Source of the DNA: Paenibacillaceae bacterium
GTDB taxonomy: Bacteria > Bacillota > Clostridia > Lachnospirales > Lachnospiraceae
Length of the DNA stretch: 64,000 nucleotides
Direction: 5' to 3'
NCBI GenBank assembly: GCA_015057715.1
Contig: SVDS01000005.1
Span: 18,585 to 82,584 of the forward strand
Part shown: positions 1-64,000 of the stretch, piece after piece
Numbering within the stretch: the first letter of the stretch is position 1
How the letters are laid out: every line of letters begins with the position of its first letter
The notes under the pieces: generated by a model
Databases searched by the model: none
What the model was told of the DNA's origin: nothing
Seen by the model: the letters and a program-made list of their open reading frames with translations, nothing else
Made by a program: the position numbers and the translations under genes

Positions 1-1
1 T

Positions 2-757
2 ACCGGCATCGCCATAAATGGAAGATTAAAAAGAGCCAGAATCTATGCAAAGCAGTCCGAAAAACGCATGTATTGTAATTTGGAGGAACTGGCTGCAAGT
101 GTTGGCAAATCACAGGAATATGTATTAAAAGACGTGGAGAAAATGATGAGGCTGGGTATTTTCCCACAGGCACACTTAGACGAGCAGAAAACCTGCCTGA
201 TTTTAAGTGAAGCCACATATAACCAGTATCTGGAGTGCCAGAAAGCGTTAAAAGAGCGGGAGAAAGAGGAAGAACTGAGAAAGATTTCAGATAATGAAAC
301 CCAGGAGAATCAAGCATTACAGGAAATGATGACTCAGGGAAGAAATTATCTAAGAATATTAGAAGAAGCCAATGACGCCATTCCGGGCGAAGTGATTTCC
401 CGAAAAATATCCATGCTGGAGGACGTAATACAGAGGATTTTTGATACTGTTTTAAAACATCCGGAACAAATGGGAGAGATGGAGCAGTTTATGGATTACT
501 ACCTCCCTACAACAGTAAAACTGGTGAATGCTTACCGGGATTTTGACAGCACAGGTATAGAAGGCAATAATATTATCAATGCAAAAAAAGAAATTGAAGG
601 AACTCTTGATACCATCAATCTGGCCTTTGAACGGCTGCTTGATGATCTTTACCAGGATACGGCTATGGACATTACCACGGATGCATCGGTACTCCAGACA
701 ATGTTAAAAAAGAATGGATGGGCCGAAAGTGATTTTACAGGAGGAAATAAAGAATGA
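2..757 (+). CDS. XpaC-like / 5-bromo-4-chloroindolyl phosphate hydrolysis family protein, 5'-truncated by window edge
   Basis: The reading frame stays open from base 2 through the ATG at 68 (TGIAINGRLKRARIYAKQSEKRMYCNLEELAAS...). It overlaps the TelA ORF by 4 nt, the usual XpaC-TelA pairing. Confidence 0.7.
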   Translation, partial: TGIAINGRLKRARIYAKQSEKRMYCNLEELAASVGKSQEYVLKDVEKMMRLGIFPQAHLDEQKTCLILSEATYNQYLECQKALKEREKEEELRKISDNETQENQALQEMMTQGRNYLRILEEANDAIPGEVISRKISMLEDVIQRIFDTVLKHPEQMGEMEQFMDYYLPTTVKLVNAYRDFDSTGIEGNNIINAKKEIEGTLDTINLAFERLLDDLYQDTAMDITTDASVLQTMLKKNGWAESDFTGGNKE

Positions 758-1908
758 GCAAAGATTTGGAAGAGATGATAAAAGAAGCGCCGCAGCTGAC
801 TCTTACACCATTTGATCAGACAGAAGGTGTGAAAGAAGGACATGAACTGACCGAGGCAGTGCCTGTATCCGAACCAGTGCCCGCACCAGAGCTTACGCCA
901 GAGGAAGAACGGCTGGTTTCTGATTTCGCTGATAAAATTAATTTAAAAGATTCCAATATGGTTCTTCAGTATGGCGCAGGAGCGCAAAAAAAGATCGCTG
1001 ATTTTTCTGAGTCCGCACTTGATAATGTAAAATCAAAGGATCTGGGTGAAGTGGGCCAGATGCTCACCAATGTGGTGACAGAGCTAAAAAGCTTTGAAAC
1101 AGAAGGAGAGGAAAAAGGCTTCTTCGGTTTCTTTAAAAAGAGTGCTAACCGCCTTGATAACATGAAAGCAAAGTATGCATCAGCGGAGACTAATGTAAAC
1201 CAGATCTGCAAGATTCTTCAGAATCATCAGATTCAGCTTTTAAAGGACGTCGCCCTTCTGGATAAAATGTATGAGTTAAACACCACATATTTTAAGGAAC
1301 TAACCATGTATATCCTGGCTGGAAAGAGAAAACTTGCAAAAGTTCAGCAGGAAGAGCTCCCTCTTTTAATGGAACGGGCGGCAAAAAGCGGTCTTCCGGA
1401 GGATGCACAGGCAGCCAATGATTTGTCTGCCATGTGCGGACGTTTTGAAAAGAAGATCCATGACCTGGAGCTCACCCGTATGATTTCCATTCAGATGGCG
1501 CCCCAGATCAGACTGGTTCAAAATAATGATACTTTAATGACAGAGAAGATTCAGTCCACCCTTGTCAACACCATTCCTCTGTGGAAGAGTCAGATGGTTC
1601 TAGCCATCGGAATCAATCATTCGGAGCAGGCGGCAAAGGCACAACGAGAAGTGACCGATATGACCAATGAGCTTCTTCGAAAGAATGCAGAAGTGTTAAA
1701 AACTGCAACCATTGAGACGGCGAAAGAGTCAGAGCGTGGAATCGTTGATATGGAAACCCTGAAAAAGACCAATGAATCCCTGATTACAACCCTTGATGAA
1801 GTGGTGCGGATTCAGGCAGAGGGAAGACAAAAACGAAAAGAAGCAGAAGTGGAACTTGCCCGTATGGAAGGGGAATTAAAGACCAAGCTTTTACAGATGA
1901 GCCGATAA
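754..1908 (+). CDS. Toxic anion resistance protein, TelA family
   Basis: 384 aa; motif-rich helical protein (ERAAKSGLPEDAQAANDL...QMAPQIRLVQNND...MTNELLRKNAEVLKTATIETAKESERGIVDMETLKKTNESLITTLDEVVRIQAEG), typical of TelA. Confidence 0.88.
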   Translation: MSKDLEEMIKEAPQLTLTPFDQTEGVKEGHELTEAVPVSEPVPAPELTPEEERLVSDFADKINLKDSNMVLQYGAGAQKKIADFSESALDNVKSKDLGEVGQMLTNVVTELKSFETEGEEKGFFGFFKKSANRLDNMKAKYASAETNVNQICKILQNHQIQLLKDVALLDKMYELNTTYFKELTMYILAGKRKLAKVQQEELPLLMERAAKSGLPEDAQAANDLSAMCGRFEKKIHDLELTRMISIQMAPQIRLVQNNDTLMTEKIQSTLVNTIPLWKSQMVLAIGINHSEQAAKAQREVTDMTNELLRKNAEVLKTATIETAKESERGIVDMETLKKTNESLITTLDEVVRIQAEGRQKRKEAEVELARMEGELKTKLLQMSR

Positions 1909-1935
1909 AAGATTCTATGGTTTTTAAAGTTTTTG

Positions 1936-1964
1936 TTGTAAGTCATTTTTACTCGTGCTATAAT
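1936..1964 (+). promoter_or_regulatory. Putative sigma-A promoter of leuA
   Basis: TTGTAA-17 bp-TATAAT, giving a ~195 nt 5' leader before the leuA ATG at 2166. Confidence 0.7.
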
Positions 1965-2165
1965 AGCATAACACTTTACCGTGGTGGTTTGTCAGAGCAC
2001 GGCATGTGATTTTAATGCAAAGGAATGATGACAGATGGGGTTAGACCTTTAAAACCCACGTTGTTCATTGTCAAAAAATACAGCGTGATTTATCGACTCC
2101 AAAGCCTGAACTGATTTTTTTATGAAGGAAATACAGACTAAAAAGGAATATGGAGGAGATCAGAC

Positions 2166-3830
2166 ATGTTGAATTATGAAAGATATAAGCGGGTACCGGT
2201 AGTAGATTATCCGGAAAGACAATGGCCGTGCAGGGAGATTAAGAAAGCGCCGATCTGGTGCAGTGTGGATTTGAGAGATGGAAACCAGGCTCTTATTGAG
2301 CCTATGGTAGTGGAAGAAAAGATTGAGATGTTTAACCTTCTGATTAAACTCGGTTTTAAGGAGATTGAAGTGGGATTTCCTGCTGCTTCCCAGATTGAGT
2401 TTGATTTCTTAAGACAGCTTGTAGAACGGAAACTGATTCCTGATGATGTGGTGATTCAGGTTCTGGTTCAGTGCAGAGAGCATTTGATTAAGAGGACATT
2501 TGAAGCCTTAGAGGGAGTTAAGAAGTCAATCGTTCATATCTACAATTCCACATCTACATTACAGCGTGATGTGGTCTTCCGCAAAGAGATGGATGAGATT
2601 AAGGAGATCGCAATACAGGGAACCCAGTGGGTGAAACAGTATATGCAGGATTTTAAGGGAGAGGTTATGCTTGAATATTCTCCTGAAAGCTTTACCGGAA
2701 CAGAACTTCAATTTGCACTTGATATCTGTACGGCAGTGCAGGAAACCTGGGAAGCCACTCCGGAAAAGAAGATTATTTTCAATCTTCCTTCCACTGTGGA
2801 GATGACAACTCCCAACGTATATGCCGATCAGATTGAATGGATGAATTCCCGGTTCAAAAACCGTGACAGCATTATTTTAAGTGTTCATCCTCACAATGAC
2901 AGAGGAACAGGGATTGCAGCCACTGAGCTGGCTCTTCTTGCAGGTGCTGACCGTGTGGAAGGAACTCTGCTTGGGAATGGAGAACGTACCGGTAATGTGG
3001 ATATTTTGACAGTTGCCTATAATATGTTTTCTCAGGGCATCAATCCGGAACTTCATCTTGAAAATATTCGTGAAATCGTGGATGTTTACGAACGTTGTAC
3101 CAAGATGGAAGTGGAACCCAGACACCCTTATGCAGGAAAACTTGTATTTACTGCATTTTCCGGATCTCATCAGGATGCCATTAACAAAGGCATGCAGGCG
3201 ATGCATGAGAGGAAGAATCCGTTCTGGGAGGTTCCTTATCTTCCTATCGATCCTTCCGATATTGGCAGACAGTATGAGCCGATTGTCAGAATTAACAGCC
3301 AGTCCGGCAAGGGCGGCGTAGCATTTGTTATGGATACCTTCTATGGATTCAAGCTTCCCAAGGGTATGCACAAGGAGTTTGCCGATGTTATTCAGGCAAT
3401 TTCCGAGAAGCAGGGTGAGGTTGCTCCAGAGCAGATTCTGGAAGAATTCAAAAGCTGCTATACCGAGCGGAAGGAACCCATTCATTTCAGAAAGAGCCAG
3501 ATTACAGAGGCAGAGGAAGATGTGGAGTTCTCAACACTTGCCAAAGTCCGCTACACAGACCATGGCGTGGAGAAAGTATTCGAGGGTGTGGGCAACGGAC
3601 CCATCGATGCTGTTCAGAAGGGCCTGGAGAAGGAGCTTGGTATCGAAATCCGTGTGCTGGATTACTACGAGCACGCACTTGCTTCCGGATCTGGGGCGCA
3701 GGCTGCATCATACATCCATTTGCTTGATGTAAAGACCGGAAAGGCTACTTATGGCGTGGGAATCAGTTCCAACATTACCAGAGCGTCTATTCGGGGTATC
3801 TTTAGTGCGGTAAACCGGTTATTTTATTAA
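2166..3830 (+). CDS. leuA: 2-isopropylmalate synthase
   Basis: 554 aa; SVDLRDGNQALIEPM, EVGFPAASQIEFDFLR, SVHPHNDRGTGIAATELALLAGADRVEGTLLGNGERTGNVDI are LeuA hallmarks. Confidence 0.95.
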   Translation: MLNYERYKRVPVVDYPERQWPCREIKKAPIWCSVDLRDGNQALIEPMVVEEKIEMFNLLIKLGFKEIEVGFPAASQIEFDFLRQLVERKLIPDDVVIQVLVQCREHLIKRTFEALEGVKKSIVHIYNSTSTLQRDVVFRKEMDEIKEIAIQGTQWVKQYMQDFKGEVMLEYSPESFTGTELQFALDICTAVQETWEATPEKKIIFNLPSTVEMTTPNVYADQIEWMNSRFKNRDSIILSVHPHNDRGTGIAATELALLAGADRVEGTLLGNGERTGNVDILTVAYNMFSQGINPELHLENIREIVDVYERCTKMEVEPRHPYAGKLVFTAFSGSHQDAINKGMQAMHERKNPFWEVPYLPIDPSDIGRQYEPIVRINSQSGKGGVAFVMDTFYGFKLPKGMHKEFADVIQAISEKQGEVAPEQILEEFKSCYTERKEPIHFRKSQITEAEEDVEFSTLAKVRYTDHGVEKVFEGVGNGPIDAVQKGLEKELGIEIRVLDYYEHALASGSGAQAASYIHLLDVKTGKATYGVGISSNITRASIRGIFSAVNRLFY

Positions 3831-3842
3831 TATCAGATAATG

Positions 3843-3880
3843 AAAGGGATCCAGTCTTTTTTGAGGCAGGATCCCTTTTA
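3843..3880. terminator. Bidirectional Rho-independent terminator between convergent leuA and GNAT gene
   Basis: AAAGGGATCC / GGATCCCTTT stem, flanked by outer arms ATCAGATAA (3832-3840) / TTATCTGAT (3882-3890). Confidence 0.8.
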
Positions 3881-3881
3881 G

Positions 3882-4358
3882 TTATCTGATTCTTTTTTCA
3901 AAACAAACAGCTTCATCCCGCCCCTCATATTTCCCATAATTCGGGATGATATGGAAGCCATTTTTAATATAGAAGCTGCATGCACCTGCGTTAATTTTTC
4001 TGGTTTCGCAGATCAGTCTGCTGTATCCAAATTCCAGTGCCTTATTTTCCAGGAAATTCAAGATAGAAGTGCCAACACCAAGCCCCTGTTCTTTTGCATA
4101 CATCCGTTTCAATTCCCCAGTGGAATCGTCTATTGGCCGTATTGCACCGCAGCCTGCTGCAATACTTCCACTTCTTGCAATGACAAAAATAGATTTTTCC
4201 TCTTCCATGTCATTGATTGAAAATGAGGATTCGCCACTGTTTCCGGTTATGTGATTAAGACTTCCGGATAATTCCTTTAGCAGTGACAGAGACTCATCTG
4301 TGTTAATATCAGCCTCCATAACCAGAAGTGTTGTTTTAATATTATTTTTCTCGCTCAT
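3882..4358 (-). CDS. GNAT family N-acetyltransferase
   Basis: 158 aa; GCGAIRPIDDSTGELKRMYAKEQGLGVGTSILNFLENKALEFGYSRLICETRKIN...FYIKNGF acetyl-CoA binding pattern. Confidence 0.85.
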   Translation of the reverse strand: MSEKNNIKTTLLVMEADINTDESLSLLKELSGSLNHITGNSGESSFSINDMEEEKSIFVIARSGSIAAGCGAIRPIDDSTGELKRMYAKEQGLGVGTSILNFLENKALEFGYSRLICETRKINAGACSFYIKNGFHIIPNYGKYEGRDEAVCFEKRIR

Positions 4359-4455
4359 CGTGGTTTAATTCATCTCCTCTCGCATTGATAATAATTATAA
4401 ACCCATTGATTTATTGAAACAATCATTATTTAGAATTCCACTGTTAGAACCGGCG

Positions 4456-4484
4456 TTTACTTTTCTGAAAGACTCTAGTATAAT
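4456..4484 (+). promoter_or_regulatory. Putative promoter of glf (TTTACT-17-TATAAT)
   Basis: TTTACT TTTCTGAAAGACTCTAG TATAAT. Confidence 0.7.
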
Positions 4485-4517
4485 TAATTCAGTTTATAAA
4501 ACGTCAGGAGAGTAAAG

Positions 4518-5627
4518 ATGAAGAAATATGATTATGTGCTTGTCGGAGGTGGTCTCTATTCCGGCGTATTTGCCTATCTGGCCAGGAAACAGGGAAAGAA
4601 ATGCCTGGTCCTTGAGAAAAGAGAACATTTAGGAGGCAATTTGTATTGCGAAGAGACAGAAGGAATCCATGTACACCGGTATGGCGCTCATATTTTCCAT
4701 ACAAGCAACCGTAAGGTATGGCAGTTTGTCAATGAGCTGGCAGAGTTTAACCGGTATACCAATAGTCCCGTTGCCAATTATCTAGGAGAGATGTACAACC
4801 TGCCTTTTAATATGAATACCTTCAGCAAGATGTGGGGGGTGTCGACTCCTGAACAGGCAAAAGCAAAGATTGATGAGCAGAGACAGGTGATTACCAGTGA
4901 GCCGAAGCATCTGGAAGAGCAGGCAATCAGCCTGGTGGGAACGGATATCTATGAAAAACTGGTAAAGGGTTATACGGAAAAACAGTGGGGAAGAGACTGC
5001 AAGGAGCTTCCGGCTTTTATTATTAAGCGCCTTCCGGTACGGTTTACCTATGACAATAATTATTTTAATGACTTATATCAGGGCATTCCCATCGGCGGTT
5101 ATAACGTAATTACAGACAAGCTCTTTGAAGGTTGTGATGTAGAGCTTTGTGTTGATTATTTAGACAACAAGGAGCATTATGACAGTCTTGGAGAGAAAAT
5201 CATATATACCGGAATGATTGATGCTTTCTACGGATACCAGTTTGGTAAGCTGGAATACCGCAGTCTGAAGTTTGACACAGAAACCCTTAATACAGATAAT
5301 TACCAGGGTGTTGCAGTTGTAAACTATACAGACCGTGAAACTCCTTTTACCAGAATTATTGAGCATAAACATTTTGAGTTCGGAACCCAGGATAAGACAG
5401 TTATAACCAGAGAGTATCCCGTTGACTGGAGTGAGGGTATGGAACCTTATTATCCCGTCAATGATGAGACCAATCAGAACTTGTATCAGGCATATGAAAA
5501 ACTTGCCCAAAAAGAGGATCGGGTTATCTTTGGAGGCAGACTGGCAGAATACAAATATTATGATATGGACAAAGTTATTGAATCTGCTTTTAAAATGGCT
5601 GAGTCTGAACTGGGTCTCCTCCCCTAG
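4518..5627 (+). CDS. glf: UDP-galactopyranose mutase
   Basis: 369 aa; YVLVGGGLYSGVFAYLARKQGKKCLVLEKREHLGGNLY, RYGAHIFHTSNRKVWQFVN, GYTEKQWGRDCKELPA, NDLYQGIPIGGYN are Glf motifs. Confidence 0.95.
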   Translation: MKKYDYVLVGGGLYSGVFAYLARKQGKKCLVLEKREHLGGNLYCEETEGIHVHRYGAHIFHTSNRKVWQFVNELAEFNRYTNSPVANYLGEMYNLPFNMNTFSKMWGVSTPEQAKAKIDEQRQVITSEPKHLEEQAISLVGTDIYEKLVKGYTEKQWGRDCKELPAFIIKRLPVRFTYDNNYFNDLYQGIPIGGYNVITDKLFEGCDVELCVDYLDNKEHYDSLGEKIIYTGMIDAFYGYQFGKLEYRSLKFDTETLNTDNYQGVAVVNYTDRETPFTRIIEHKHFEFGTQDKTVITREYPVDWSEGMEPYYPVNDETNQNLYQAYEKLAQKEDRVIFGGRLAEYKYYDMDKVIESAFKMAESELGLLP

Positions 5628-5637
5628 CCGCCGGCTG

Positions 5638-5666
5638 TTTACATTTCTAATCAGATATAGTACAAT
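5638..5666 (+). promoter_or_regulatory. Putative promoter (TTTACA-17-TACAAT)
   Basis: TTTACA TTTCTAATCAGATATAG TACAAT between glf and the GT8 gene. Confidence 0.65.
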
Positions 5667-5699
5667 ACAACGATAAAATTGGTATGCGGGGAGGTTATT

Positions 5700-6677
5700 A
5701 TGAATATAGTTTACGCTTCCAACGATAAGTTTGCCAGACACCTTGCAGTTTCTCTCTACTCTCTTCTTGATCGGAATCAAAAGATTGAAACGCTTGATGT
5801 CTGGGTTTTATCCATGGGGTTGTCAAGGGAATCAAAAGACCGCTTATGCGGGATCGCACAGGAATTTGATCGTGAGCTTTCTGTGATTGAACTGGGGAAT
5901 TTAAAAGAACGATTTTCCCATGAGGTGGACACAGGAGGATTTGATTTAAGCATTATGGCCCGCTTGTTTTTAGGAGATGTTCTCCCTGAACATGTGGAAC
6001 GGGTACTTTATCTGGACTGCGATACCGTGATACTGTCTTCTTTGGAAAAATTATGGAAGGCTGATTTAGGTCCGTTCCTGTTAGGCGCTGTCATGGAGCC
6101 AACCATTTATCCTTGTATTAAAGAAGAGATCGGATTAAGACCGGAAGAACCCTATTTTAATTCAGGGGTGCTTTTAATTGATTTAAACCGCTGGAGAGAA
6201 GAGAATGTTCAAAAGAAGCTTCTTGACTTTTACCGATCCAAGGGAGGGAAACTGTTTGCGGGAGATCAGGATACCATTAATGGAAGTTTAAAGGGCAGAA
6301 TCAGACCTCTTTCTCCCCGTTATAATTATTTTACCAACTACCGGTATTTCCATTACAGGCATTTAGTCCGACTGTCTCCGGTGTACGCACTCATTACGGA
6401 AAACGGCTTCCGGGAAGCTGGCAGACATCCGGCGATCCTTCATTTTATGGGGGATGAGAGGCCCTGGAAGGAAGGAAATCTTAATCACTACCGCAGAGCT
6501 TACGACAAGTATCTTGCGAAGACTCCATGGGCAGGAACTCCAAAGGAAAAAGGAAACCGGTTTTATATGGCAGCTTATCATCTTATGAATTACGGCACTT
6601 ATCTGTGTCCTCCGTTACGTGATTTCATCAGCCGCCGTTTTGGAATGAAGCTTGTAAATTCCAGAAAAGGATCTTAA
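5700..6677 (+). CDS. Glycosyltransferase family 8 protein
   Basis: MNIVYASNDKFARHLAVSLYSLL...RVLYLDCDTVILSSL...YFNSGVLLIDLNRWREENV...GDQDTINGSLKGRI; start moved to the ATG at 5700 from ORF 5679. Confidence 0.9.
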   Translation: MNIVYASNDKFARHLAVSLYSLLDRNQKIETLDVWVLSMGLSRESKDRLCGIAQEFDRELSVIELGNLKERFSHEVDTGGFDLSIMARLFLGDVLPEHVERVLYLDCDTVILSSLEKLWKADLGPFLLGAVMEPTIYPCIKEEIGLRPEEPYFNSGVLLIDLNRWREENVQKKLLDFYRSKGGKLFAGDQDTINGSLKGRIRPLSPRYNYFTNYRYFHYRHLVRLSPVYALITENGFREAGRHPAILHFMGDERPWKEGNLNHYRRAYDKYLAKTPWAGTPKEKGNRFYMAAYHLMNYGTYLCPPLRDFISRRFGMKLVNSRKGS

Positions 6678-6688
6678 AAGGAGCAGGT

Positions 6689-7585
6689 ATGAATGTAAGT
6701 TGTATCATTTTAAACTACAATGATGCCGATACCACAATAAAACTGGTTCAGGGGATAAAAGACTATTCGTCTCTTGATTCCATTGTTGTGGTGGATAATC
6801 ATTCCACGGATGATTCGGCTGCCAGATTAAAGGATTTGAATGGCGGCAGGGTACACGTGATCAGCTCCTTAAAAAACGGCGGGTATGGGTATGGAAATAA
6901 TCTGGGAATCCGTTATGCTTACAAGGAACTTGGTGCTACACATGTGTTAATTGCCAATCCCGATGTCATGGTTACAGAGGAGACGATTGCTGCCATGAAG
7001 AACGCATTTCTGGCGGATGAAAGTATTGCAGTCACTGCCGCCGTGCCGGTAGATCAAAGTGGCAGGGAAGGACTGCTGGGATGGAAACTGGCTGGTCTGT
7101 TTGCGGATTTGCTTGATACGGGGCTGGTTACACGACGGTTATTGAAACGGTGGCTCACGGATGAACCGGGAAAACGGGCATTTTATCTGACAACACCTGT
7201 GGCAACGGAACGCTGTGTGTGGACGGATGCGGTTCCGGGCTCTCTTTTGCTGGCTGACGTAAAGGCAATGATGGCATGCGGCCTTTATGATGAGGAAGTA
7301 TTTCTTTATTATGAAGAAAAGATTCTTGGGTATCAGTTGAAGAAAAAGGGGTACCGAACACTCCTTCTTCTTGACCGGACTTATCTCCATCTTCATTCCG
7401 TCTCCATTGACAAATCCGTTAGCTCAATCCTGAAAAAACAGGCGCTGCTTCATAAAAGTAAACTTCATTACTATAAAAAATATTTAAAAATAAACCGGTT
7501 TCAGGAATTTGCTGCAAAAGTATTCCTGGAATTTCTCATGTTTGAGATCTGGTTTTTAACAAAGATTCTGGGAATGTCATGGTAA
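6689..7585 (+). CDS. Glycosyltransferase family 2 protein (rhamnosyltransferase-like)
   Basis: MNVSCIILNYNDADTTIKLV...VVVDNHSTDDSAARL...NGGYGYGNNLGIRYA...NPDVMV. Confidence 0.88.
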   Translation: MNVSCIILNYNDADTTIKLVQGIKDYSSLDSIVVVDNHSTDDSAARLKDLNGGRVHVISSLKNGGYGYGNNLGIRYAYKELGATHVLIANPDVMVTEETIAAMKNAFLADESIAVTAAVPVDQSGREGLLGWKLAGLFADLLDTGLVTRRLLKRWLTDEPGKRAFYLTTPVATERCVWTDAVPGSLLLADVKAMMACGLYDEEVFLYYEEKILGYQLKKKGYRTLLLLDRTYLHLHSVSIDKSVSSILKKQALLHKSKLHYYKKYLKINRFQEFAAKVFLEFLMFEIWFLTKILGMSW

Positions 7586-7608
7586 ATGACATGGAAAGAG
7601 GGGATAGA

Positions 7609-8529
7609 ATGATAACTGTACTTTTGGCTGCCTGGAACGGAGAGAGATATCTAAGAGAACAGATGGAATCACTTTTGGAACAGACCAATCAGGAATTTAC
7701 CATTTTAATTTCCGATGACGGTTCCTCTGACAGAACCCCTGAAATCATCTCAGAATATGAAAGCAGATTTCCAGACCGGATAAAAAGCTTAAAGAATTTA
7801 AAACCATCAGGCAGTGCCCGGGACAATTTTTTCCGGCTTTTAAAATCTGCGTCTGATGAGTATCTGATGTTTTGCGATCAGGATGATATATGGCTGCCAG
7901 ATAAAGTAGAGGTTACTTTAAGAGAGATGAAGAAGATGGAAAAGATATGGGGGAAGGATATGCCCATACTGATCCATTCAGATCTCTCTGTTACAGATCA
8001 GGAAGGAACTGTAATTCACCCTTCCATGGCAAGATACCAGAAAATCGGAGTTTTTGATAACCGCACCAGCCATTATCTGGTGGAAAATAATATCACAGGC
8101 AATACCATGATGATTAACTGGTCCTTAAAAAATCTGACGGGGCAGATCCCGGATATCTGTGTTATGCATGACTGGTGGCTGGGCCTTGTGGCAAGCTGTT
8201 TTGGGAAAATTTCCTATATTGATCGTCCGCTGGTTCGCTACCGGCAGCATGATAACAATCAGGTAGGCGCAAAAAGCGGTATGAAACAGCTGTCTGAGAG
8301 ACTGAGCAGACAGGAGAAAGTGCGGGAAAATTACCGTCTCCTGTCGGAACAGGCGAAGTCCTTTGTTTCAATTTACAAACAGTCCATGACTCCTGCTCAG
8401 AGAGATCTGTTTGAAGAATTTATAACTATTTGCCGAAAAAGCAGGGCAGAAAAAATAAAGATTATTTTAAAATACAAATTGTTTAAAAGTACCCGTGTCA
8501 GAACGCTTGGACAGATGTTTTCTATTTAA
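7609..8529 (+). CDS. Glycosyltransferase family 2 protein
   Basis: MITVLLAAWNGERYLREQMESLLEQTNQEFTILISDDGSSDRTPEII...FCDQDDIWLPDKVE; alternative start inside ORF 7579. Confidence 0.9.
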   Translation: MITVLLAAWNGERYLREQMESLLEQTNQEFTILISDDGSSDRTPEIISEYESRFPDRIKSLKNLKPSGSARDNFFRLLKSASDEYLMFCDQDDIWLPDKVEVTLREMKKMEKIWGKDMPILIHSDLSVTDQEGTVIHPSMARYQKIGVFDNRTSHYLVENNITGNTMMINWSLKNLTGQIPDICVMHDWWLGLVASCFGKISYIDRPLVRYRQHDNNQVGAKSGMKQLSERLSRQEKVRENYRLLSEQAKSFVSIYKQSMTPAQRDLFEEFITICRKSRAEKIKIILKYKLFKSTRVRTLGQMFSI

Positions 8530-8564
8530 CTGGGCAGTACATGGGAAATGAGGAGAATGGTAGA

Positions 8565-9695
8565 ATGATACCAAATGAAAAAGAAATACTGGTAACGAGG
8601 GCTTCCATGCCTTCTTACGAAGAATTTATTGCTGAGATCAAACCGATCTGGGAAACTGCATGGATGACCAATATGGGAGAATTTCACGACAGATTAAAGG
8701 ATCAGCTGAAGGAATATTTAAAAGCGGAAAATCTTCTGCTGTTTGTGAACGGACATATGGCTCTTGAGATGGCGCTGCAGGCGATGAACTTAACCGGAGA
8801 GGTGATTACCACCCCTTTTTCCTTTGCTTCCACCACCCATGCGATTATAAGAAATAATCTCACGCCAGTATTCTGCGATATCAGAGAGGACGACTACACC
8901 ATCGACGCCGATCAGATTGAAGCGCTGATTACAGATAAAACCACGGCTATTCTTCCGGTGCATGTGTATGGTAATGTCTGTGATGTAGATAAAATAGAGT
9001 CTATAGCTAAAAAGCATAACTTAAAGGTGATTTACGATGCAGCACATGCATTTGGGGTAGAGGTGAATCATCGTGGAATCGGAACCTACGGAGATGCATC
9101 CATGTTCAGCTTTCACGCTACCAAAGTATATAATACCATAGAGGGTGGAGCAGTTACTTTTAAGGATCCATCCTTGGAAATTCTTCTTAATTATTTAAAA
9201 AACTTTGGAATAACCGGAAAAGAATCCGTGGAATATATAGGCGGCAACGCAAAGATGAATGAATTTCAGGCTGCCATGGGGATTTGCAATCTGCGTCATG
9301 TAGAGGATAACATTGAAAAGCGCAGACTGGTTACAGAGCGCTATCGTGAGCATTTACAGGGAGTTTCCGGAATTCGCCTCAATGCCATAAAGCAGGGAAT
9401 CAGTCAGAATTATGCATACTTTCCTGTATCGTTTGATGGGTTTGAACTGACCAGAAATCAGGTATATGATCTTCTCGCTTCCCATAAAATCTTTGCCAGA
9501 AAATATTTCTATCCCCTGATTACGGATTTTGAATGTTACAGGGAGCGTTTTTCGGATCTTGAGCTTCCATGTGCCAGACGGGCAGCAGACAGTGTTCTCA
9601 CCCTGCCCCTTTATGCAGATCTGCCTCTTGAAGATGTGGACAGGATATGCGAGATAATTTTAAGTGCCGCAAAGAAAGGGAAACAGAGCGTATGA
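8565..9695 (+). CDS. DegT/DnrJ/EryC1/StrS-family PLP-dependent sugar aminotransferase
   Basis: VITTPFSFASTTHAIIRNNLTPVFCDIREDDYTIDAD...AILPVHVYGNVCD...VIYDAAHAFGVE...SMFSFHATKVYNTIEGGA (PLP Lys in SFHATK). The start could also be 8541. Confidence 0.9.
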   Translation: MIPNEKEILVTRASMPSYEEFIAEIKPIWETAWMTNMGEFHDRLKDQLKEYLKAENLLLFVNGHMALEMALQAMNLTGEVITTPFSFASTTHAIIRNNLTPVFCDIREDDYTIDADQIEALITDKTTAILPVHVYGNVCDVDKIESIAKKHNLKVIYDAAHAFGVEVNHRGIGTYGDASMFSFHATKVYNTIEGGAVTFKDPSLEILLNYLKNFGITGKESVEYIGGNAKMNEFQAAMGICNLRHVEDNIEKRRLVTERYREHLQGVSGIRLNAIKQGISQNYAYFPVSFDGFELTRNQVYDLLASHKIFARKYFYPLITDFECYRERFSDLELPCARRAADSVLTLPLYADLPLEDVDRICEIILSAAKKGKQSV

Positions 9696-10678
9696 AAGCT
9701 GCAGTTGTAACCGCAATCGGATCATTTTCCGCTGATATTGTTATTAAAAATTTAAAAAATATGGGCCTTAAGGTGATTGGCTGCGATATATATCCGGCAG
9801 AATGGATTGCTGATTCTTCCAGTGTTTCTGTTTTTTATCAGGTTCCTCTTGCAACGCAGGAAGAGGAGTATGTAGAGGGAATTCTGACTATCTGCAAAAA
9901 GGAAGGGGCTGACGGACTGATCGTTTTAACCGATGCAGAAGTAGATGTATGGAACCATCACAGAAACGAATTAAAGGAAGCAGGAGTGACGTTATGTCTG
10001 TCCCCGGAAGATACCATAACGGTTTGCAGAGATAAGATGAAACTTTATGAGTTCCTTTCTGAAAGAGGGATTGGAAATATGATACCTACCAGAATGCTGG
10101 CTGGTATTTCTCCTGAATCCATTTCCTATCCGGCAGTGGTAAAGCCATATAATGGAAGAAGCAGCCAGGGGCTTTCCTATCTTCATAATCAGGAAGAAAT
10201 GGAGCGGTTTCTTGCCGGAGGGGAAGCAGATCATTACGTGGTACAGCCCTATTTTAAGGGAAGTATTATTACTGTAGATGTAGTGCATCAGGCGGACACA
10301 GGGCGATCAGCAGCTGTCTGCCGTAAGGAATTGCTGCGGACCCCAAATGGTGCTGGCACATCTGTTCTGGTATTTTCAAATCCGACTCTGGAAGCAGTAT
10401 GCAAAGAGGCGGCAAGTGCCTTGGGAATTCAGGGCTGTGTCAATTTTGAATTTATTGAAGGGGAAGATGGAACCTTTTCTATGCTGGAATGCAATCCCAG
10501 GTTTTCAGGCGGCGTGGAATTTTCCTGTATGGCTGGATATGACTGTGTCTTAAATCATGTGAGGTGTTTTCAGGGTGAGGACATTTTTCCTTCTGACCCT
10601 GTAAAGGAAATGTATATTGCCAGAAAATACGAGGAATATGTAACAAAGGTGCTTGATAAGGAAGGGACTGAGAAATGA
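9692..10678 (+). CDS. ATP-grasp domain protein (carbamoyl-phosphate-synthase-large-like)
   Basis: MKAAVVTAIGSFSADIVIKNLKNMGLKVIGCDIYPAEW...DKMKLYEFLSERGI...YPAVVKPYNGRSSQGL...NFEFIEGEDGTFSMLECNPRFSGGVEFS. Confidence 0.85.
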   Translation: MKAAVVTAIGSFSADIVIKNLKNMGLKVIGCDIYPAEWIADSSSVSVFYQVPLATQEEEYVEGILTICKKEGADGLIVLTDAEVDVWNHHRNELKEAGVTLCLSPEDTITVCRDKMKLYEFLSERGIGNMIPTRMLAGISPESISYPAVVKPYNGRSSQGLSYLHNQEEMERFLAGGEADHYVVQPYFKGSIITVDVVHQADTGRSAAVCRKELLRTPNGAGTSVLVFSNPTLEAVCKEAASALGIQGCVNFEFIEGEDGTFSMLECNPRFSGGVEFSCMAGYDCVLNHVRCFQGEDIFPSDPVKEMYIARKYEEYVTKVLDKEGTEK

Positions 10679-11661
10679 AAGACGGATCAAATAGCGAAAT
10701 CATGGCTAGCATTAACTGTGTCACCTATAACCATGGTGCCTTCATCCGCCAGGCTCTTGACAGCTTTCTGATGCAGAAGACGGATTTTGAGTATGAGATT
10801 CTGGTTCATGATGATGCTTCCACGGACGATACAGGGGATATCATCAGGGAATATGCAGCAAAGTATCCGGATAAGATCCGGCCTCTGATTCAGACAGAGA
10901 ATCAGTATTCCCAGGGCATTGATAACATAAGCGGTGCGTTTAATTTTCCCCGTGCAAGAGGAAAATATATATTCATGTGTGATGGGGATGATTACTTTGA
11001 TTCCCCCCATAAACTTCAAAGGCAGGTGGACTATATGGAGTCCCATCCGGACTGCACCCTTTGCATCCACAGTGCAAAGATTCAGTTGATGGGAAAAGCA
11101 GTGACTGAGAACCAGATGAGACCATATCGGAAAACCACAGTATTGACGCCAGAAGAGATCATTGATAAAACTTCCGGGTATGCCATGTCTTCCATGGCAT
11201 TTCCAGCAAGACTTGTAAAAGAGCTTCCTAAATACTATACGGATTGTCCGGTAGGAGATACCCCTTTGCAGCTGATGGCAGCTGAAAACGGTTATGGTTA
11301 TTACATGGATGAACCCATGAGTGTATACCGGGTAGGTGTATCCGGTTCCTGGACTGTTGAGGGGAAAAAAGGAAATTACGCCGCGAAGCAGCAGGCCTAT
11401 TATGAGCGAATGAGACTGGTTTATAAAGAATTTGACAAAGCAACAGGCGGCCGTTTTAAGGCGGCCGCCATAAGTGCTTCCAAACGAACCTATTACCAGA
11501 CGAAGGTCAATACCAGGGATTTTAAGGAGATATTAAATCCTGCATACCGAAGGTATTATAAGGAACTTACGCCTATGACCAGGTTCTTTATTCAGTTTCA
11601 ATACCGGACTCCCGGCCTGTATGGTTTCATACGAAAAACATTTACCGGAAGGAAAGGTTAA
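10675..11661 (+). CDS. Glycosyltransferase family 2 protein
   Basis: MASINCVTYNHGAFIRQALDSFLMQKTDFEYEILVHDDASTDDTGDIIREYAAKYPDKI...ARGKYIFMCDGDDYFDSPHKL. Confidence 0.9.
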   Translation: MKDGSNSEIMASINCVTYNHGAFIRQALDSFLMQKTDFEYEILVHDDASTDDTGDIIREYAAKYPDKIRPLIQTENQYSQGIDNISGAFNFPRARGKYIFMCDGDDYFDSPHKLQRQVDYMESHPDCTLCIHSAKIQLMGKAVTENQMRPYRKTTVLTPEEIIDKTSGYAMSSMAFPARLVKELPKYYTDCPVGDTPLQLMAAENGYGYYMDEPMSVYRVGVSGSWTVEGKKGNYAAKQQAYYERMRLVYKEFDKATGGRFKAAAISASKRTYYQTKVNTRDFKEILNPAYRRYYKELTPMTRFFIQFQYRTPGLYGFIRKTFTGRKG

Positions 11662-11675
11662 ATGATACGTTTCTG

Positions 11676-13121
11676 TTACATGTTGGGATCAGTGGGATCC
11701 CAGGTCTGTGTATCCGGTATGATCTGCTCAATGGCAGGTCTTTCATAGGGTCCTGGAACGGGAGATTCGTAAATGGTTACTGTAGTTCCAAGAGCACAGT
11801 GATCATAAATCCATTTGGCATCTCCGGAGAGGAGACGGATACAGCCGGCTGATTCCGCAATACTTAAATAATTATATGTAGAGGGATCGAGAGTCATCTT
11901 ATCCGGGCGGCTGTAAAGAATGGAGTGGATTAAAAAGCCCTTCCAGATACGGGTTGCATATTGGGTAAAGATACCGTGATCCATATCCCGCCAGCGGTAT
12001 TTCACCGGTGTCTGGAATGTTCCAAGCGGAGTATCCGGACCTGTAGAGGTAAGGAATGACTTTACTGGAATAATGAAACCGTTGGCACCGTCCTTTGCAA
12101 AGACTGTCATGCAGTTCATCTGTTTGTTGATGCTGATAAAAAATGGTCCTGAGTTTCCAATAATGGGCTCTAAATCCGTAAGCATCTTTCCAGAATTTAA
12201 ATCAAAATAGTACTTGAAGCCGTCGATGTACTGCCAGCCTACAACTGGGAGAGAATCCTTAAAATAGTACCGGTCATTTTCGATCCATGCCCAGCCGGTA
12301 AAAGGGGTACCGTCTCCGTTAAAGTAGCGCAGTCCGCCGTCAACAATCTGCATTCCATCTTTTGTGGCGGAAATCAATGGCTTATCCGTCTTATATGGGA
12401 AGGCAGAGTTTTTAGCATAGAATGCCATACGAAAGCCTGTGATATAATGTCCGGTTCCCATAGTTCCCGCACTGGTGCCGTTCTTTGCCCAGTCAGTGGT
12501 GGTTCCGTCGTCTAACTTTGCTGAATAATAGAGATTGAACTGGTTGTTTACATAACCGGAAAACCTCATCTGTATGGCTTCAATATTCACGTCATTGGGG
12601 TAATTGGTTGTCTGTTGTCCATTCATGACCCATGGGGACCAGCCAGTGCCTGAAGTGTAGGTCCGGTAGAGTACGTTTCCTACGATATTCGTGAGAAATG
12701 TAGATAATCCATGAAAACCCTGTCCATCGTTGGTGATCCAGGCATCGTTGACAAAAGGCTGTGTCCAGTTGCCGTCACCAATCATAACAGTGGTCTGAAG
12801 TCGTGGAAAGTTGGCTTTTAATGCTTCCTGAGCAGCCCGTGTCGCTTCATCAACAACACCGTCTTCTCCTCCTCCAGCTCCTTCTTTTCCGATATCTATT
12901 CCTGCATTTGCCAAAGCGGTTTCTGCTTCCTCTGTAGTTACGCCTCCCTCAGTTTCGCTGGCAGCTGTACTCTGTTTTCCAGACTTACTGCTGTCGCTGA
13001 GGCTGACGCCATTCTTGTAACCCGGTCCATATGCTTCGTCCGCCCGCGTAAGGGCAGCCTGTCCCAGGACAAGAGCAGCTGTCAGGCAGATTGCCGCCAG
13101 GCCGCGTGTCAGTTTACGCAT
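11676..13121 (-). CDS. Secreted L,D-transpeptidase (YkuD) with ChW-like and glucan/choline-binding-type repeats
   Basis: Signal peptide MRKLTRGLAAICLTAALVLGQAALTRA; ChW-like segments GWSPWVMNGQ...IEAIQMRFSGY; YFNGDGTPFTGWAWIENDRYYFKDSLPVVGWQYIDGFKYYFDLNSGKM repeats; catalytic IHSILYS...SAGCIRLL. Confidence 0.88.
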   Translation of the reverse strand: MRKLTRGLAAICLTAALVLGQAALTRADEAYGPGYKNGVSLSDSSKSGKQSTAASETEGGVTTEEAETALANAGIDIGKEGAGGGEDGVVDEATRAAQEALKANFPRLQTTVMIGDGNWTQPFVNDAWITNDGQGFHGLSTFLTNIVGNVLYRTYTSGTGWSPWVMNGQQTTNYPNDVNIEAIQMRFSGYVNNQFNLYYSAKLDDGTTTDWAKNGTSAGTMGTGHYITGFRMAFYAKNSAFPYKTDKPLISATKDGMQIVDGGLRYFNGDGTPFTGWAWIENDRYYFKDSLPVVGWQYIDGFKYYFDLNSGKMLTDLEPIIGNSGPFFISINKQMNCMTVFAKDGANGFIIPVKSFLTSTGPDTPLGTFQTPVKYRWRDMDHGIFTQYATRIWKGFLIHSILYSRPDKMTLDPSTYNYLSIAESAGCIRLLSGDAKWIYDHCALGTTVTIYESPVPGPYERPAIEQIIPDTQTWDPTDPNM

Positions 13122-13206
13122 GATAAAAACCTCCTGTAAATCATTAAAAATTTTATAGTGATTCCATAATACTTTAACATAACTAACTGGAAAATGCTAT
13201 ATACGA

Positions 13207-13235
13207 TTTACATTTATTGGGCAATATAGTACAAT
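13207..13235 (+). promoter_or_regulatory. Putative promoter of flippase 1 (TTTACA-17-TACAAT)
   Basis: TTTACA TTTATTGGGCAATATAG TACAAT. Confidence 0.65.
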
Positions 13236-13259
13236 AAGGCGGAAATGTAAATTGGATGA

Positions 13260-14720
13260 TTGAGGAGAAAAGCCAGTATGTACCAGGAAAATATGAAAGA
13301 GAGAGTGCTTTCCGGACTGTTTTGGAAAGTCATGGAAAATGGGGGAACACAGGGAATTCAGTTCCTTGTATCCGTACTTTTAGCCAGACTTTTAACGCCG
13401 TCCGAATCCGGGGAAGTCATGCTGATTATGATATTTATTACCATCGGCAATGTATTTGTCCAGAGCGGTTTTAACACTTCTCTGATTCAGAAGCAGGAAG
13501 TGGATGAAAGAGATTATTCTTCTGCCTTTTGCGTAAGCTTTCTGATTGCCTTCGTTCTATATATAATTTTGTTCTTTTCTGCACCTGCAATCGGGGATTT
13601 TTATGGACAGCCAGTGTTCGTACCAGTGTTAAGGATTCTGTCCCTGACTTTGTTTTTCGGTGCAGTCATATCGGTGCAGTCCGCATCCGTATCCAGAAAT
13701 ATGGAATTTAGAAAGCTTTGTATGGCAAGTCTCTTTGCTGCGGCAGGTTCCGGCATCATCGGAGTGCTGATGGCTTTAGAAGGATTTGGATTATGGGCAC
13801 TTGCCATGCAGCAGTTTTTTTACAGCTTTTTTCTCATGGTTGTGTTGCATTTTTTAAAGACCTGGAAGCCAAGTCTGAAGTTTTCCATTGAAAAAGCGGG
13901 AGAATTATTCTCTTATGGCTGGAAGATTCTCATGTCTGGCCTCATTGACACGGTTTTTACCAATGTTTATGGTCTGGTGATTGGAAAAATATATAATTCG
14001 GCTATGATGGGGCAATACTCTAGAGGAAATCAGTTCCCTGCACTCATTGCCAATAATTTAGGAGCAGCCATCCAGTCGGTTATGCTTCCCGCTTTTTCTG
14101 CCTGCCAGGATGACCGGGAGAGGGTAAAAAGCATGGTAAGAAGGTCGATTGTGACAAGCTCCTACCTTGTTTTTCCCATGATGGCAGGTCTGATTGCTGT
14201 AGCAGAGCCTATGGTAAAGCTTTTACTGACGGACCAGTATTTACCTTGTGTTCCCATGCTCCGGCTCCTTTGCATTGCCTATGCGACCTGGCCCCTTCAT
14301 GTGGCCAACTTACAGGCAATCAATGCCCTTGGAAGAAGTGAGATTTTCTTAAAACTGGAGATTATTAAAAAAGCAGTCAGTGTGGTGGCCTTAATCATCA
14401 GCATTCCTTTTGGAATTTATACCATGGTGGCGTTACGGGCGGTGACGGATTTTATCTGTACATTTATCAATGCCTATCCTAACAAGAAGCTTCTTCACTA
14501 CAGCTTTCTTCAGCAGTGGAGAGATGTATTCCCTTCTCTGCTTTTGTCGGCTGCCATGTGTGGTGTGGTTTATAGCGTGCAGTTTCTGGTAAATGGAACT
14601 CTGCTGACCCTGACTTTGCAGATTGTTACAGGAGTCCTGTTTTATGCAGGCTTTTCCTGGCTGTTTCGAATTGAAAGCTTCTTTTATTTATGCAGAACAG
14701 TTAAGAACATGGGCAGGTAA
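13260..14720 (+). CDS. Lipopolysaccharide/teichuronic acid-type flippase (Wzx/TuaB-like, MATE/MVF superfamily)
   Basis: 486 aa multi-TM; GLFWKVMENGGTQGIQFLVSVLLARLLTPSESGEVMLIMIFITIGNVFVQSGFNTSLIQKQEVDERDYSSAF is typical of Wzx/TuaB. The start may be 13278. Confidence 0.88.
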   Translation: MRRKASMYQENMKERVLSGLFWKVMENGGTQGIQFLVSVLLARLLTPSESGEVMLIMIFITIGNVFVQSGFNTSLIQKQEVDERDYSSAFCVSFLIAFVLYIILFFSAPAIGDFYGQPVFVPVLRILSLTLFFGAVISVQSASVSRNMEFRKLCMASLFAAAGSGIIGVLMALEGFGLWALAMQQFFYSFFLMVVLHFLKTWKPSLKFSIEKAGELFSYGWKILMSGLIDTVFTNVYGLVIGKIYNSAMMGQYSRGNQFPALIANNLGAAIQSVMLPAFSACQDDRERVKSMVRRSIVTSSYLVFPMMAGLIAVAEPMVKLLLTDQYLPCVPMLRLLCIAYATWPLHVANLQAINALGRSEIFLKLEIIKKAVSVVALIISIPFGIYTMVALRAVTDFICTFINAYPNKKLLHYSFLQQWRDVFPSLLLSAAMCGVVYSVQFLVNGTLLTLTLQIVTGVLFYAGFSWLFRIESFFYLCRTVKNMGR

Positions 14721-14735
14721 GATGGACGTTAGCGG

Positions 14736-14764
14736 TTTACTTTTTTAGGCGAATCATGTAGAAT
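14736..14764 (+). promoter_or_regulatory. Putative promoter of flippase 2 (TTTACT-17-TAGAAT)
   Basis: TTTACT TTTTTAGGCGAATCATG TAGAAT. Confidence 0.5.
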
Positions 14765-14804
14765 AAAAAGAACTTGTTAAATGAAATGAAATAGAGGAAC
14801 TATA

Positions 14805-16061
14805 ATGGAACGTAAAAACGTGGCATGGAATATGATCGGAAGCCTGGTTTACGCAGGATCCAGCATGCTGCTGACAGCTCTGGTTAATCATCTGGTAGGA
14901 ACGGATCAGGGAGGAATCTTTGGTTTTGCTTTCAGTACATTTGGACAGCAGATGTTTCTTGTGGCCTATTTTGGAATGAGACCCATTCAGAGTACTGATG
15001 TGAGAGAGAGCTATACTTTTGGCGAATACCGGCTGGCCCGCATGGTTACCTGCGGTATGGCGCTGATTTTTGGCATATGCTACATTCTATGGAAGGTTTT
15101 CGTTTCTTCTTCCGACTATACCTACGAAAAAATCATGGTTGTTTTCTTCATGGTTCTTTATAAAGTGCTTGATGGGTTTGCTGATGTATACGAGTCGGAA
15201 TTTCAAAGAAAAGGAAAGCTTTATTTAACCGGACAGGCTATGACCTGGCGGACCCTGTTTTCTGTGTGTCTGTTTTTAGGCACTCTGGCACTAACACGGG
15301 ATTTAATTGTTGCCTCAGCAGTTGCGGCCGCTTCTCAGGCAGTTGGAATCTGGCTGTTTGATAAAAGGACTGCAGATAAAATAACAGAAATCAATTATGT
15401 ACATGCAAAAGGAAGGCACAAACAGCTTTTACAGGATAGCTTCCTTTTGTTTTTGTCTGTATTTTTAGACGGACTTATCTTTGCAATGGCAAAGTATGCA
15501 GTGGATTCTCAGATGACTTCCGCGGACAATGCTGTATTTGTGGCTATATTTATGCCTACCTCTGTAATCAATCTTGCAGCTAATTTTGTAATTCGTCCAT
15601 TCCTTACCAGACTTTCCTTACTCTGGGATGAAAACAGGACTTCGGAGTTTCTTGGGGTCCTGAGAAAGTTGTCCGGAATTATCCTCTTTCTTACCGTAAT
15701 CGCTCTGGCCGGATCCTGGGTAATGGGCGTTCCGGTACTTTCCGCTGTCTTTAATGTGGAACTGGCGCCTTACCTTCCGGGACTACTGGCTATTATCCTG
15801 GGCGGCGGTTTTTTTGCAGTAATGAATTTATTTTATTATGTCCTGGTAATTATGAAGAAACAGAGACTGATATTTTTTGGATATGTTCCGGTCTGCCTCC
15901 TTTCGTTTGTTCTTTCCTATCAGTTTGTGAAGATAGGCGGAATCAACGGTGGTGCGTATTCCTACATGATTGAGATGCTGATTCTCATGCTGTGCTTTAT
16001 AGGACAGGCAATCCGGGTTATTCGTACAGAAGAAAAAGGAAGGAGAGAGCAGAGGATATGA
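14805..16061 (+). CDS. Second polysaccharide flippase-like multi-TM protein
   Basis: 418 aa; MERKNVAWNMIGSLVYAGSSMLLTALVNHLVGTDQGGIFGFAFSTFGQQMFLVAYFGMRPIQSTDV. Confidence 0.75.
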   Translation: MERKNVAWNMIGSLVYAGSSMLLTALVNHLVGTDQGGIFGFAFSTFGQQMFLVAYFGMRPIQSTDVRESYTFGEYRLARMVTCGMALIFGICYILWKVFVSSSDYTYEKIMVVFFMVLYKVLDGFADVYESEFQRKGKLYLTGQAMTWRTLFSVCLFLGTLALTRDLIVASAVAAASQAVGIWLFDKRTADKITEINYVHAKGRHKQLLQDSFLLFLSVFLDGLIFAMAKYAVDSQMTSADNAVFVAIFMPTSVINLAANFVIRPFLTRLSLLWDENRTSEFLGVLRKLSGIILFLTVIALAGSWVMGVPVLSAVFNVELAPYLPGLLAIILGGGFFAVMNLFYYVLVIMKKQRLIFFGYVPVCLLSFVLSYQFVKIGGINGGAYSYMIEMLILMLCFIGQAIRVIRTEEKGRREQRI

Positions 16062-16756
16062 CAAACCGGGTACTGGTAGTAATACCTGCATACAATGAGG
16101 CTTTAAATATTGAGCGGGTAGTGGGAGAAGTCATTGAGAAATATCCCATGTATGACTATGTAATCATTAATGACGGTTCTACAGACAATACCGCGAAAAT
16201 CTGCAGAAAGCATGGCTGGAAGATCATTGATCTGCCTATGAACTTAGGGCTGGCAGGCGCATTTCAGACCGGGCTTAAGTATGCACACAGAAAGGGTTAC
16301 GGCTATGCCATACAGTTTGATGGTGACGGACAGCACCGGCCGGAGTTTATTCTTCCCATGAAAGAAAAGATGGATCAGGGATATGATATTGTGATTGGCT
16401 CCCGGTTTGTAACAGAAAAAAAGCCCCGCTCTCTCCGTATGCTTGGCAGCCGGATGCTAAGCGGTGCCATCTGGTTTACAACCGGTGTTAAGGTAAACGA
16501 TCCCACTTCCGGTATGCGCATGTTCAGCCGAAAGATGATCAAGGAGTTTGCAGACGGTTTAAATTACGGTCCGGAACCGGATACCATTTCCTATCTCATC
16601 CGCCATGGTGCCAGAGTTGCGGAAATACCTGTAATCATGGATGAGCGGATACTGGGAGAGAGCTACTTAAATCCCTTAAATGCGGCCAGGTATATGGGAA
16701 AGATGCTGTTTTCCATTTTACTGGTTCAAAGCTTTCGCATCCGGGACAGAAGATAA
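16058..16756 (+). CDS. Glycosyltransferase family 2 (dolichyl-phosphate mannose synthase-like)
   Basis: MTNRVLVVIPAYNEALNIERVVGEVIEKYPMYDYVIINDGSTDNTAKIC...NLGLAGAFQTGLKYA...IQFDGDGQHRPEFI; start at 16058 overlaps the previous stop (ATGA). Confidence 0.9.
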   Translation: MTNRVLVVIPAYNEALNIERVVGEVIEKYPMYDYVIINDGSTDNTAKICRKHGWKIIDLPMNLGLAGAFQTGLKYAHRKGYGYAIQFDGDGQHRPEFILPMKEKMDQGYDIVIGSRFVTEKKPRSLRMLGSRMLSGAIWFTTGVKVNDPTSGMRMFSRKMIKEFADGLNYGPEPDTISYLIRHGARVAEIPVIMDERILGESYLNPLNAARYMGKMLFSILLVQSFRIRDRR

Positions 16757-16774
16757 AAGAAGGGGGTACGTAAT

Positions 16775-17131
16775 ATGACGTTTTTACTTCGCTGCGTACT
16801 GATATGCGTTTCCCTGGTACTGACTGTTTATGTACTGGGAAGAATTCGCCACTCCAAAATGAGGATAGAGGATTCCATTTTCTGGGTCATGTTTTCCATG
16901 CTGTTAGTGGTTTTCAGCATCTTCCCAAAGGTGGCTGATTTTATATCAAGTATGGTGGGAACCTATTCCACAGCTAATTTTATTTTTACCCTGATGATCT
17001 TTATTCTGCTCACCAAGGTCTTTTTTCAGTCAATTAAGATATCCCAGTTAGAACGCAGAGTGACGGAGTTAATCCAGATGCTGGCGCTTGATAAGGAGGA
17101 AGCCATAGAGAAGGAGGAGCATAAACTGTGA
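16775..17131 (+). CDS. DUF2304 domain-containing small membrane protein
   Basis: 118 aa; IRHSKMRIEDSIFWVMFSMLLVVFSIFPKVADFISSMVGTYSTANFIFTLMIFILLTKVFFQSIKISQLERRVTELIQ. Confidence 0.82.
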   Translation: MTFLLRCVLICVSLVLTVYVLGRIRHSKMRIEDSIFWVMFSMLLVVFSIFPKVADFISSMVGTYSTANFIFTLMIFILLTKVFFQSIKISQLERRVTELIQMLALDKEEAIEKEEHKL

Positions 17132-18732
17132 AACGTTTGTTAAGGACGAAAGGCTTGTGGCTTGCAGCCGGAAGCATTCTGCTTTTGATGTTCCTGTTTG
17201 TCAGAACCTATATGAAAACCATCGTTGGAATTCCTTCTCCGGAATTTGAGCCGGTTCGCCGGTTTTACTGGTGGTTTATTGTCTTCGGTTGTGGATTTCT
17301 TGCTGCATTAGCGTTTTTTTTGTGGATAAAAAATTTTTTAAACCAGTGGCTGTTTCCGCTGGTTGTAATCGGACTGGGTGTATTTTATATGTTTGCGTTA
17401 ACGCCTTTTTCTGCGCCCGATGAAGCGGCTCACTTTGTCAGTGCTTATCGTCTATCTAACCAGTTGATGGGAAAACAGGCGGTAGCAGGGAAGGACTATT
17501 TAAAGCATGCAACGCCGGAAGAAAAAGAACGGATTAAAAAAGGAGCCAATGTCCTGGTTCGAAGTGAAGATGACGTATCAGGTCTCTATGCAGAGCCCGG
17601 TCAGAGAACGTACAACCGTATTCTGACGGAGCTGTTTTCTCTTGATCACAGCCAGTCGGTGACCGTGCGGGAGGAAGTCCCGGTGAATACCACTCCTGTG
17701 ATCTATCTGCCTCAGGCAATAGGTATCACCCTCGCCAGACTTTTGCATCTTGGTTACATTCCTCTGGTATATCTGGGACGATTTATGAATCTTCTGGTAT
17801 TTGCAGCCATGGCAGCCGTTTCGGTCCGGCTGATGCCCTTTAAAAAGGAAGTTTTAATGGCGGTATCCTGTCTGCCTATGACTCTTCACCTGGCATCGTC
17901 CTATTCCTATGATACTGCATTTATCGGCCTTTCCATGCTTTTACTTTCCTGGTGCTTTCATCTGGCTTACGAAAAGGAAGAGATAAAACTGAAAGATCTG
18001 GTGGTGCTGACACTTTTACTGATCCTGTTAGAACCGGGGAAAATCGTATATCTGCCTGCAGCCGGAATCTGTCTGCTGATTCCGAAATCTAAATTTAAAT
18101 CTCAGAAACATTACTGGATTTCTGTTTTTGGTGTCCTTGCAGTCATGCTGCTGGCAGTTTTTCTGGTAAACCGTCTGATTCTCTCTGCCTGGGCAGGTGC
18201 TACGGAAAGCTACGTGGGGTGGAGCGAAGCGGCAGGTTATAACTTATCCGATGTATGGCAGCGGCCGTTTTATGTATTTACGGTCTTTTATGAAACCCTG
18301 GTAACCCAGTATGACTATTATCTGGTGACTATGCTGGGTGGCTTTTTGGGGAATTTAGATCCCAACTTAACGGTACCGCCGGTCTGCCTTACCCTTCTTT
18401 GGTATGCGCTCTTTATCAGTGTGGTAAAGAGAGATGGGGAAGTGGTGAAAATGACGGACGGTCAGAAGCTATGGATCTTGTTTCTGGTATTTGCAAGTGC
18501 AGTACTGGTTCTGACTTCCATGTTTCTGGGGTATACACCCAGAAATTTAACGTATATTACAGGAGTCCAGGGACGTTATTTCATTCCCCTTCTGCCCCTG
18601 CTGTTACTGACCATATTTGACCGGCGTCTGGTAATCGGTGTGGATTTAAGAAAAAGTGCATGGTATCTGGAATGCTTTGTCAGTATCTATGCTCTGATCC
18701 GTATCTGCTCCACGTCGTGTCTGCGCTACTGA
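17128..18732 (+). CDS. DUF2142-family polytopic membrane protein (glycosyltransferase-C-like)
   Basis: 534 aa; FMFALTPFSAPDEAAHFVSAYRLSNQLMG motif; many TM helices; overlaps DUF2304 by 4 nt. Confidence 0.82.
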   Translation: MKRLLRTKGLWLAAGSILLLMFLFVRTYMKTIVGIPSPEFEPVRRFYWWFIVFGCGFLAALAFFLWIKNFLNQWLFPLVVIGLGVFYMFALTPFSAPDEAAHFVSAYRLSNQLMGKQAVAGKDYLKHATPEEKERIKKGANVLVRSEDDVSGLYAEPGQRTYNRILTELFSLDHSQSVTVREEVPVNTTPVIYLPQAIGITLARLLHLGYIPLVYLGRFMNLLVFAAMAAVSVRLMPFKKEVLMAVSCLPMTLHLASSYSYDTAFIGLSMLLLSWCFHLAYEKEEIKLKDLVVLTLLLILLEPGKIVYLPAAGICLLIPKSKFKSQKHYWISVFGVLAVMLLAVFLVNRLILSAWAGATESYVGWSEAAGYNLSDVWQRPFYVFTVFYETLVTQYDYYLVTMLGGFLGNLDPNLTVPPVCLTLLWYALFISVVKRDGEVVKMTDGQKLWILFLVFASAVLVLTSMFLGYTPRNLTYITGVQGRYFIPLLPLLLLTIFDRRLVIGVDLRKSAWYLECFVSIYALIRICSTSCLRY

Positions 18733-18752
18733 TAGGAAAGAAGGGAGTTTCA

Positions 18753-19718
18753 ATGGAAGAAATGATGGCAGATCAAAGAACTGTTGATGTGATCATACCG
18801 GTTTATAAGCCTGACGAAACACTGATGCGGCTTTTTCACAGGCTGGAAGAACAGTCTTATCCCATACGGAAAATCATTGTGATGAATACGGAGAAATCCT
18901 ACTGGGTGGATTCCAAGTATGCACATGTGAAGAATTTAGAAGTCCATCATGTGACAAAAGAAGAATTTGACCATGGTGGAACAAGAAACAGAGGAGCCGG
19001 CTATTCCAAGGCCGATATCATGGTATTTATGACGGATGATGCGGTTCCAGCAGATAAAAATTTAATCAGTGCTCTTGTAAATGCCTTTCTTAAAACAGGA
19101 AGAGGCGGGGAAAAGGTGGTCATGGCATATGCAAGACAGCTGCCAAATCCTGACTGTGCCCTGGCGGAACAATATACACGTTCCTTTAATTATCCATCTG
19201 AGAGCCGGGTTAAGACAGAGGCAGATTTAAAAGAGCTGGGAATCAAAACGTTTTTTGCATCCAATGTCTGTTGTGCCTATGACAGGAGTATTTTCCTGGA
19301 GGCAGGCGGATTCACTAAGACCACTATTTTCAATGAAGATATGATCTATGCAGGAAATGCAGTGCGGTACAGAGGCGAGGCTGTGGCGTATGCGGCTGAT
19401 GCAAAGGTGATCCATTCCCATAATTACGGATGCATTGCCCAGTTTAAGCGGAACTTTGACCTGGCAGTGTCTCAGGCAGATCACCCGGAGGTGTTCGGTG
19501 GAATCCGTTCGGAGAGCGAGGGAATCCGGCTGGTGAAAAATACCTGTGCCTGGCTGGCAAAGCAAAAGAAGCCATGGCTGATTCCGGGAGTAATTATAAA
19601 AAGCGGATTTAAATATATGGGATATCTCATGGGAAAGCGGTATCGGACTCTTCCCAGGCGGCTCATATTAAGCTGTACCATGAACCAGTCTTACTGGGGG
19701 AAGCATAAAACAGAATAG
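18753..19718 (+). CDS. Glycosyltransferase family 2 (rhamnosyltransferase-like)
   Basis: VDVIIPVYKPDETLMRLFHRLEEQSYPIRKIIVMNTE...FDHGGTRNRGAGYSKADIMVFMTDDAVPAD; ATG at 18753 inside ORF 18660. Confidence 0.88.
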   Translation: MEEMMADQRTVDVIIPVYKPDETLMRLFHRLEEQSYPIRKIIVMNTEKSYWVDSKYAHVKNLEVHHVTKEEFDHGGTRNRGAGYSKADIMVFMTDDAVPADKNLISALVNAFLKTGRGGEKVVMAYARQLPNPDCALAEQYTRSFNYPSESRVKTEADLKELGIKTFFASNVCCAYDRSIFLEAGGFTKTTIFNEDMIYAGNAVRYRGEAVAYAADAKVIHSHNYGCIAQFKRNFDLAVSQADHPEVFGGIRSESEGIRLVKNTCAWLAKQKKPWLIPGVIIKSGFKYMGYLMGKRYRTLPRRLILSCTMNQSYWGKHKTE

Positions 19719-19733
19719 GAATATACCAATCGA

Positions 19734-19777
19734 TAAAGTATTTTTAACTATTGCAGATAAAAATACTTTATTTTTTT
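19734..19777 (+). terminator. Rho-independent terminator ending the polysaccharide cluster
   Basis: TAAAGTATTTTT (19734-19745) / AAAAATACTTTA (19759-19770) followed by TTTTTTT. Confidence 0.85.
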
Positions 19778-19889
19778 GTCTTTTTTTACCAATGAATTAT
19801 ACTATGGTGAAAACTATAATGCAAATAACACAATAAATAGCTGGTATTTATTAAAAAAGTAAACAAAATGCAAAAGAGGAGGTATCAGA

Positions 19890-21248
19890 ATGGATAAAAG
19901 CATGGATCTTGTCATTAGAAATGGAGTGGTTGTTTTTCCGGATCGTGTGGAAAAGGCTGATATTGGGGTAAGTGACGGGAAAATTGTGGAGATATCACAG
20001 GAGATTTCTCAGGATGGAAAAGAAGTCATTGATGCAGCAGGCAAACATATTTTTCCAGCAGCCACCGACGGTCATGTACACTTTGATGATCCGGGAAGAA
20101 CGGAATGGGAAACCATAAAAAATGGCAGCCAGGCACTTGCGGCAGGCGGAGGCGGTGTATTTTTCGATATGCCCTTAAACAGCTCTCCCTGTACACTGGA
20201 CAAAGTAAATTTCGAAAAGAAGCTTGCAATTGCAAAAAGAGATTCTGTCTGCGATTTTGGTCTGTGGGGAGGATTATGTCCCACAAACCTAGACAAAGTG
20301 GAGGAGCTGGCTGAGTGCGGAGTTGTGGGATTTAAAGCGTTTTCCTGTTTCAGCGGAATTGATGAGTTTCCTGGAATTGATGACTATACTGCTTACAAAG
20401 GTATGGAGAAATTAAAGAAACTAAACCTTCCGCTTATGGTTCACTGTGAAAACGACGGTATCACAGGAAAAGTAACCGGTTTAAAAAATGCGCAGAACAA
20501 AACTGGAGTGAAGGATTACTTTGAGGCTCATGCACCCATTACAGAAATCGAAAGCATTTCCAGAATGATCACCTTCGCAGAAGAAACAGGCTGTAAGCTG
20601 ATTATTGCCCATGTCAGTACGGCAAAGGGGGTGGAACTGGTTACAGAGGCAAGAAAACGGGGTGTTGATATCTCCTGTGAAACAATTGGTCATTATCTGA
20701 TTCTCACAGATGAGGATGTAGAAAGACTGGGTACTCTTGGAAAATGTTCTCCTCCAATCCGCGACGCAGCAAACCAGCAGAAAATGTGGGGGAAATTGTT
20801 TAATGGTGAAATCACATTTATTTCATCCGACCATTCTCCCAGCGATCCTAAATTAAAAGAAAAAGAGTTCATGAAAGCCTGGGGAGGCATCTCTGGCTGT
20901 CAGAGTACACTTCCCGCTGTTTTAACCCATGGTTACCACGATAGAAAGCTGATGCTTACAAAGGTTGCAGCGCTTACTGCCTCCAATGTAAATGAAGTAT
21001 TTCATATCGAAGGAAAAGGGAAGATTCAGACAGGTTTTGATGCGGATTTTGCAATTGTTGATCTGGATAAAGAATATGTGCTGGATGCAGATTCTTTATT
21101 CTATTTACATAAAGTAAGTCCCTATGTGGGCATGAAGTTCAAGGGTCAGGTTACACAGACGATTGTGCGGGGAAGAACTATCTTTCAGGATGGTAAGATT
21201 ACAGCCGTTTCAGGCGGAAAGCTGATCACTCCTGCCAGAATGTCGTAA
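19890..21248 (+). CDS. Allantoinase/dihydropyrimidinase-family cyclic amidohydrolase (paralogue 1)
   Basis: DGHVHFDDPGRTEWE, GFKAFSCFSG (candidate carbamylated Lys), VHCEND, AHVSTAKG, SSDHSPSD; 452 aa. Confidence 0.85.
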   Translation: MDKSMDLVIRNGVVVFPDRVEKADIGVSDGKIVEISQEISQDGKEVIDAAGKHIFPAATDGHVHFDDPGRTEWETIKNGSQALAAGGGGVFFDMPLNSSPCTLDKVNFEKKLAIAKRDSVCDFGLWGGLCPTNLDKVEELAECGVVGFKAFSCFSGIDEFPGIDDYTAYKGMEKLKKLNLPLMVHCENDGITGKVTGLKNAQNKTGVKDYFEAHAPITEIESISRMITFAEETGCKLIIAHVSTAKGVELVTEARKRGVDISCETIGHYLILTDEDVERLGTLGKCSPPIRDAANQQKMWGKLFNGEITFISSDHSPSDPKLKEKEFMKAWGGISGCQSTLPAVLTHGYHDRKLMLTKVAALTASNVNEVFHIEGKGKIQTGFDADFAIVDLDKEYVLDADSLFYLHKVSPYVGMKFKGQVTQTIVRGRTIFQDGKITAVSGGKLITPARMS

Positions 21249-21275
21249 GTCACAAACGTATATAAGGAGAAAAAC

Positions 21276-22613
21276 ATGGGAGAAAGTGTGATGACAGAAG
21301 AAAAGGCATTGGAAGGCGTAATAAAACAGGATGGGATGGGGCCGGTTCCTGTCAGTAAGAGAACAATGGGGGCATTTTCCTACTGGCTGGTATGGCTTGG
21401 TGGGTGTGTTTCCACGGCAAACTTAACACTTGGTTCTGATCTGGTTTCAGGAGGACTGAACCTTGTTCAGGCAATTATTGCAATTACGTTGGGATCAGCG
21501 CTTTGTGTTATATGCATGGTATTAAACGATAAATTATGTTACACAACCGGAATTCCATATGTGGTGCAGCTAAGAGGAGCATTTGGCTTTAAAGGTACGG
21601 TTATCCCTGCTCTGTGCAGAGGTATTCCAGCCGTTATCTGGTACGGATTTCAAAGCTGGATTGGTGCATCGGCTCTCAATGAAATCAGTAAAATTGTTAT
21701 TGGATTTGACAGCATTGTTTTATGGTTCATTCTGTTTCAGGCAATGCAGATCGGACTTTCTGCACTGGGCTTTCAGGGAATTAAAGTAATTAATAATATT
21801 GGCGGAGCTGTTGTTATTATCGCTCTGGTTTATATGCTGGTCACAATTCTTGGTATGCATGGGGATGTGGTGACAGAAGTTGTAAATAAAAAGGGATCCT
21901 GGGGACTTCCGTTTTTTGGAGCGGTTACTACTTTTATTGGAGTTAACTGTGCTCTTCTGGTTAATATCGGTGATTCAGTAAGGCAGCTAAAGCCTGGCTG
22001 CGGACCTGTGAAACGAGGCTCCGCTTATGCGTTTGCAATGATTCCTGCTGTAGTATTTATGGGCGTCATCGGACTTCTTGTTACAAGTGTAACCGGAATT
22101 GCCAATCCTATCGTAGGCTTTGCATATATCATGCCCAATAAAGCAATCGTTGTAATTACGTTATTTTGTATTGTTTGCGGCACACTGACTACCAATATGC
22201 TTAATAACGCACTACCCCCTATTTATGTACTGGTAGATCTTTTAAAAGTATCAGTTAAAAAGAGTGCAATTATCGTGGGATTGCTTGCATATGCTACATT
22301 TCCATGGGAGCTTGTAAAGGAATCATCTGCAGCCGGACTCAATCTGTTTGTATTGATTTCCTCTTCTGTACTGGGACCGGTTTTCGCAATTCTTGTTGTG
22401 GATTATTATATCATCAAAAAACAGAAAATTGATTTGAATGATTATTACAATCCGGACGGAGCGTTTAAGGGAATCAACCTTGCCGCAATCGGAGGTTTAA
22501 TCGCAGGAATGGCAGCAGCCCTTACATTTATAAAAATATCATGGCTGGCAAGTATTCTGCCTGCAGGAATTGTTTATTACGTGTTGATTAAGTATTTTGA
22601 AAAGAAGAAATAA
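21276..22613 (+). CDS. NCS1 nucleobase/allantoin permease
   Basis: 445 aa; MGAFSYWLVWLGGCVSTANLTLGSDLV...GLNLVQAIIAITLGSALCVICMVLNDKLCYTTGIPYVVQLRGAFGFKGTVIPALCRGIPAVIWYGFQSWIGA. Confidence 0.88.
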   Translation: MGESVMTEEKALEGVIKQDGMGPVPVSKRTMGAFSYWLVWLGGCVSTANLTLGSDLVSGGLNLVQAIIAITLGSALCVICMVLNDKLCYTTGIPYVVQLRGAFGFKGTVIPALCRGIPAVIWYGFQSWIGASALNEISKIVIGFDSIVLWFILFQAMQIGLSALGFQGIKVINNIGGAVVIIALVYMLVTILGMHGDVVTEVVNKKGSWGLPFFGAVTTFIGVNCALLVNIGDSVRQLKPGCGPVKRGSAYAFAMIPAVVFMGVIGLLVTSVTGIANPIVGFAYIMPNKAIVVITLFCIVCGTLTTNMLNNALPPIYVLVDLLKVSVKKSAIIVGLLAYATFPWELVKESSAAGLNLFVLISSSVLGPVFAILVVDYYIIKKQKIDLNDYYNPDGAFKGINLAAIGGLIAGMAAALTFIKISWLASILPAGIVYYVLIKYFEKKK

Positions 22614-22621
22614 AGAAAAAG

Positions 22622-22667
22622 AAAGAAGTCTGCGTGACATTAATTGTCCTGGCAGGCTTCTTTTTTA
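22622..22667. terminator. Terminator between convergent permease and allH-like gene
   Basis: GAAGTCTGC (22625-22633) / GCAGGCTTC (22652-22660) followed by TTTTTT. Confidence 0.75.
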
Positions 22668-22676
22668 TGAGACTTT

Positions 22677-23540
22677 CTAATTAAGAATCAGAGTATAAAC
22701 GTAAAAAATTCCGCAGAGAGAATCAAAGCCGGAGGAATGCCCCACAGCTCCAAAGGAAGCATGGATATCCTCAGCAGATGCTGGAAAAACAAGATCCTTA
22801 ATTGGTTTACTAAAATGTGATAAAAGAGCACATTGAAGGAATGTACGGCTGATATCGTTTGTATTGTTTAAATTGGGTCTTATCATTTTCCTGAGAATGG
22901 AGGTAAACCTTTGATCTGAGTTCCCAGTCAGTATCAGCCCAGCCAGTACACCGCACAAAAAGTCATCTCCGCTTGGGGTAAGGCCCACTCCAAGTCCGAT
23001 CAGAGAAACCAGTTCTTCTGAGGCTTTTTCATAATCTGCTCTCTGCATATAGGTACTGCAGGCTTTAAGATGGTTCTTTGCCGCTGTAGTTGCAAGTTCC
23101 GCCCCAAGATTATTTTCCTGATCCTTCACACAGCAGGGAGCAAATATGGTGGAGAAACCTCCTGCAGCACAATGATCCAGAACTGACTTTAACGTATCCC
23201 GTAAAAGCTGTGGAGATTTACTGATTAGTCTAGATTCAAACAGGTCCGCTTCTAAAAAATTAAATTTAATAACAGAAATAGTGCCGTATATAGACAGGAT
23301 ACCCGAACTTACCTTCACCTTTAATCCCGGAGAAACAGGAAGTGTTTCCATGGATGCAGCGTCCAGCTCCGTAATGAGACTGACAGGTGATACTGGCGAC
23401 AAATCCGCCTGTAAAGCCAGTAAATAATCTCCGAACTGTATATTAATGGTTTTTCTGTATACAGAGTGTATCACGCCCTCAGGCACAGAATTTAGTATCT
23501 CCAGAGCATAAGAACCAATGGTAGTAATTTTAAAATACAT
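22677..23540 (-). CDS. DUF2877 / oxamate carbamoyltransferase subunit AllH (YlbF-like)
   Basis: YLLALQADLSPVSPVSLITEL...LVSLIGLGVGLTPSGDDFLCGVLAGLIL motif of DUF2877. The likely start is MYFKITTIGS at 23540, not 23609. Confidence 0.8.
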   Translation of the reverse strand: MYFKITTIGSYALEILNSVPEGVIHSVYRKTINIQFGDYLLALQADLSPVSPVSLITELDAASMETLPVSPGLKVKVSSGILSIYGTISVIKFNFLEADLFESRLISKSPQLLRDTLKSVLDHCAAGGFSTIFAPCCVKDQENNLGAELATTAAKNHLKACSTYMQRADYEKASEELVSLIGLGVGLTPSGDDFLCGVLAGLILTGNSDQRFTSILRKMIRPNLNNTNDISRTFLQCALLSHFSKPIKDLVFPASAEDIHASFGAVGHSSGFDSLCGIFYVYTLILN

Positions 23541-23628
23541 GATCACTTGTTTTCTCCTTTTACTGATAGTATAAATTTTAGCAAAAAGCTGAAAAAAACA
23601 CAAATACAATAAAATAAATTATACATCT

Positions 23629-23657
23629 TGGACAAAAATTCCTGCGAAATTTTACCT
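23629..23657. promoter_or_regulatory. Candidate operator, allH/allB intergenic region
   Basis: TGGACAAAAATTCCTGCGAAATTTTACCT, a dyad resembling the sites at 26106 and 27145. Confidence 0.4.
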
Positions 23658-23751
23658 CATTTTGCATTGTTTTCCCAGGCATTATTTAATAAAATAATGA
23701 AATGTTTCATCAGTCAGTTATCATTCATTAACCAGAAACGGAGGAGAAGGT

Positions 23752-25122
23752 ATGTATGATTTATTAGTAAAAAATGGGAAAATTGTAACAGCGGAGTGTG
23801 TGTTTTCGGGAAACATTGCAGTAAAAGAGGGTAAAATTGCAGCGGTACTTCTTGCAGGTGAAGAGCCAGAAGCAAAAAAAGTAATTGATGCAAAAGGAAA
23901 TTATGTTTTCCCGGGCGCAATTGATACCCATGCACATTTAAATGATCCCGGTTACGAGTGGCGTGAGGATTATGAGCACGGAACTGCCGCAGCTGCAGTA
24001 GGCGGATATACAACCATTATTGATATGCCGCTGCAAAACGAGCCAGCCATGACTAACGCAACTATTTTTGATAAGAAGTATGAAAAGGTATCTCCCAATG
24101 CATATGTGGATTATTGCTTCTGGGGTGGTTTGATTCCTGATAATTTCCAGGATTTAAAGGGGATGGATGAGAAGGGCTGCGTGGCATTTAAATCCTTTAT
24201 CGGCCCCGTTTCTCCTGATTACAGTTCTTTAAATTATGGACAGGTATATGAGGCAATGCAGATCATCCATGAGTTTGACGGACGTGCCGGTTTCCACTGC
24301 GAAGATTTTGCCGCAATAAAGTGGCAGGAACAGAGAATGAAAAAAGAGGGCAGACTGGACTGGAACGGATTTTTAGAATCAAGACCGGTCGTTGCAGAAA
24401 TGGTAGCCACAGTTGATGTGATTGAGCTTGCAAAAGCCACCGGCTGCAAAGCACACATCTGCCACGTAAGCAGTCCTGATGTAGCTCAGAAAATTAAGGA
24501 AGCCCAGCAGGAGGGTTACGATATTACCGCAGAAACCTGTTCTCATTATCTTAGCATGACAGAGGAAGATGTAATTAAGAACGGACCGCTGTTTAAATGC
24601 GCTCCACCTCTGCGTTCCCAGGAAGAAGTGAACAGGCTGTGGACCTATGTGGAGGATGGAACCTTCAGCGGTATTGCAAGTGATCATTCCCCGTGTTCCT
24701 ATGATGAAAAGTTCAAGGAAATTCTGGGTAATAAAATCGAAACTCCATTTGATGTATGGGGAGGAATCAGTGGAATCCAGAGTGGATTTCAGGTAAGCTT
24801 CCATGAAGGCTGTGTAAAACGGGGAATTTCACCATCTGTTCTTGCAACTGCAATGGCAAAGAAACCCGCAGAGGCATTTGGAATCTACGGAAAAAAAGGA
24901 GACATCAGAACCGGATTTGACGCGGATTTCATTATTGTAGATGCAGATAAGGAATGGGAGATAACAGAAGATTCCCTTCTCTATGTAAACAAGATTTCTG
25001 CTTTTGTTGGAATGAAGGGGAAAGGATTGCCGGTCTGCACCATTGTCCGCGGTGAGGTAGTGGCAGAAGACGGAAAAGTTGTAGGAGAAAAAGGATTCGG
25101 AAACCTGGTTAAAAAACTGTAA
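23752..25122 (+). CDS. allB: Allantoinase (paralogue 2)
   Basis: DTHAHLNDPGYEWREDYEHGTAAAAVGGYTTIIDMPLQN, AFKSFIGPV, FHCEDF, CHVSSPD, ASDHSPC; 456 aa. Confidence 0.87.
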   Translation: MYDLLVKNGKIVTAECVFSGNIAVKEGKIAAVLLAGEEPEAKKVIDAKGNYVFPGAIDTHAHLNDPGYEWREDYEHGTAAAAVGGYTTIIDMPLQNEPAMTNATIFDKKYEKVSPNAYVDYCFWGGLIPDNFQDLKGMDEKGCVAFKSFIGPVSPDYSSLNYGQVYEAMQIIHEFDGRAGFHCEDFAAIKWQEQRMKKEGRLDWNGFLESRPVVAEMVATVDVIELAKATGCKAHICHVSSPDVAQKIKEAQQEGYDITAETCSHYLSMTEEDVIKNGPLFKCAPPLRSQEEVNRLWTYVEDGTFSGIASDHSPCSYDEKFKEILGNKIETPFDVWGGISGIQSGFQVSFHEGCVKRGISPSVLATAMAKKPAEAFGIYGKKGDIRTGFDADFIIVDADKEWEITEDSLLYVNKISAFVGMKGKGLPVCTIVRGEVVAEDGKVVGEKGFGNLVKKL

Positions 25123-25124
25123 TA

Positions 25125-25146
25125 TGCGGATTCATAAGAATCCGCA
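25125..25146. terminator. Short perfect hairpin between convergent allB and hydrolase genes
   Basis: TGCGGATTC ATAA GAATCCGCA; only a weak T tract. Confidence 0.5.
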
Positions 25147-25153
25147 ATCAAGT

Positions 25154-26020
25154 TTATGGTTTTAAGAAGCGGTCCGTGTGGTGGTCTAAAAATTCAACAG
25201 TTGAATTTAAAAGTTGAGCAGCCACAGGGTCCGCTTCATTTCTGTCAAAATCGTGTACAGAACCTGGGACAGCAAACGGTTTTGCCTGATACATACTGCA
25301 AAGGTTAAGAAATTCTGTATATGGAACGTCTGTATCATTCATACTGTGGGCACAGAATAAAGGTGCGGGAAGTTTTTCACAGGTTCGGAGCGAATAGTCC
25401 AGAAAGAAATATTTATCCCGGCCATCGTAAAAAAGAGATTTCCATGTTCCTGTCTGCCTGGCGTAAACATAAATGCTATAGTGGGTATCTAGATTGCCCT
25501 CCGTATGAACCTGATCAGAAACTGCATTAAGGCAGGAACTGTTAATGGGTGGAAGAGAACAATAGTAGCTGTTTGGAGTATCAAACCAGCTGTCGCACAG
25601 GAAACCATAACCATAATAAGACAGGATTCCCTTTGGAGGCAGCAGAAGACGCTTATCTTTTGAAGCCAGCAGACATAGGTATGCTCCTGCAGAACGACCC
25701 CATAGAAAGTAGGGAAGTTCCTGGGAAGCATAAAGTGACGGATTTAAAATATAGTGATTGATGGAATCAATTACAGATTTCAGTATCATGTCAATTTTGG
25801 CGGCGGGAGCAAGGGGATAGTCATAGGAAATAATAAGATATCCGGCATTGGTAAGGCTGTTCACATGCAGCTGGGGCAGGTCCAGACGGGAGCCGTATAA
25901 AAGACCGCCGCCATGAAAATATAAGATGCATGCCTTAGGTACAACTGCCGTATTATGATATACCGTAACATTAACCGGGTAATTTAATTCGTTGAGTGTC
26001 ATTTCTATTTGTTCTGTCAT
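25154..26020 (-). CDS. Alpha/beta hydrolase fold protein (esterase/lipase HSL-like)
   Basis: ILYFHGGGLLYGSRLD (HGGG oxyanion motif), FLWGRSAGAYLCLLAS (GxSxG), CAHSMNDTDVPYTE (Asp), PGSVHDF (His). Confidence 0.82.
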   Translation of the reverse strand: MTEQIEMTLNELNYPVNVTVYHNTAVVPKACILYFHGGGLLYGSRLDLPQLHVNSLTNAGYLIISYDYPLAPAAKIDMILKSVIDSINHYILNPSLYASQELPYFLWGRSAGAYLCLLASKDKRLLLPPKGILSYYGYGFLCDSWFDTPNSYYCSLPPINSSCLNAVSDQVHTEGNLDTHYSIYVYARQTGTWKSLFYDGRDKYFFLDYSLRTCEKLPAPLFCAHSMNDTDVPYTEFLNLCSMYQAKPFAVPGSVHDFDRNEADPVAAQLLNSTVEFLDHHTDRFLKP

Positions 26021-26105
26021 TGTAGTAATTCCTTTCTGTTTTTGATAAAATTACATGAATGTAAGATCATTATAACTGTTAAAAAATAAACAAGCAGGGG
26101 AAAAG

Positions 26106-26133
26106 TGGATAAAACGGGAACCGTATTTTATCT
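26106..26133. promoter_or_regulatory. Candidate operator, hydrolase/allE intergenic region
   Basis: TGGATAAAACGGGAACCGTATTTTATCT: inverted repeat GATAAAA...TTTTATC. Confidence 0.45.
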
Positions 26134-26233
26134 CATAATATAATTGAAATACTTTATAATACCTGCCATAATAAACAGGTATAAATTGGTTGACTGAATG
26201 AATATGACCTAATGGAAAGTGAGGAGCCTTATT

Positions 26234-27022
26234 ATGAGTTATTTAAACGGGCAGACAGGATACCGTGATGACTTATTAGCCACCAGATCCGTCGTTAAAA
26301 AAGAAAATTATGTTTTAATTGAGCCGGACGGAATTGTAAAAAATGCGATTCCAGGATATGAAAAGTGTGATGTCACGATTCTTGGCTCTCCTCAGATGGG
26401 AGCTTCCTTTGCGGATTACTTAGTGACAGTCCACGAAGGCGGAAAGAATCCTGCATTCGGCGGAGAAGGACTGGAATCATTCATTTATGTAATGGAAGGT
26501 TCCATTACGGTTAAAAATGCGGACAAAGAAGAGACACTGACAGAGGGCGGATATATTTATTCCCCTGCCAGCAACACCATTTCTTTTGAGAATGCGGGAA
26601 AAGAGGATGCAAAGCTCTTTGCCTATAAACGCAGATATGACGAGCTGGCTGGATACAGCGCCTACACTGTAGTGGGGAATGCAAATGACCTTCCATGGAT
26701 TCCGTATGAAGGTATGGAGAACTGTTATATCCGTGATTTCCTGCCTGCAGCAGAGAATTTTGGATTTGATATGAATATGCATATTCTGAAATTCCATTTA
26801 GGTGCATCCCACGGCTACATAGAGACTCATATTCAGGAGCATGGCATGTATTTCCTTACGGGAAGTGCGATGTACAGACTGGATAATGACTGGGTTCCGG
26901 TGAAAAAGGGTGATTATGTGTTTATGGATGCTTATTGCCCACAGGCCTGCTACGCAGTAGGACGGGAAGAAGATTTAACTTATATCTATTCCAAGGACTG
27001 CAACAGGGATGTAAAGCTGTAA
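26234..27022 (+). CDS. allE: (S)-ureidoglycine aminohydrolase, bicupin
   Basis: MSYLNGQTGYRDDLLATRSVVKKENYVLIEPDGIVKNAIPGYEKCDVTILGSPQMGASFADYLVTV...YIETHIQEHGMYFLTGSAMYRLDNDWVPVKKGDYVFMDAYCPQACYAVG; likely start at MSYLNGQ. Confidence 0.92.
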   Translation: MSYLNGQTGYRDDLLATRSVVKKENYVLIEPDGIVKNAIPGYEKCDVTILGSPQMGASFADYLVTVHEGGKNPAFGGEGLESFIYVMEGSITVKNADKEETLTEGGYIYSPASNTISFENAGKEDAKLFAYKRRYDELAGYSAYTVVGNANDLPWIPYEGMENCYIRDFLPAAENFGFDMNMHILKFHLGASHGYIETHIQEHGMYFLTGSAMYRLDNDWVPVKKGDYVFMDAYCPQACYAVGREEDLTYIYSKDCNRDVKL

Positions 27023-27063
27023 CCAATGTTTTTGATGTTCTTCCTAAGAATTTTTATAGATAC

Positions 27064-27117
27064 AAAAAACTGGTTTTCCGGTGTCTGATTCATACCGGAA
27101 AGCCAGTTTTTTTATTT
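27064..27117 (+). terminator. Strong Rho-independent terminator after allE
   Basis: 19-bp stem AAAAAACTGGTTTTCCGGT / ACCGGAAAGCCAGTTTTTT (one G-U). Confidence 0.85.
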
Positions 27118-27144
27118 ATTGATTTTTCCAAAATACCACGAAAG

Positions 27145-27172
27145 TGGATAAAAATCAAACCTACATTTATCT
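27145..27172. promoter_or_regulatory. Candidate operator upstream of allD
   Basis: TGGATAAAAATCAAACCTACATTTATCT, aligns without gaps to the site at 26106. Confidence 0.45.
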
Positions 27173-27285
27173 AGTTATTTGATTGAAACGGGGTCAATAA
27201 ATAGCCATAATAGATAAAGAAAAGCTGGTTGGCAGCTATTTGCTGAATAAAAATAACCATAAATCAGGAAGGCGAGGAAGGATAA

Positions 27286-28338
27286 ATGAAACTTGTAAGA
27301 GCTGAATTAAAAGACTTGATGAAGAAAAAATTAATGAGAGCTGGTTTAAAAGAAGATCATGCTGATATCACAGCAGAGATCCTTACATGGTCAGATGAGA
27401 GAGGATATCACTCCCATGGAGCAGTAAGAGTGGAGTATTACTGTGAAAGAATTTCAAAGGGAGGCATTACCGTAGATCCTCATTTTGAATTCAAAGAGAC
27501 AGGTCCCTGTTCAGCAATCTTTGAAGGTGACAATGGCTGCGGATATGTGGCTGCCACAAAAGCTATGGAACAGGCAATTGAAATGGCAAAGAAAAACGGC
27601 ATTGCAGTAGTCGGTGTCCGCAACATATCCCACAGCGGCGCTCTTGGTTATTATACAGAAATGGCAGCAGACCAGAACCTGGTTGCAATTTCCTTCTGCC
27701 AGTCAGATCCAATGGCAGTACCAACTGGCGGCACAGAACCATATTACGGAACAAATCCAATTTCCTTTGCAGCTCCTACCGCAGACGAGAGAAAAGTGGT
27801 ATTTGACATGGCAACAACCGTACAGGCGTGGGGGAAAATTCTGGACAAACGATCCAGAGGAGAATCCATTCCGGATACATGGGCTGTAGATGAAAAAGGT
27901 AATCCGGTTACAGATCCAAACAAAGTAAATGCACTTGTTCCCATTGCCGGTGCAAAGGGTTATGGTCTTATGATGATGGTTGATATTTTTTCCGGTATTC
28001 TCTTAGGCGTACCCTTTGGCAAGCATGTAAGCTCCATGTATCATGACTGCTCAAAAGGCAGAGAACTGGGTCATATGCATATTGTTATGGATCCAAAGCG
28101 TTTTACAAACATCGAAGAGTTTATGAAAAATATGTCCGTTACCTGTGATGAATTAAATGCAATCACACCGGCGGACGGATATGACAAAGTTTATTATCCA
28201 GGCGAAAGAGCCGTTATGAGAAGAGATAAATACTATAACAATGGCGGAATTGAAATTGTAGATGCAATCTATGAGTACTTAAAGAGTGACGCCATTCATT
28301 TTAACCGATATGACCACAAGAACCGATTTGCAGAATAA
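27286..28338 (+). CDS. allD: Ureidoglycolate dehydrogenase (malate/lactate dehydrogenase family)
   Basis: 350 aa; SDERGYHSHGAVRVEYYCERISKGG, GYVAATKAMEQAIEMAKKNGIAVVGVRNISHSGALGYYTEMAA, TNPISFAAPT, KGYGLMMMVDIFSGILLGVPFGKHVSSMY. Confidence 0.92.
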   Translation: MKLVRAELKDLMKKKLMRAGLKEDHADITAEILTWSDERGYHSHGAVRVEYYCERISKGGITVDPHFEFKETGPCSAIFEGDNGCGYVAATKAMEQAIEMAKKNGIAVVGVRNISHSGALGYYTEMAADQNLVAISFCQSDPMAVPTGGTEPYYGTNPISFAAPTADERKVVFDMATTVQAWGKILDKRSRGESIPDTWAVDEKGNPVTDPNKVNALVPIAGAKGYGLMMMVDIFSGILLGVPFGKHVSSMYHDCSKGRELGHMHIVMDPKRFTNIEEFMKNMSVTCDELNAITPADGYDKVYYPGERAVMRRDKYYNNGGIEIVDAIYEYLKSDAIHFNRYDHKNRFAE

Positions 28339-28352
28339 GGAGAAATATTATT

Positions 28353-31300
28353 ATGTTAAGAACAGCAGTAAAAAAGGGAAGTTATCACGATTCTGTAGTA
28401 CTGATGCTTCTTACCAATCAGATCTCAACGATTCAGGGAGTAAAGAAGGCTTCTGTTATGATGGCCACACCTGCCAACAAGGATATATTTAAGCAGAGCG
28501 GCCTGGATACAAAGGAATTAATGGAATCAACCGCCAATGATATGGTTATTGTTGCTGATGTGGAAGAGGAAAGTCTTCTGGATACCATTATGAAAGAGGC
28601 AGAGGAATTCTTTCAGAAGCAGTCCGTATCAGCAGGAAATGGGAAAGAATCTCAGAGTGCAAGATCATGGGATCAGGCACTTGGTCAACTGCGGGATGCC
28701 AATCTTGCAGTGATCTCCATACCAGGAGCTTACGCGGCTCTGGAGGCGGACCGTGCGCTTGACGAGGGCATGAATGTATTCATGTTCAGCGACAACGTCA
28801 CAATTGAGGACGAAAAGAAATTAAAAGAGAAGGCTCATGAAAAAGGGCTTGTGGTTATGGGACCTGATTGCGGAACCAGCATTATTCAGGGTGTGCCTGT
28901 CGCATTTACCAACAGTGTAACACCGGGAGCCATTGGAATTATAGGCGCTTCCGGAACAGGTATCCAGGAACTGACTACCATCATAGACCGCCTTGGAGAA
29001 GGTGTAAAAAATGCCATTGGTACCGGAGGCCGGGATTTATCAACCCAGGTGGGCGGAATCACCATGATGGATATGATTGATGCAATGGAAGACGATGACA
29101 GTGTTGCTGTCATGATTGTTATTTCCAAGCCGCCGGCAAAGGCAGTCAGGGAAAAAGTATCAGCAAGGCTGAGTGTCTGCAAAAAGCCGGTTATTACTTT
29201 ATTCCTGGGAGAAAAACCAGAGTATCATGAGGAAAATTTCTATCATACTTATACCCTGGATGAAGCAGCCCGTCTGGCAGTCAGCCTGGTACGGGGAGAG
29301 ACGGTAAAAGAGGGCGAAGTGATTGTGGATCGATCTTTATTTTACCCCAGGGAAGAAAAGAAGACAATTAAGGCATATTATTCCGGCGGTACCCTTGCTG
29401 GCGAAGCTGCCATGTTGATCAAAGATGCACTGGATTTAAAGATCCCGCCTGAAAAAGCAGAAGGATACATGTTAAAAACCGGAGGACACATTGTCGTTGA
29501 TCTTGGTGATGATGTATATACACAGGGAAAACCTCACCCAATGATCGATCCGGCTAAGAGAATTGAATGTATGAAAGAAGCCATTGATGACAAATCAACA
29601 GGAGTTATTCTTCTTGATGTTATGCTGGGATATGGCTCCCACGCCGATATGGCAGGCGCTCTTCTTCCTGCAATCAGGGAACTTGGCGATCAGGCAGAAC
29701 GAGAAGGCAGAAAGGTGTTCTTTATTGCAACTGTATGCGGAACCAGAAAAGATTTCCAGGGGTATGATGAGGCGGTGAAAAAGCTGACTGATGCCGGAGT
29801 AATCGTATGCGAAACCAATAAACTGGCTGTCCGTACAGCGATTCAGGCAATCGGTCTTGACTTCGATGAGGTGAAAAAAGAGATCCGGCCAAAGAAAGCT
29901 TCTGATACCATTCCCGGAAAGGCTTCCGATAAACTGCTGCAGATGCTGGCAGAGAAACCAAGAATCATCAACATCGGGCTGAAAAGCTTTTCTGAAGTTG
30001 CTAAGGAGTTTGGTTGTGAGGTGGTTCAGTACGACTGGATGCCTCCGGCTGGGGGAAATGTGGAATTAATCAAAATTCTTAATTTCCTTAGAAACAATAA
30101 AGATCTGGATATTGATGAGGCAAACCGCAGAGTTATCATGAAAGTGGTTGCCAGTCAGCCAGTCATTAAAGATAATACACGGGCAAAAAATGTAATTCCT
30201 GAATTAAACAACGGAAAAGTGATTCTTCATGCAGGTCCGCCGGTTGCCTATAAAGACATGCCGGATCCCATGCAGGGATCCTGTGTGGGAGCAGTTCTTT
30301 TCGAAGAATGGGCTGATAATGAGGAAGATGCCAGACGGCTTTTGGAATCAGGAGAAGTGAAGTTCCTGCCGTGTCACAGTGTAAGAGCAGTGGGGCCAAT
30401 GGGCGGAATTACCACCGCCAATATGCCTGTATTCGTTGTAGAAAATAAGACAGACGGCAATGAAGGTTACTGCACCATGAATGAAGGAATCGGAAAGGTA
30501 CTTCGTTTTGGTGCCTACTCGAAAGAGGTTGTTAACAGACTCCGCTGGATGAGAGATGTTCTTGGACCAGTGCTGCAGGCTGCGATCAAAGAACTTGGCG
30601 GAATTAATGTAAATCCTCTGGTAGCAAAAGCCATTGCGATGGGAGACGAGTTCCATCAGAGAAATATTGCTGCTTCCCTGGCATTTTTAAAAGAAGTTGC
30701 ACCTGTTATTACAAAAATGAAGATATCCGATCAGGATCGCTATGATGTTATTAAATTCTTATCTGATACCGACCAGTTCTTCTTAAATATTATGATGGCA
30801 ACCGGCAAGTCCGTGATGGATGCTGCCCGCACTGTAACCGATGGTACGATAGTGACTGCCATGTGCCGAAACGGTGTAGAGTTTGGAATCCGAATTGCAG
30901 GTATGGGAGATCAGTGGTTTACGGGGCCGGTTAATACGCCTCAGGGACTGTATTTCACCGGATATGACAAAGAGGACGGCTGTCCGGATATGGGTGACAG
31001 CGCCATCACTGAGACCTTTGGAGTAGGCGGTATGGCAATGATTGCAGCACCCGCTGTTACCAGATTTGTGGGCGCAGGCGGATATGAAGATGCCCTGCGT
31101 ACCAGCACGGAGATGGCAGAGATCACCATAGACAGAAACCCCAATTTTATCATTCCTAACTGGAATTTCCAGGGAGCCACTCTGGGAATTGATGCAAGAC
31201 TTGTAGTAGAAAAAGGCATTACACCAGTAATTAATACGGGAATCGCCCATAAAGTTGCAGGATATGGACAAATTGGAGCGGGAACCGTACATCCACCAAT

Positions 31301-31358
31301 GGAATGCTTTGAAAAAGCAATCACAGCATATGCAAAGAAACTGGGATATACCCAGTAG
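28353..31358 (+). CDS. FdrA (AllF)-DUF1116 (YlbE/AllG) fusion protein, candidate oxamate carbamoyltransferase
   Basis: 1001 aa uninterrupted ORF. N-part is FdrA-like (VVMGPDCGTSIIQGVPVAFTNSVTPGAIGIIGASGTGIQELTTIIDRLGEGV). C-part from ~29950 is DUF1116 (LHAGPPVAYKDMPDPMQGSCVGAVLFEEWA, PCHSVRAVGPMGGITTANMPVFVVEN, TMGDEFHQRN-like, PVNTPQGLYFTGY, DMGDSAITETFGVGGMAM). Confidence 0.9.
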   Translation: MLRTAVKKGSYHDSVVLMLLTNQISTIQGVKKASVMMATPANKDIFKQSGLDTKELMESTANDMVIVADVEEESLLDTIMKEAEEFFQKQSVSAGNGKESQSARSWDQALGQLRDANLAVISIPGAYAALEADRALDEGMNVFMFSDNVTIEDEKKLKEKAHEKGLVVMGPDCGTSIIQGVPVAFTNSVTPGAIGIIGASGTGIQELTTIIDRLGEGVKNAIGTGGRDLSTQVGGITMMDMIDAMEDDDSVAVMIVISKPPAKAVREKVSARLSVCKKPVITLFLGEKPEYHEENFYHTYTLDEAARLAVSLVRGETVKEGEVIVDRSLFYPREEKKTIKAYYSGGTLAGEAAMLIKDALDLKIPPEKAEGYMLKTGGHIVVDLGDDVYTQGKPHPMIDPAKRIECMKEAIDDKSTGVILLDVMLGYGSHADMAGALLPAIRELGDQAEREGRKVFFIATVCGTRKDFQGYDEAVKKLTDAGVIVCETNKLAVRTAIQAIGLDFDEVKKEIRPKKASDTIPGKASDKLLQMLAEKPRIINIGLKSFSEVAKEFGCEVVQYDWMPPAGGNVELIKILNFLRNNKDLDIDEANRRVIMKVVASQPVIKDNTRAKNVIPELNNGKVILHAGPPVAYKDMPDPMQGSCVGAVLFEEWADNEEDARRLLESGEVKFLPCHSVRAVGPMGGITTANMPVFVVENKTDGNEGYCTMNEGIGKVLRFGAYSKEVVNRLRWMRDVLGPVLQAAIKELGGINVNPLVAKAIAMGDEFHQRNIAASLAFLKEVAPVITKMKISDQDRYDVIKFLSDTDQFFLNIMMATGKSVMDAARTVTDGTIVTAMCRNGVEFGIRIAGMGDQWFTGPVNTPQGLYFTGYDKEDGCPDMGDSAITETFGVGGMAMIAAPAVTRFVGAGGYEDALRTSTEMAEITIDRNPNFIIPNWNFQGATLGIDARLVVEKGITPVINTGIAHKVAGYGQIGAGTVHPPMECFEKAITAYAKKLGYTQ

Positions 31359-31374
31359 ATTTTAGGAGAACGTT

Positions 31375-32310
31375 GTGGAAAATAAAAAAATAGTAATTGC
31401 TCTGGGCGGAAACGCCCTGGGCAATGATATCGAAGAGCAAAAAGAAGCTGTTGCCAGGACAGCAGAGGTAATCGCAGATCTTGCACAGCAGGGACTGTCC
31501 ATTATTGTCACTCATGGTAACGGGCCCCAGGTTGGGATGATCCAGACTGCCATGGATCACCTTACCCTGGTGCAGGAAGGTATGAAACAGGTACCCCTTC
31601 CCACCAGCGTGGCAATGAGCCAGGGATACATAGGAATTGATTTACAGAATGCAATTAAATATGAGTTTCACAGACGGGGCATGGACAGAAAAGTTTCAAC
31701 CATTCTTTCTCAGGTTGAAGTCAGTAAGGATGATGAAGCGTTTCAAAATCCGGCAAAGCCAATCGGAAGATTTCTTACAAAAGAAGAAGCCCAAAAAAAT
31801 GAGGCAAAAGGAATCCGGTGTATGGAGGATGCAGGCAGAGGCTACCGTATCGTAGTTCCTTCTCCCATGCCGGTAAGAATCCGGGAACTGGAAACAATCA
31901 AAACTTTAATGAATGCAGGCCATGTAGTCATCACCTGCGGCGGCGGAGGAATTCCGGTAGTAAGTGAAGATGGAAAGCTTACCGGTGTCAATGCAGTCAT
32001 TGATAAAGACAATGTAAGCAGTCTGCTGGCCTCCCAGATTAATGCGGATTACCTTGTTATTTTAACAGCAGTAGAAAAGGTTGCGGTTAATTTTGGAAAA
32101 GAAAACCAGGAATGGCTGTCAGAACTGAGTACAAAGGAAGCCAGGGAATATATTTCCCAGGGGCAGTTTGCCAAAGGTTCCATGCTTCCTAAAATAGAAG
32201 CTGCTCTCCGGTTTGCAGAATCAGGAGAAGGCAGAAAAACGTTAATCACACTGCTTGATAAAGCCGCTGACGGCATTGCCGGGAAGACAGGAACTGTTAT
32301 TCATGCTTAG
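31375..32310 (+). CDS. arcC: Carbamate kinase
   Basis: GTG start; KIVIALGGNALGNDIEEQKEAV...VTHGNGPQVGMI...VVPSPMPVRIRE...VITCGGGGIPV...GVNAVIDKDNVSSLLASQINADYLVILTAVEKV. Confidence 0.95.
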   Translation: MENKKIVIALGGNALGNDIEEQKEAVARTAEVIADLAQQGLSIIVTHGNGPQVGMIQTAMDHLTLVQEGMKQVPLPTSVAMSQGYIGIDLQNAIKYEFHRRGMDRKVSTILSQVEVSKDDEAFQNPAKPIGRFLTKEEAQKNEAKGIRCMEDAGRGYRIVVPSPMPVRIRELETIKTLMNAGHVVITCGGGGIPVVSEDGKLTGVNAVIDKDNVSSLLASQINADYLVILTAVEKVAVNFGKENQEWLSELSTKEAREYISQGQFAKGSMLPKIEAALRFAESGEGRKTLITLLDKAADGIAGKTGTVIHA

Positions 32311-32330
32311 TAAGAACGAGGAAATTTAAA

Positions 32331-33941
32331 ATGAATATACCAGTAAATCTATTTACATGGGCAATGGCTTTTCTGCCAATTATTGCACTCATAATCCTGA
32401 TGATTAAATTTCATTGGGGTGCAACGGAAGCTGCGGCAGTTGGGCTTATGATCACAGTCGTTACAGGAGTATTTCTTTTTAAGGCAGGTGTCACAGTCAT
32501 TGCGGCGGAAAGTGCAAAGGGCATCTGGAATGCACTGATTATTCTCATTATTGTCTGGACCGCAATCCTTTTGTATCAGGTGGGAGACGAAGCAAAAGCC
32601 TTTCTGGTTATCCGGGATGGAATGAGAAAGCTTCTGCCTAACGAGCTGCTTTTGGTATTTGCCATGGGCTGGGTGATTGAAAGCTTTCTCCAGGGGATTA
32701 CAGGATTTGGTGTTCCTGTTGCAGTGGGTGCCCCTCTTTTAATTGGAATCGGTGTCCAGCCAATCTGGGCGGTCATTATCCCTCTGCTTGGACAGGCATG
32801 GGGAAATACCTTCGGAACACTGGGCGTTGCATGGGATTCCCTGGCCATGAGCGTAAATCTGGAAGCAGGCAGCAAAGAATACTTATTAACTGCATTCTGG
32901 ACCGCTGTTTTTATCTGGTTCTGGAACATTGTGGGAGGAGTTGTGGTTTGCTGGTTTTACGGAAAAGGCAGGGCTGTTAAGAAAGGTCTGGCTGCAGTGA
33001 TAATAATATCCCTGATTCAGGGAGGCGGACAGCTTTTGCTGACACAGGTTAACACTACAATCTCCTGTTTTGTTCCCTCCTGCATCTCTTTAATTGTTAT
33101 TCTTCTTCTGGGAAGAACCCGGATGTATAAAGAAGAATGGAGCCTGAAAGACAGTCCAATTATGAACCGGGAATTTACAAAGCAGGAAGGGGAAGAGCTT
33201 CCCCAGGGTATGAGCCTGGTCCAGGCGTTTGTTCCCTATTTTCTTCTTTCAGCTATTACTCTGATTGTTCTTACCATAAAACCGGTACATGATCTTTTAG
33301 GAAAGTTCCAGTTTGGTTTTGCATTCCCGGAGACAATAACCGGATACGGACATGTAAACAAAGCAAGCAGCAGCTTCTCTCCCTTATCCCCATTTACCCA
33401 TGCAAGCTTTTTCCTGCTGGTATCTTCCCTTGCCGGGCTGATTTACTACAGGAAGAATGGCTGGATTAAAAAGGGAGGAACAAAGCGTGTATTTGTCAAA
33501 TCGGTGTCAATGACCATGCCTTCGGGAATTGCGGTAATCGGTCTGGTCATTATGTCTAAGATCATGGACGGAACGGGACAGACTGCCGTACTGGCAGATG
33601 GTATTGCAAAAGTGCTGGGAAAAGCATATATCGCTCTGGTGCCTTTTGTAGGGCTTTTAGGCACATTTATGACTGGAAGCAACATGAGTTCCAATATTTT
33701 GTTCGGAGGTTTCCAGATGACCACAGCAAATCTTCTGCATGTGAATCCGGCAGCGGTTCTGGGGGCACAGTCAGCCGGCGGTTCCATCGGAAGCGCGGTC
33801 AGTCCAAGCAAAATCATACTGGGAACCACAACAGCCAATATTCTTGGAAGCGAAGGGGAAGTGTTAAAAAGAATTCTTATGGTTACAGTCCCGGTAACAA
33901 TTGCAATTGGGGTATTTTTGTTCTTCATGCTGGCAATTTAG
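32331..33941 (+). CDS. L-lactate permease (LctP) family transporter
   Basis: 536 aa multi-TM; VIESFLQGITGFGVPVAVGAPLLIGIGVQPIWAVIIPLLGQAWGNTFGTLGVAWDSL and NILFGGFQ...AQSAGGSIGSAVSPSKI are LctP motifs. Confidence 0.9.
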   Translation: MNIPVNLFTWAMAFLPIIALIILMIKFHWGATEAAAVGLMITVVTGVFLFKAGVTVIAAESAKGIWNALIILIIVWTAILLYQVGDEAKAFLVIRDGMRKLLPNELLLVFAMGWVIESFLQGITGFGVPVAVGAPLLIGIGVQPIWAVIIPLLGQAWGNTFGTLGVAWDSLAMSVNLEAGSKEYLLTAFWTAVFIWFWNIVGGVVVCWFYGKGRAVKKGLAAVIIISLIQGGGQLLLTQVNTTISCFVPSCISLIVILLLGRTRMYKEEWSLKDSPIMNREFTKQEGEELPQGMSLVQAFVPYFLLSAITLIVLTIKPVHDLLGKFQFGFAFPETITGYGHVNKASSSFSPLSPFTHASFFLLVSSLAGLIYYRKNGWIKKGGTKRVFVKSVSMTMPSGIAVIGLVIMSKIMDGTGQTAVLADGIAKVLGKAYIALVPFVGLLGTFMTGSNMSSNILFGGFQMTTANLLHVNPAAVLGAQSAGGSIGSAVSPSKIILGTTTANILGSEGEVLKRILMVTVPVTIAIGVFLFFMLAI

Positions 33942-33972
33942 GAAATACATAGAAAGTGAAAGTAAATGTGAG

Positions 33973-34185
33973 ATGAAAAAGAATGATTTTTTTCGGACAA
34001 AAGAAGGGGGATTAACCATTGCCTTTCTTGCAATTATGGTTGCATTTGTTACAATAATAGTTGGATTGAATTATGCCAATAAAGTATTGTGCTTCTCTGG
34101 TTTAGTAATTATTATTGCTGCAATGCTTTATTCACCTTGTAAAAAGTATATTTACGATTGCCGGAAATACGATAAATCAATATAA
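33973..34185 (+). CDS. Small two-TM membrane protein of unknown function
   Basis: 70 aa from the ATG at 33973: MKKNDFFRTKEGGLTIAFLAIMVAFVTIIVGLNYANKVLCFSGLVIIIAAMLYSPCKKYIYDCRKYDKSI. Confidence 0.6.
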   Translation: MKKNDFFRTKEGGLTIAFLAIMVAFVTIIVGLNYANKVLCFSGLVIIIAAMLYSPCKKYIYDCRKYDKSI

Positions 34186-34199
34186 GCGAGGGTAAATAA

Positions 34200-35438
34200 A
34201 TGGCTGTTGCAGAAAAAACAGGCAGAATTGCCAAGGATTTGGAATGTTTAAAAAAGTTTACTGCGACTCCGGGAGAAGGATGCACCCGTCTTCCTTTTAC
34301 AAAAGAGTCCAGAGATGCGGTGAATTATCTTAAAACAGTTATGGAGGAAGCCGGACTTCTGGTGCAGGAAGATGCGGCAGGGAATGTATTTGGAATTCTT
34401 GAGGGGGAAGATCCTGATCTGCCCTGTGTTATGATGGGATCTCATTACGATTCCGTAGTAAATGGCGGAGATTTTGACGGTATTGCCGGTATTGTATGTG
34501 CAATCGAAGTCGCACGGGAATTAAAGAACAAAAACCTGACACCAAAAAGAAACTTTGTGGTTGTTGGATTTTGTGATGAAGAGGGCATGCGGTTTGGAAC
34601 CGGATATTTTGGCTCCGGAGCAATGTTAGGAAACAGGAATGCAGAGTATTGCAGGAAATACAAAGATACTGATGGCATCTCCATCTATGACGCCATGAAA
34701 GAATATGGTCTGGATCCTGAAAGAGTGGAAGAAGCCAGATGGCCCATTGGTTCCATCGGTTATTTCCTGGAAACCCACATTGAACAGGGACCGGTTCTTG
34801 ATGCAGAAGGAATTGAGCTGGGGCTGGTGGACTGCATTGTTGGAATACAAAGATATATGGTCACCGTACACGGAAGATCAGACCATGCGGGAACAACTCC
34901 CATGGACATGAGAAAGGATGCGGTGGATGCAGCTTCCAAGGTTATTTCAAAGATTGCAGACTGGGCAAGAGAGAAAGCCGATGGAACCGTTGCAACTGTT
35001 GGCTATATCAATACGGTACCGGGTGGTATGAATATCGTAGCGGAAGAGTGCCAGTTTACCGTTGATATCCGGTCCAGAAACAACGAACATATCAATGATA
35101 TTGCAAAAAGAATCCGTGCTGCTTTAGATCGTGAAGTGAAAGCTATTGGGGGTAGTTACGAAATGGATAATAAACTTACCATCACTTCTGTGAATTTATC
35201 CCAGGAAATGCTGAGCACAATGGAAGAAAGCTGCAAAAATCATGGCTTTAGTTATGAGTATCTTCCAAGCGGAGCCGGACATGATGCACTGGAAATTGGA
35301 CAGGTCATACCGACTGTGATGCTTTTTGTACCAAGCAAGGATGGCAGAAGTCATTGTCCGGTAGAATTTACTAAATTCAGCGATTTCGCGAAAGCTTCTA
35401 TAATAATGGAGGAACTTGCAATAAAACTGCTTATATAA
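34200..35438 (+). CDS. allC: Allantoate amidohydrolase (M20-family Zn hydrolase)
   Basis: MGSHYDSVVNGGDFDGIAGIVCAIEVARELK, FCDEEGMRFGTGYFGSGAMLG, ETHIEQGPVLDAEG, VTVHGRSDHAGTTPMDMRKDAVDAAS, PSGAGHDALEIGQV. Confidence 0.9.
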   Translation: MAVAEKTGRIAKDLECLKKFTATPGEGCTRLPFTKESRDAVNYLKTVMEEAGLLVQEDAAGNVFGILEGEDPDLPCVMMGSHYDSVVNGGDFDGIAGIVCAIEVARELKNKNLTPKRNFVVVGFCDEEGMRFGTGYFGSGAMLGNRNAEYCRKYKDTDGISIYDAMKEYGLDPERVEEARWPIGSIGYFLETHIEQGPVLDAEGIELGLVDCIVGIQRYMVTVHGRSDHAGTTPMDMRKDAVDAASKVISKIADWAREKADGTVATVGYINTVPGGMNIVAEECQFTVDIRSRNNEHINDIAKRIRAALDREVKAIGGSYEMDNKLTITSVNLSQEMLSTMEESCKNHGFSYEYLPSGAGHDALEIGQVIPTVMLFVPSKDGRSHCPVEFTKFSDFAKASIIMEELAIKLLI

Positions 35439-35481
35439 ATGAGCCGGGGGGCAATGAGTCGTTTGTATACAGCAGGGAACA

Positions 35482-35506
35482 GCCGGGCAGGAAAGCCCGG
35501 CCTTTC
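35482..35506 (+). terminator. Probable terminator/attenuator after allC
   Basis: GCCGGGC AGGAAA GCCCGGC followed by CTTTCTT. Confidence 0.6.
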
Positions 35507-35591
35507 TTGCATGAACTACCCAGTTACTGCTGCATTATGTTATACTGATCAGGGAGAAAAAATAATAAGAAGGGGCTGTGCAAAGAAGAAA

Positions 35592-37256
35592 ATGAAATTT
35601 ACAGTAGAAGAATTTCTCAAAACGGAGAACTTGGGAAAAATGACTCTGATTTGCGGAGAGAGTGGCTTGAGGAAAGAAATTAAGGGCGCAACAATCATTG
35701 AGGCACCGGATATTGTTAAATTTATTAATGGAGGGGAACTGCTGCTGACCGGTTTATATGCATTCAATTCCTGTACCATTGAAGAATTTAAATTCTATAT
35801 TTCCGAGCTTGAGAAAAAGAATGTCAGCGGACTGATTTTAAAAAAAAGAAAACTGGTAGAAGGTGTGGAAAGCAAGATTGTGCTTCTTCGGGAATACGCA
35901 GAAAACTTTGGGATTCCATTGATTGAAGTCTCTTTTGAAGTCTCGTTCCAGACCATTATGTCACTGGTCATGGAACGGCTATTTAATGAGGAAGTAACGA
36001 AACTTAAGTATTATAAAACCACTCATGATAATTTTATGGCGTTATCCCTTTCCAATAATTTTAAGAAAAATCCGGTAGGGGATATTCTTGATATGTTAAA
36101 TAAGCTGATCCGCAACCCCATTGCCCTTTATAATCAGGATATGTCCTGTTATGCAGCAACAGGCGGTGAGGAATATGAATTTGAATTATCCCCTAAGGCA
36201 GCTGAGTTTGATCCCGGTATTTTCTCTAATTATGAGTATACCAGGCAGGAAGGGGAATACCCCTGTTACGTTGTCAGAATGAATCTGAATGTGGGAATAC
36301 AGATGTTTCTTGTTATAACAGAAAAATACGATAAATTTAATATGATGGACTGCATTGCGGTGGAGAATGCCATCGTTGCCCTTCAATATGAATTCTCAAG
36401 AAAGTTTGCCGTATCAAAACTGGAGAAAAAGTACCAGCATGACTTATTAAATAATATTCTCAACGGGAAAGTAACCTCTGCAGATGAACTGAAAAAGAAT
36501 GCCAGTCTCCTTGGTATGGACCCCAATGGCCATTACCGTGTGATTGTCTTTGGAGTCACTTACGAAGGAAGCACCCAGAAGAAAATGAATGAGAAGCTTC
36601 AGCAGATCAACTGGCTGGAGGATGTGGTAAGACAGAGACTGACCGATGTAAAAGTACATACGGATATGGACAAGGTGGTTGCCATAAAAACTGCCAATCC
36701 CAACCGGACTCAGGCTGAGTACCGCAAAGATTTAAAAGAGATGTGGAGCAAAGTTCAGGCAGGTATGACGCAGCATAACAAGAAGCTTGTGGTAAAGGCA
36801 GGTGCAGGCAAGATTGTAGAGGGAATTATGCAGCTGGAGGGATCCTATAAAGAGGCAGCAGATGCATTTTCCTTTATCGATATAGCAGCAGATATCTCAT
36901 ACGAAGGAAATGCCTATATTATGATGTTTTCAGATCTGGGAATCTTTAAGCTGTTATGTCAGGTTGATGATCCGGCTTTACTGATGGAATACGTCCCTGA
37001 ATCCCTTCAGAAGCTGTTTAACTATAAAAAACCTCAGCAGGAAGATCTTATTATAACGTTGAAAACTTATTTAAACTATAATCAGAATCTTTCTAAAACG
37101 GCTCAGGACTTATTTGTGCATTATAAAACAGCTGCATACCGGATTGGCAAAATTGCAAAGATAACGGGAATCGATTTTGATAATGCCAATGAAAGGCTGG
37201 CAGTGAGAATCGGGCTTGTTGTTTATCGAATGATTGAAAATTATAATAAGAAATAG
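35592..37256 (+). CDS. PucR-family transcriptional regulator
   Basis: N-terminal PucR domain (MKFTVEEFLKTENLGKMTLICGESGLRKEIKGATIIEAPDIVKFINGGELLLTGLYAF) and C-terminal HTH (LIITLKTYLNYNQNLSKTAQDLFVHYKTAAYRIGKIAKITGIDFDNANERLAVRIGLVVYRM). Start moved to 35592 because ORF 35439 runs through the hairpin at 35482. Confidence 0.9.
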   Translation: MKFTVEEFLKTENLGKMTLICGESGLRKEIKGATIIEAPDIVKFINGGELLLTGLYAFNSCTIEEFKFYISELEKKNVSGLILKKRKLVEGVESKIVLLREYAENFGIPLIEVSFEVSFQTIMSLVMERLFNEEVTKLKYYKTTHDNFMALSLSNNFKKNPVGDILDMLNKLIRNPIALYNQDMSCYAATGGEEYEFELSPKAAEFDPGIFSNYEYTRQEGEYPCYVVRMNLNVGIQMFLVITEKYDKFNMMDCIAVENAIVALQYEFSRKFAVSKLEKKYQHDLLNNILNGKVTSADELKKNASLLGMDPNGHYRVIVFGVTYEGSTQKKMNEKLQQINWLEDVVRQRLTDVKVHTDMDKVVAIKTANPNRTQAEYRKDLKEMWSKVQAGMTQHNKKLVVKAGAGKIVEGIMQLEGSYKEAADAFSFIDIAADISYEGNAYIMMFSDLGIFKLLCQVDDPALLMEYVPESLQKLFNYKKPQQEDLIITLKTYLNYNQNLSKTAQDLFVHYKTAAYRIGKIAKITGIDFDNANERLAVRIGLVVYRMIENYNKK

Positions 37257-37261
37257 ACTTC

Positions 37262-37306
37262 AAAAGCGGTTTATCTAAGATGGATAAACTGCTTTTGCTT
37301 TTTTGT
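37262..37306 (+). terminator. Rho-independent terminator after pucR-like gene
   Basis: AAAAGCGGTTTATC / GATAAACTGCTTTT followed by GCTTTTTTG. Confidence 0.82.
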
Positions 37307-37423
37307 CAGAATGCTCCGATGCAATCTGTGAATAAATTATCTATACTGGCTATGATAGAAAGAATCCGGTAAGAAAAAGAAGTCATACAGTGAAGCATGG
37401 GTTACGAAAGAAGGGAGAAGATG

Positions 37424-38314
37424 ATGTACAGAATATTAAAAGCACAAAAGCTGGCTGATAAAATATACCTTATGGACGTGTATGCGCCCCGCATTGCGGC
37501 CAATTGCCAGCCTGGACAGTTTGTAATTGTTAAGATGGGAGAGAATGGGGAAAGAATCCCTCTTACTATCTGTGATTATAACCGACTGGAAGGAACAATT
37601 ACCATTGTATTTCAGGAAGTGGGAGCTTCCACTGTAAAGATGGCAGAATTAAAAGAAAACGACAGCTTCCGGGATTTTGCAGGACCGTTAGGAAATCCTT
37701 CTGATTTAGTCCATGAAGATCTGGAAGAATTAAAACATAAAAAACTCCTTTTTGTTGCGGGAGGGGTGGGAGCAGCACCGGTTTATCCTCAGGTGAAGTG
37801 GCTGCATGAGCATGGAATTGAGGCAGATGTTATCATCGGAGCAAAGACAAAGGATATGCTTATACTGGAAGATGAGCTGAAAAAGGTCTCAGGTAATCTG
37901 TATGTGACAACCGATGATGGTTCTTACGGAGGAACCGGCCTTGTAACAAACGTAATAGAGGATTTAATCCAGAACCAGTGTAAGAAGTATGATGCCTGTG
38001 TGACAATCGGACCCATGATTATGATGAAATTTGTATGTCTGCTGACCAGAAAGTATGATTTAAATACTGTTGTCAGCATGAATCCGGTTATGGTGGACGG
38101 CACAGGGATGTGCGGTGCATGCCGTCTCATGGTGGGAGATCAGGTTCGTTTTGCCTGTATAGACGGTCCGGAATTTGACGGACATCTGGTGGATTTTGAC
38201 CAGGCAATCAAAAGAAGCCAGATGTATAAAACAGAGGAAGGACGTGTCCTGTTAAAACAGCAGGAAGGAAACACACATCACGGCGGCTGTGGGAACTGCG
38301 GAGGAGATGACTAA
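37424..38314 (+). CDS. NfnA-like / dihydroorotate dehydrogenase electron-transfer-type FAD/NAD-binding [2Fe-2S] subunit
   Basis: PGQFVIVKMGENGERIPLTICDYNRLEGTITIVFQEVGASTVKM, KKLLFVAGGVGAAPVYPQVKWL, GTGMCGACRLMVGDQVRFACIDGPEFDGHLVDFD. Confidence 0.87.
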   Translation: MYRILKAQKLADKIYLMDVYAPRIAANCQPGQFVIVKMGENGERIPLTICDYNRLEGTITIVFQEVGASTVKMAELKENDSFRDFAGPLGNPSDLVHEDLEELKHKKLLFVAGGVGAAPVYPQVKWLHEHGIEADVIIGAKTKDMLILEDELKKVSGNLYVTTDDGSYGGTGLVTNVIEDLIQNQCKKYDACVTIGPMIMMKFVCLLTRKYDLNTVVSMNPVMVDGTGMCGACRLMVGDQVRFACIDGPEFDGHLVDFDQAIKRSQMYKTEEGRVLLKQQEGNTHHGGCGNCGGDD

Positions 38315-39702
38315 TGGCTGATATGTTAAAAAAAGTACCTGTCAAAGAGCAGGAAGCAAAGGTTCGTGTTACAAATTTTGAAGAGGTCTGTGAAGGATAC
38401 AATCAGGAAGAAGCGGTCAGGGAAGCGTCCAGATGTCTCAATTGTAAAAATGCAAAATGCATTCAGGGCTGTCCTGTAACAATTGATATTCCCGGCTTTA
38501 TTAAAGAAATACAGGAAGGTAATATAGAAGAAGCATATAAGGTAATCAGCAAATCTTCTGCCCTGCCTGCAGTCTGCGGGCGTGTCTGCCCCCAGGAAAC
38601 CCAGTGTGAAGGAAAATGCATCCGTGGGATTAAGGGGGAGCCTGTTTCCATTGGTAAGTTAGAACGGTTTGCAGCAGATTATGCGCTGGAACATGACATC
38701 AGGCCGGAAGCTTCAAAGGAGAAAAACGGACATAAGGTGGCTGTGATCGGATCTGGCCCCTCAGGTCTTACCTGTGCCGGAGATTTGGCAAAACAGGGAT
38801 ATGATGTGACAGTTTTTGAGGCACTTCATGAATTAGGAGGGGTGCTTGTCTATGGAATTCCGGAGTTTCGTCTCCCAAAAGAGAAAGTCGTAGCGAAAGA
38901 AATTGAAAAGGTAAAAGGACTGGGGGTAAAATTCGAGACCAACGTGGTCATTGGAAAATCAACGACAATTGATCAGCTGTTTGAAGATGAGGGATTTGAA
39001 GCTGTTTACATAGGCTCTGGCGCCGGACTTCCAATGTTTATGGGAATTCCGGGAGAAAATGCAAACGGTGTTTTCTCCGCCAATGAATATTTAACAAGAG
39101 CCAATCTTATGAAAGCATTCGATGAAAACTATGACACCCCTATATTTGCGGGTACAAACGTTGCCGTAGTAGGCGGTGGCAACGTTGCCATGGATGCAGC
39201 CAGAGTAGCAGCAAGGCTTGGTGCCTGTGTACACGTTGTTTACAGAAGAAGTGAGGCAGAGCTTCCAGCCAGAGCGGAGGAAGTTCATCATGCCAGAGAA
39301 GAAGGCATTATCTTTGACCTTTTAACCAATCCAAAAGAGATACTTGTGGATGACAACGGTTATGTAAAAGGCATGAAGGTTGTTAAGATGCAGCTTGGAG
39401 AATCAGATGCATCAGGAAGAAGACGTCCGGAGGAAATACCGGGATCGGAATATGAAATAAAAACAGATACGGTAATCATGTCTCTTGGTACCTCACCCAA
39501 TCCGTTAATTTCTACCACTACAAAAGGTCTGGATATTAACCGGTGGAAATGTATTATTGCAGATGAAGAAAACGGACAGACCACAAAAGAAGGTGTGTTT
39601 GCAGGCGGTGATGCCGTTACGGGAGCGGCGACTGTTATTCTGGCAATGGGAGCAGGAAAGGCCGGTGCAAAAGGGATTGATGAATATATAAAAAGTAAAT
39701 AA
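38314..39702 (+). CDS. NfnB-like / NADPH-dependent glutamate synthase small-subunit homologue
   Basis: CLNCKNAKCIQGCPVTIDIPGFIKEIQEG, CGRVCPQETQCEGKCIRG, VAVIGSGPSGLTCAGDLAKQGYDVTVFEALHELGGVLVYGIPEFRLPK, VAVVGGGNVAMDAARVAARLGA. Confidence 0.9.
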   Translation: MADMLKKVPVKEQEAKVRVTNFEEVCEGYNQEEAVREASRCLNCKNAKCIQGCPVTIDIPGFIKEIQEGNIEEAYKVISKSSALPAVCGRVCPQETQCEGKCIRGIKGEPVSIGKLERFAADYALEHDIRPEASKEKNGHKVAVIGSGPSGLTCAGDLAKQGYDVTVFEALHELGGVLVYGIPEFRLPKEKVVAKEIEKVKGLGVKFETNVVIGKSTTIDQLFEDEGFEAVYIGSGAGLPMFMGIPGENANGVFSANEYLTRANLMKAFDENYDTPIFAGTNVAVVGGGNVAMDAARVAARLGACVHVVYRRSEAELPARAEEVHHAREEGIIFDLLTNPKEILVDDNGYVKGMKVVKMQLGESDASGRRRPEEIPGSEYEIKTDTVIMSLGTSPNPLISTTTKGLDINRWKCIIADEENGQTTKEGVFAGGDAVTGAATVILAMGAGKAGAKGIDEYIKSK

Positions 39703-39708
39703 ACAAAG

Positions 39709-39790
39709 ACAGTGCTTCAATCATGGTGTCGGAAAATCCAGTCATAGCGGCAGGTTTCCAAGATCTTACTGAAGCACTGTTTTATTTTAT
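39709..39790 (+). terminator. Long-loop terminator between convergent nfnB-like and HK genes
   Basis: ACAGTGCTTCA / TGAAGCACTGT with a 50-nt loop that holds a nested GGAAA...TTTCC, then TTTATTTTAT. Confidence 0.7.
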
Positions 39791-39839
39791 AACCATTCAG
39801 TATTGGTAACTTTATCATCTCAGTGGTGGTCTGATTCTG

Positions 39840-41657
39840 TCATTTGACCGGAATCATGAAATAAACCAGAGTATATTTCCCTTTAATGCTTTTTAAACGA
39901 AGGTGGGATTTGGCTCCGTATGTCATTGTTAACCGAAGATTGGTATTAGTCAGACCAATATGGGAGGAGGATTTAGCAGAATTGTCATTAAACTGTTCCT
40001 GTAGTTTCAAAAGCTTTTCGGGAGCAATTCCTACTCCATCATCCAGGATATAAAATAAGATGGATTTTCGGGCGCGCCGTATACCAATATAAATATGTCC
40101 TTTCTCTTTCTTTTCTTTGATTCCATGATATATGGAATTCTCCACAATTGGTTGAAGAATCATCTTTTTAATAGGATAGATGGTACATGAGTCATCGACC
40201 ATGTAGAGTATCTCAAATTTATCCGTATAGCGTATCTTCATAATGTCAAGATAAGTTTTTAAATAACCCAGCTCATCTTTGACTTTTACATTCTCCTGAT
40301 GGTCACCTATGGAGTAGCGCATGATAGCGGAAAGGTTGGAAATCATGGTACTGCATGAATTTTCCGAGGAAGTCAGACGTATGGCCTCCCAGAAAATAGT
40401 ATTTAACGTATTATGGAGAAAATGAGGATTAATCTGGTGCTGCAATGCCTGCATTTTTAATATCTGCATTTTATAGTCTCGTTCCGATGCTTGTATCTTT
40501 AAATATTTCTGTTCTAGAAAAAGCTTTATAATGTTCAGCATAATGAATTCAAAGGGGTTTCTAGCTTTTTTTGGCATTTGGTCAAAATGCTGTTGGGATG
40601 CTTCAGGATTGCTGAAGATGTCGATGATACTGTTTAAATACCGGTATTCCTTATTGGTCTTAAAAAAGGCAAGGACAAAGGATAAGAAGATTCCTGAAAA
40701 CATAAGAAGCATATAAGTTCCGGTAAGGCTTCTTGTGGATTTGTAGATCTCATTGGAAGGCGTATAAGTGATATAAGTCAGTCCGTTGTTCCTTGCAGAT
40801 TTTAAGTATGCTGCCTTGTTGTACATACCATTTAGTTGCATATCAAACAAATGCAGCTCTTTTTTAGCTATGAGAGTTGTATAAATGGAGGTCAGTTCGC
40901 TGTCAGAATCATCAGATTTACTGTTGGTATAGATAATATTGCGCTCCGAATCTATTAAGTAAATAGTTTGGTCGCTGTATAACAACAAGGTCTGAAAATA
41001 TTTCTCCATTTTATTTAAATTATATTCGAAGGCGATCATACCCGATGGCTTGGATGCAAAACGGGTATAGAGCCGCTGGTAAACGATCAGAGCGTCTGTT
41101 GATGCTGTGGACCCAGGGATTTTTTTTTGTTTGATCTCCATCCAAAAATCTTTCTTACCGGAATTTTCATAAGTTTCTTTAAAGTTCAGTTCTTCCAAAG
41201 AGTTAATCGATTGGATTCTACCCTTTTGAGGAAGGAAAATTCTGTTGTTAGTGTTGTCATAATATACATATATGTTTTCAATAAAAGGGTCAGTAAAAAT
41301 AAGATTCTGAAAATACAGAGACAGATTTTCAATATTTTTTATAGAATCCAGGGAGAGAGGATTTTCATTAAATGCCTTTTTCATTTGAAGCGTGACTCTG
41401 GGATTTGATGAAAAATATATTTTTGCATTATCAATTTGAGAATAGAGCAGTTCAATACTCTTTTCCAGTTGATGAAGGGTTTGGTATGTGCTTTTTTCTA
41501 TAGCAGCCGTATTGTCTTTGGAGGATTGTATTACGCTGTAAGGACCAATCGTCATGATAGGGATCAAAAGCAGAAGACAGTTAGTCAGCAGGCTTTTTGT
41601 AAAGAATTGATATCGGATGGATAATTGCTTTCGGATTGTTTTTTTCATTCGTTTCAT
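39840..41657 (-). CDS. YesM-type sensor histidine kinase
   Basis: 605 aa; TM-extracellular domain-TM; MQALQHQINPHFLHNTLNTIFWEA (His box), YLKTYLDIMKIRYTDKFEI, QPIVENSIYHGI, LDDGVGI. Confidence 0.9.
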   Translation of the reverse strand: MKRMKKTIRKQLSIRYQFFTKSLLTNCLLLLIPIMTIGPYSVIQSSKDNTAAIEKSTYQTLHQLEKSIELLYSQIDNAKIYFSSNPRVTLQMKKAFNENPLSLDSIKNIENLSLYFQNLIFTDPFIENIYVYYDNTNNRIFLPQKGRIQSINSLEELNFKETYENSGKKDFWMEIKQKKIPGSTASTDALIVYQRLYTRFASKPSGMIAFEYNLNKMEKYFQTLLLYSDQTIYLIDSERNIIYTNSKSDDSDSELTSIYTTLIAKKELHLFDMQLNGMYNKAAYLKSARNNGLTYITYTPSNEIYKSTRSLTGTYMLLMFSGIFLSFVLAFFKTNKEYRYLNSIIDIFSNPEASQQHFDQMPKKARNPFEFIMLNIIKLFLEQKYLKIQASERDYKMQILKMQALQHQINPHFLHNTLNTIFWEAIRLTSSENSCSTMISNLSAIMRYSIGDHQENVKVKDELGYLKTYLDIMKIRYTDKFEILYMVDDSCTIYPIKKMILQPIVENSIYHGIKEKKEKGHIYIGIRRARKSILFYILDDGVGIAPEKLLKLQEQFNDNSAKSSSHIGLTNTNLRLTMTYGAKSHLRLKSIKGKYTLVYFMIPVK

Positions 41658-41721
41658 TAATAATGAGCCACCATTCCTTTTGGATTGTGAACTTTATTCT
41701 CTTTACTCCATTGAGTTCACA

Positions 41722-42471
41722 TCAACGATTCCGATATTCTGTGGGGGTAACGCCCCAGTAAGCTTTAAAGGCTCTTGCGAAGTTATTGGGATTTACATAT
41801 CCAATTGCATTGCTTATATTATAAATTTTGGAATCAGGATCCTTTAGAAGTAAGGCGGCCTGTTTCATGCGGCTTTCAGTTAATAAATCCGAAAAGGTCT
41901 TAGCAGTTTTTTGTTTAATTAACTGGCTAAGATAGGAGGAATTTAAATACAGAGATTCCGCCAGATCAGAAAGGGAACCTTCACGGTAGTTCTTTGTACA
42001 ATAGGAGAGGACCTTGTCAATGATTTCATCCGGAACATAATCTGTTTCATCGAGGTTGGGAATCTGATATATGCTGTCCAGTTCCTTCTTTATAGTAGCG
42101 AATATTCCCTTAAGTTCAGAAAAATTTGTAGGCTTTAAGACATAGTAGCGCACTCCATAGCAAATGGCGTTCTGGGCATACTGAAAATTGTCATAGGCAC
42201 TTAAAAATACAATGGTAGGTCGAGGGTGGGGACCCTCATAGATTGTCTTCGCAAGACTGATTCCATCTATGTCAGGCATACTGATATCTGTCAAAACCAC
42301 ATGGACAGTATGCTCTTTTAAATACTCTAGAGCTTCTCTCCCGTTTCCTTTTTGGGCGCAGACAGAAAAGCCTGAATCATTCCAGGGAAAACACGAAGCC
42401 AGAATATTACGGGAATTGGCCTCGTCATCTACAATTAAAAGCTCATACATCGTCTTACCTCCACAATACAA
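41722..42471 (-). CDS. YesN-type response regulator with AraC HTH
   Basis: LLIVDDEANSRNILASCFPW...VVLTDISMPDIDGISLAK...YLSQLIKQKTAKTFSDLLTESRMKQAALLLKDPDSKIYNISNAIGYVNPNNFARAFKAYWGVTPTEYRNR. Confidence 0.92.
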   Translation of the reverse strand: MYCGGKTMYELLIVDDEANSRNILASCFPWNDSGFSVCAQKGNGREALEYLKEHTVHVVLTDISMPDIDGISLAKTIYEGPHPRPTIVFLSAYDNFQYAQNAICYGVRYYVLKPTNFSELKGIFATIKKELDSIYQIPNLDETDYVPDEIIDKVLSYCTKNYREGSLSDLAESLYLNSSYLSQLIKQKTAKTFSDLLTESRMKQAALLLKDPDSKIYNISNAIGYVNPNNFARAFKAYWGVTPTEYRNR

Positions 42472-42690
42472 TGGTAAAGTTTATTATCACCAGATTATAA
42501 CATGTCAGACTTCTTTGCGTCAAATGAGAGCGGTGAATCTGAGGTGTTTAAAAAAAACAACTAAAATAAAGATATGGCTGTAAAATAAAGATAGACAAAA
42601 ATGATAGTAATAAGTGTAGAAGGCAGGGGCACAGAATAAGGGAGTATGTGGTAGAATCCTATTAATCAAAAGCGTTAGGAGGAGTAATGT

Positions 42691-43620
42691 ATGTCACCGC
42701 TAGCAACTAAGAATCCGCCCGTACCCGGTGAAAGGAAGTATCCGAAAAACTGGAGGTGGGGAATTCTGTTTATACTGCCCTGGTTTGTTGGTTTTTGTAT
42801 TCTTCAGGCATATCCGTTAATTATGTCTCTGTACTATTCATTTACAGATTTTTCGATTTTGTCCGAAGGTAAGTGGATCGGGTTAGATAACTATGAAAGA
42901 CTGTTTACAAAAGATAAATACTTCATGAAGTCACTTGGATTGACCTTTAAGTATGCACTGATGGCAGTTCCAATGAAGCTTATTATGGCCTTGATTGTGG
43001 CAATGATACTGAATATGAAGTTGAAGTGCATCAATCTGTTCCGTACCGTTTATTATCTGCCATCCATTATGGGCGGAAGCGTAGCAATCTCTATTTTATG
43101 GCGCTTTATGTTCATGAAAGAGGGAATGTTCAATAAGTTTATTGGAGTATTCGGTATTCCTTCCGTGAACTGGCTGGGAGATCCGGATATTGCACTGGTG
43201 ACCATCAGCCTGCTGGTGGTATGGCAGTTTGGTTCCTCCATGGTTTTGTTTCTTGCAGGATTGAAAAATGTACCAACAGAACTTTATGAGGCGGCTGAGG
43301 TTGACGGAGCCAACAAATGGACAAAGTTCTGGAGTATAACTCTTCCTATGCTGACGCCAATTGTGTTCTTTAACCTGATTATGCAGATTATCCATGCGTT
43401 ACAGGAATTTACATCAGCATTCATCATTACAAGCGGCGGTCCCAATCACGGAACCTATCTGATCGGAGTGAAAATTTATGAGGACGCTTTCCAAAATTTG
43501 AAGATGGGGTATGCATCTGCATCCTCATGGGTGTTGTTTGTGGCTATACTTTTAATTACGCTATTGGTATTCCGCTCATCCAGTGCATGGGTATTTTATA
43601 ATGATGGAGGAATGGACTGA
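42691..43620 (+). CDS. Sugar ABC transporter permease (UgpA/LacF family)
   Basis: WGILFILPWFVGFCILQAYPLIMSLYYSFTDFSIL...ELYEAAEVDGANKWTKFWSITLPMLTPIVFFNLIMQII (EAA loop). Confidence 0.93.
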   Translation: MSPLATKNPPVPGERKYPKNWRWGILFILPWFVGFCILQAYPLIMSLYYSFTDFSILSEGKWIGLDNYERLFTKDKYFMKSLGLTFKYALMAVPMKLIMALIVAMILNMKLKCINLFRTVYYLPSIMGGSVAISILWRFMFMKEGMFNKFIGVFGIPSVNWLGDPDIALVTISLLVVWQFGSSMVLFLAGLKNVPTELYEAAEVDGANKWTKFWSITLPMLTPIVFFNLIMQIIHALQEFTSAFIITSGGPNHGTYLIGVKIYEDAFQNLKMGYASASSWVLFVAILLITLLVFRSSSAWVFYNDGGMD

Positions 43621-44459
43621 TGAGAGTGAAGAAAAATAATTTAATCGCATATGTAATCTTAATTGTAATGGGAATTGCAATGATTTATCCTTTAATCTGG
43701 CTGTTTTTTGCCACCTTTAAGGATAATCAGGAGTTATTTGGAAAGATGAGTCTTCTTCCTGAAAAATTTTCTTCCATTGCCTATAAAAATGGCTGGAAGG
43801 GAAGTGGTCAGTTTACCTATCTGACCTTTTACTTAAATACGTTTAAGTTGGTAGTGCCAACGGTTCTGCTGACCGCACTATCAACTGGAATTGTTTCTTA
43901 TGGGTTTGGAAGATTTAAATTCCCTTTTAAGAAGACCCTGTTTGCACTTATGATATCTACATTAATGCTGCCAGACGCTGTCATCATGATTCCCAGATAC
44001 GTGGTATTTAATAAATTTGGCTGGATAGATACCTACCTTCCCTTCTGGGCACCTGCAGTCCTGGCCTGCTATCCGTTCCTGATATTTATGCAGATTCAGT
44101 TTCTGAGAGGAATTCCGAAAGAATTAGATGAATCTGCTTACATGGATGGGTGTAATCCATTTGTGGTATATGTTAAGATCCTGGCCCCTCTTTTAAAGCC
44201 GTCGGTATTTTCTGTAATCATTTTCCAGACATTATGGAGATGGAATGATTACTTCAATAACCTTGTTTACATTAGCAGTGTAAAGAACTATACCTTATCC
44301 CTGGCCTTAAAGATGTCCATTGACAGTCAGGGGTCATCAACACCATGGAATCAGGTGTTGGCCATGTCCTTCGTATCACTGATTCCGCCCATTCTTTTAT
44401 ATTTCTTCGCACAGAAATATTTCGTTGAAGGTATTACAGCCGGAGGTATCAAAGGCTAA
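43620..44459 (+). CDS. Carbohydrate ABC transporter permease (UgpE/LacG family)
   Basis: IAMIYPLIWLFFATFKDNQELF...IPKELDESAYMDGCNPFVVYVKILAPLLKPSVFSVIIFQTLWRWNDYFNNLVYI. Confidence 0.93.
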   Translation: MRVKKNNLIAYVILIVMGIAMIYPLIWLFFATFKDNQELFGKMSLLPEKFSSIAYKNGWKGSGQFTYLTFYLNTFKLVVPTVLLTALSTGIVSYGFGRFKFPFKKTLFALMISTLMLPDAVIMIPRYVVFNKFGWIDTYLPFWAPAVLACYPFLIFMQIQFLRGIPKELDESAYMDGCNPFVVYVKILAPLLKPSVFSVIIFQTLWRWNDYFNNLVYISSVKNYTLSLALKMSIDSQGSSTPWNQVLAMSFVSLIPPILLYFFAQKYFVEGITAGGIKG

Positions 44460-44517
44460 AAATAATATAATGACAGGCGGGGCAGTTTGCCCCTCAATTC
44501 AAGGAGGATGTATTTCT

Positions 44518-45876
44518 ATGAAAAAACAGTTTAAGAAACATGCAGCGCTTTTAATGTCAGTATCAATGGCAGCCATAACTCTAATAGGGTGTGGGAGCGC
44601 AGGCAAAACCGATGAAACCAGTCAGACAACTCAGAGTGCAGTGGAAACATCAACAGCCAGTAAAGATGGAGCGCCGGTAACCTTACGCTTTTCCTGGTGG
44701 GGAAGCGACAACCGGCATGGGGCATTATTAAATGTAATCGATGCTTATCAGGCAAAGAATCCCAATGTAAAAATAGAAGCAGAGTATCAGGGTTACGACG
44801 GATATTATGAGAAAATTATGACTACTCTCTCCAGTAATACGGCACCGGACATCATTCAGCTAAATAAAGAATGGTTGCCGGATATACAGGGGGCAAAACA
44901 TTACTTAGCGGATCTTTCCACATTACCCGTTGATTTAAGTACCTTAAAAGACAAATTGCTTGAAATCTCAGGAACCTATAATGGGGAAGCTAATCTTTTC
45001 CCATGTACGGTAGGTGGTTCCCCTGTTGTTTATGTAAATGCAGATTTTGCAAAGGAATTTGGTATTGATCTTACAAAGAGTTATACTTGGAATGAAATTG
45101 CTGAATTAGGAAAAGCGGTTCATGAAAAAGACAGTGATGCTTATCTCATGACGGCTGATGCAGATATGCTAAATCGTCTGTTTGTACAACCTTATCTGGT
45201 TCAGAAGACTGGAAAGCCTGTTATTGATGAAGAGACCTATGCCCCTAATTTTACAGAGGCAGATGCCACAGAAGCATTCCAGAATATTTTAAATCTTTAT
45301 CAGTCAAATGCGCTGGAGCCATTTGGTGATGCCGCAACCTTTGCAGGCCAGATGGATCAAAATACCAAGTGGATCAACAAAAAAATTGGTATGATCGTGG
45401 ATTACACTGGATCAGCTCCTAAATATCTCGCTTCTGTAGACAGTCCTCTGGATGTAATTTCAGCACCAGTAATGGAAAATGCAAAGAGCACTGGTGTGGT
45501 ATACGGTGGAGACCGTGGTTTTTCCATCAATGACAATTCCGCTCACAAGGATGAAGCTGCTAAGTTCCTGGATTTCCTTATGAATGACCCGGAAGCCATT
45601 AAAATTCAGAAAACAGAAGTCGGATATTGCCCGACCCAGCAGGCAGAAGATATTCTTATTTCAGAGGGTTTTGTTGATGAACTACAGAAAAAAGCAATTG
45701 ATTTAGTTGCAAAAGATCCTTATATCAATAACATGATCAGCGGCAATACAGAACTTGAGGTAGTCCGTAAGGATTTAATTCAGGAAGTTATTTACGGTGA
45801 TATTACACCGGAAGATGCTGCAAAGGAATTATTAGAGCAGTATGAAGAGATATTAGGACAATTAAAGACGAAGTAA
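44518..45876 (+). CDS. Sugar ABC transporter substrate-binding lipoprotein
   Basis: Lipobox MSMAAITLIGCGSAG; VTLRFSWWGSDNRHGALLNVIDAYQAKNPNVKIEAEYQGYDGYYEKIMTTLSSNTAPDIIQLNKEWLPDI; start at 44518. Confidence 0.93.
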   Translation: MKKQFKKHAALLMSVSMAAITLIGCGSAGKTDETSQTTQSAVETSTASKDGAPVTLRFSWWGSDNRHGALLNVIDAYQAKNPNVKIEAEYQGYDGYYEKIMTTLSSNTAPDIIQLNKEWLPDIQGAKHYLADLSTLPVDLSTLKDKLLEISGTYNGEANLFPCTVGGSPVVYVNADFAKEFGIDLTKSYTWNEIAELGKAVHEKDSDAYLMTADADMLNRLFVQPYLVQKTGKPVIDEETYAPNFTEADATEAFQNILNLYQSNALEPFGDAATFAGQMDQNTKWINKKIGMIVDYTGSAPKYLASVDSPLDVISAPVMENAKSTGVVYGGDRGFSINDNSAHKDEAAKFLDFLMNDPEAIKIQKTEVGYCPTQQAEDILISEGFVDELQKKAIDLVAKDPYINNMISGNTELEVVRKDLIQEVIYGDITPEDAAKELLEQYEEILGQLKTK

Positions 45877-45897
45877 TTTATTTATAGGAAAAGGAGT

Positions 45898-45933
45898 GAG
45901 GGTGTTGCAAAATATATATTTTGTGACACCCTC
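45898..45933 (+). other. Strong RNA hairpin immediately after substrate-binding-protein gene
   Basis: 17-nt arms GAGGGTGTTGCAAAATA / TATTTTGTGACACCCTC, fully pairable with two G-U wobbles; no adjacent T tract. Confidence 0.7.
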
Positions 45934-45966
45934 TGCCCGTATTTACAGTTTAATGCAGGAGGAAAG

Positions 45967-47709
45967 ATGAAGAAAGAGTATTATGAAAGTATGCTTATGA
46001 AACTGGTTGATCCTCTGAAGGATCATTACAGTACAGGCGGCGCAGGGCTGAAGCTTGGAGCCTTTGCTGCTGGCTATGGAAACAGGATTGGGGATATGGA
46101 AGGATTTTCTCGTGTATTGTGGGGAATGGCTTCTTATTGGGCAGGAGGTGGAACTGATAAGAGTCTGTTGGAGCTATATCAAAAGGGACTTGCAAACGGT
46201 ACGGATCCTGACTCAGAGGAATACTGGGGTGATCTCCGTGATAAGGATCAGAAAATGGTGGAAATGGCAGCCATTAGCTATGGAATATTAATGATACCGG
46301 ATCAATTGTGGGCGCCTCTTAATGAACGGTCTAAGGAAAATCTGGCAAACTGGTTATATCAGATCAACGAGTATTCTTTAGCTGAAAATAACTGGCAGTT
46401 TTTCAAGGTCATTGCAAACCTTGCATTAAAAAGTATTGGAAAGAAGTGGAGCAAAGAACAGGTACAGATTGCCATGGACAAGTATGAATCCTTTTATATT
46501 GGAAACGGCTGGTATTCTGATGGCAGACGTCCTCAAAAGGACTATTATACTTCTTTTGGTATTCATTTCTACTGTCTGCTCTATTCAAAATTTATGGAAA
46601 AAGAAGATCCTGTACATGCGAAAATTTTTAAGGACCGGGCAGTAGAATTTGCTAAGACATTTATTTACTGGTTCGATGATGAGGGAAAAGCATTGCCCTT
46701 TGGCCGTTCCCTGACCTATCGCTTTGCAGAAGCCGCATTTTTTTCCGTCTGTACATTAGCCGGAGTGGAGTGTGGTTCATGGGGAGTGATGAAGGGGATC
46801 ATTGAACGACATTTGGAATACTGGATGCGGCAGCCAATTTTTGATAATGGTGGTGTGCTTACTGTTGGCTATACCTATCCTAATCTATTAATGTCAGAAG
46901 CATATAACTCACCAGGTTCTGCTTACTGGGCTTTGAAAACATTTGTATTTTTGGCACTGGAAGAGACTCACCCGTTTTGGAGTGCTGAGGCTGAGCCCCT
47001 GCCTAAGCTGAAGTCTTCTTTGGCGCTAAAAGAATGTGATATGTTAATCAGTCACAGAGAACATGAGGTTGTAGCTCTTACAGCAGGGCAGTATCCGACC
47101 TTAGATCATCCATTTGCAGCAGAAAAATATGCAAAGTTCGCTTATTCATCCCAGTTTGGCTTTTGCATATCCCGCTCTTTTCATTCCATTGAGCAATCAG
47201 GAACGGACAGTATGCTTGCCTTTTACATTCATGGAATGCATTATGTTAGAAGAACATGTGAGGAGTATTATGTCTCAGCGCAGGAGGTTTATTCCAGGTG
47301 GAGCCCTGTGGAAGGGATTATGGTTAAAACTTGGCTGATCCCAGAAGGATGCGGACATAGACGAAGGCATGTAATTACCAGCACCCTGCCTGAAAATACT
47401 CCCTGCATTGCCTATGATTGTGGTTTTTCCTACCCAAACTGTATGGATAAAACTAAAAAAGCGACAAATGGAACGGAAGCTATGGTATCTGATGAAAATG
47501 GATTTAGCCGGGTGATGTCAACGGCTGGAGAGCCAGCGATAATTGCTGCATTACCGAACATGAATCTCATATTCCCCAACGTCTTTATTCCGGCAATCCG
47601 TTTTACGGTTACCCCTGGAGAGACAAAGATAGAAACCCTTGTTGAAACAGAGTTTACAAATAAGACTGTGTTGATCGGAGGAGGAAACTGCTATGCGATA
47701 CAGAATTGA
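45967..47709 (+). CDS. DUF2264 domain-containing protein
   Basis: 580 aa; GNRIGDMEGFSRVLWGMASYWAGGG, YSLAENNWQFFKVIANLALKSIG, YIGNGWYSDGRRPQKDYYTSFGIHFYCLLYSKF. Confidence 0.88.
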   Translation: MKKEYYESMLMKLVDPLKDHYSTGGAGLKLGAFAAGYGNRIGDMEGFSRVLWGMASYWAGGGTDKSLLELYQKGLANGTDPDSEEYWGDLRDKDQKMVEMAAISYGILMIPDQLWAPLNERSKENLANWLYQINEYSLAENNWQFFKVIANLALKSIGKKWSKEQVQIAMDKYESFYIGNGWYSDGRRPQKDYYTSFGIHFYCLLYSKFMEKEDPVHAKIFKDRAVEFAKTFIYWFDDEGKALPFGRSLTYRFAEAAFFSVCTLAGVECGSWGVMKGIIERHLEYWMRQPIFDNGGVLTVGYTYPNLLMSEAYNSPGSAYWALKTFVFLALEETHPFWSAEAEPLPKLKSSLALKECDMLISHREHEVVALTAGQYPTLDHPFAAEKYAKFAYSSQFGFCISRSFHSIEQSGTDSMLAFYIHGMHYVRRTCEEYYVSAQEVYSRWSPVEGIMVKTWLIPEGCGHRRRHVITSTLPENTPCIAYDCGFSYPNCMDKTKKATNGTEAMVSDENGFSRVMSTAGEPAIIAALPNMNLIFPNVFIPAIRFTVTPGETKIETLVETEFTNKTVLIGGGNCYAIQN

Positions 47710-48826
47710 TGAAGAAAATATTATTTGGGCAGAGGAGATCTGGAAGAAAATTGAGACTAAGCTGGAGGCAGAATGTAAGCGTCTCGGTGGAATGATGCCT
47801 TATGTTCCAGAAAATGGGAAATATTATGATATGGGGGTACGGGAACTGACAGCCTGGACCAATGGTTTTTACTCCGGCATCTTGTGGCAGATGTATCATG
47901 TAACAAAGAAGGAGTGCTATCTGGTAAATGCAAGAGAAATTGAGAAACGGCTTGATGGAGCATTTCAAAATTTTACAAAGCTGGATCATGATGTAGGGTT
48001 TCTGTGGCTTCACACGGCAGTAGCGGATTATCGTCTGACCGGAGAAGAGGAGTCCAAAAGCCGGGGACTTCACGCCGCCGGGATTCTTGCAGGCCGCTAC
48101 AATCCCAACGGGCGGTATATTAAAGCGTGGAATGGAGAACGTTCTGGCATAGCCATTGTGGATTGTCTGATGAACCTGCCTCTTCTTTATTGGGCTGCCG
48201 ACCAGTCAGGGGACAGCGCGCTGAGGCAGATTGCCATAAATCATACCGATATGTCCCTTAAGTACATTATCCGACCGGACGGATCCTGTAACCATCTGGT
48301 AGAATTTAATCCTGTTACAGGAGAGTATTTAAATAATCCGGGAGGTCAGGGTTATGAGAGCGGCTCCTCCTGGAGCCGGGGGCAGTCTTGGGGTATTTAC
48401 GGAATGGCGCTGGCTTATAAGTACACAAAGAATGAAGCTTATCTGGATGCAGCCAAACGGGTGGCACATTATTTCTGCGCCAATCTTGCACTAAATGACT
48501 ATGTTCCCATGCTGGATTTCCGTGCTCCAGGGGAACCGGTTTATTATGATACCACAGCTGGAGTTTGTGGGGCATGCGGTCTTTTGGAGCTTTCAGAACA
48601 TGTAAATCCATTGGAAAAAGACTTATATGTGAAGTCAGCAATTCGTTGCCTGAAGGCGGTTACAGGCAGATTTTGCCAGTGGGATCCGGAGATAGATTCT
48701 ATTTTAAATTACGGTTCTGCCAGATATGACAGAGAATCAGATCGCCATGTTCCTATTATCTACGGAGACTATTTTTTAGTAGAGGGCATATTAAGGCTGC
48801 TTAATAAGAATTTTTTGATCTGGTAA
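47693..48826 (+). CDS. Glycoside hydrolase family 88 (unsaturated glucuronyl hydrolase-like)
   Basis: ELTAWTNGFYSGILWQMYHVT, KLDHDVGFLWLHTAVADYRLTG, IVDCLMNLPLLYWAADQSGD, SSWSRGQSWGIYGMALAYKYTKNEAYLDAAKRVAHYF. Confidence 0.9.
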   Translation: MRYRIDEENIIWAEEIWKKIETKLEAECKRLGGMMPYVPENGKYYDMGVRELTAWTNGFYSGILWQMYHVTKKECYLVNAREIEKRLDGAFQNFTKLDHDVGFLWLHTAVADYRLTGEEESKSRGLHAAGILAGRYNPNGRYIKAWNGERSGIAIVDCLMNLPLLYWAADQSGDSALRQIAINHTDMSLKYIIRPDGSCNHLVEFNPVTGEYLNNPGGQGYESGSSWSRGQSWGIYGMALAYKYTKNEAYLDAAKRVAHYFCANLALNDYVPMLDFRAPGEPVYYDTTAGVCGACGLLELSEHVNPLEKDLYVKSAIRCLKAVTGRFCQWDPEIDSILNYGSARYDRESDRHVPIIYGDYFLVEGILRLLNKNFLIW

Positions 48827-48912
48827 AATTTAAGCTGATTTTTAAAATCGAATCGTAGAATATTTCCTTATAGCCTGCTTCAGTACAATATAAAAATTGG
48901 AGAAATAAAGAA

Positions 48913-50031
48913 ATGCAGAAATTAGATCTGAATGAAATTAGAGAAAAATTAAATCTAGTGGTAGATAAACTGTTAAAGCTTGATGAGACCAAAGAAAAAA
49001 CGGGAATCGAAGACTTCCGTGAGGCTGTTGGTTATTTCAAGAGAGATTTTGGTATAAAGGAATGGGACTGGCCTCAGGGCATAGGACTTTATGGGCTTAC
49101 GAAGCTTCAGAAAATTCAGGGGAACGAAGATTACAAAGAATTTCTTATCCACTGGTTTAAAGAGAATATGGAACAAGGTCTCCCATCACGAAATATCAAC
49201 ACCACAGCTCCCCTTTTAGCACTTGTTGATTTAAATGAATCAGTGAAAGATTGTGAATTTGAAGCTCTTTGTTTGGACTGGGCAAATTGGTTGATGAAAT
49301 GTCTTCCAAGAACCGAGGAAGGCGGTTTCCAACACGTTACAAGTGCAAACGGAGACCGTCTTGGAGTCCGTCTGAATGAAAATGAGATGTGGATCGATAC
49401 TCTGTTTATGACCATATTATTCTTAAACAAAATGGGGCTTAAATACAACCGGCAGGATTGGCAGGATGAGGCCTATTATCAGGTGCTGATGCACATTAAG
49501 TACTTATATGATAAGAATTCAGGACTGTTTTATCATGGCTGGACCTTTAATGAAAGAAATAACTTCGGCGGTGTATTCTGGTGCAGAGGCAACAGCTGGT
49601 TTACCGTTGGAATTCTGGAATATATGGAGATGTTTAAAGGCACCATGAATTCCCCAATCAGGCAGCTTGTCACAGAAACATATAAGTCTCAGGTACATGC
49701 CCTCATTAAGCTTCAGAGCAAAAACGGACTTTGGCATACAGTTCTTGACGACAAGGACAGCTATGAAGAGGTGTCAGGCTCTGCAGCTATTGCAGCAGGC
49801 ATTATAAAGGGCATCAAGATGGGAATTCTTGATGATACTTACTTGGAATGCGCGTATGCTGCTATACGGGGCATTCTAAAGAACATCGACAAGGAGGGAA
49901 CCGTGCTTCATGTTTCCGGAGGAACAGGAATGGGGCGTGACAAAGAGCATTATAAGAACATTCTTATAGCACCTATGGCCTATGGACAGTCGTTGACCAT
50001 ATTAGCACTTTGTGAAGCGATTAATCTATAA
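48913..50031 (+). CDS. Glycoside hydrolase family 105 (unsaturated rhamnogalacturonyl hydrolase-like)
   Basis: WPQGIGLYGLTKLQ, ENEMWIDTLFMTILFLNKMGLKY, GLFYHGWTFNERNNFGGVFWCRGNSWFTVGILEYMEMF, GLWHTVLDDKDSYEEVSGSAAIAAGIIKGIK. Confidence 0.9.
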   Translation: MQKLDLNEIREKLNLVVDKLLKLDETKEKTGIEDFREAVGYFKRDFGIKEWDWPQGIGLYGLTKLQKIQGNEDYKEFLIHWFKENMEQGLPSRNINTTAPLLALVDLNESVKDCEFEALCLDWANWLMKCLPRTEEGGFQHVTSANGDRLGVRLNENEMWIDTLFMTILFLNKMGLKYNRQDWQDEAYYQVLMHIKYLYDKNSGLFYHGWTFNERNNFGGVFWCRGNSWFTVGILEYMEMFKGTMNSPIRQLVTETYKSQVHALIKLQSKNGLWHTVLDDKDSYEEVSGSAAIAAGIIKGIKMGILDDTYLECAYAAIRGILKNIDKEGTVLHVSGGTGMGRDKEHYKNILIAPMAYGQSLTILALCEAINL

Positions 50032-50043
50032 ATGTTAATAATT

Positions 50044-50088
50044 GATAAGCTCAGGAGATTTTAATACTCTGCGGGCTTATCTTTTTTT
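50044..50088 (+). terminator. Rho-independent terminator after GH105
   Basis: GATAAGCTC / GGGCTTATC followed by TTTTTTT. Confidence 0.8.
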
Positions 50089-50356
50089 GTATGACAGTTT
50101 AAGGATGGCTATATGTATGTGGTCTTTCGTATTTGATGGGGCTGGAGACTGGTACTTCCTGGAACATTCAGTAGGTGAGTTTTTGTAAGTGCTTATGCAT
50201 TAATCCAGGAGGAAGGCATGTGGGAATCCCGCTTTTCCATTTCACTACTGTCTTTATACAAAAAATGCTACTCCATTGCAAATTTATCCTACTTTTGTTT
50301 TCCTATATTCTCTAGTATAATGAAATAATACAGTTAAATGACAAGGAGGGGAGTCT

Positions 50357-51397
50357 ATGCAAAACGGGAAAAAGGGTCTGCTTTTTTTAATGCTTGCCGG
50401 GTTATCCGGAATCGTGTTCCTTACACTCTTAACCTCCTCTTTTTATGGATATGTGCTCAAAAAGATCGGAGTGGAGCATGCGGAAAACACGGTAACATAC
50501 CGGTATCATTACGTAATGATAATTGACAATTTAGATTCCCAGTTCTGGAATGACGTATACCAGAGTGTGAAAGAAGAAGCAGCACAATACGATGCATTTG
50601 TGGAACTGAAGGGGAAAAACCAGTCATCGGAGTATTCCACCCTGGATTTTATGGATATGAGTATCGCTGCCAAAGTGGATGGGATCCTACTTGAATTTAC
50701 CGGAGAACAAATGCTGGAAGAACGGATCAACGAAGCGGCCAGGAACGGAATTCCGGTGGTAACCATTTTAAATGATGCCCCTAACACAGAGCGGAAAAGC
50801 TACGTAGGGATCAATTCCTACCAGCTAGGGCAGGAATACGGCAATCAGATCTTGAAAATCCTTCCTGACCACGAGGGTATCACCCGGGTTATGATGCTGC
50901 TCCACGATAATTCCATAGACAGCAATCAGGCACAGATCTTTAATCAGATTAATAACCGTATGGTTACTACAAAAGAAAATGCAGACAGAATTAAAGTGGA
51001 AGAAATCAGGATTCCTTCCGGAAGAGCCTTTGAATCAGAAGAGATTGTCCGAAACCTTTTTCAAAATCCACAGGGGCCGCCGGACGTGATTGTATGCATG
51101 GATGAGGTGGATACGGAAGCGGTTTACCAGGCAGTGATTGATTATAACAGAGTGGGAAAAACCCAGGTGATTGGCTATTATAAATCAAAAGCAGCGTTAG
51201 AGGCAGTAGAGAAGGGTACCATGGCAATGACTCTATGCATTGATACCAGTCAAATGGGCAAATATAGCGTACAGGCACTGACGGAATCAATAAAGGATGG
51301 GCGAACCAATTCCTTTTACAGTGTAGATCTGCAGTTTGTTACAGAGGAACAGGTTCCGCAATACAAGAGGCAGGAGCGTAAAGCCCATGAAAAATAA
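50357..51397 (+). CDS. Membrane-anchored periplasmic-binding-protein-like sugar sensor (XylFII-like)
   Basis: N-terminal TM (GLLFLMLAGLSGIVFLTLLTSSFYGYVL), then type I PBP fold (YHYVMIIDNLDSQFWNDVYQSVKEEAAQYDAFVELKGKN...VDGILLEFTGEQMLEERINEAARNGIPVVTILNDAP). Overlaps the downstream HK gene. Confidence 0.82.
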   Translation: MQNGKKGLLFLMLAGLSGIVFLTLLTSSFYGYVLKKIGVEHAENTVTYRYHYVMIIDNLDSQFWNDVYQSVKEEAAQYDAFVELKGKNQSSEYSTLDFMDMSIAAKVDGILLEFTGEQMLEERINEAARNGIPVVTILNDAPNTERKSYVGINSYQLGQEYGNQILKILPDHEGITRVMMLLHDNSIDSNQAQIFNQINNRMVTTKENADRIKVEEIRIPSGRAFESEEIVRNLFQNPQGPPDVIVCMDEVDTEAVYQAVIDYNRVGKTQVIGYYKSKAALEAVEKGTMAMTLCIDTSQMGKYSVQALTESIKDGRTNSFYSVDLQFVTEEQVPQYKRQERKAHEK

Positions 51398-52901
51398 GCC
51401 AAATACAATCTGGGAGAATTTACCCATTACCAGAAAGCTTTTTCTGGAAATAGCGGTAACAGCAGTAGTTCTCTTTGCCAGCAACCTGTTTATCTATGCC
51501 CAGATCAATCAGATGGTGGAACGGATGAATTCCGTTTATATGAGCAATGTGAATCTAAACGAATTATCCGATGCGCTAACCAATGTTCAGAACTTCATGT
51601 ACAAATACTTACAGGTAAAAGACTCCGAGTCATTAATGGATTATTACCGGTCAGAACAGGATTACAGGAAACTTTTAGATGGACTGAATGTGCTGGTAAC
51701 GGACAACCCTGTACAGCTTCTGGAGAAAAATATCCGGAATATGTCTGACAGCTATCTGGCGGTTACAGACGAAACAGTACAGGCAAAGCGGGGACAGAAT
51801 GTAGAAAAGTACAAAAGCTCCTATGAATCCGCATTAAAGCTTTACCAGTTTATAAACCACGATATTGCTGTTCTTAACAGCAGGCAGTTTAAGAACAACT
51901 CCGCCAGCTATCAGACTCTTCAGGCTGCGCTCCAGTATTTAGAGGTGATCAGCTCTGTTATACTGGTTATCGTTATGATTATCAGCCTCTCAGTGATGAT
52001 GATGATGACCAGAGACATTGTTACCCCACTCACCAGTCTGGCCCATACGGCAAAGCTGGTTGGACAGGGGAATTTTCATGTAAAGGTACCTTATATCCGT
52101 TCGGGTGACGAACTTGGGATTGTAACCAATACATTTAATCAAATGGTGGACAGTTTGGCCGATTATGTGAATAAAATTAAAGAGAGTGCTGAAAAAGAGC
52201 AGGAGATGAAGGAACGGGAGCTTTTAATGGAAAACCATCTAAAGGAAGCCCGTTTACGTTATCTGCAGTCCCAGATTAATCCTCATTTTCTGTTTAACTC
52301 TCTCAATGCAGGCGTACAGCTGGCGATGATGGAAGATGCAGAGAAAACCTCGGTATTCATGGAAAAAATGGCAGATTTCTTTCGGTACAATGTAAAGAAA
52401 GGTGCGGAGGATGCCACCATTCGGGAAGAAGTAGGAACGGTTGAAAACTATATTTACATTTTAAATGTCCGGTTTGCGGGTGATATTCACTATGAATCAA
52501 GCCTGGAGGAAGATGCTTTGGACTATTCCATGCCCAGCATGACCCTGCAGCCGCTGGTAGAGAATGCAGTAACACACGGAATCAGGAATATCAGCTGGCC
52601 GGGAAATATCCGTCTCTCTGTAAAAAATAAGGAAGATGCCATAGAAATCCGAATTGATGATAATGGAAAGGGAATTGAGAAAGAAAAATTAAAGCGGATT
52701 CAGGAAGGTGTAAAAATCCAGGAAGATACCACATCGACCGGAATCGGTATTTATAACGTGATATCCCGTCTGGAGCTTTATTATAATCAAAAGGAACTGT
52801 TTTCCATTGTCAGTGAAGGGGAGGATCAAGGAACTTCAGTAATTTTACGGATTCCTAAAAAGGGGGAAGAGATACATGTTTCGGATACTGGTTGCAGATG
52901 A
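51387..52901 (+). CDS. LytS/YesM-type sensor histidine kinase
   Basis: Start MKNKPNTIWENLPITRK; HAMP region; RYLQSQINPHFLFNSLNAGVQLAMMEDAEKTSVFMEKMADFFRYNVK; LQPLVENAVTHGI; DDNGKGI. Confidence 0.92.
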   Translation: MKNKPNTIWENLPITRKLFLEIAVTAVVLFASNLFIYAQINQMVERMNSVYMSNVNLNELSDALTNVQNFMYKYLQVKDSESLMDYYRSEQDYRKLLDGLNVLVTDNPVQLLEKNIRNMSDSYLAVTDETVQAKRGQNVEKYKSSYESALKLYQFINHDIAVLNSRQFKNNSASYQTLQAALQYLEVISSVILVIVMIISLSVMMMMTRDIVTPLTSLAHTAKLVGQGNFHVKVPYIRSGDELGIVTNTFNQMVDSLADYVNKIKESAEKEQEMKERELLMENHLKEARLRYLQSQINPHFLFNSLNAGVQLAMMEDAEKTSVFMEKMADFFRYNVKKGAEDATIREEVGTVENYIYILNVRFAGDIHYESSLEEDALDYSMPSMTLQPLVENAVTHGIRNISWPGNIRLSVKNKEDAIEIRIDDNGKGIEKEKLKRIQEGVKIQEDTTSTGIGIYNVISRLELYYNQKELFSIVSEGEDQGTSVILRIPKKGEEIHVSDTGCR

Positions 52902-54462
52902 TGAAGGGATTATGCTGGAATCCATACGGAGTATTATTGAATCAAACTTTAAAAGTGAGTGTGAGATTGTCTGTGTAAAGACTGGAAGGGCGGTAATTGA
53001 ACAGGCCGGTCAGTTCCGTCCGGATATTGCTTTTGTAGACATTCAGATGCCTGGATTAAGCGGAATTCAGGCAATCAGGGAGATACGTAAATTTAATCAG
53101 ACCATGGTATTTATTATTATGACAGCCTTTGATAAGTTTTCTTATGCCCAGGAAGCGGTGAATCTTGGCGTGATGGAATTTATTATGAAGCCCGTAAATA
53201 AGAAGAAAATTCTGGATGTCTGCGTGAAAGCCATGCATCAGGTTGAGGAGGCAAGGCAGAAGATCAGTGATGATCTAAAGATAAGAGAACGCCTGGAAAT
53301 CGTCGTTCCCATGATCGAAAGCGGGTTTATTTACACCATACTTCAGGAAGATTCAGACCCCCTTCACAGCGGGTACCCGGAGATGCTTGATATCCGAAAG
53401 CCTTATGGTTTCATTGTGGTTTTGGAATTCGGGGACAGCATGGAGGGGGGAACCATGACCAATGCCATCGGAGTGGGGGTGAAGGTCAATAAATATTACA
53501 GCATGGTGCGGGAAATTCTTAAAGACTATTTTGAATGCGTCATCGGTCCCGCCATGGGGAACAGGCTGGTTTTGTTTCTTTCCTTTGATCAGGAAAAGAT
53601 GCAGTATGAAAAGCGGGTGGAAGTGATCACAAGAACCAGGAACATGATTCATAAGCTGGAAAACAGCATGGACATAAAGTGCAGAGGCGGAATCGGATCA
53701 GTGAAACCTCTGGCGGAAATCCGCCATTCCTATACGGAGGCATTAAAATCCTTAAGAGAAAGTGACAGCCATGTGGTGCATATTACCGATATTCCGGCGG
53801 TGGCGGAATACGATGGGGAATATCCTCTCGATCTGGAGAACCAGTACCTCCAAAGAGGTATGAAAGCAGACCGGGAGGGTGCGTTATCCTGTGCCAATGA
53901 ATTTTTTGACTGGATGCTGGTGCATGACGGTGATATGAGATCCAACATTGAAATCAAGGTTCTGGAACTGGTGATGAGACTGGAGCGGAGGGCCTTTGAA
54001 GCAGGAAATGTCCGCTACGGATTCCGTTACCGGGAAAACTATATGGCAGAATTAAAGGAAGCAGCTGACGGAGAAGGGGTGCGGCGCTGGTTCTTAAGTA
54101 AAACCAGGGATATCTGCGATAAGATCAGTACCTCCAGGGAGCGGGAATTTGAAAATGTGGTATCAAGGGTCAAGGGGTATATCGACGAGAACTACGCCAG
54201 GGATATTTCTCTTGACGATGTATCGCGAATGGTGGACATCAGCCCCTATTATTTCAGCAAGCTGTTCAAACAGGAGGTAGGGGAGAATTTCATTGAATAT
54301 GTGACCAGAACCAGAATCAAAAACGCCAGAAGGCTGCTGGAGGATCCCAGATACAGCATCAAAGAGATCTGTGTGATGTCCGGCTACAGTGATCCCAATT
54401 ATTTCAGCAGGATTTTTAAGAAATATGAAGGGATGACACCAACCGAATACAGGGAGAGGTAA
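52876..54462 (+). CDS. YesN-type response regulator with AraC HTH
   Basis: MFRILVADDEGIMLESIRSIIES...DIAFVDIQMPGLSGIQAI...DISPYYFSKLFKQEVGENFIEYVTRTRIKNARRLLEDPRYSIKEICVMSGYSDPNYFSRIFKKYEGMTPTEYRER. Confidence 0.93.
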   Translation: MFRILVADDEGIMLESIRSIIESNFKSECEIVCVKTGRAVIEQAGQFRPDIAFVDIQMPGLSGIQAIREIRKFNQTMVFIIMTAFDKFSYAQEAVNLGVMEFIMKPVNKKKILDVCVKAMHQVEEARQKISDDLKIRERLEIVVPMIESGFIYTILQEDSDPLHSGYPEMLDIRKPYGFIVVLEFGDSMEGGTMTNAIGVGVKVNKYYSMVREILKDYFECVIGPAMGNRLVLFLSFDQEKMQYEKRVEVITRTRNMIHKLENSMDIKCRGGIGSVKPLAEIRHSYTEALKSLRESDSHVVHITDIPAVAEYDGEYPLDLENQYLQRGMKADREGALSCANEFFDWMLVHDGDMRSNIEIKVLELVMRLERRAFEAGNVRYGFRYRENYMAELKEAADGEGVRRWFLSKTRDICDKISTSREREFENVVSRVKGYIDENYARDISLDDVSRMVDISPYYFSKLFKQEVGENFIEYVTRTRIKNARRLLEDPRYSIKEICVMSGYSDPNYFSRIFKKYEGMTPTEYRER

Positions 54463-54466
54463 GGTT

Positions 54467-55519
54467 ATGAAAATGTGGGGCGGGAGGTTATTACTGATGG
54501 TATTGGCCTGCTGTATTCTGATGTCAGGGTGCAGACAGGCAAAGGTTGAGACTGCAGAGCAGGAACAGGAAAAGGCGGGGGAGAGGCCTTTGCAGATCGG
54601 TCTGAGCATTGATTCATTTGTCATCGAACGGTGGATCAGAGACCGGGATGTCTTCGTTTCTGCTGCAAAAGAAATGGGTGCGGAAGTCAATGTACAGAAT
54701 GCCAACGGTGATGTTAACGAACAGATCGAGCAGATCCAGTATTTTATTAAGAAGCAGATGGACGTCATTGTGGTGGTGGCGGGTGACTGCGAGGCACTGT
54801 CAGATGTGATGAAGAAAGCAAAGGCGGCAGGAATCAAGACCATGAGCTATGACCGCCTGGTTTTAAATGCAAACAGTGATATGTACATCTCATTTGACAA
54901 CAAGGGCGTGGGGAGTCTGATGGCAGAAAATCTGGTTCAGAACATACCTGAGGGCGGAAAAGTCATCATGATTCAGGGACCAGAATCCGATCATAATGTT
55001 GCAATGATCCGTGAGGGCTTTCAATCAGTTTTAGAAGGTAAAAATTTAGATGTGGTCTATCAGAACAATTGCGAAGGGTGGCTTGCGGAGCACGCCTACG
55101 ATTATGCCAAGGAAGCACTTGAAAAATATCCGGATGTGAAGGGAATCATGTGCGGAAATGACGATCTGGCCACCCAGGTTTTCAAAGTGCTATCCGAAGA
55201 CCGGCTGGCTGGGAAGGTGTGTCTTGTTGGTCAGGACGGTGATTTAATGGCCTGCCAGCGGATTGTGGAGGGCACCCAGAATATGACTGCTTTTAAATCG
55301 GTGGAAGAGGAGGCCAGACTGGCGGCGGAGTATGCGGTTAAGCTGGGGAAGGGGGAGCCCTTAACGGGAATCGACCAGACCATTCACGACGGAACCTATG
55401 ATGTCCCGTATCTGGAGCTGAATCCGGTAGCAGTTACCCGGGAAAACATGGATTCTGTCATCATTCAGGGAGGTTTCCATGCCAGGGAAGATGTATATTT
55501 AAATGTCATACAGCAGTAG
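54467..55519 (+). CDS. XylF-like sugar-binding lipoprotein
   Basis: Lipobox ILMSGCRQ; LQIGLSIDSFVIERWIRDRDVFVSAAKEMGAEVNVQNANGDVNEQIEQIQYFIKKQMDVIVVVAGDCEALSDVMKKAKAAGIKTMSYDRLV. Confidence 0.9.
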   Translation: MKMWGGRLLLMVLACCILMSGCRQAKVETAEQEQEKAGERPLQIGLSIDSFVIERWIRDRDVFVSAAKEMGAEVNVQNANGDVNEQIEQIQYFIKKQMDVIVVVAGDCEALSDVMKKAKAAGIKTMSYDRLVLNANSDMYISFDNKGVGSLMAENLVQNIPEGGKVIMIQGPESDHNVAMIREGFQSVLEGKNLDVVYQNNCEGWLAEHAYDYAKEALEKYPDVKGIMCGNDDLATQVFKVLSEDRLAGKVCLVGQDGDLMACQRIVEGTQNMTAFKSVEEEARLAAEYAVKLGKGEPLTGIDQTIHDGTYDVPYLELNPVAVTRENMDSVIIQGGFHAREDVYLNVIQQ

Positions 55520-55535
55520 CATTTTTTTGCCAGTT

Positions 55536-55567
55536 AAAAAAGTCCTGTTCACCCAGGGCTTTTTTTA
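55536..55567 (+). terminator. Rho-independent terminator separating XylF-like gene from chvE-like gene
   Basis: AAAAAAGTCCT GTTCACCC AGGGCTTTTTTT. Confidence 0.82.
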
Positions 55568-55663
55568 TGTGGATGAATCCGTGCTAACGGTTGGCAAACA
55601 AGTCCTGATTCCTTCATGCTAAAATATGCATATCAAAAACAAGTATTGGAGGAGGATTTATCA

Positions 55664-56827
55664 ATGAAAAGAAAACTTTTAGCAGTCGCAATGACTCTTG
55701 CCATGACGGCAGGAATGCTGGCTGGGTGCAGCGGGGGAAGCAAGGCACCGGAAACGAAAGCTCCAGAGACGACTACTACGGCAGCAGCTGCTGAGACAAC
55801 CAAAGCAGCAGAAACCACTGCTGCAGCAGCAAAAACAGAAAAGAAAGACGGAGTTTTAATTGGTGTTGCCATGCCAACCAAGGATTTGCAAAGATGGAAT
55901 CAGGATGGCTCCAACATGAAGAAAGAACTGGAAGCTGCAGGCTATAAAGTAGATTTACAGTATGCCAGCAACGATGTTCAGACTCAGGTTTCCCAGATTG
56001 AGAACATGATCTCCAATGGCTGCAAAATGTTAGTTATCGCTTCTATCGACGGAAGTTCTTTAGGTGAACCACTTTCTCAGGCAAAATCCATGGGAATTCC
56101 GGTTATCGCTTACGACCGTCTGATCATGAACTCTGATGCAGTTACATATTACGCTACCTTTGATAACTACAAAGTAGGCCAGAAGCAGGGCGAATATTTA
56201 GAGAAATCCCTTGGACTTGACAAAGCCGGTGATCCGAAGAATATCGAATTCTTCACAGGCGATCCTGCTGATAATAACTGCAAGTTCTTCTTCGGAGGAG
56301 CTATGGATGTTTTAAAGAAATATGTAGACAACGGCAGACTGGTTGTTAAATCTGGCCAGACAGCATTTGAGCAGGTTGCAACCGAGAAATGGGATTCTGA
56401 GAAAGCTCAGAACCGTATGGATACCATTATCGCAGGCAACTATTCAGACGGAACCGTACTTGACGCAGTTCTCTGCTCTAACGACTCCACCGCTCTTGGT
56501 GTTGAGAATGCACTTGCTTCTTCTTACACCGGAAAATATCCAATTATCACAGGTCAGGACTGCGATATTGCAAACGTAAAGAACATGATCCAGGGAAAAC
56601 AGGCTATGAGCGTATTTAAAGATACCAGAACTCTGGCTACCCAGGTAGTTAAGATGGTAGATTCTGTTATGCAGGGCGGCAAAGCTGAGATCAACGATAC
56701 CAAGTCCTATGACAACGGAACCGGAATCATTCCAACCTATCTTTGCGATCCAGTGGTTGTTACCGTTGACAACTATAAAGAAATGCTGATCACCTCCGGT
56801 TATTATACCGAAGACCAGTTAAAGTAA
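55664..56827 (+). CDS. chvE: ChvE-like multiple-monosaccharide ABC transporter substrate-binding lipoprotein
   Basis: Start MKRKLLAVAMTLAMTAGMLAGCSGG; Ala/Thr-rich linker; IGVAMPTKDLQRWNQDGSNMKKELEAAGYKVDLQYASNDVQTQVSQIENMISNGCKMLVIASIDGSSLGEPLSQAKSMGIPVIAYDRLI. Confidence 0.9.
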   Translation: MKRKLLAVAMTLAMTAGMLAGCSGGSKAPETKAPETTTTAAAAETTKAAETTAAAAKTEKKDGVLIGVAMPTKDLQRWNQDGSNMKKELEAAGYKVDLQYASNDVQTQVSQIENMISNGCKMLVIASIDGSSLGEPLSQAKSMGIPVIAYDRLIMNSDAVTYYATFDNYKVGQKQGEYLEKSLGLDKAGDPKNIEFFTGDPADNNCKFFFGGAMDVLKKYVDNGRLVVKSGQTAFEQVATEKWDSEKAQNRMDTIIAGNYSDGTVLDAVLCSNDSTALGVENALASSYTGKYPIITGQDCDIANVKNMIQGKQAMSVFKDTRTLATQVVKMVDSVMQGGKAEINDTKSYDNGTGIIPTYLCDPVVVTVDNYKEMLITSGYYTEDQLK

Positions 56828-56845
56828 TCAGGCGGATTTCCTTAT

Positions 56846-56879
56846 AGGGGACGGCTTTTATCAATGAAAGCCGTCCTCT
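56846..56879 (+). other. RNA hairpin immediately after chvE-like gene
   Basis: AGGGGACGGCTTT / AAAGCCGTCCTCT, 13 bp with one G-U; no T tract. Confidence 0.7.
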
Positions 56880-56905
56880 GAATATATAAAGAGGGAGGGA
56901 TATTC

Positions 56906-58510
56906 TTGGCAAATATACTTTTGGAAATGAAAAACATCACCAAGACGTTTCCGGGTGTGAAAGCCCTGGATTTAGTAAACCTTCAGGTAGAAGAAGGGGA
57001 GATCCATGCTCTGGTGGGCGAAAATGGAGCGGGGAAATCCACTCTGATGAATGTACTCAGCGGTATCTATCCCTACGGTTCTTACGAAGGAGATATCATT
57101 TATAACGGAGAGATTTGTAAATTCAGTCATATCAGTGACAGTGAAAAAAAAGGAATTGTCATTATTCATCAGGAACTGGCGCTGGTTCCCTATATGACAA
57201 TTGCCGAAAACATGTATCTTGGAAATGAAAAAGGAAAGAAATTCGCAATCAACTGGAATGAAACATTTGGGGAGGCTGATCAGTATCTAAAAACAGTAGG
57301 ACTTTCCGAATCCTCCCATACGCTTATTAAGGATATCGGAGTAGGAAAGCAGCAGCTGGTAGAAATTGCAAAGGCACTTGCAAAAAAAGCAAAACTGCTG
57401 ATTCTGGATGAACCGACTGCATCCTTAAATGAAGATGATTCAAAAGCTCTTCTGGACCTTTTGAAAAAATTCAAAGCAGAAGGTATGACCTCTATCATCA
57501 TATCTCATAAACTGAATGAAATTGCCTATGTAGCAGATAAAATTACCATTATCCGCGATGGCTCAACCATAGAAACACTGAACAGAAAGACAGATAATGT
57601 AACAGAAGACCGGATCATAAAAGGAATGGTTGGAAGAGAACTGGTAGATCGTTTCCCCAAGCGTACAGACATTCAGATCGGTGAAAAATCCATGGAAGTG
57701 GAACACTGGAATGCCAGCCACCCCCTTTATTCAGAGCGTAAGTTAGTAAACGACGTATCCTTCTATGTAAAAAAAGGAGAAGTTGTGGGAATCTGCGGCC
57801 TGATGGGGGCAGGAAGAACAGAACTTGCCATGAGTCTGTTTGGAAAAAGCTATGGAGCAAATATTTCCGGAACGTTAAAGATTCACGGTCAGGAAGTCCA
57901 TCTTCGTTCCGTGCGGGATGCCATCCGGCATAAGTTAGCTTACGTAACAGAAGACCGGAAAGGCAATGGTCTGATTCTTGGAAATCCCATACGAATCAAC
58001 ACCACCCTTGCCAATCTGCGTGCTGTCAGCTTCAGAACCATTATTGACAAAGACAAGGAAGTTCTGGCTGCTGAAGATTATATCAATAGACTGAAGACCA
58101 AATGCCCTTCTGTGGAACAGACCGTGGGAAATTTAAGCGGAGGAAACCAGCAAAAGGTTCTTTTATCCAAATGGATGTTTGCAGAACCGGATATTATGAT
58201 TTTAGATGAGCCAACCAGAGGAATTGACGTAGGCGCCAAATATGAAATCTACTGTATTATAAACAAACTGGCTGCCGCCGGAAAATCCATTGTCATGATA
58301 TCCTCAGAGCTGCCGGAAATTCTTGGTATGTCTGACCGCATTTATATCATGAACGAGGGTCGTATTGTTGGAGAGATGAGCTCACAGGAGGCTACACAGG
58401 AAAAAATCATGACATGCATTTTAAAATCAGATAAGCATCCTTCGGGAATACCTTTAACCCCGGATAACATGGGCATGGAAGAGGAAGGGAGAGTAGAAGA
58501 TGGAGAATAA
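56906..58510 (+). CDS. mmsA: Multiple-monosaccharide ABC transporter ATP-binding protein (MmsA/GguA, two ABC domains)
   Basis: [27 protein letters not shown]...[23 protein letters not shown]...[17 protein letters not shown]...[40 protein letters not shown]. Confidence 0.93.
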
Positions 58511-59675
58511 ATTAAAATTGTCGGAAGCACTAAAAAAATATACAATGGTAATCGTTCTGGCAGTAGTCGTAATCTTGTTTACGGTAAACACAGGAGGAAA
58601 AATGCTTCTTGCCCAGAACGTAAACAACTTAATCGCACAAAATGCATATGTGTTTATTCTGGCAACCGGAATGCTCTTCTGTATTCTGACAGGCGGCAAC
58701 ATTGATTTATCAGTTGGTTCTGTGGTCTGCTTCGTAGGAGCCATAGGTGGAAGCATGATGATTAAGATGGGAATGAATCCTTATCTTTCCCTTTTTTCCA
58801 TGATTGTTATCGGCATACTGGCTGGAGCCTGGCAGGGCTTCTGGATTGCTTACGTACGGATCCCGCCATTTATCGTGACTCTGGCAGGAATGCTCATTTT
58901 CCGCGGGCTTTCAAACGTGGTCCTTCAGGGAATGACCCTGTCTCCCGTACCGGACAGCTTTTTAAATCTGTTTAATACCTATGTTCCTGATGTATTTGGA
59001 ATGAAAGGTTTTAACCTCACCTGCTTCCTTGTTGGAATTGTAGCTTGCTGCATCTTTATTGTATCAGAGCTGATCACCAGAAAAAGAAAACTGAAAAAGG
59101 GATACCGGGTAGATCCCCTAAACAGTATGATCATTAAAATGGTACTGATGACTGCAGTAATACTTTTCTTCATGTATAAGCTGTCTCTCTACAAAGGAAT
59201 CCCCAATGCTCTTATCTGGGTTGTAGTAATCATCGGAATTTACAGCTACATATCTTCCAAAACAACTACAGGACGTTATTTCTATGCAGTGGGCGGAAAT
59301 GAAAAGGCAACCAGACTTTCCGGTATTGATACCAATAAGGTTTATTTCCTTGCATATTTAAATATGGGCCTTCTGGCAGCCGTAGCAGGCATGGTAACCC
59401 TGGCCCGTTTGAACTCTGCCAACCCAACGGCAGGAAATAACTATGAAATGGATGCCATCGGAGCCTGTTTCATTGGCGGTGCCAGCGCATACGGCGGAAC
59501 AGGTACTGTACCGGGTGTTATTGTAGGTGCTACACTGATGGGTGTTTTAAACCTGGGAATGAGCATTATGGGTGTGGATCAGAACCTTCAGAAAGTGGTA
59601 AAGGGAACCGTTCTTTTGGCGGCAGTTATATTTGATGTGGTAAGTAAGAGGAAATCATTTATAGTGAAGCAGTAA
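58500..59675 (+). CDS. mmsB: Multiple-monosaccharide ABC transporter permease (MmsB/GguB)
   Basis: [39 protein letters not shown]...[29 protein letters not shown]...[50 protein letters not shown]. Confidence 0.93.
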
Positions 59676-59698
59676 GCCTGATTAAAAAACGTAGTGAT

Positions 59699-59744
59699 GC
59701 GTGGGAATGGGAAGATTCATCTTAGAATCGTCCTGTTCCTGCGC
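59699..59744 (+). terminator. Long imperfect hairpin after mmsB, probable terminator
   Basis: 20-nt arms GCGTGGGAATGGGAAGATTC / GAATCGTCCTGTTCCTGCGC (four G-U wobbles, one mismatch), followed by TTTCTGATTTAT. Confidence 0.6.
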
Positions 59745-59799
59745 TTTCTGATTTATAAAATGTTAAGGAAATAAGGGTAGCGGTCACAGCAAATAAACA

Positions 59800-59828
59800 T
59801 TGTGGACCATGGAAATATATGGTAAAAT
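59800..59828 (+). promoter_or_regulatory. Putative promoter of the small toxin ORF
   Basis: TTGTGG (59800-59805) - 17 bp - TAAAAT (59823-59828). Confidence 0.6.
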
Positions 59829-59908
59829 TTATTCAGGAGTAACCGAATACAGGGTGGAACCTTCCAACTTTTATGTTTACATGTCGTAACAGGATGGGAG
59901 GTGTGCAG

Positions 59909-59992
59909 ATGGACATATACCAAACTTTAAGCATATTGTTTTTAGGAGGTACGTTTCTAATTGCATTGCTGACTTACATAGGAAAAAAATAG
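59909..59992 (+). CDS. Putative holin-like toxin (type I toxin-antitoxin peptide), 27 aa
   Basis: MDIYQTLSILFLGGTFLIALLTYIGKK*, preceded by GGGAGGTG. One hydrophobic helix with a basic C-terminus; resembles the Hol-Tox family pattern MxxYexLslMxxFGxFxiaLLTyIxKK. Below the ORF-track size cutoff. Confidence 0.78.
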   Translation: MDIYQTLSILFLGGTFLIALLTYIGKK

Positions 59993-60090
59993 CCTACCCT
60001 GCCGGCAAACAGGATAGGCGTGCTCATTACCACATGAGCATTTAACCATTCATGGGAGCTTCCACCTTGTGTGGCGGTTACTCTTTTATA
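59983..60090 (-). ncRNA. Candidate antisense antitoxin RNA, convergent with toxin mRNA
   Basis: Minus-strand promoter-like TTTACA-18-TATATT (60125-60120 / 60101-60096). Minus-strand terminator GCCTATCCTG TTTGCCGG CAGGGTAGGC TATTTTTTT, whose T tract is the AAAAAAA of the toxin's last Lys codons. Confidence 0.6.
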
Positions 60091-60183
60091 ATATAAATAT
60101 ACCACATTGCAGATATGATTGTAAAGAGAGAAATCTGATTAATTGCTTTGTTTATAATTGTTAGTGCTAAATATAACAAAAAG

Positions 60184-60220
60184 GCTGCCGCTCAACTGAG
60201 AAACTTCAGTCGGGCGGCAT
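60184..60220. terminator. Imperfect hairpin with A/T-rich flank between toxin locus and rfbC
   Basis: GCTGCCGCTCAACTGA GAAAC TTCAGTCGGGCGGCAT. The best T tract is on the minus strand (CCTTTTTG), so the direction is uncertain. Confidence 0.5.
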
Positions 60221-60360
60221 TTATGCATATTTGCATCACAAACAGGCTTCAAACCAGGTAAGAACCAATAAAAATTTTCCTATATATAGAAATCTTGGCT
60301 GAGTTGTGGTAGAATGCTACAAGTAAAAGAATGTTTTGATATGTAAAGGAGCATAAAAAT

Positions 60361-60915
60361 ATGGGAAAGATAAAAGTAACAGCATGTGAGATAGAAGGGC
60401 TTTATGTTATTGAACCAACTGTATTTCCAGATTCCAGAGGATATTTTATGGAAACCTATAACCAGAATGATTTCCACGAAGCAGGATTGACCATGAATTT
60501 TGTACAGGATAATCAGTCCATGTCCGTAAAAGGTGTGCTTAGAGGGCTGCACTTTCAGAAACAGTTTCCCCAGGGAAAGCTGGTACGTGCTGTGAGAGGA
60601 ACTGTTTTTGATGTAGCAGTTGATTTAAGAGCTTCTTCCAAAACTTATGGTAAATGGTTCGGTGTGGAACTGTCTGCAGAAAACAAAAAGCAGTTCTATA
60701 TTTCAGAAGGCTTTGCACATGGATTTTTAGTTCTGTCTGATGAAGCGGAATTTGCTTATAAATGTACGGACTTTTATCATCCGGGCGACGAAGGCGGAAT
60801 ACTTTGGAGTGATCCCGAAATCGGAATTGAATGGCCCATTTCAGAAGGAATGGAGCTTACTATTTCCGATAAAGACCAGAAGTGGAACGGTATCCGGGAT
60901 ACGTTTAAATTTTAA
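60361..60915 (+). CDS. rfbC: dTDP-4-dehydrorhamnose 3,5-epimerase
   Basis: GLYVIEPTVFPDSRGYFMETYNQNDFHEAGL...FVQDNQSMSVKGVLRGLHFQKQFPQGKLVRAVRGTVFDVAVDLRASSKTYGKWFGVELSAENKKQFYISEGFAHGFLVLSDEAEFAYKC. Confidence 0.96.
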   Translation: MGKIKVTACEIEGLYVIEPTVFPDSRGYFMETYNQNDFHEAGLTMNFVQDNQSMSVKGVLRGLHFQKQFPQGKLVRAVRGTVFDVAVDLRASSKTYGKWFGVELSAENKKQFYISEGFAHGFLVLSDEAEFAYKCTDFYHPGDEGGILWSDPEIGIEWPISEGMELTISDKDQKWNGIRDTFKF

Positions 60916-60930
60916 CGAGAGGAGAAAACC

Positions 60931-61743
60931 ATGAATTATCTGGTTTCCTTATTAAAAGAAATCTATATAAAAAGAAAACTGATTCTGGATTTGTCAAAGG
61001 CAGATTTTAAGAAGCGTTTTGTAGGCTCTTATTTCGGAATTGCATGGATGTTTCTGCAGCCGATTGCCACGGTTCTTGTTTATTTTTTTGTTTTCCAAAT
61101 GGGATTTAAAAGTGTGCCGCCAATCAAGGTATATCCTTATGTACTGTGGCTGATCCCTGGCATTGTACCATGGTTTTTTATCAGTGAGGTTTTAAACATG
61201 GGGACTAACTGCCTGCAGGAATACAATTATCTGGTAAAAAAGGTTGTTTTCCGTGTGGAGATTCTTCCATTTATTAAGATGTTATCCTGTCTGATGGTAC
61301 ATGGAATATTTGCTATTATTATGTTTGTAGTATTTTTATGCTATGGCTTTTTGCCAAAGGCCAGCTGGTTTCAGATCATTTACTATACCTTTGCTGCTTC
61401 CATGTTATCTCTGGCTATTACCTATTTTACCAGTGCCATCAATGTATTTTTCAAGGATATGGCACAGATTGTGGGTATCTGCCTGCAGTTTGGTATGTGG
61501 ATGGTGCCGATTATGTGGGCTCCGGAGATGTTTCCAAAAGCTCCTGAGTGGCTTCCCAGCGTGCTGAAAATAAATCCGGTTTATTATATCGTTGCCGGAT
61601 ACCGTGACAGCATGTTATATGGGAACTGGGTTACTGAACGGCCAACTCTTGGTCTTTATTTCTGGTTTGTCACTATTGTCCTGTTTTTAATTGGACTGAA
61701 AGTATTTAAAAAGCTGCGCCCGCATTTTTCCGATGTGCTGTAG
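60931..61743 (+). CDS. ABC-2 type polysaccharide export permease (Wzm/TagG/RgpC-like)
   Basis: LILDLSKADFKKRFVGSYFGIAWMFLQPIATVLVYFFVFQMGFKS...YPYVLWLIPGIVPWFFISEVLNMGTNCLQEYNYLVKKVVFRVEILP. Confidence 0.92.
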   Translation: MNYLVSLLKEIYIKRKLILDLSKADFKKRFVGSYFGIAWMFLQPIATVLVYFFVFQMGFKSVPPIKVYPYVLWLIPGIVPWFFISEVLNMGTNCLQEYNYLVKKVVFRVEILPFIKMLSCLMVHGIFAIIMFVVFLCYGFLPKASWFQIIYYTFAASMLSLAITYFTSAINVFFKDMAQIVGICLQFGMWMVPIMWAPEMFPKAPEWLPSVLKINPVYYIVAGYRDSMLYGNWVTERPTLGLYFWFVTIVLFLIGLKVFKKLRPHFSDVL

Positions 61744-61752
61744 GCAGTTACC

Positions 61753-63105
61753 ATGGAGGATTCAATGTCCGTAGAATCGAATAACAAAGCATTGACGGTT
61801 AATAATGTAACCAAAATATATAAATTATATGAAAAACCCATCGACCGGTTAAAAGAGGCCATGAGCCTGACCCATAAAAATTACCACCGTGATTTTTATG
61901 CTTTAAACGGGATTTCTTTTGATGTGGAAAAAGGACAGACTGTAGGTATTATCGGTACCAACGGATCTGGAAAATCCACTATTTTAAAGATAATTACCGG
62001 GGTTCTGACCCCGACAACCGGAGATGTGCAGGTAAACGGGGTGATCTCTGCTCTTTTGGAACTTGGAGCCGGATTCAACATGGATTATACAGGGATAGAA
62101 AACATCTACATGAACGGTACCATGATGGGATTTTCCAGAAAAGAGATGGATGAAAAACTGCAGGACATCCTTGATTTCGCCGACATCGGAGATTTTGTCT
62201 ATCAGCCGGTAAAAACCTATTCCAGCGGTATGTTTGTCCGCCTTGCATTTGCTCTTGCCATCAATGTAGAGCCGGAGATTCTCATTGTTGATGAGGCACT
62301 TTCCGTAGGAGATGTTTTCTTCCAGGCGAAATGCTACCGCCGTATGGAGGAAATCCGTAAAAATGGCACCACCATTCTCATGGTTACCCATGATATGGGT
62401 GCTATCATCAAGTATTGTGACCGTGTAGTCGTGCTGAACAAAGGCAATTTCATCGCAGAAGGCGAGCCAGGAAAAATGGTGGATCTTTACAAAAAGATCC
62501 TGGCAAACCAGATGGATGATTTAAATGAAGAACTGGAAGCTGCGGACAACGGGCTGTATAATGATTTTTCCGGCGACCAGGCAATTGCGGAAAGAAGCAG
62601 GGCGGCAGCAGGCGGAATGATGAAGGATAAGCTGACCATCAATCCAAACCGCACGGAATACGGGGATAAGAGGGCAGAGATCATAGATTTTGGCCTTCTT
62701 GATGAGAGAGGAAATATTACTAATCTTCTGTTAAAGGGAGAGCGTTTTACCATAAAGGAACGGATTCATTTCCATGGAGAGATCGAAACACCGATTTTCA
62801 CTTATACCATTAAGGACAAGCGTGGGGCTGATCTGACTGGTACCAATACCATGTTTGAGTCCTCCGATGTAAAATCAGTTAAAAAAGGTGATGAATACGT
62901 GGTGGAATTTACCCAGAAGATGACTCTTCAGGGTGGAGAATACTTACTGTCCATGAGCTGTACCGGATTTGAAAACGGGGAGCATGTGGTTTACCACCGT
63001 CTGTATGATATTGTAAACATTACCGTTATATCCAACAAGAATACGGTTGGTGTTTATGATATGGAACCGGATGTAAGCTTAACACTTATGCGTGCAGAAA
63101 GGTAA
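61753..63105 (+). CDS. Polysaccharide export ABC ATPase (Wzt/TagH/RgpD-like) with C-terminal Wzt-C-like domain
   Basis: VGIIGTNGSGKSTILKIITGVLTPTTGDVQVNGVISALLELGAGFNMDYTGIENIYMNG...YSSGMFVRLAFALAINVEPEILIVDEALSVGDVFFQAKC; extra C-terminal beta-rich region from ~residue 285. Confidence 0.93.
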   Translation: MEDSMSVESNNKALTVNNVTKIYKLYEKPIDRLKEAMSLTHKNYHRDFYALNGISFDVEKGQTVGIIGTNGSGKSTILKIITGVLTPTTGDVQVNGVISALLELGAGFNMDYTGIENIYMNGTMMGFSRKEMDEKLQDILDFADIGDFVYQPVKTYSSGMFVRLAFALAINVEPEILIVDEALSVGDVFFQAKCYRRMEEIRKNGTTILMVTHDMGAIIKYCDRVVVLNKGNFIAEGEPGKMVDLYKKILANQMDDLNEELEAADNGLYNDFSGDQAIAERSRAAAGGMMKDKLTINPNRTEYGDKRAEIIDFGLLDERGNITNLLLKGERFTIKERIHFHGEIETPIFTYTIKDKRGADLTGTNTMFESSDVKSVKKGDEYVVEFTQKMTLQGGEYLLSMSCTGFENGEHVVYHRLYDIVNITVISNKNTVGVYDMEPDVSLTLMRAER

Positions 63106-63118
63106 GGAGGAATGATGC

Positions 63119-63901
63119 ATGAATGATATCAGCCCTGAACTTAAAAAGCTGTATCAGAATTATAATGGAGATATTAAAAAGCTGCTGCAGGAAAATCCCA
63201 GGCTGGATTATTTATATGCCTTATCGGAGATTAGAGAAAATCTGCTGGACTGGTTTGAGTTTAAACCAGATGCAACACTTCTGCAGGTGGGATCTGACTA
63301 CGGCGCTTTAACAGGCTTATACAGCAGGCGGGTGAAAGCAGTAACCGTATTAGACCCCTGCCACAACAATTTATCATTCAACCGCCTTCGCAATCAGAAA
63401 CAAAACAATATCCACTACGTAAACAATGATTTAGACTCTTTTACCAGTGATGAGGGCTTTGATTATATCGTCTTTGCAGGTTCTCTTTGCGAACCGTATC
63501 AGGACATGATTCAAAAGGCCAAAGAACTTTTAAAACCCGACGGAATGCTGATTACTGCCATTTCAAACCGTCTAGGATTAAAGTATCAGGCTGGTGCAAA
63601 GGCGGAGCAGTTTTGCCTTTCCAGAACAGAGTTAAAGGAACTTTTATGCGGAAGTGAAGGAAACCAGGGAGCTGTAAAATTTTACTATCCCATGCCCGAT
63701 TACCGCCTTCCCGTAACTTTATACTCCGATGGATATCTACCCGGTAAGGGAGATTTAACCCACGCCATTCTTGCCTATGATTATCCTAAGTATTTACGTT
63801 TCGATTTAGGTAAGATGTTTGATGAAGTATGTGAAGGAAAACAGTTTGAGACATTTGCCAATTCATTTTTAACCATTTGGAGCCGTCATGAAGAAAATTA
63901 A
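63119..63901 (+). CDS. SAM-dependent class I methyltransferase
   Basis: LLQVGSDYGALTGLYSRRVKAVTVLDPCHNNLSFNRLRNQKQNNIHYVNNDLDSF...FDYIVFAGSLCEPYQDMIQKAKELLKPDGMLITAISNRLG. Confidence 0.82.
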   Translation: MNDISPELKKLYQNYNGDIKKLLQENPRLDYLYALSEIRENLLDWFEFKPDATLLQVGSDYGALTGLYSRRVKAVTVLDPCHNNLSFNRLRNQKQNNIHYVNNDLDSFTSDEGFDYIVFAGSLCEPYQDMIQKAKELLKPDGMLITAISNRLGLKYQAGAKAEQFCLSRTELKELLCGSEGNQGAVKFYYPMPDYRLPVTLYSDGYLPGKGDLTHAILAYDYPKYLRFDLGKMFDEVCEGKQFETFANSFLTIWSRHEEN

Positions 63902-64000
63902 TTTTGTAAAATATAATAAAACAAGAAGAGAAGCTTTTCAGATACGCACCAGTCTGGTGGAAGAAAATGGACTGCCTTATGTGGAAAAGACTGCCCTGAC
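63888..64000 (+). CDS. Start of next ORF, truncated by window edge
   Basis: ATG at 63888 overlaps the methyltransferase stop: MKKINFVKYNKTRREAFQIRTSLVEENGLPYVEKTALT... Confidence 0.55.
   Translation, partial: MKKINFVKYNKTRREAFQIRTSLVEENGLPYVEKTAL

Follow-up and report, generated by a model that had tools for sequence, protein, structure and literature searches.

Covarying 5′-3′ closure of the toxin mRNA in a putative type I toxin-antitoxin locus of Lachnospiraceae

Introduction

The described system that most resembles the locus reported here is bsrG/SR4 of the Bacillus phage SPbeta. In both, a small hydrophobic toxin is encoded opposite a convergent antisense RNA, a putative one at our locus, that covers the 3′ part of the toxin mRNA, a long 5′-3′ helix closes this mRNA, and the Shine-Dalgarno (SD) sequence is held in a short hairpin of the 5′ untranslated region (UTR). 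According to the passages on this system in two reviews (PMC6562991, PMC7430163), SR4 contacts the 3′ part of helix P1 of the bsrG RNA, and its binding at the 3′ end lengthens the pairing of the SD from 4 to 8 bp. The txpA/RatA system of B. subtilis likewise combines a convergent 3′ overlap with an SD in a short helix; the passages that describe it (PMC3531473, PMC7430163) do not state a 5′-3′ closing helix, and we liken it to our locus by description rather than by sequence.

Long-range contacts between mRNA ends are also part of more distant type I systems. In aapA/IsoA of Helicobacter pylori, as predicted for our locus, a 5′-3′ long-distance interaction occurs together with SD-sequestering hairpins that form co-transcriptionally (PMC6733600). 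In hok/Sok as well, the toxin mRNA of a type I system folds back from 5′ to 3′, and closure of the Hok mRNA is described, in the part of the same article that treats it, as inhibitory until 3′ processing. A literature search of limited scope returned no paper in which Lachnospiraceae are linked to both type I toxins and antisense RNA, and none that connects Lacrimispora to type I toxins.

Here we analyse a locus within a window of 64,000 nucleotides, which is the stretch of contig SVDS01000005.1 (assembly GCA_015057715.1, Lachnospiraceae) from position 18,585 to 82,584. All coordinates below refer to this window. A first-pass annotation had proposed that inverted repeats flanking a small toxin open reading frame (ORF) close the toxin mRNA end to end.

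Architecture of the locus

The toxin ORF (59909-59992, + strand) encodes a hydrophobic peptide of 27 aa, MDIYQTLSILFLGGTFLIALLTYIGKK, that matches the Hol_Tox profile (PF16935) with 34.1-34.9 bits, above the curated cut-off of 23.3, and that matched no other family in Pfam. It missed the equivalog cut-off of PepG1 (NF041589), with 15.4 versus 70 bits. The SD sequence, GGGAGGTG (59896-59903, + strand), lies 5 nt upstream of the ATG at 59909. The probable toxin promoter, TTGTGG-17-TAAAAT (59800-59828, + strand), was read by eye and has a weak consensus, and the pattern scan made no call there; this reading places the transcription start site (TSS) near 59835.

On the - strand, the pattern scan recognized both a putative promoter, TTTACA-18-TATATT (60096-60125), and a clear, strong intrinsic terminator formed by a 12-bp stem and TATTTTTTTC (59992-60019). 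These patterns delimit a putative antitoxin RNA of about 105 nt (59985-60089, - strand, ends inferred), which is conserved in homologs and would overlap the toxin mRNA. Judged from the sequence, the locus is laid out like a type I toxin-antitoxin system, in which the mRNA of a small hydrophobic toxin is overlapped in its 3′ part by a convergent antisense RNA, and on balance the locus is probably a chromosomal system of the Hol_Tox/BsrG kind. Convergent RNAs with repeats are also encoded by par of pAD1 (Fst, RNA I/RNA II), where the repeats are direct; those of the window locus are inverted, and its toxin matches Hol_Tox instead.

The pattern scan found no canonical + strand terminator after the 3′ repeat, so the presence of the whole 3′ arm in the toxin mRNA is a matter of inference. 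The compensatory changes described below argue that both arms act within one transcript. Approximately 100 nt past the 3′ arm, a GC-rich hairpin followed by a short T-rich stretch (60185-60225, + strand; GCTGCCGC...GGGCGGC) fails the rule of the pattern scan, yet transcription of the toxin gene could in fact terminate there.

Covariation supports closure of the mRNA ends

The 5′ arm of the proposed helix (59835-59866, + strand) begins at the presumed start of the toxin mRNA, and the complement of the 3′ arm (60053-60085, + strand) forms the 5′ end of the putative antisense RNA. Both repeats are present as annotated, and the duplex between them comprises 30 computed pairs, rather than the approximately 27 noted before, in blocks of 11, 13 and 6 that are interrupted by a small internal loop and one C·C mismatch (-46.1 kcal/mol). 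Only 1 of 1,500 arm pairs that were placed at random across the window with this geometry scored as well. Furthermore, the minimum free energy structure of the transcript from 59835 to 60092 is closed from 5′ to 3′ (-93.4 kcal/mol, z = -6.4).

Covariation was sought in homologs and found. Across 45 alignable homologous Lachnospiraceae loci, the ten outer pairs of the helix are standard in 95.1% of cells, and 15 compensatory double changes that keep the pairing fall on branches of the tree. When the same substitutions were redistributed over the same tree in 300 simulations, such double changes averaged 1.49 and never exceeded 6, and pairing registers slid from the true one yielded 0-2. The arms were also compared by a swap test on 88 non-redundant loci gathered by the toxin profile only, without reference to the arms. 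Each 5′ UTR paired with its own 3′ region at a mean of -44.0 kcal/mol versus -34.9 (sd 0.57) for swapped partners, and none of 20,000 swaps reached the own-locus energy. Own arms still paired better when swaps were confined to toxin clusters (-39.5 kcal/mol, sd 0.50); in one cluster of 13 loci, the swap test alone was not significant (p = 0.10). Moreover, of about 50 further public-genome loci picked by the 3′ arm alone, nearly all possess a 5′ arm that matches it, even where the toxin is a very different one.

The tree test, the swap test and the Rfam structure discussed below all support the long-range closure proposed in the first-pass annotation. Matched mutations keep the ends paired in dozens of related gut bacteria, and the closure is neither a chance product nor recent. 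We searched for loci that keep the ORF yet lose complementarity, and no clear case emerged: among the weakest-pairing loci, the toxin ORF is visibly altered, its start was mis-called, or the 5′ arm falls outside the 72-nt window used. In two loci (L045 and L105), the toxin C-termini are altered or truncated and arm pairing is weak too, which would fit a need for pairing that lasts only as long as an intact toxin is encoded.

As had been noted earlier, the sense and antisense RNAs have look-alike 5′ ends, which agree at 24 of the 33 columns when aligned. Because the arms pair and the antisense RNA begins at the 3′ arm, the two RNAs necessarily start alike. For the accompanying idea of an inverted duplication of a promoter-proximal segment we found no evidence, and the likeness is only what pairing requires. 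Indeed, compensatory change keeps the helix family-wide and across different toxin sequences, and selection for pairing therefore accounts for the similarity of the arms.

Some analyses are not used as support. A swap test that included the promoter regions was inflated because promoters that face each other repeat one consensus in inverted orientation; it was discarded and rerun without the 5′ promoter. A column-by-column covariation scan with the tree null did not single out the helix pairs and is uninformative because misaligned columns dominate; the homolog alignments carry small indels near the anti-SD. An asymmetry of G·U over A·C pairs (50 to 11), considered as proof of strand, leans to the mRNA strand and lies within the null range. 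An alignment of the antisense part misaligned two subtypes, so loci were gathered by the unbiased toxin-profile search instead.

The outermost 5′-3′ closing helix of the Rfam BsrG covariance model (RF01412) is the same helix, and the window locus aligns to this model from end to end with 24.7 bits, below the gathering score of 55. Because the model already contains this helix, closure has to be regarded as a known feature, which occurs here in a new, compact variant. Unlike BsrG RNA, the locus has no terminator hairpin adjoining the 3′ arm on its downstream side, where the putative AT-rich antisense promoter stands, and it is without the middle helix between the 5′ UTR and the post-stop region. 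Its antisense RNA would start at the arm itself, whereas SR4 reaches beyond bsrG and is 180 nt long.

Predicted effects of closure on the Shine-Dalgarno sequence

An anti-SD sequence forms the end of the 5′ arm (CCTTCCA, 59860-59866, + strand), and most homologs have CCTCCC in its place. At the start of the 3′ arm stands an SD look-alike (TGGGAGC, 60053-60059, + strand), which reads GGGAGG in many homologs. The anti-SD thus has two mutually exclusive partners, and it is predicted to pair with either the SD or the look-alike, not with both. Covariation between the inner look-alike segment and the anti-SD is modest and suggestive only.

Partition-function folding of 56 loci, which treats isolated RNA with inferred ends (TSSs and mRNA 3′ end) and ignores ribosomes, kinetics and proteins, gave a probability of pairing between the SD and the 5′ UTR of 0.40 for the full RNA. 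The probability was 0.86 for the nascent RNA, and masking of the 3′ region as a stand-in for coverage by the antisense RNA brought it to 0.82. The predicted cost of opening the SD was 6.15 kcal/mol for the full RNA, 9.92 with the 3′ end masked and 10.45 for the nascent RNA; masking raised it in 50 of 52 loci. Masking of the look-alike only brought the cost to 13.1 kcal/mol, with an increase in all 52 loci, and masking of the anti-SD lowered it to 5.0 kcal/mol. At the window locus the cost is 5.6 for the full RNA versus 9.1 when masked, and two copies in the same genome (C228 and C41) changed little or not at all when the 3′ end was masked. Folding therefore predicts that closure lowers the opening cost because the anti-SD of the 5′ UTR is titrated away from the SD by the look-alike that the 3′ arm carries.

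The SD is still mostly paired in the full RNA (unpaired 0.16). With the anti-SD engaged by the 3′ arm, it is predicted in many homologs to be held by a segment of the ORF instead. The codons of this ORF anti-SD, CTT (43/48) and GCC (31/32), are among the aligned codons that vary least at synonymous sites, with one TTT position as the only one of lower or equal variation. The ORF anti-SD resembles that of aapA3 (PMC6733600).

The first-pass annotation had further suggested that closure blocks translation as in Hok. Folding predicts the opposite sign: the lock would be the local hairpin between the 5′-UTR anti-SD and the SD, and closure would weaken it. The comparison with aapA, which is again by description, leads to a similar contrast, in that the 3′ end of aapA provides an anti-SD that locks the SD, whereas the 3′ end at the window locus provides an SD look-alike that would titrate the anti-SD. 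It is nonetheless worth weighing whether closure is a translation lock, such that the closed full-length mRNA stays untranslated until trimming at the 3′ end activates it, given that hok and aapA3 are precedents (PMC6733600), that the closed fold is very stable, and that the SD is mostly paired within it. We regard this as unlikely, since for 50 of 52 loci folding predicts that closure makes the SD easier to open and that removal of the 3′ end makes it harder, and since the 3′ arm carries an SD look-alike and not an anti-SD.

The SPbeta bsrG sequence also folds into a long 5′-3′ helix, and its SD hairpin becomes longer when the part covered by SR4 is masked. Despite the longer local hairpin, the cost of opening the bsrG SD is unchanged by masking (10.0 vs 9.9). 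At our locus, folding predicts a tightening of SD sequestration by antisense binding at the 3′ end that is like the action of SR4. Given these likenesses in the helix and in SD pairing, we suggest that the window locus works most like bsrG/SR4.

Possible mechanism and alternatives

The model that we consider best overall, and toward which we lean, is that closure loosens the SD and that the antisense RNA re-locks it via the 3′ arm. In the nascent mRNA, the anti-SD of the 5′ UTR would clamp the SD in a local hairpin. Once the 3′ arm is transcribed, the extreme 5′ and 3′ ends of the mRNA would close, which is the step that covariation supports, and the SD look-alike may capture part of the anti-SD. 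The expected product is a compact mRNA with an SD under only weak restraint, which in many homologs would come from the ORF-internal segment.

The antisense RNA is a perfect complement of the 3′ arm and a near-copy of the 5′ arm of the mRNA. Its computed binding energy to the 3′ arm is -74.8 kcal/mol, whereas the 5′ arm in cis reaches -46.1, so it should displace the 5′ arm. The freed 5′ UTR would then clamp the SD again, and the long sense-antisense duplex would presumably be a target of RNase III, by analogy with bsrG/SR4. When the antitoxin is absent, the mRNA would persist and be translated. All steps beyond the closing helix are predictions.

A three-way RNA switch, in which the decoy SD titrates the anti-SD so that closure arms the mRNA, and in which the antisense RNA displaces the 5′ arm and re-locks the SD, is a tentative proposal that we lean slightly against accepting in full. 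If true, it would be a logic common to Hol_Tox loci across Lachnospiraceae and would offer an evolutionary rationale for the dual action of SR4. It also turns the vague idea of co-evolution in the first-pass annotation into a signed prediction, namely that breaking the 3′ arm should make translation lower, not higher. The loci form a naturally covarying data set in which the toxin mRNA, its own ends and the antitoxin compete for the same sequence.

Perhaps the helix serves mainly for stability or 3′-end formation, either as a shield of both mRNA ends against exonucleases or as a terminator stem followed by TCTTTT, with incidental effects on the SD. The lack of another terminator directly downstream and the T-rich tract past the arm in homologs would fit such a role, as would a weak local 3′-arm hairpin that we considered as a terminator (mean -8.8 kcal/mol) and the RNase sensitivity that bsrG RNA acquires on high-temperature refolding (PMC6562991). 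This explanation seems improbable to us because it leaves unexplained why the innermost part of the arm is an SD look-alike with an effect in 52 of 52 loci. That the inverted repeat is a DNA-level feature with no RNA function, such as an operator that serves the two promoters or the trace of an inverted duplication of recent date, is highly improbable and largely refuted by covariation: it does adjoin two facing promoters, but the compensatory changes are restricted to one pairing register, the same helix occurs in Rfam BsrG, and the arms diverge in sequence between loci but remain complementary.

Occurrence of related loci

Loci of this type are common among Lachnospiraceae and occur in several copies per genome. 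A Hol_Tox match is present in 123 of the 396 genomes of this family that were searched, and the genome of the window carries about nine. Four of its loci (C185, C194, C41 and C228) have the arm type of the window locus, and others have arms that differ in sequence. A pattern scan for the 3′ arm returned at least 116 stretches, which among the matches listed are mostly from Lachnospiraceae and include Lacrimispora, Blautia, Acetatifactor, Hungatella, Robinsoniella and other genera. An identical toxin is encoded in Lacrimispora xylanisolvens DSM 3808 (locus L192). The phage and plasmid collections searched held no match to the locus.

Loci of other Hol_Tox subfamilies, both in the same genome (C84, C23, C48 and C9) and elsewhere (L132, L134, L136 and L140), have closing helices of entirely different sequence, and in some of them a T tract follows the 3′ arm. 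Copies of the locus also lie at contig ends of the same genome (C194:34-332 and C73:1-44), consistent with near-identical repeats breaking the assembly. Finally, two to three Hol_Tox loci occur in tandem, approximately 350-520 bp apart, at G252:C162:9392-10477, G252:C29:23123-23542 and G046:C1:1653175-1654030, which suggests local amplification of whole toxin-antitoxin units.
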